From NCBI GenBank assembly GCA_002685655.1, contig NYXM01000090.1:1-15579 (forward strand): a stretch of 15,579 nt of DNA. The letters run 5' to 3'. The translations under genes and the position numbers were made by a program. The notes under the pieces were generated by a model, which saw only the letters and a program-made list of their open reading frames with translations, was not told the DNA's origin and did not search any database. The stretch's first letter is position 1; each line of letters opens with the position of its first letter. The stretch comes from Planctomycetaceae bacterium (GTDB lineage Bacteria; Planctomycetota; Planctomycetia; Pirellulales; Pirellulaceae). Shown piece by piece: positions 1 through 15,579 of the stretch.

Positions 1-1277
1 CCATATGATATTCGGCGAAGGTCAGGTTCTCTCTCGCCAGCACGTCGCGGGGAAAGTCGCCATCAATTACGGTCAGTGTCATATCTTCGATCGCCTTCAA
101 TGCGGCCCGCACCAGTCGCTTCCGCTCGGTAAAGAGCAGTTGCCGCACGTCCTCATCAACCTCTTTCCCACGCAGATCAAGCGCTTCGTTGATCTTCAGC
201 AAGTCCTTTTCGAATGCTTCACTGTGAATTTCCAGTCGCCTCAACTTCGCGGCGACGACGTCCGAGGCAAACAGTTCCGCTGCGACGCCGTTATGAGGTT
301 GTGGGTCCCTTTCCGCGACGAGGCCACGGCGCCTGAAAGCCGGCACATCGTGGATCGTGCCGCCGATGATTCTTAGAGGCAACGGCTGGGTCAATTGATC
401 GTACAGTTTCATGCCAGACACCTGACGTCGTACGAATTCCTCAGGAATATTGCGAATCTTGGACGGTGTGTCAGAGAGCAGATAGACAATGTTGTGCAGA
501 TCACTCGAGTTGTGCACGGACAACCGCATCGGCACGACGAGTTGCCGCGTGCGAAATCGAAAGCCCATCGCTTGAACATGCCCATCGAACGAAGCTCCCT
601 GGGGCAAGTCGTTCTCGATCTTGCGTTGCCCAGGCCTGGGCGGCGGCCTTCTGTTTCACTTTCGTCTTGACCGCGACGAAGCACCAGCGTTCTGCGATGT
701 ACTCGGGACAAACAACGTCCATGCCGCTGGGAAATGCGTACTTGTGATCGTCCATCCATCGTTTGAGCGCCGGCGCGCTGCCGGCTGCCAGCACTGCCAC
801 TTCGTACATCCCGATCGCTTCTTCACGGATGACGCGGACTTGGTTCTGCGGCACAAATCCCAGGCTTCCGCCGAAGCCGCCACCACCGCCGCCAAAACCA
901 CCGCCGCCGCCGAAGCCGCCACCGAAAGAGACTTGCCGTCGCACATCGATCACAACTTCCGGTGGATCGATCGCGGCCGCGATCTGCTCGAATACGTTGT
1001 CCGGCAGCTTTCGAATCGCCGGCGGCGACGGGAACGGAATCAACATGCCGAATTCGTCAACGTTGCCCGAAAAACCAGGGCGGAGGGCCAGCGTTTCCAC
1101 TCCGTTCTTGTAGAACACATAGGTTCGCTGCACACCAATTCGTTTAATTGGTGTCTGATTTCCAGCGTCCGCCCACAACACCGGCGGCACCAATCCGCAC
1201 GGATCAGCGTAGGAAGGTGCGGGGAGTGCCAAGCCAGCTGCAAGCAGAAGGCCGCCGATAACAAGAGCTTGTCGCAT
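1..1277 (-). pseudogene. DUF2330-family exported protein, frameshifted; 3' end beyond window
   Basis: The ATG at 1277 has GGAG about 7 nt upstream. The N terminus is a signal peptide (hydrophobic residues 5-20, likely cleaved after PSYA, about residue 24). Residues 50-105 (VFYKNGVETLALRPGF, then DEFGMLIPFPSPP) match the conserved start of DUF2330 proteins, which are secreted and of unknown function. A glycine-rich insert fills residues 118-139. The frame is lost at 586-593, where the coding strand reads TTCGTTCG. Removing one TTCG restores APGSFDGHVQ, and that second frame then stays open for about 195 codons to the left edge (for example VVPMRLSVHNSSDLHNIVYL and QPLPLRIIGG). As read, the product stops at 501 after 258 residues. 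The break could be a real mutation, a variable site or a sequence error. Family call fairly sure; function unknown. Confidence 0.75.
586..593. repeat. 4-bp tandem duplication (CGAA x2) causing the frameshift
   Basis: The plus strand reads CGAACGAA, which is TTCGTTCG on the coding strand. The frame upstream (from 1277) and the open frame downstream (to position 1) join exactly if one 4-bp unit is removed, giving the codons AGC TTC GAT GGG. This is the simplest explanation of the break in the DUF2330 gene. Confidence 0.6.
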
Positions 1278-1291
1278 CGTCTCTCTCCAAC

Positions 1292-1492
1292 TCAGTTCGT
1301 TGCACCCTGCTTGTCGTGCAAACCCGGCAAATCACGGTGATCCACCAAAGTGCCCAGTGCTGTTTCCACCGTTAAGCGAATTCGCATTTCGATCCGCCCT
1401 TTGCAATCATTCTTGCCATTGCTGATCCAGATCTTGCTGATCTCTTTCCATTGCTCACCGCTCTCTTGGACTGTGAACCACGGTCCCGCCAC
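1292..1492 (-). CDS. doubtful small ORF between two exported-protein genes
   Basis: This 66-codon ORF begins with GTG at 1492, with GGAAGG about 10 nt upstream, and ends 14 nt before the DUF2330 start. It is in the same frame as the upstream gene, separated only by that gene's TGA (1511-1513) and six further codons. The translation (GPWFTVQESGEQWKEISKIW, later RIEMRIRLTVETALGTLVDH) has ordinary protein-like composition and about two thirds of its codons end in G or C, but I recognise no family. It may be a small real gene, a decayed C-terminal extension of the upstream protein, or chance. Confidence 0.3.
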   Translation of the reverse strand: MAGPWFTVQESGEQWKEISKIWISNGKNDCKGRIEMRIRLTVETALGTLVDHRDLPGLHDKQGATN

Positions 1493-1510
1493 CAGGTGAA
1501 CGCCTTCCAG

Positions 1511-2188
1511 TCACAAACGTGTCCAAAGGTGATCGCGTCCAACTCGCTTCACGGTTCCGCTGGCAATCAGCGGCTGCAAGTTGTGCGGCACGAGCTTGAA
1601 TTCATGGCGGCGGTCAAGCGGCACACTCGTCGGCGGCAGCGAAGCACGAACGACACCCGACTCGTCCACGAGCCGAATTGAAACCTCCGCGCGTCCGCGC
1701 GCCAGTTCTTGTTTTAATAAGGCCGCACGCAACGGGTCCAGCGGACCAGGGCCATCGCGATCCAGCATCGCGGTCACCTGTCGCCCGTAATACAGCAACG
1801 TCTCGAAAGCTTCGCCGGCTTCATCGACCGGTTCGACAGAAAAATCCGCCAGCAAATGCCGAAAGTGACGACGTGTTAGCTGTTTCGTCGGGTGACGACT
1901 CGTGGCACAACCGGACGCACAGACTTGGTCACCGTGCGGATGAAACGTGGCTCGGTCGCCATGCGCGAACTCGCCGTTGGATTCCAGCGAGATTGAAACG
2001 CTCCGCGATTGTATTGCGATCGGACGAACAAGTGTTTCCACAATCGCCGCCTCAGGGTCGACATCAAACTGGGCGATTGGGACTGTCGGCGGTTGTCGTC
2101 GCGCGGAAGGGCTCTCGGCTGATTGGCGAACTGCTGACCCCAGAAATGCCAGGCCGGCGAGGATGACAAGGGCAATCCAAATTCGCAT
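1511..2188 (-). CDS. exported or membrane-anchored protein of unknown function
   Basis: A 225-residue protein. Residues 1-20 (MRIWIALVILAGLAFLGSAV) are a clear signal sequence or signal anchor, which is why the ATG at 2188 was chosen over an in-frame ATG at 2302 that would add 38 Arg-rich residues before it. No strong Shine-Dalgarno is visible at 2188. Notable features are CASGC at 90-94 followed by SRHPTKQLT, a helical stretch ETLLYYGRQ at 129-137, and a strongly protein-like C terminus ending SGTVKRVGRDHLWTRL. The layout resembles planctomycete conserved hypothetical proteins, but I cannot name a domain. It is the first gene of a minus-strand run leading into the DUF2330 gene, so the two may share a transcript and an envelope role. 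Function is not inferred. Confidence 0.7.
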   Translation of the reverse strand: MRIWIALVILAGLAFLGSAVRQSAESPSARRQPPTVPIAQFDVDPEAAIVETLVRPIAIQSRSVSISLESNGEFAHGDRATFHPHGDQVCASGCATSRHPTKQLTRRHFRHLLADFSVEPVDEAGEAFETLLYYGRQVTAMLDRDGPGPLDPLRAALLKQELARGRAEVSIRLVDESGVVRASLPPTSVPLDRRHEFKLVPHNLQPLIASGTVKRVGRDHLWTRL

Positions 2189-2387
2189 GGTTTCAGCGGA
2201 GTTACGCAGTTTCAAGACATTCCGTGACAGCGTCAACCACAAGTGCAGTCGACCGCCCAAGCGTCGAAGTTGAGAAACGCGTCTCCTCGATAGAAAGAAC
2301 ATTTCCCCTGTTCCGCTGCAACTGTAGGAAGCCGCCTCAGCGTTTTCAAGTCAGAATCACCAGAAGAAAACCAACAGGCGAGTCTCC

Positions 2388-2408
2388 GGTGGCCGTAAGC
2401 GGCACACC
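2388..2408. repeat. REP-like hairpin
   Basis: Two short stems, GGTG with CACC and GCCG with CGGC, enclose the loop TAAG, with one unpaired A at 2404. This compact imperfect palindrome, with a loop reading TTA on one strand, resembles dispersed intergenic palindromes of planctomycetes. That resemblance is an impression; copy number cannot be seen in one window. Confidence 0.35.
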
Positions 2409-2459
2409 TGGTCTCCCACCCAACCTGTGGAGGCAGCACATGCAGGCGTTTCGCGACAA

Positions 2460-2468
2460 TGGTATAGT
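2460..2468 (+). promoter_or_regulatory. possible extended -10 promoter for the glycosyltransferase operon
   Basis: The sequence TGGTATAGT fits the TGnTATAAT extended -10 pattern. No good -35 lies 17 nt upstream. It sits about 85 nt before the start codon at 2553. Confidence 0.25.
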
Positions 2469-2552
2469 CAGGCGCCGGCCAGTTTCACCTCTTGTCAGGC
2501 AACCGATTGCGAGTGTGTCGCACGCCCACAAGATCGCTACGGAGCTCAGTCG

Positions 2553-3704
2553 ATGTCCGATCTCTTTTTTTACCTCGGCTTGACCAACCTGCTGATGTGC
2601 CTCGTGGTGGCAGTGCCATTGGTCTTGGGTATGCGAAGCATTGGCGTGTTGAGCTTTTTCGAGCCATCAGCGGGTCCGCAACCTCAGGTTTCGGCGATTG
2701 TCGCGGCACGCAATGAAGAGCGCAATATTGAAGAGGCACTCTCGTCGTTGCTCGCCCAAGACTACCGACATCTGGAGATCATCGTCGTTAACGACCGCTC
2801 GACTGATCGGACCGGCGAGATTGTCGAACGGCTGTCAGGCGGCGACGATCGGTTGCGCGTAATTCATTTGAGCGAGTTGCCTGCCGGATGGATCGGCAAG
2901 AACTATGCGTTGAATGCCGGTGCCGCGAAAGCGCAGGGCGAGCTGTTGCTGTTCACAGATGCCGATGCTGTGATGCAACCCGACGTCATTCGACGCGCCG
3001 TCTCGTACCTGCGGGACAATCAAGTTGACCATCTACCAATGCTCTTTCGCGTGCGCATGCCGAACTGGCTTCTCGAGTCCTTTGTCGTCACGTTTTTCAT
3101 TTATCTGTTAACGTACTGCCGCCCTTGGAAATGCCCCAATCCGCACAGCACAGCCCATATTGGCATCGGTGGATTCAATCTGATCCGCGCAGAAGTGTAT
3201 CAAGCGATCGGTACGCACGAGGCACTTCGGATGCGGCCGGATGACGATCTGAAACTGGGAAAGCTCGTCAAGAAACACGGCTTTCGTCAGGTGTTTCTCA
3301 ACGCGGCGGACATGATGTACGTGCCTTGGTATGCGTCGGTCCGCGAACTGGTGCTGGGTCTGGAGAAGAACGCGTTCTCCGGCGTGGACTACAACCTTGC
3401 GTTCGCGTTGGTCGCATCCGGTTCGATGTTGGCCTTCAACGTGCTGCCGTTCGTGGCCGTATTTCTCACGTCGGGCGTAACTTGGTATATCTACCTGGTC
3501 GTCGTCGTCATATTGCTCGCGATGGGCGTCGTGTCGGCTTATCATGTGAGGGCGCGAATGTCGTGTTGCCTGGCGTTTCCCCTGGGGGCGGCGATGTTCG
3601 TGTTCATTCAATGGCGTACCATTATCGTCAACATGACTAGCGGTGGAATCCGCTGGCGCGATACCCACTACCCGTTATCCGAACTAAAGGCCAACAAGAT
3701 ATGA
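2553..3704 (+). CDS. membrane-bound family 2 glycosyltransferase
   Basis: A 383-residue protein starting at the ATG with GGAG at 2541-2544. It has an N-terminal membrane helix (about 5-26), then a cytosolic GT-A domain: VSAIVAARNEE (46-56), VVNDRSTDRT (78-87), and the FTDADAV motif (134-140) that supplies the metal-binding aspartates. Further on are GIGGFNLIR (204-212) and RPDDDLKLG (228-236) with the likely catalytic acid. Three hydrophobic segments follow (about 286-305, 309-330, 338-353), with FIQWRT at 351-356. GT2 enzymes move a sugar from a nucleotide sugar; this layout resembles ceramide-glucosyltransferase-like and other lipid-linked GT2 enzymes. The stop overlaps the next start by 4 bp (ATGA), so both genes are co-translated. 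A lipid acceptor is inferred from the membrane segments and the ceramidase-like neighbour. Family sure; substrate unknown. Confidence 0.87.
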   Translation: MSDLFFYLGLTNLLMCLVVAVPLVLGMRSIGVLSFFEPSAGPQPQVSAIVAARNEERNIEEALSSLLAQDYRHLEIIVVNDRSTDRTGEIVERLSGGDDRLRVIHLSELPAGWIGKNYALNAGAAKAQGELLLFTDADAVMQPDVIRRAVSYLRDNQVDHLPMLFRVRMPNWLLESFVVTFFIYLLTYCRPWKCPNPHSTAHIGIGGFNLIRAEVYQAIGTHEALRMRPDDDLKLGKLVKKHGFRQVFLNAADMMYVPWYASVRELVLGLEKNAFSGVDYNLAFALVASGSMLAFNVLPFVAVFLTSGVTWYIYLVVVVILLAMGVVSAYHVRARMSCCLAFPLGAAMFVFIQWRTIIVNMTSGGIRWRDTHYPLSELKANKI

Positions 3705-5089
3705 AACCCAGTCTCCGCGTGACTACGTTTGCTTTCGGGATCGTCGTTGGATCATTGCTATTCAGCCAGCTGGCCCAGGCGGAAACGGGCTGGAAAGCCG
3801 GTGCGGCACGGGCCGTCATTACGCCGGAAAAGGCGATGTGGATGTCTGGCTATGGGGGTCGGAACAAACCGGCCGAAGGAAAACTGACCGATCTACACGC
3901 CAAGGTCCTGGGGCTCGAAGATGAAGGAGAACGACGCGCGGTTCTTATCACACTGGATTTGGTCGGGATCGATCGAACCTTGACGCACGACATTTGCACG
4001 TCACTGGCAGATAAATATGGCCTGGCCCGACATCAGATCGGTATTTGCACTTCGCACACCCATACCGGACCGGCCGTGGGGAAGAACCTGGCACCCTTAC
4101 ATTATTTGCAAGTTGATCAACAGCAACAGAAGTTGATTGACGACTACGCAGCGCAATTGCGAGCGAAAGTTGTTGCCGTCGTGGGAGAGGCGCTCAATAG
4201 CGTGGCACCGAGTCAGCTCGCCTGGGGCAGCGGGACCGCCACCTTCGCCGTGAATCGCCGCAACAATTCGGAGGCTAAAGTTCCCGAGGTACGTACCGCC
4301 GGAAAACTGGTCGGACCCCAAGACCATGACGTGCCCGTGCTGACCGTGCGTGACGTCGAAGGCAACTTGAAGACCGTGGTATTCGGCTATGCGTGCCATT
4401 CGACGGTTTTGAGTTTCTATCAATGGTCCGGAGACTACCCGGGGTTCGCCCAGATTGCGTTCGAAGAGAATAATCCCGGTTGTCAGGCGATGTTCTTTGC
4501 CGGTTGCGGTGCGGACCAAAACCCGTTGCCGCGGCGGACCGTCGAGCTGGCTCGACATTATGGCCGTCGCCTCGCGACTGCAGTCGAAGCCGTTGTGTTG
4601 ACATCGCAAATGGCGCCGGTGCACGGATCGTTGACAACTTCGTATCAAGACATTGACCTTCCATTGGCCAAGCTGCCCACGCGCGAGGAGATCACAAAAG
4701 ACACCACATCGACCAACAAGTACACTGCTGCTCGAGCCCGCATGTTGCTCGAACAACTGGATGATGGTCAGTCACTGGCCGGCACCTACCCATATCCGAT
4801 CGGAGTTTGGCAGATTGGAGGCAAGGTTCAGTTTGTCTTGTTGGGCGGCGAAGTGGTGGTGGATTACGCAGTCCGCCTGAAAGCGGAATTGCAGGGTCTA
4901 AATACCTGGGTCGCCGGATATGCAAACGACGTGATGGCGTACATTCCGTCGCGGCGGGTGCTAGCCGAAGGTGGCTATGAAGGGGGCGGTTCGATGGTTT
5001 ACTACGGGTTGCCGACGATTTGGGCGCCCGAATTGGAAAACGACATCGTGACAGAAGTTCATCGGCAGTTGGAGCCCAACTCACACTAG
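3701..5089 (+). CDS. secreted neutral/alkaline ceramidase-like hydrolase
   Basis: A 462-residue protein with a signal peptide (1-27, AQA before ETG). The rest matches the N-terminal catalytic domain of neutral/alkaline non-lysosomal ceramidases, zinc amidases that cleave the N-acyl bond of ceramide. Visible motifs are AGAARAVITP (34-42), SHTHTGP (118-124), GYACHSTVL (229-237), FAGCGADQNP (266-275), GGEVVVDYA (382-390) and YANDVMAYIPS (407-417). The His residues in SHTHTGP and ACHS and Glu384 are the probable zinc ligands. It is shorter than full ceramidases and lacks the C-terminal immunoglobulin-like domain, as is common in environmental bacteria. It is co-translated with the preceding glycosyltransferase. 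The true substrate may be another N-acyl lipid or amide; family membership is firm, ceramide specificity is not. Confidence 0.87.
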   Translation: MKPSLRVTTFAFGIVVGSLLFSQLAQAETGWKAGAARAVITPEKAMWMSGYGGRNKPAEGKLTDLHAKVLGLEDEGERRAVLITLDLVGIDRTLTHDICTSLADKYGLARHQIGICTSHTHTGPAVGKNLAPLHYLQVDQQQQKLIDDYAAQLRAKVVAVVGEALNSVAPSQLAWGSGTATFAVNRRNNSEAKVPEVRTAGKLVGPQDHDVPVLTVRDVEGNLKTVVFGYACHSTVLSFYQWSGDYPGFAQIAFEENNPGCQAMFFAGCGADQNPLPRRTVELARHYGRRLATAVEAVVLTSQMAPVHGSLTTSYQDIDLPLAKLPTREEITKDTTSTNKYTAARARMLLEQLDDGQSLAGTYPYPIGVWQIGGKVQFVLLGGEVVVDYAVRLKAELQGLNTWVAGYANDVMAYIPSRRVLAEGGYEGGGSMVYYGLPTIWAPELENDIVTEVHRQLEPNSH

Positions 5090-5113
5090 CTAAGCAGTGT
5101 TCGATCTTTTGTT

Positions 5114-5140
5114 GTCGTCTTTCGCTCCGCGAAAGGCGAC
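5114..5140 (+). terminator. hairpin after the ceramidase-like gene, probable terminator
   Basis: Twelve paired bases (GTCGTCTTTCGC with GCGAAAGGCGAC, one G-T pair) around a TCC loop, beginning 25 nt after the stop codon. There is no T-run downstream, so it is not a classical intrinsic terminator; it could also act as a 3'-end stabiliser. Confidence 0.45.
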
Positions 5141-5226
5141 TATCGGACAGTAATTCCGCGAACGATCCTAAGCGAGGTTGGTAAATGAATGCACGTTCGA
5201 TGCCCAGAATTGTTTGGAATTGGTGG

Positions 5227-5275
5227 CGCGCAAATGGGGTCGAGATGCTACCCCACACCTCGACCCCGTTGCGCG
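5227..5275. repeat. imperfect inverted repeat
   Basis: The arms share a perfect GGGGTCGAG/CTCGACCCC core (9 bp), then a small bulge and a CGCGCAA/TTGCGCG segment. The loop is 14 nt. It has the same GGGGTCG-type core as the larger inverted repeat at 10674-10746, so both may belong to one dispersed family. Confidence 0.4.
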
Positions 5276-5677
5276 TCCACCGTCACCGCCAAAACAAACC
5301 GTTGCAGTGGACCACAGACGGATCGACGTGATTTGTCTGCCCGGCAAATCACACTCTTCTTGGCGGTAAAGTCATGATCGGCCAACGGATTGCGACTCGT
5401 GCATCCAATACCCCGCATCGCTTCTGAGGAAATCCCTTACCGCAGGGGCCCCAAAAGAGCTATACGCTGGTCATCGGTACGCGAGCCTAGATACAGCGGG
5501 CTGCTCTAGCCAGCCCCCAACCACTCGCATATATTCGCTTCTAGCGAGCGACTTCCGCCATTTGGGCGAGCGACAGAATTCGGCTTACAAATCCTACAGG
5601 TAAGTTTCCATCTGCCCGTCGCCTCAGCGCAATTGTGCCCCCCATATTTGGCTATTTGTCGTTTTCGGTAATTCGTA

Positions 5678-6016
5678 ATGGAAAGCTACTCGGTCACCTC
5701 GATCATCTGCCCCAACTGCGCGACTGCGTTGGACCCCACTGACGATGTCTGCCATCAGTGTGGCACAAATACGACGAGCGGTGTCGATACGAACGACGTG
5801 CCGCGTTCGAGGTTGATGGACCGACCGTGGTTACTGGTCGTCGTTCTGCTTCACGTGGGAGTGCTGGGCATTCCACTTTATTGGAAAACGAAGTACTCGA
5901 CCTCCGTGCGGCTTGCCATCATCGCAGTGTCAATCGCTTACACGGTATTCGCCGTGACGTTCATTGTCTTGGGGTGCATGTTTATCATCGGCAAGTTTCG
6001 TTTGCTGGCGCAGTGA
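5678..6016 (+). CDS. small zinc-ribbon membrane protein
   Basis: A 112-residue protein. Residues 11-28 form a zinc ribbon, CPNC and CHQCG with cysteines at 11, 14, 25 and 28. Two hydrophobic helices follow (about 51-68 and 78-105) and a short basic tail. This is the common layout of a cytosolic zinc ribbon fixed to the membrane, a class with no defined general function. There is no clear Shine-Dalgarno before the ATG. It converges on the hydrolase gene to its right (stop to stop, 76 bp) and is apparently a single-gene unit. The cysteine pattern and membrane helices are seen directly; no specific role is inferred. Confidence 0.75.
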   Translation: MESYSVTSIICPNCATALDPTDDVCHQCGTNTTSGVDTNDVPRSRLMDRPWLLVVVLLHVGVLGIPLYWKTKYSTSVRLAIIAVSIAYTVFAVTFIVLGCMFIIGKFRLLAQ

Positions 6017-6092
6017 CATGCATGCCTGGGGACGATGCTGCGTGGTACGCTGCACGGGAATTTCCGAGACGATCCGACGACTCGCGTTACGC

Positions 6093-6833
6093 TTAGAACT
6101 CGATTTCCATCTGATCGAGACCGAGTTCGGTGGCTGGAAAAATGCGCCTGGCGATGGACAAGCCGACGGGATCGTCATCCTTCGAGAGTGGATTGACGTG
6201 GACCAACACCAGACGTCCCACCCCCGCTGCGGCGGCAACTTGCGCCACCGGGGTCGTACAACTGTGACCGGTCATCAGGGCCAGCGCTTCCATGCCATCT
6301 GGAAAATTGCATTCGTGGACGAGCAGATCCACGCCGCGAATAATGTCGATGTAAGGGGCGTCCGGCGCTGCCGTCGTATCGGTCACGTACGCCATCGACC
6401 GGTCGGGCCAGTCTATGCGATAGCCAACCGATCCACCGGGGTGGTCGAGCTGAAAATGGTGGATTGACCCGCCATCCGGCAGCCACACTTCGTCTTCCAA
6501 TGGTACGGCAGTGTAGGGTGGCGGGACCGGAAAGAGGTGTTCGCTGAACAGGTGTTTCTCAATGGCCGCTAGTTTGTGCGGTTCACCATGTACCCGGACG
6601 GCGACCATCGAGTGTCCGTACAGCACGTCCAGGAGAAATGTCAGACCAACAACATGGTCGAGATGCGCGTGGGTGAGGAAGATGTCCAGTGTCGCGGTCT
6701 GGAGATAGTCGCGGACGCGGAACATCGACGTGCCGGCGTCGAAGACAAGGCCCAATTCGGGAAGCATCAGACAAGCGGTATCACGGCTGTCGTTTGGATG
6801 GTAGCCAGCCGTTCCTAACAGGAGCAATCTCAT
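6093..6833 (-). CDS. metallo-beta-lactamase-fold hydrolase, RNase Z-like
   Basis: A 246-residue protein with the metal-binding signature THAHLDH (54-60). Other family positions are VFDAGT (30-35), VTDTT (150-154), HECNF (173-177), GHSCTTP (189-195) and LVHVNP (210-215). This order matches the RNase Z/arylsulfatase branch of metallo-beta-lactamase-fold proteins, which bind two metal ions and cleave phosphodiesters or other esters. It is shorter than full RNase Z (about 300 residues or more) and shows no obvious tRNA-binding arm, so a general MBL hydrolase is the safer call. No strong Shine-Dalgarno is visible. It lies 62 bp after the AsmA-like gene on the same strand and is probably co-transcribed with it. 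Fold sure; substrate unknown. Confidence 0.85.
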   Translation of the reverse strand: MRLLLLGTAGYHPNDSRDTACLMLPELGLVFDAGTSMFRVRDYLQTATLDIFLTHAHLDHVVGLTFLLDVLYGHSMVAVRVHGEPHKLAAIEKHLFSEHLFPVPPPYTAVPLEDEVWLPDGGSIHHFQLDHPGGSVGYRIDWPDRSMAYVTDTTAAPDAPYIDIIRGVDLLVHECNFPDGMEALALMTGHSCTTPVAQVAAAAGVGRLVLVHVNPLSKDDDPVGLSIARRIFPATELGLDQMEIEF

Positions 6834-6895
6834 GAATTACGTACCGTAGCGCCAGCCGCCAAGAGTTTTTCGGTAATGATACGTCCAGGAGTTGT

Positions 6896-9800
6896 CTATT
6901 GTTGCGGACCGAACAACTTTTCTAAACCCCGCCCGATGCCTCGGTTGAGCTCCTGTTCGATCAACCCCGACGCGGCATTTGTTAGGGTCTGACGCGTCAT
7001 CTGTTCCAACGCGGACCGTTCCAGCCGCGGCTTTGACAACGTGCCTTGAATGGGAATGCGTAGCGACTGGCCTTTCAACGACGCCAGGTAGCGGCTACTG
7101 CTGAGCCACTGATCGCGAATGGGTATCTCGGCCATCATCGACAGAGATTGATCCGTTCCAACCGAACCACGCGTGCGGATCACAACATCCTTAACCCGCA
7201 TTTCCAGACCCTGATGGTGAATTCGATTGTCCAACAACTTAAAGTCGATTTCTTGATCGGGTAGTTCCAGCCACGTGCCCGCCGCCGAACCGATGGCACC
7301 CAAGGGCTGTCCTACGGCCAGGGCGCGAATCTGGTTGGCGACCAACAATAGTTCCCGTGCCAGCGGACCAGGACCAATATGTGCCTGATGCACAATCAGT
7401 TTTCCTTTTATGTCCGCGGACTGTGGCACATCCAAGGGCACCGATGCACCGTCGAGCCTGACGCTGAATGTGCCTTCGGCCGCGGTCGCGTCAGCAACCA
7501 ACGGCGCAACATACTTCAGCCAGCTTTGGCACATTTCCTTGGTGATGCGAACGTTCTCCGCACCACTCCCGTGCGCTAATTGCAGCACCATCGGCGAACG
7601 GTTCATCAACAGCCGCGGTGTCAAACGCAACGTCCCTTCGGCCAGCGGGACCTGCAACATGCGTGCAGTCGCAATTCCGTCCGCCATTTCGGTTTCAATT
7701 TGACCGGGACCGATCGTGAAGCCTTGAATCTCTGCCGACGTCCATGCCAGACTACCCTGCGCCATCAGTTCGGTCAGGATCGACGCAGCCGGCTGTGGAA
7801 CTGCAGTGGATGACACATTCCGCGTCGACACGGGTGTTTCGGTAACTGAGAGCAGCGGGCCGCGGACCTTGAACGGTTTCGCATCACGGCCCTTTAACTG
7901 AACATGGTCGCCCAACTGCGGACGCAGTTTTCGCGTGACGCGTTCCAAGTCATAACCAACCTGTCCTTCGACGTCGAGATAGCAGCGACCGAGTGGATCG
8001 CTCACTTGGCCGCGCGCGCCAAGGCTCACTGCATCACCCGAGATTTCGATCTTGTCCAAGCGAACGGTCTGGTCTGCGTGCACATACCCGATAAGGCCCG
8101 CGACTTTCAACACTGGCTCGTTCCACAGTGAATTCCGGTTCGCACTGGCGGTGGGTGCTGCGACCACGGTCTGATCCGCCTTGGGACCGATAGACTCGAC
8201 CGGAGTGGCATAAGCGAACTTGCTGATGTCGGCCTGCACATCCGCCGTCGTCAGGCCCGCCTGATGTGTCATCCGAATCTGCCCAACTGCGTCGCCGGAA
8301 AACTGCTGCGTGAGCGCTTGGTTTGGGCCGGCAAACCAACGGGTCAACTGCGCCAGATCCGCACGATATCCCGCGTTACCAGAGATCTCGAACTGTGCGG
8401 GTGAACTCTTAAACCGGACGTCCTCAGCTTGGAACGAGAGCGAGGAGCTCGCGTAGGTCGCTCGGGTTGTGACGAACTCCATTTCGTCCAAGTTGAGCAC
8501 TGCTTGCGTCTTCAGCTGCACTTCCGGTTCACGGATATTCAGACCCGCACCGACCAGGTTGAATTGTCTGACACGAATGTCCGCCGCGTCGATTTCCACG
8601 AGGTGCGGCGATCCAGTTCCCTGGACAGTTGCATCGACGATACCGTCAAGAGAAACATTAACTGCCGGCAGCCATGGTCGGGCGCGAGTTCGCCAGGAAC
8701 GCAATTCTCCCTGCAACTGAGCCCGCAGGGGCAATGCTGTATTGGTCGACAGCGAGGCGACAGGCCGCAGCAATTCGGCCAGTAGCACATCGCCCGCAGA
8801 CTCGACGCGCAACGAAGCTTGTTGCAGTCCGCGCCCCCCGGCTTCGTCCAGCGTTCCGGTCGCGGCGATATCGATGCGCATCTGTGCTTCCCGCCACGGT
8901 GGCTGATCGCCGCGGTTCAACTCGAAATTCGTAGCCTCGGCCGTCGCTCGCAGCGCGACCTGACCCGCTGCGACCTGGTTCCACTGAATATCCGTCTGCA
9001 GACGGCCAGCCAATCCTAGATCGCCAACGTCAACAAATCGGCTGACTTCCTTGAAAAACTGCGTCAGGTCGCATTCGGCGGCAAGTGTCCCTTGCTGTTG
9101 CGTCCCCCTGGCGTTGAGGCGAAAGAAACTGGCGTGACAATCAAGCTGATCAACGATGTACTCGCGCCCCGATTGTCGCGCCGTGAAGGCGATCTCGACC
9201 GGTTCGTCAAACCGAATTGGCAGGCCGTCGTGGGTCCCTGCTAGATCCGACGCCGTGACCAGCGTTCTCCATTGACTTCCCTCATTTCCCTGTTGCGCGG
9301 TCAGCGAACCGGAGACCCGACCAGAGGTGAGTTCCACGGATTCCCGAATTCGTAAAGTGTTGGGCAGCATCTGGGCGAGTTGAGCGACATCCACATTTCC
9401 CGCCACTTGGTACGCACCTCGCTGCCAGACGTCCGCGAGCACTGCCGACAGGTCTTCCAACGGTGAAACCCGCGTGTCACCTTGGCCCTCCGCGCGAAGG
9501 CTCATCACATCCGATGCCACGGCGAGATCTGTCACTTGCCACGTATCGTCCTGGCGGGAAATCAGACCTTGTAAGCTGATGCCTTGCAGCGCCACGCGAT
9601 CTGGGCCGAGCCACTGCGGGGCGATGAGCTGCAGTTGCTCGACGGTAATGGCACTAAGATTCACCGTTTCACCCCGGGCGCCCCAGTCAATCCGCACGTC
9701 GCCGCCGAGTGTACCGGTCAGGTTGATTCCTGGTGCCCCACGACGCAACAAGGATTCTAAAACACTCAGGTCGAACCGCCGGACTTCGGCCGTAAGATCG

Positions 9801-10477
9801 CCACTGCCTAGCGCCGCGCTGCTACCGTCTGTCGTTTGTTGCCACATGACGTCGGCTACGAGCGATCCGGGCTGTGCGTCACCGCCCGTGACGTTCGCTT
9901 CGAAATGCACAATAGTCTTGGCATCGACGCCCTGGGATGTCAACGTCACGTTGATCCCCTCGGCGTTCCATTTCCTGCCAGTTGGCCCATCGAATGCAGT
10001 CACCGTGCCATCGACGAATTCGATCGTAATGTTGATCGGACCGGAGTCGGATGCCGGCTGTGTTAGCAGTGGCCGGATGGCATCCTCCAAGTTGCTCGTG
10101 TTCTCCTCGAGCACGAGATTCAGCTTGGGTTGGTCAATTCGTATCACGCCGACGTTAGTGGGATCGATGATCAGTGATAGGAGCGTGTTCTTGGTGCGCG
10201 CTGTGCTGGCCAACAGAATCGGTTCGCCCTGCTTGTCTTGTGCCACAACGTCGTTCACAACGATTGAGGAAAGCCAACCCGCCGAGATATGGCCGGTCGA
10301 GATCTTCCCCTCGAAACCCTCAGTTACTTGTTTCAGGATCGTCGACTTCAACGAACTGTTAACCGCGATCGTTGGTGCGAACCACACCAGCCCAACCAAC
10401 ACGATTCCAATCAGAAACACTAACGAAATCCGACGACGTGGGCGGGCGGCGCGCTGGCGAAAGAGACCTAAGACCAT
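6896..10477 (-). CDS. large AsmA/TamB-like inner-membrane envelope protein
   Basis: A 1193-residue protein starting at the ATG with GAGGT a few nt upstream. A basic N terminus (RQRAARPRRR) precedes one membrane helix (about 17-38), followed by a very long periplasmic region of alternating beta-rich segments. The early part (ILKQVTEGFEGKISTGHISAGW, then IVVNDVVAQD) and the C-terminal part (RIPIQGTLSKPRLERSALEQ, then a helical tail ending LEKLFGPQQ) resemble AsmA-like repeating beta-groove proteins. Such proteins are thought to move phospholipids or support outer-membrane assembly. No enzyme motif is visible. The length exceeds classical AsmA (about 600 residues) and fits the wider family. It is followed by the RNase Z-like hydrolase, probably in one transcript. 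The AsmA-like class is likely; the exact subfamily is not decided. Confidence 0.72.
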   Translation of the reverse strand: MVLGLFRQRAARPRRRISLVFLIGIVLVGLVWFAPTIAVNSSLKSTILKQVTEGFEGKISTGHISAGWLSSIVVNDVVAQDKQGEPILLASTARTKNTLLSLIIDPTNVGVIRIDQPKLNLVLEENTSNLEDAIRPLLTQPASDSGPINITIEFVDGTVTAFDGPTGRKWNAEGINVTLTSQGVDAKTIVHFEANVTGGDAQPGSLVADVMWQQTTDGSSAALGSGDLTAEVRRFDLSVLESLLRRGAPGINLTGTLGGDVRIDWGARGETVNLSAITVEQLQLIAPQWLGPDRVALQGISLQGLISRQDDTWQVTDLAVASDVMSLRAEGQGDTRVSPLEDLSAVLADVWQRGAYQVAGNVDVAQLAQMLPNTLRIRESVELTSGRVSGSLTAQQGNEGSQWRTLVTASDLAGTHDGLPIRFDEPVEIAFTARQSGREYIVDQLDCHASFFRLNARGTQQQGTLAAECDLTQFFKEVSRFVDVGDLGLAGRLQTDIQWNQVAAGQVALRATAEATNFELNRGDQPPWREAQMRIDIAATGTLDEAGGRGLQQASLRVESAGDVLLAELLRPVASLSTNTALPLRAQLQGELRSWRTRARPWLPAVNVSLDGIVDATVQGTGSPHLVEIDAADIRVRQFNLVGAGLNIREPEVQLKTQAVLNLDEMEFVTTRATYASSSLSFQAEDVRFKSSPAQFEISGNAGYRADLAQLTRWFAGPNQALTQQFSGDAVGQIRMTHQAGLTTADVQADISKFAYATPVESIGPKADQTVVAAPTASANRNSLWNEPVLKVAGLIGYVHADQTVRLDKIEISGDAVSLGARGQVSDPLGRCYLDVEGQVGYDLERVTRKLRPQLGDHVQLKGRDAKPFKVRGPLLSVTETPVSTRNVSSTAVPQPAASILTELMAQGSLAWTSAEIQGFTIGPGQIETEMADGIATARMLQVPLAEGTLRLTPRLLMNRSPMVLQLAHGSGAENVRITKEMCQSWLKYVAPLVADATAAEGTFSVRLDGASVPLDVPQSADIKGKLIVHQAHIGPGPLARELLLVANQIRALAVGQPLGAIGSAAGTWLELPDQEIDFKLLDNRIHHQGLEMRVKDVVIRTRGSVGTDQSLSMMAEIPIRDQWLSSSRYLASLKGQSLRIPIQGTLSKPRLERSALEQMTRQTLTNAASGLIEQELNRGIGRGLEKLFGPQQ

Positions 10478-10594
10478 GATGACCTCGAATAACTCCGCAA
10501 TCGAAAGACGGCCCCAAGAGGATTTGGGTGGAGGATTCTAGATAGGCGGCCAGAATCCTGCCAGACCGTATTTTCAACGTGCCAGCGTAGCTAG

Positions 10595-10609
10595 CGAGGC
10601 TGTGCCTCG
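10595..10609. repeat. short perfect hairpin
   Basis: CGAGGC and GCCTCG pair perfectly around a TGT loop. It lies in the leader side of the AsmA-like gene. Confidence 0.35.
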
Positions 10610-10673
10610 GACCGACGCGAGCTATCGCTCGGTTGTGGTGACCCGCTCCCGTTGGTCGGTGGTCTACCAGAAC

Positions 10674-10746
10674 GGGGTCGGGAGTCTTTCTCGGGCGACG
10701 ACTCACGAGTGGCAGACACCCATGGCCGAAAAAGACTCCCGACCCC
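10674..10746 (-). terminator. long inverted repeat downstream of the oxidoreductase gene
   Basis: Arms of 21 nt (10674-10694 and 10726-10746) match at 20 of 21 positions; the one mismatch is at 10690/10730. The core is GGGGTCGGGAGTCTTT. The 31-nt loop carries its own ACTC-AC-GAGT mini-stem. It starts 30 nt after the oxidoreductase stop codon, so it may end that transcript, although a T-run is found only inside the stem. It could instead be a dispersed miniature repeat. Confidence 0.5.
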
Positions 10747-10776
10747 CTCACCGTTCCTTAATGACCATAATCCCGA

Positions 10777-11874
10777 CTAAAGCAACGTCAGGGGGTTTTT
10801 GCGATTCTCCAAAGGCACGCTCACCAGTGCGTTCTGCCGATGGGATTCAAACACGCCGGCGATCATCTCGATCGTCGTCCGCCCCTCGTAAACGCTGCAT
10901 TCGGGCAATCGATCTTCTTGAATCGCCTGCAACAGATCGCGCACTGCCAGCACGTTGCCTGCGTTCAGACCGCCGTTGTTCAGCGGTTCGGGCTGGCCCG
11001 GTCCAGCTGAAGAAACAGGGATCCACTTGGCCGCACTCCTGCCGGGCGACCATTTAGGATCTGGCAGGAAATTCACAGCTGGCAAATATCCAGACAGGAT
11101 TTCAATAATCCCTTCCGAGCCAAAAATCTGCACGCCGAATCGCTGGCCCTTGCCCTGGTCGCGTTGCGAAGCGAAATAAGCGGTCACACCATCATCCATG
11201 CCGTACATGGCGGCCAGGGAATCGCCGGCAAGCGGCCCGATCCCTTCGCTGCCCTCTGCGACGTCCTGCTTGGTAATTGGCTGATTGTCTTGCTGTACTT
11301 GGGCAAAACACCAATTCGGTTCACCGCCAAAATGGTGCATCAGGTTCATGACGTGGCTTCCCAGTACCCACAGATCCTCGCCACCGCCACGACGATCTTC
11401 TTTGCCACGACCACGCATTTCCAAGACCTTGCCGACCTTGCCGTCGGCGATCAAGTCACGAACGACGTGCAATTTCGGGCTGTAACGCGTTTGGTGCGCT
11501 AGTGCCAATTTGACATGCTTCTTCTCACACGCCAACGCCATCTGATCGGCCTCTTCCAAGGTCCGGCACATGGGTTTTTCCATATAGACATGCATCCCAC
11601 GTTCAGCGGCCGCCACCACCATATCGCGATGTTGATTGACCCAACGCGGACAGACCGCCACGATGTCTGGCTTCGTCTCGTCGAGCAGCTTGCGGTAGTC
11701 AGCAAAACCAAGTGGTGCCTTGAGACGCTTGATCGCCTGCGCTCGGCCGCCTTCATCGGGATCCGCGACACCCACGATTTCGCACTCAGGAAATTGAAGC
11801 CAGACGGAATCAACTCCGTGACCGTAATTGCCTTTCCCCGTGTGTCCGATGACGCCAACTCGATAAGTTGCCAC
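10777..11874 (-). CDS. Gfo/Idh/MocA-family oxidoreductase
   Basis: A 365-residue protein. The GTG at 11874 was chosen because AGGAG lies 7 nt upstream and the Rossmann fold begins at once (ATYRVGVIGHTGKGNYGHG). The open frame extends 103 codons further upstream, but those residues look non-coding. Motifs include the nucleotide-binding loop (6-20), VGVADPD (35-41), the EKP signature (99-101, in YMEKPMCRTLEEAD), and GSHVMNLMHHFGG (172-184), which supplies the histidines expected near the active site. These enzymes oxidise or reduce sugars and cyclitols with NAD(P). The loop departs from plain GxGxxG, reading GHTGKGNYGHG. There is no Tat signal, so it is likely cytosolic. It is divergent from the methyltransferase cassette and apparently unrelated to it. 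Substrate unknown. Confidence 0.85.
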   Translation of the reverse strand: MATYRVGVIGHTGKGNYGHGVDSVWLQFPECEIVGVADPDEGGRAQAIKRLKAPLGFADYRKLLDETKPDIVAVCPRWVNQHRDMVVAAAERGMHVYMEKPMCRTLEEADQMALACEKKHVKLALAHQTRYSPKLHVVRDLIADGKVGKVLEMRGRGKEDRRGGGEDLWVLGSHVMNLMHHFGGEPNWCFAQVQQDNQPITKQDVAEGSEGIGPLAGDSLAAMYGMDDGVTAYFASQRDQGKGQRFGVQIFGSEGIIEILSGYLPAVNFLPDPKWSPGRSAAKWIPVSSAGPGQPEPLNNGGLNAGNVLAVRDLLQAIQEDRLPECSVYEGRTTIEMIAGVFESHRQNALVSVPLENRKNPLTLL

Positions 11875-12077
11875 GAGATTTCTCCTATTGCCGAACGGAA
11901 CGTACAGCGAGCATTGTGACCTTCCGTTCATCCGAAAGCAAACAGTTGAAGACGCCGAAGCTGCTTGATTTTCTGGTTCGAAAAAGAAGATTTCACAGCC
12001 TATCTGGTTCGCTGCGCATACCAAGATGGGCAAAAGGGTGGGGCTTGGTCGAGTTTCCGCCTTAAGCTTCAAGCTCG

Positions 12078-12106
12078 TTGAACGGGTCGTCAGAATGCCG
12101 TAAAAT
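12078..12106 (+). promoter_or_regulatory. sigma70-type promoter for the methyltransferase cassette
   Basis: TTGAAC (12078-12083) and TAAAAT (12101-12106) are 17 nt apart, close to the bacterial housekeeping consensus. Transcription would start near 12113, giving a leader of about 44 nt made mostly of the duplicated ribosome-binding segment. Confidence 0.55.
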
Positions 12107-12113
12107 GCAGGTT

Positions 12114-12153
12114 GATCCTGTTTGGAGGGAGTCGATCCTGTTTGGAGGGAGTC
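12114..12153 (+). repeat. perfect 20-bp tandem duplication carrying the Shine-Dalgarno
   Basis: The unit GATCCTGTTTGGAGGGAGTC occurs twice with no spacer (12114-12133 and 12134-12153). Each copy holds GGAGG; the second lies 8 nt before the GTG start at 12157 and is the working ribosome-binding site. The first copy lies 28 nt before the start. Confidence 0.9.
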
Positions 12154-12156
12154 AGT

Positions 12157-13821
12157 GTGGCGTTGCAAAAAAACAGCATCCATCAGGGTGATTGTATTGA
12201 GTCGTTGAAGAAGGTCAGCAAAGAGTCAGTCGACCTCGTTTTTGCCGATCCACCCTTCAACATCGGATACAAGTACGACGTTTATGACGATGCAAAACAG
12301 ACTGACGACTACCTCAGCTGGAGTCGTGAGTGGATCAGGGGGGTTCACCGTATCTTGAAACCCAATGGCACATTTTGGCTGGCCATTGGTGATGAGTACG
12401 CAGCTGAATTGAAAATCGAGGCCAAGAAGGCAGGTTTTCATTGTCGCAGTTGGGTGATCTGGTATTACACATTCGGCGTGAACTGCGTGAACGGCTTCAG
12501 TCGGTCGCACACCCATCTCTTTCATTTCGTCAAGGACCAGACGGATTTCACTTTCAACAGATTACATCCGCATGTGCGGGTAAAGTCGGCCAGACAGCTT
12601 GTCTATGCGGACAGTCGTGCGAATCCCAACGGCAGGTTGCCCGACAATACGTGGATCATACGGCCTCAGGATGCGCCGGAAAGTTTCACCCCAAATCACG
12701 ACACATGGTACTTCGCACGTGTCGCCGGAACCTTCAAAGAACGCGAGGGGTTCCATGGTTGTCAAATGCCGGAACAGTTGCTCGCGAGAATCATCAGAGT
12801 TTCAAGCCATCCACAGGATCTCGTGGTTGACCCTTTCGGCGGCAGTGGAACCACACTGTGTGTTGCAAAAAAACTGGGGCGGCAATGGATTGGGTTCGAA
12901 CTTTCTGATGACTACACCAACTACATCGAACACAGATTAGATGGAACGAACGTTGGCGATCCGATCGATGGCCCCGAAAACCCAATTAAGAGTGCGCCAA
13001 CTACGGCGAAAGGCAAGCGGCGAAAAAAACCGTTCGACGACGATACGGAGAAGGCAGTTATCGCTGCCTACAAACAAGCGGGCTGCGGTTATCCGGCGGA
13101 TTATCTCTTGTGCGACATAGAGTTGAACGCGGATTTCGTTTCTGAATGTCGAAAGCGCTGCAACGGTGGAAGCGCGTACTTGTGGAACCATTTCCTGTTG
13201 AATTTGAGGAAAAACAACAAACTTCCAAGAGCGACAAAGCGGCCCGGGCGAATCAATTCAATGCAAATGGACACGTACGGGTTCGCCAGCGAAGTCGCAT
13301 GGCGATTGCTGGCAATCGATTATCGTCGCACGCTCGACGACATCTTGTGTTCGCCCGAATTTGCTGCCGAGTTTGATCGCTTGGCTGCCGAATTCGGCCC
13401 AAGGGATGTCTCCGTGACGTCTCTGGACTATCGGCGCGCAGCGCAATCCATTCGAAAACGATCGAAAAACGCCAGAGTTACCAGCGCAAAACAGTTTAGT
13501 CAGTGGTTTCGCAAGACTCGAAAACTGCGACGGGTTGACATCGAAGAGTGCCTTAATGCAGAGTTCGAGATCCCCGGCGTTTTTGTCCTCTGTTCAGATA
13601 ACTATGGGATCTATGCCGGAGAAAGTGAGAACATCCGTGTTCGGGTCCAACAGGTTCGTGAAAACCCGAAGTGGCAGGGTTTGGAACCAAATTCGATTCT
13701 GTATGAACCTAACGATGGGAGCCTCGCCACAAAGTATGCGCTCAAGTCTGCATTGGTCCGTCGCGAGAGTACACTTTTGAACTGCCAATTGTTGGTTCAT
13801 AATTCGGAGTTCCCGACTTAA
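12157..13821 (+). CDS. beta-class DNA methyltransferase with C-terminal GIY-YIG-like domain
   Basis: A 554-residue protein (GTG start after GGAGG). Residues 1-270 are an N6-adenine/N4-cytosine methyltransferase of the N6_N4_Mtase type: catalytic DPPFN (31-35), then QMPEQLLARII (203-213), then the S-adenosylmethionine site VVDPFGGSGTT (223-233) and GFELS (246-250). The catalytic-before-cofactor order is that of beta-class enzymes such as CcrM and HinfI. DPPF favours adenine-N6. A basic linker (TAKGKRRKKP) leads to a region of about 180 residues with no recognised fold, a candidate target-recognition part. Residues 473-554 resemble a GIY-YIG nuclease: PGVFVL, YGIYAGES, NIRVR and YALKSALVRRESTLLN. 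Two expected catalytic residues look replaced (Phe for the first Tyr, Lys for the Glu). It is followed by two small genes. The methyltransferase call is firm; the GIY-YIG call is pattern-based. Confidence 0.85.
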   Translation: MALQKNSIHQGDCIESLKKVSKESVDLVFADPPFNIGYKYDVYDDAKQTDDYLSWSREWIRGVHRILKPNGTFWLAIGDEYAAELKIEAKKAGFHCRSWVIWYYTFGVNCVNGFSRSHTHLFHFVKDQTDFTFNRLHPHVRVKSARQLVYADSRANPNGRLPDNTWIIRPQDAPESFTPNHDTWYFARVAGTFKEREGFHGCQMPEQLLARIIRVSSHPQDLVVDPFGGSGTTLCVAKKLGRQWIGFELSDDYTNYIEHRLDGTNVGDPIDGPENPIKSAPTTAKGKRRKKPFDDDTEKAVIAAYKQAGCGYPADYLLCDIELNADFVSECRKRCNGGSAYLWNHFLLNLRKNNKLPRATKRPGRINSMQMDTYGFASEVAWRLLAIDYRRTLDDILCSPEFAAEFDRLAAEFGPRDVSVTSLDYRRAAQSIRKRSKNARVTSAKQFSQWFRKTRKLRRVDIEECLNAEFEIPGVFVLCSDNYGIYAGESENIRVRVQQVRENPKWQGLEPNSILYEPNDGSLATKYALKSALVRRESTLLNCQLLVHNSEFPT

Positions 13822-13826
13822 TAGTC

Positions 13827-14186
13827 ATGGACGAAAACGTCGCGAAGAGATGTCTGGCAATTTGTCCCCTATTCGAAGGCGAATTACTTCTTGAATTGAT
13901 CCTGCGCCATTGGAATCATCCGTTCGCGGACGAAGAACTTTTTCGTCAACAGCTGCTGGAAACGGCGACCGAAGTTCTGATGACGTCGTCTGATTCTTCC
14001 TGCCAGCACGTCTTCATAGATGAACTGCCGCCGCAGCAAATGAACTTCATATCCGCCATTTGGTACGTGGAATTCTGTGCCGTGCAGGATGACGATCGGC
14101 AACGTGAGTTGCGAGAAAGGTGGCTTGCCGAAGTTCGTCGTTGCTTGCCGTCCTGCTTTTGCCCGTTGGATTTGCTTGAACCATAG
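13827..14186 (+). CDS. 119-residue protein of unknown function in the methyltransferase cassette
   Basis: It starts 5 bp after the methyltransferase stop, with no clear Shine-Dalgarno, so it is probably translated by coupling. It is acidic in the first half (FEGELLLELILRHWNHPFADEELFRQQLLE) and likely mainly helical. The second half has NFISAIWYVEFCAVQDDDRQRELRERWLAEVRR, ending CLPSCFCPLDLLEP with three cysteines. No membrane segment, signal peptide or nuclease motif (such as PD-ExK or HNH) is visible. I do not recognise the family. Its position suggests a partner or regulator of the methyltransferase, but that is inference from spacing alone. Confidence 0.7.
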   Translation: MDENVAKRCLAICPLFEGELLLELILRHWNHPFADEELFRQQLLETATEVLMTSSDSSCQHVFIDELPPQQMNFISAIWYVEFCAVQDDDRQRELRERWLAEVRRCLPSCFCPLDLLEP

Positions 14187-14187
14187 T

Positions 14188-14310
14188 ATGCACAAGCCCC
14201 CAAAGCTCATCCTGACGTTCGACGATTTGCCATTGCAGGAAGCAATCAAGAAGCTCTTTGAAGATCCGGCTTTCGTTCGCAGCGAAGCACTCTTGAATGC
14301 TTCCGTGTGA
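14188..14310 (+). CDS. 40-residue small protein ending the methyltransferase cassette
   Basis: The ATG is one base after the preceding TAG, so it would be translated by reinitiation. The product (MHKPPKLILTFDDLPLQEAI, then KKLFEDPAFVRSEALLNASV) is compact, with a short amphipathic helix and no membrane segment. An open frame extends further upstream inside the 119-residue gene, but that part reads as a shadow. No family recognised. Tight spacing supports it as a real gene; the short length keeps confidence moderate. Confidence 0.45.
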   Translation: MHKPPKLILTFDDLPLQEAIKKLFEDPAFVRSEALLNASV

Positions 14311-14389
14311 CAGGCAAGATATCAGCCGGTTGGAAGAGATCATCTTACCATCTGCGCGCACGCACTGCGAGCTAGACGGGGGTGGTCTT

Positions 14390-14740
14390 TCAGGACTGGA
14401 TCACTCGCTGCATCCGATTGACCAGGCGGTCGATCCCCCCGCCCAAGAACTCTTTTTTCTTCTCGCCGGCAACGTACACGATCGTGTAGGGCAAGTCATC
14501 CAGTTCGCTGAGCCAGGGGTTTTCTTTCTTGAATGCGCCCAATCCTGGACGGTCCAATTCTAGCTTGCCGAAACGAACTTCGGTCCACCGCTGGTCGTCC
14601 GCCAGGAATCCATTCAATTCCTCGGTCCAGGCGCGGCAGGCTGGGCAGTCGGTCTTGCCCAGCATCAATACGACAGTTGGCGCGGCCAGGAAGTCGCGCC
14701 AACTGTCGCGGTCCAATATCTCGAGTCGACTCGTGATCAA
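14390..14740 (-). CDS. thioredoxin-like protein with CPAC active site
   Basis: A 116-residue protein starting with TTG at 14740. The start overlaps the peroxiredoxin stop (TTGA), and a GGGGGAGGGG tract lies about 8-10 nt upstream, supporting this unusual start. The fold is a single thioredoxin domain: TVVLMLGKTDCPACRAW (22-38) with redox cysteines 32 and 35, and LPYTIVYVAGE (83-93) with the cis-proline at 84. The usual Trp before the first cysteine is Asp. There is no signal peptide, so it is cytosolic. Coupling to the peroxiredoxin suggests it serves as its reductant; that partnership is inference, the fold is clear. Confidence 0.82.
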   Translation of the reverse strand: MITSRLEILDRDSWRDFLAAPTVVLMLGKTDCPACRAWTEELNGFLADDQRWTEVRFGKLELDRPGLGAFKKENPWLSELDDLPYTIVYVAGEKKKEFLGGGIDRLVNRMQRVIQS

Positions 14741-15261
14741 CCGACGAACCCCTCCCCCTTATTCCAATCGGCACCGCACAAGCCGCCGCTTTGCAGCGCC
14801 TGCACGGTTCGGAGGACTTCCTTCGGGCTGCGGCCTGCCGACAAGTCGTTGACCGCTACGGAGCGGACGATTCCCTTGTCGTCCACGATCACCGTGCCGC
14901 GATAGGCGATTCCCGCGTCTTCCTTGAGCACGCCAAACGCCCTCGAGACTGCATGGTTGGTGTCGCCGATGACGGGATGCGTGATTTCGTTGGGAAATGT
15001 CTCGCGATCCGCAAACCAGGCTTTATGGCTGAAGAACGAGTCGGTACTCGCGCCGATCACCGAAACGCCATCATCGGCGAAGTCCTCAAGCAGTTCCTGG
15101 AACGACTTGATCTCTGTGGGGCACACAAACGTGAAGTCCAGCGGATACCAGTACAGAACGTACCACTTACCCTTGTAATCTTCGCTACTGATCGCCTTGT
15201 CCTCGCCATTCACATATGCCCCACCGCTCCAGGCGGGAGCAGGATGTCCAATCTGGTTCAT
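14737..15261 (-). CDS. AhpC/TSA-type 2-Cys peroxiredoxin
   Basis: A 174-residue protein. The ATG at 15261 has AGGAG 7 nt upstream and is preferred over the in-frame TTG one codon earlier. Residues 41-51 (LDFTFVCPTEI) hold the peroxidatic Cys47 in the standard PxxxTxxC context, here LDFTFVC. GASTDS (70-75) and HPVIGD (95-100) are typical. The C-terminal GGLCGADWNKGE holds the resolving Cys162. The family reduces hydrogen peroxide and organic peroxides to water and alcohols, with electrons from thioredoxin- or AhpF-like partners. The protein ends without the YF tail that makes eukaryotic forms easily over-oxidised. It is the first gene of a two-gene unit with the thioredoxin-like protein. Confidence 0.92.
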   Translation of the reverse strand: MNQIGHPAPAWSGGAYVNGEDKAISSEDYKGKWYVLYWYPLDFTFVCPTEIKSFQELLEDFADDGVSVIGASTDSFFSHKAWFADRETFPNEITHPVIGDTNHAVSRAFGVLKEDAGIAYRGTVIVDDKGIVRSVAVNDLSAGRSPKEVLRTVQALQSGGLCGADWNKGEGFVG

Positions 15262-15405
15262 CAAATTCTCCTTTTGCCGAAAATTGCCGTGCCAAATACT
15301 GCATCTTCTTCATGGTGCCGGTTGACCACGCACACAATCATATCGGATGGCGAAATGGACGGGTAGGGCCGGTAATGCGGGCGACGAGGTTGGCAAAACA
15401 ACGGC

Positions 15406-15431
15406 TTTTTCGTGCGGTTTCGCACGGAAAA
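15406..15431. repeat. hairpin upstream of the peroxiredoxin gene
   Basis: CGTGCG and CGCACG pair around GTTT, extended by TTTTT against GAAAA (one T-G pair), about 11 bp in all. It lies between the peroxiredoxin start and the transposase start. The T-run precedes and the A-run follows the stem on both strands, so it does not fit an intrinsic terminator. It could be an operator or part of the insertion-sequence end. Confidence 0.4.
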
Positions 15432-15529
15432 AGTGCGGCTTGTGGGCAAAGGTGCGCATACCGCAATGGGGATTCTTGGCAAATGGGTATCCACTTCCCT
15501 CAAGTGACCCCAACATGTAGTGTTGAGGC

Positions 15530-15579
15530 ATGGAAGACTATCCTAAAACGCTGATGGAATTTGAATCGCGGTTTTCGAC
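15530..15579 (+). CDS. IS1595-family-like transposase, N-terminal fragment
   Basis: The first 16 codons read MEDYPKTLMEFESRFS before the window ends. Transposases of the IS1595 family commonly begin with this kind of (M)E-[ED]-YP-x-[TN]-L-x-EFE-x-[RK]-F pattern, followed by a zinc-binding and a DDE domain that would lie outside the window. GAGG sits only just upstream of the ATG, so the ribosome-binding site is poor. The left end of the element should lie somewhere between the peroxiredoxin gene and this start, but I cannot place its inverted repeat. The family call rests on a short match. Confidence 0.6.
   Translation, partial: MEDYPKTLMEFESRFS

What the first reader, a model, noticed from the sequence alone, without database searches (positions are those of the whole stretch)
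12078..14310. Candidate undescribed modification/defence cassette: methyltransferase fused to a GIY-YIG-like domain plus two small orphan genes
Seen: promoter, duplicated ribosome-binding segment, a 554-residue beta-class methyltransferase with a long C-terminal extension, then genes of 119 and 40 aa spaced 5 bp and 1 bp apart. No separate restriction enzyme is present. Sampled lines read AT-richer than the neighbours (27/60 GC at 12241-12300 and 13441-13500 against 37/60 at 9601-9660), consistent with transfer. Known: GIY-YIG nucleases occur as restriction enzymes (Eco29kI, Hpy188I), normally separate from the methyltransferase. Inference: a compact unit in which one chain modifies DNA and also carries a nuclease-derived module, with small partner proteins.
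Basis: partly seen in the sequence, partly recalled or inferred. Interest (0 to 1): 0.7.

Follow-up and report, generated by a model that had tools for sequence, protein, structure and literature searches.

The report
Methylase carrying a dead restriction-nuclease tail
A planctomycete DNA-marking enzyme carries a disarmed copy of the cutting enzyme that some relatives still encode next door, which points to a restriction system that lost its scissors but kept its marker and a small partner gene.

Summary
The 554-aa protein (12157-13821) is a beta-class DNA methyltransferase (M). Its C-terminal half is a helical module plus a GIY-YIG domain. In 9 relatives (8 of 79 loci plus G400) the next gene is a stand-alone protein (R) with that same module and domain and the full catalytic set (9 of 9). 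M tails lack the catalytic Glu in 201 of 201, so the tail is nuclease-derived but probably dead. It is nevertheless under purifying selection in methylases without an adjacent nuclease. The 119-aa gene (S) is real: wherever I could see the DNA, it lies directly behind R or M. The window is best read as an M-R-S restriction cassette from which R is missing. The 40-aa ORF has no support. The M core matches in 194 of 241 genomes of one Pirellulaceae-like family, at least 120 of them with the tail; forms without it exist, so the tail is dispensable. A 2014 review says companion R and M enzymes of ordinary Type II systems show no similarity; here they share about 250 residues. Restriction, target site and the roles of tail and S are untested. 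Verdict: new variant of a known kind.

The parts
12078..12106 (+). Promoter-like match TTGAAC-17-TAAAAT; no better than chance
   Evidence: 2 sites found in 11900-14500, 1.9 expected in shuffles
12114..12153 (+). Exact 20-bp tandem duplication carrying the Shine-Dalgarno-like GGAGGGAG just upstream of the methylase start
   Evidence: copies at 12114 and 12134
12157..13821 (+). M: 554-aa beta-class DNA methyltransferase with C-terminal helical module and dead GIY-YIG domain
12157..12960 (+). Methyltransferase core (residues 1-268): DPPF motif before the DPFGGSGTT motif, i.e. beta order
   Evidence: PF01555; alignment; Foldseek to CcrM, MboIIA, RsrI
13024..13494 (+). Helical module (about residues 290-446), homologous to the N-terminal part of the stand-alone nuclease; in the nuclease it consists of two related units
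13513..13818 (+). GIY-YIG-like domain: catalytic Glu is Lys, His is Val, first Tyr is Phe; second Tyr, Gly, Arg and Asn kept
13827..14186 (+). S: conserved 119-aa protein of unknown fold, seen only next to M or R
14188..14310 (+). 40-aa ORF; no relatives among the loci searched, probably not part of the cassette
   Evidence: best E 0.21

Best explanation
The window holds the remnant of a three-gene restriction-modification cassette M-R-S in a planctomycete. M is a beta-class methyltransferase whose C-terminal half is a paralogue of R, a GIY-YIG nuclease with intact catalytic residues. In M that half kept its fold and lost the catalytic residues. In the window, R is missing from between M and S. 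Shown by sequence: shared ancestry of M tail and R, loss of catalytic residues in M, R and S in the same gene order in relatives, purifying selection on the tail without an adjacent R. Inferred: M methylates adenine at a fixed site; R cut that site when unmodified; the dead tail binds DNA and holds M on it, or once paired with R; the unit now serves genome marking or gene regulation rather than restriction; S helps M, because it persists with M where R is missing.
Against: Methylases without the module, with very similar cores, are interspersed in the core tree, so the tail is not needed for the core's job. No genome is held for the window, so a nuclease elsewhere cannot be excluded. Direction (loss of R rather than gain) rests on the scatter of R and S across the M tree, which is unrooted, a quick search, and has 47 of 132 inner branches open. 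R activity and its pairing with M are inferred from sequence and gene order only. The 80 genome loci were the best matches to a window-like alignment, so R and S frequencies are not unbiased. Several dS values exceed 1.5, so those dN/dS ratios are rough. Foldseek alone gave the nuclease no PDB match at E 0.001 or better (best 3.4e-3, probability 1.00).
Confidence: 0.7

Rival explanations
1. The cassette as it stands is an active compact defence unit: the tail still cleaves DNA or is activated by S, so no separate nuclease is needed.
For: The tail keeps the GIY-YIG-like profile and a confident alpha/beta domain, the Asn in 201 of 201 and the Arg in 143 of 201 tails, and is under purifying selection.
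Against: Glu is absent in 201 of 201, His in 197 of 201, and no tail has the full set. PDB titles call R.Eco29kI E142Q and Y49F inactive variants. Methylases beside an intact nuclease have the dead tail too.
Confidence: 0.07
2. M is a solitary house-keeping or regulatory methylase of the lineage (CcrM/YhdJ-like role); the R and S neighbours are secondary acquisitions in a few genomes.
For: A core match (E 1e-60 or better) occurs in 194 of 241 genomes of one family. The core is strongly conserved. The nearest NCBIfam model is PRK11524, E 4e-47 but below cut-off.
Against: S is found with M on scattered branches of the M tree and S remnants sit behind M; the M tail itself is nuclease-derived. Across the phylum the tailed M or nuclease is rare (16 of 294 genomes).
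Confidence: 0.2
3. The partner nuclease is not lost but encoded elsewhere, as the apparently exported GIY-YIG protein of the same family.
For: 12 of 73 M-bearing genomes searched carry one away from M, including relatives of the window's M (L001, L002, L004, L005, L006); catalytic set complete in 40 of 41.
Against: No association with tailed M in 241 genomes: 36 of 120 with a tail, 31 of 121 without, Fisher p 0.47 (the 36 include G400, whose nuclease is adjacent). 38 of 41 have a hydrophobic stretch in the N-terminal extension, as a signal peptide would; export would take them out of the cytoplasm.
Confidence: 0.08

Closest known systems
Type II R-M systems with GIY-YIG endonucleases (R.Eco29kI, Cfr42I, R.Hpy188I)
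   Different: Here M carries a dead paralogue of R. The review says companion R and M of such systems show no similarity (PMC4081073, section 15 passage).
YhdJ / PRK11524 adenine methyltransferases (and CcrM, M.RsrI, M.MboIIA folds)
   Same: Beta-class core; NF008572 E 4e-47; plasmid genes annotated yhdJ about 37% identical over residues 4-262; CcrM top Foldseek hit. That PRK11524 is the YhdJ model is recalled.
   Different: About 290 extra C-terminal residues; score 160.7 is below the equivalog cut-off of 292.
DnmA-YeeB-YeeC of Bacillus subtilis
   Same: A working methylase that the authors read as left from a non-functional R-M relic, with a T5orf172/GIY-YIG-type gene in the conserved cluster (PMC9973331 passages).
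   Different: DnmA is MmeI-like and its cluster has a helicase gene; the passages seen mention no nuclease-derived tail on the methylase.
Type IIG/IIC fused enzymes (TspDTI, TsoI family)
   Same: Nuclease and methylase parts in one chain (PMC3384240, abstract start in search listing).
   Different: There one chain does both reactions; here the nuclease part looks dead and a separate intact copy exists in relatives.

Membership tests
Beta-class N6-adenine/N4-cytosine DNA methyltransferase (PF01555) | Pfam N6_N4_Mtase match above cut-off, catalytic DPPF motif before the SAM-binding DPFxGSGTT motif | tested here: met
   177.3 bits, cut-off 26.7; D31-F34, D225-F227 and G229-T233 invariant in 33 rows
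GIY-YIG nuclease (window tail) | GIY-YIG domain by profile comparison | tested here: met
   probability 98%; Pfam itself gives no GIY-YIG hit for the window protein
GIY-YIG nuclease (window tail) | Complete catalytic set Tyr, Tyr-x-Gly, Arg, His, Glu, Asn | tested here: not met
   in the window Glu is Lys, His is Val, first Tyr is Phe; complete in 0 of 201 and 0 of 85 tails
GIY-YIG nuclease (R of relatives) | Fold and complete catalytic set | tested here: met
   PF01541 in both R tested; 9 of 9
Type II restriction-modification system (window) | A cognate endonuclease gene beside the methylase | tested here: not met
   the nuclease profile hits only M in the window; an unrelated endonuclease family was not searched for by profile, but the genes beside M are S and the Gfo/Idh gene; whole genome not held
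Type II restriction-modification system (L042, L043, L060, L061, L063, L064, L073, L074, G400) | Adjacent methylase and intact nuclease genes | tested here: met
Type II restriction-modification system (relatives) | Both enzymes act on the same sequence and methylation blocks cutting | not testable with these tools
   needs biochemistry or methylome data
PRK11524 (YhdJ) equivalog | Score above NCBIfam cut-off 292 | tested here: not met
   160.7 bits
Solitary (orphan) methylase | No cognate nuclease anywhere in the genome | tested here: inconclusive
   window genome not held; a relative's genome, G013 (10.8 Mb), matches the nuclease profile only at its M tail

The most novel reading that the evidence does not exclude
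A previously undescribed Type II-like R-M family of Planctomycetota in which R and M share a common ancestor over about 250 residues (helical module plus GIY-YIG domain). In M this half became a permanently disarmed pseudo-nuclease that guides the methylase, or pairs with R to restrain or dock it. A small third protein S is part of the system. The methylase outlives the nuclease and becomes a widespread epigenetic marker of a lineage.
Probability: 0.45. Interest if true: 0.78.

Novelty: new variant of a known kind. Interest (0 to 1): 0.62.

Why it matters
A 2014 review of Type II systems states that restriction and companion modification enzymes lack sequence similarity in all systems of this kind and so arose by gene association (passage in PMC4081073). 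This family looks like a counter-example: the modification enzyme carries a disarmed copy of its apparent restriction partner. It also shows the arrangement in several states (M-R-S, M-R, M-S, M alone, M without the module), with the dead nuclease part kept under selection. That makes the path from restriction cassette to long-lived solitary methylase directly testable, in a phylum for which my two searches on planctomycete methylases found 3 and 2 papers.

Tried and rejected
Exported partner nuclease: I first took the nucleases found away from M as R moved elsewhere. The 241-genome survey showed no association with tailed M (36 of 120 versus 31 of 121, p 0.47) or with any M core match (52 of 194 versus 15 of 47, p 0.47), so I dropped it as the main reading. 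These counts were transcribed by hand. The weakest matches of both calls are not listed, and only up to 11 or 5 first-look candidates per genome were scored. Three nuclease fragments (G369, G381, G401) were left out and three nuclease frames over 700 codons (G431, G435, G462) were kept in. The signal-peptide reading is a simple hydrophobicity cut (12-residue Kyte-Doolittle mean over 1.8) in the extension counted from the first possible start; in two of the 38, L237 and L239, the extension is over 480 residues and the measure means little.

S as a known family: no hit above cut-off in Pfam or NCBIfam and none in PADLOC. Weak hits with E 0.019 to 0.11 (NleG, DUF3399, NHLP, Muskelin) are taken as chance.

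Mobility: no R-like match in plasmids, annotated phages or IMG/VR, and no S in IMG/VR. Viral contigs do hold tail-less cores, and one, L081, a tailed homologue.

Conserved neighbours other than R and S: ORF clustering around M (77 of 80 loci; in L036, L066 and L070 the M frame was not picked) gave no cluster other than M/R in more than 9 loci.

Novelty search; no listed title or abstract start describes this family. Subscription papers and REBASE were not searched. Papers seen: PMC9973331 and PMC4081073 by passages, PMC6471742 by abstract, PMC3384240, PMC4444293 and the rest by search listing.

Full report
What is there. The window encodes a 554-aa protein from GTG 12157 to stop 13821, followed after 5 bp by a 119-aa ORF and after 1 bp more by a 40-aa ORF. 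Just upstream lies an exact tandem copy of 20 bp that includes the ribosome-binding segment (12114 and 12134). The cassette is 50.8% GC against 57.3% for the first 12,100 bases. The only Pfam hit above cut-off is a methyltransferase domain (PF01555, residues 25-257). The promoter match is at chance level. Flanking genes look like ordinary chromosomal ones: a Gfo/Idh oxidoreductase on one side; on the other a small ORF with only a sub-threshold thioredoxin hit, then a peroxiredoxin.

The methylase family. The search scored 7,999 candidates and lists the best 120, all 66-91% identical over at least 95% of the query; those given an organism name are planctomycetes. In 33 aligned members the catalytic and SAM motifs are invariant and the tail is less conserved. 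The AlphaFold model (62 rows, mean pLDDT 84.2) has a mostly confident core with loops 36-43, 105-116 and 164-195 below 50, a confident helical module (about 295-446) and a C-terminal alpha/beta domain with pLDDT 93-97 over 461-550. Foldseek places the core with CcrM, MboIIA and RsrI.

The tail is still selected. For 11 pairs of related M genes with no adjacent R, GIY-tail dN/dS was 0.04-0.21 in the 9 pairs not saturated, module 0.02-0.28 in 8, core 0.015-0.054 in 9; several dS values are above 1.5, so these are rough. In the nuclease, the helical module consists of two related units (profile probability 95.9% over 60 columns, against 1.1% and 0.4% for either unit versus the GIY domain).

Gene order. 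tblastn on up to 1,500 bases behind M in 79 loci finds R in 9 (L056 is broken), S in 6 and a short S remnant in 2. M-R-S: L043, L060, L064, L074. M-S without R: L028 (gap about 160 bp) and L047, as in the window. Elsewhere G400 has M-R, G422 and G075 have M-S, and G401 has an R fragment followed by S. S was searched in 392 genomes of the phylum (2 hits) and 241 of one family (3 hits); all five lie next to M or R. M and R overlap by a few bases in L043, L060, L073 and L253. This makes the 119-aa gene a true member of the system. In the window S sits where R-S or S sits in relatives, which fits loss of R between M and S.

How common. Tailed M or nuclease was found in 16 of 294 genomes drawn across the phylum (up to 9 candidates scored per genome). 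In the family of G001, which holds Rhodopirellula- and Stieleria-type loci and so is Pirellulaceae-like (my inference from locus titles), 194 of 241 genomes have an M core match at E 1e-60 or better, at least 120 with a tail. I fetched 13 loci whose match stops after the core: 11 have a short C-terminus (one, L244, 147 residues and lysine-rich) and 2, L245 and L246, a long lysine/alanine-rich, histone H1-like one. In one search these two were counted as tailed by length, so the 75 tailed cellular rows are 73 with the module plus 2 without. The short forms are interspersed among the tailed ones (strong branches force at least two changes), so the tail can be lost. That a basic DNA-binding-like tail replaces it in some genomes hints that its job is to hold DNA.

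A side family. Nucleases of the same build occur in 67 of 241 genomes of that family (one, G400, is the adjacent R), independent of M. 38 of 41 examined have a hydrophobic stretch in the N-terminal extension that looks like a signal peptide, against 0 of 9 adjacent R.

Mechanism. Shown by sequence: ancestry, catalytic loss, linkage, selection. Inferred: adenine methylation (from the DPPF motif and the similarity to adenine methyltransferases), restriction by R at the same site, DNA holding or R pairing by the tail, and an auxiliary role of S for M. The tail's loss in some lineages argues against it being the sole specificity element; the strongly conserved core is the likelier reader of the site.

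Known versus new. GIY-YIG restriction enzymes are known (Eco29kI, Cfr42I, Hpy188I). A 2014 review states that lack of similarity between restriction enzymes and their companion methylases holds for all R-M systems of this kind (PMC4081073 passage). A methylase surviving from a defunct R-M cassette is known (DnmA, PMC9973331 passages), and conserved orphan methylases beside patchy R-M systems are known from Halobacteria (PMC6471742 abstract). New here is a methylase fused to a disarmed paralogue of its apparent companion nuclease, with a third small gene. Nine paper searches listed no description of it; REBASE and subscription papers were not covered.

Noticed in passing
L165-L170, L201-L209, L211, L212 and others: A family of stand-alone GIY-YIG nucleases with the same helical module and, in 38 of 41 examined, a hydrophobic N-terminal stretch like a signal peptide; not associated with the methylase. 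Possibly exported nucleases of Pirellulaceae-like bacteria.
   Followed up: partly
L245, L246 (and L244): Methylase core followed by a long lysine/alanine-rich, histone H1-like tail in place of the module.
   Followed up: partly
L240 and L241: Exported-type nuclease and tail-less methylase lie about 6.6 kb apart in two close genomes (G396, G397).
   Followed up: no
L081 (IMG/VR contig): One viral contig carries a tailed methylase 46% identical over residues 3-498; other viral contigs carry tail-less cores up to 62% identical.
   Followed up: no
L237 and L239: Nuclease modules at the end of open frames of over 750 codons, possibly fused to other domains or open by chance.
   Followed up: no
L213 8028-8987: A divergent protein with the module and a tail lacking the catalytic set (IYYSQLN), next to an ORF that looks to me like a D12-class methylase fragment (not searched), in G022, the genome that also holds the M-R-S locus L074.
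   Followed up: no
L003 3800-4205: Decayed start of S directly behind M, followed by sequence that looks like an IS66-type transposase (name recalled, not searched).
   Followed up: no
window 10777-12183: The listed start of the Gfo/Idh ORF overlaps the methylase start region; the true start is probably further in, since the Pfam domain begins at residue 108.
   Followed up: no
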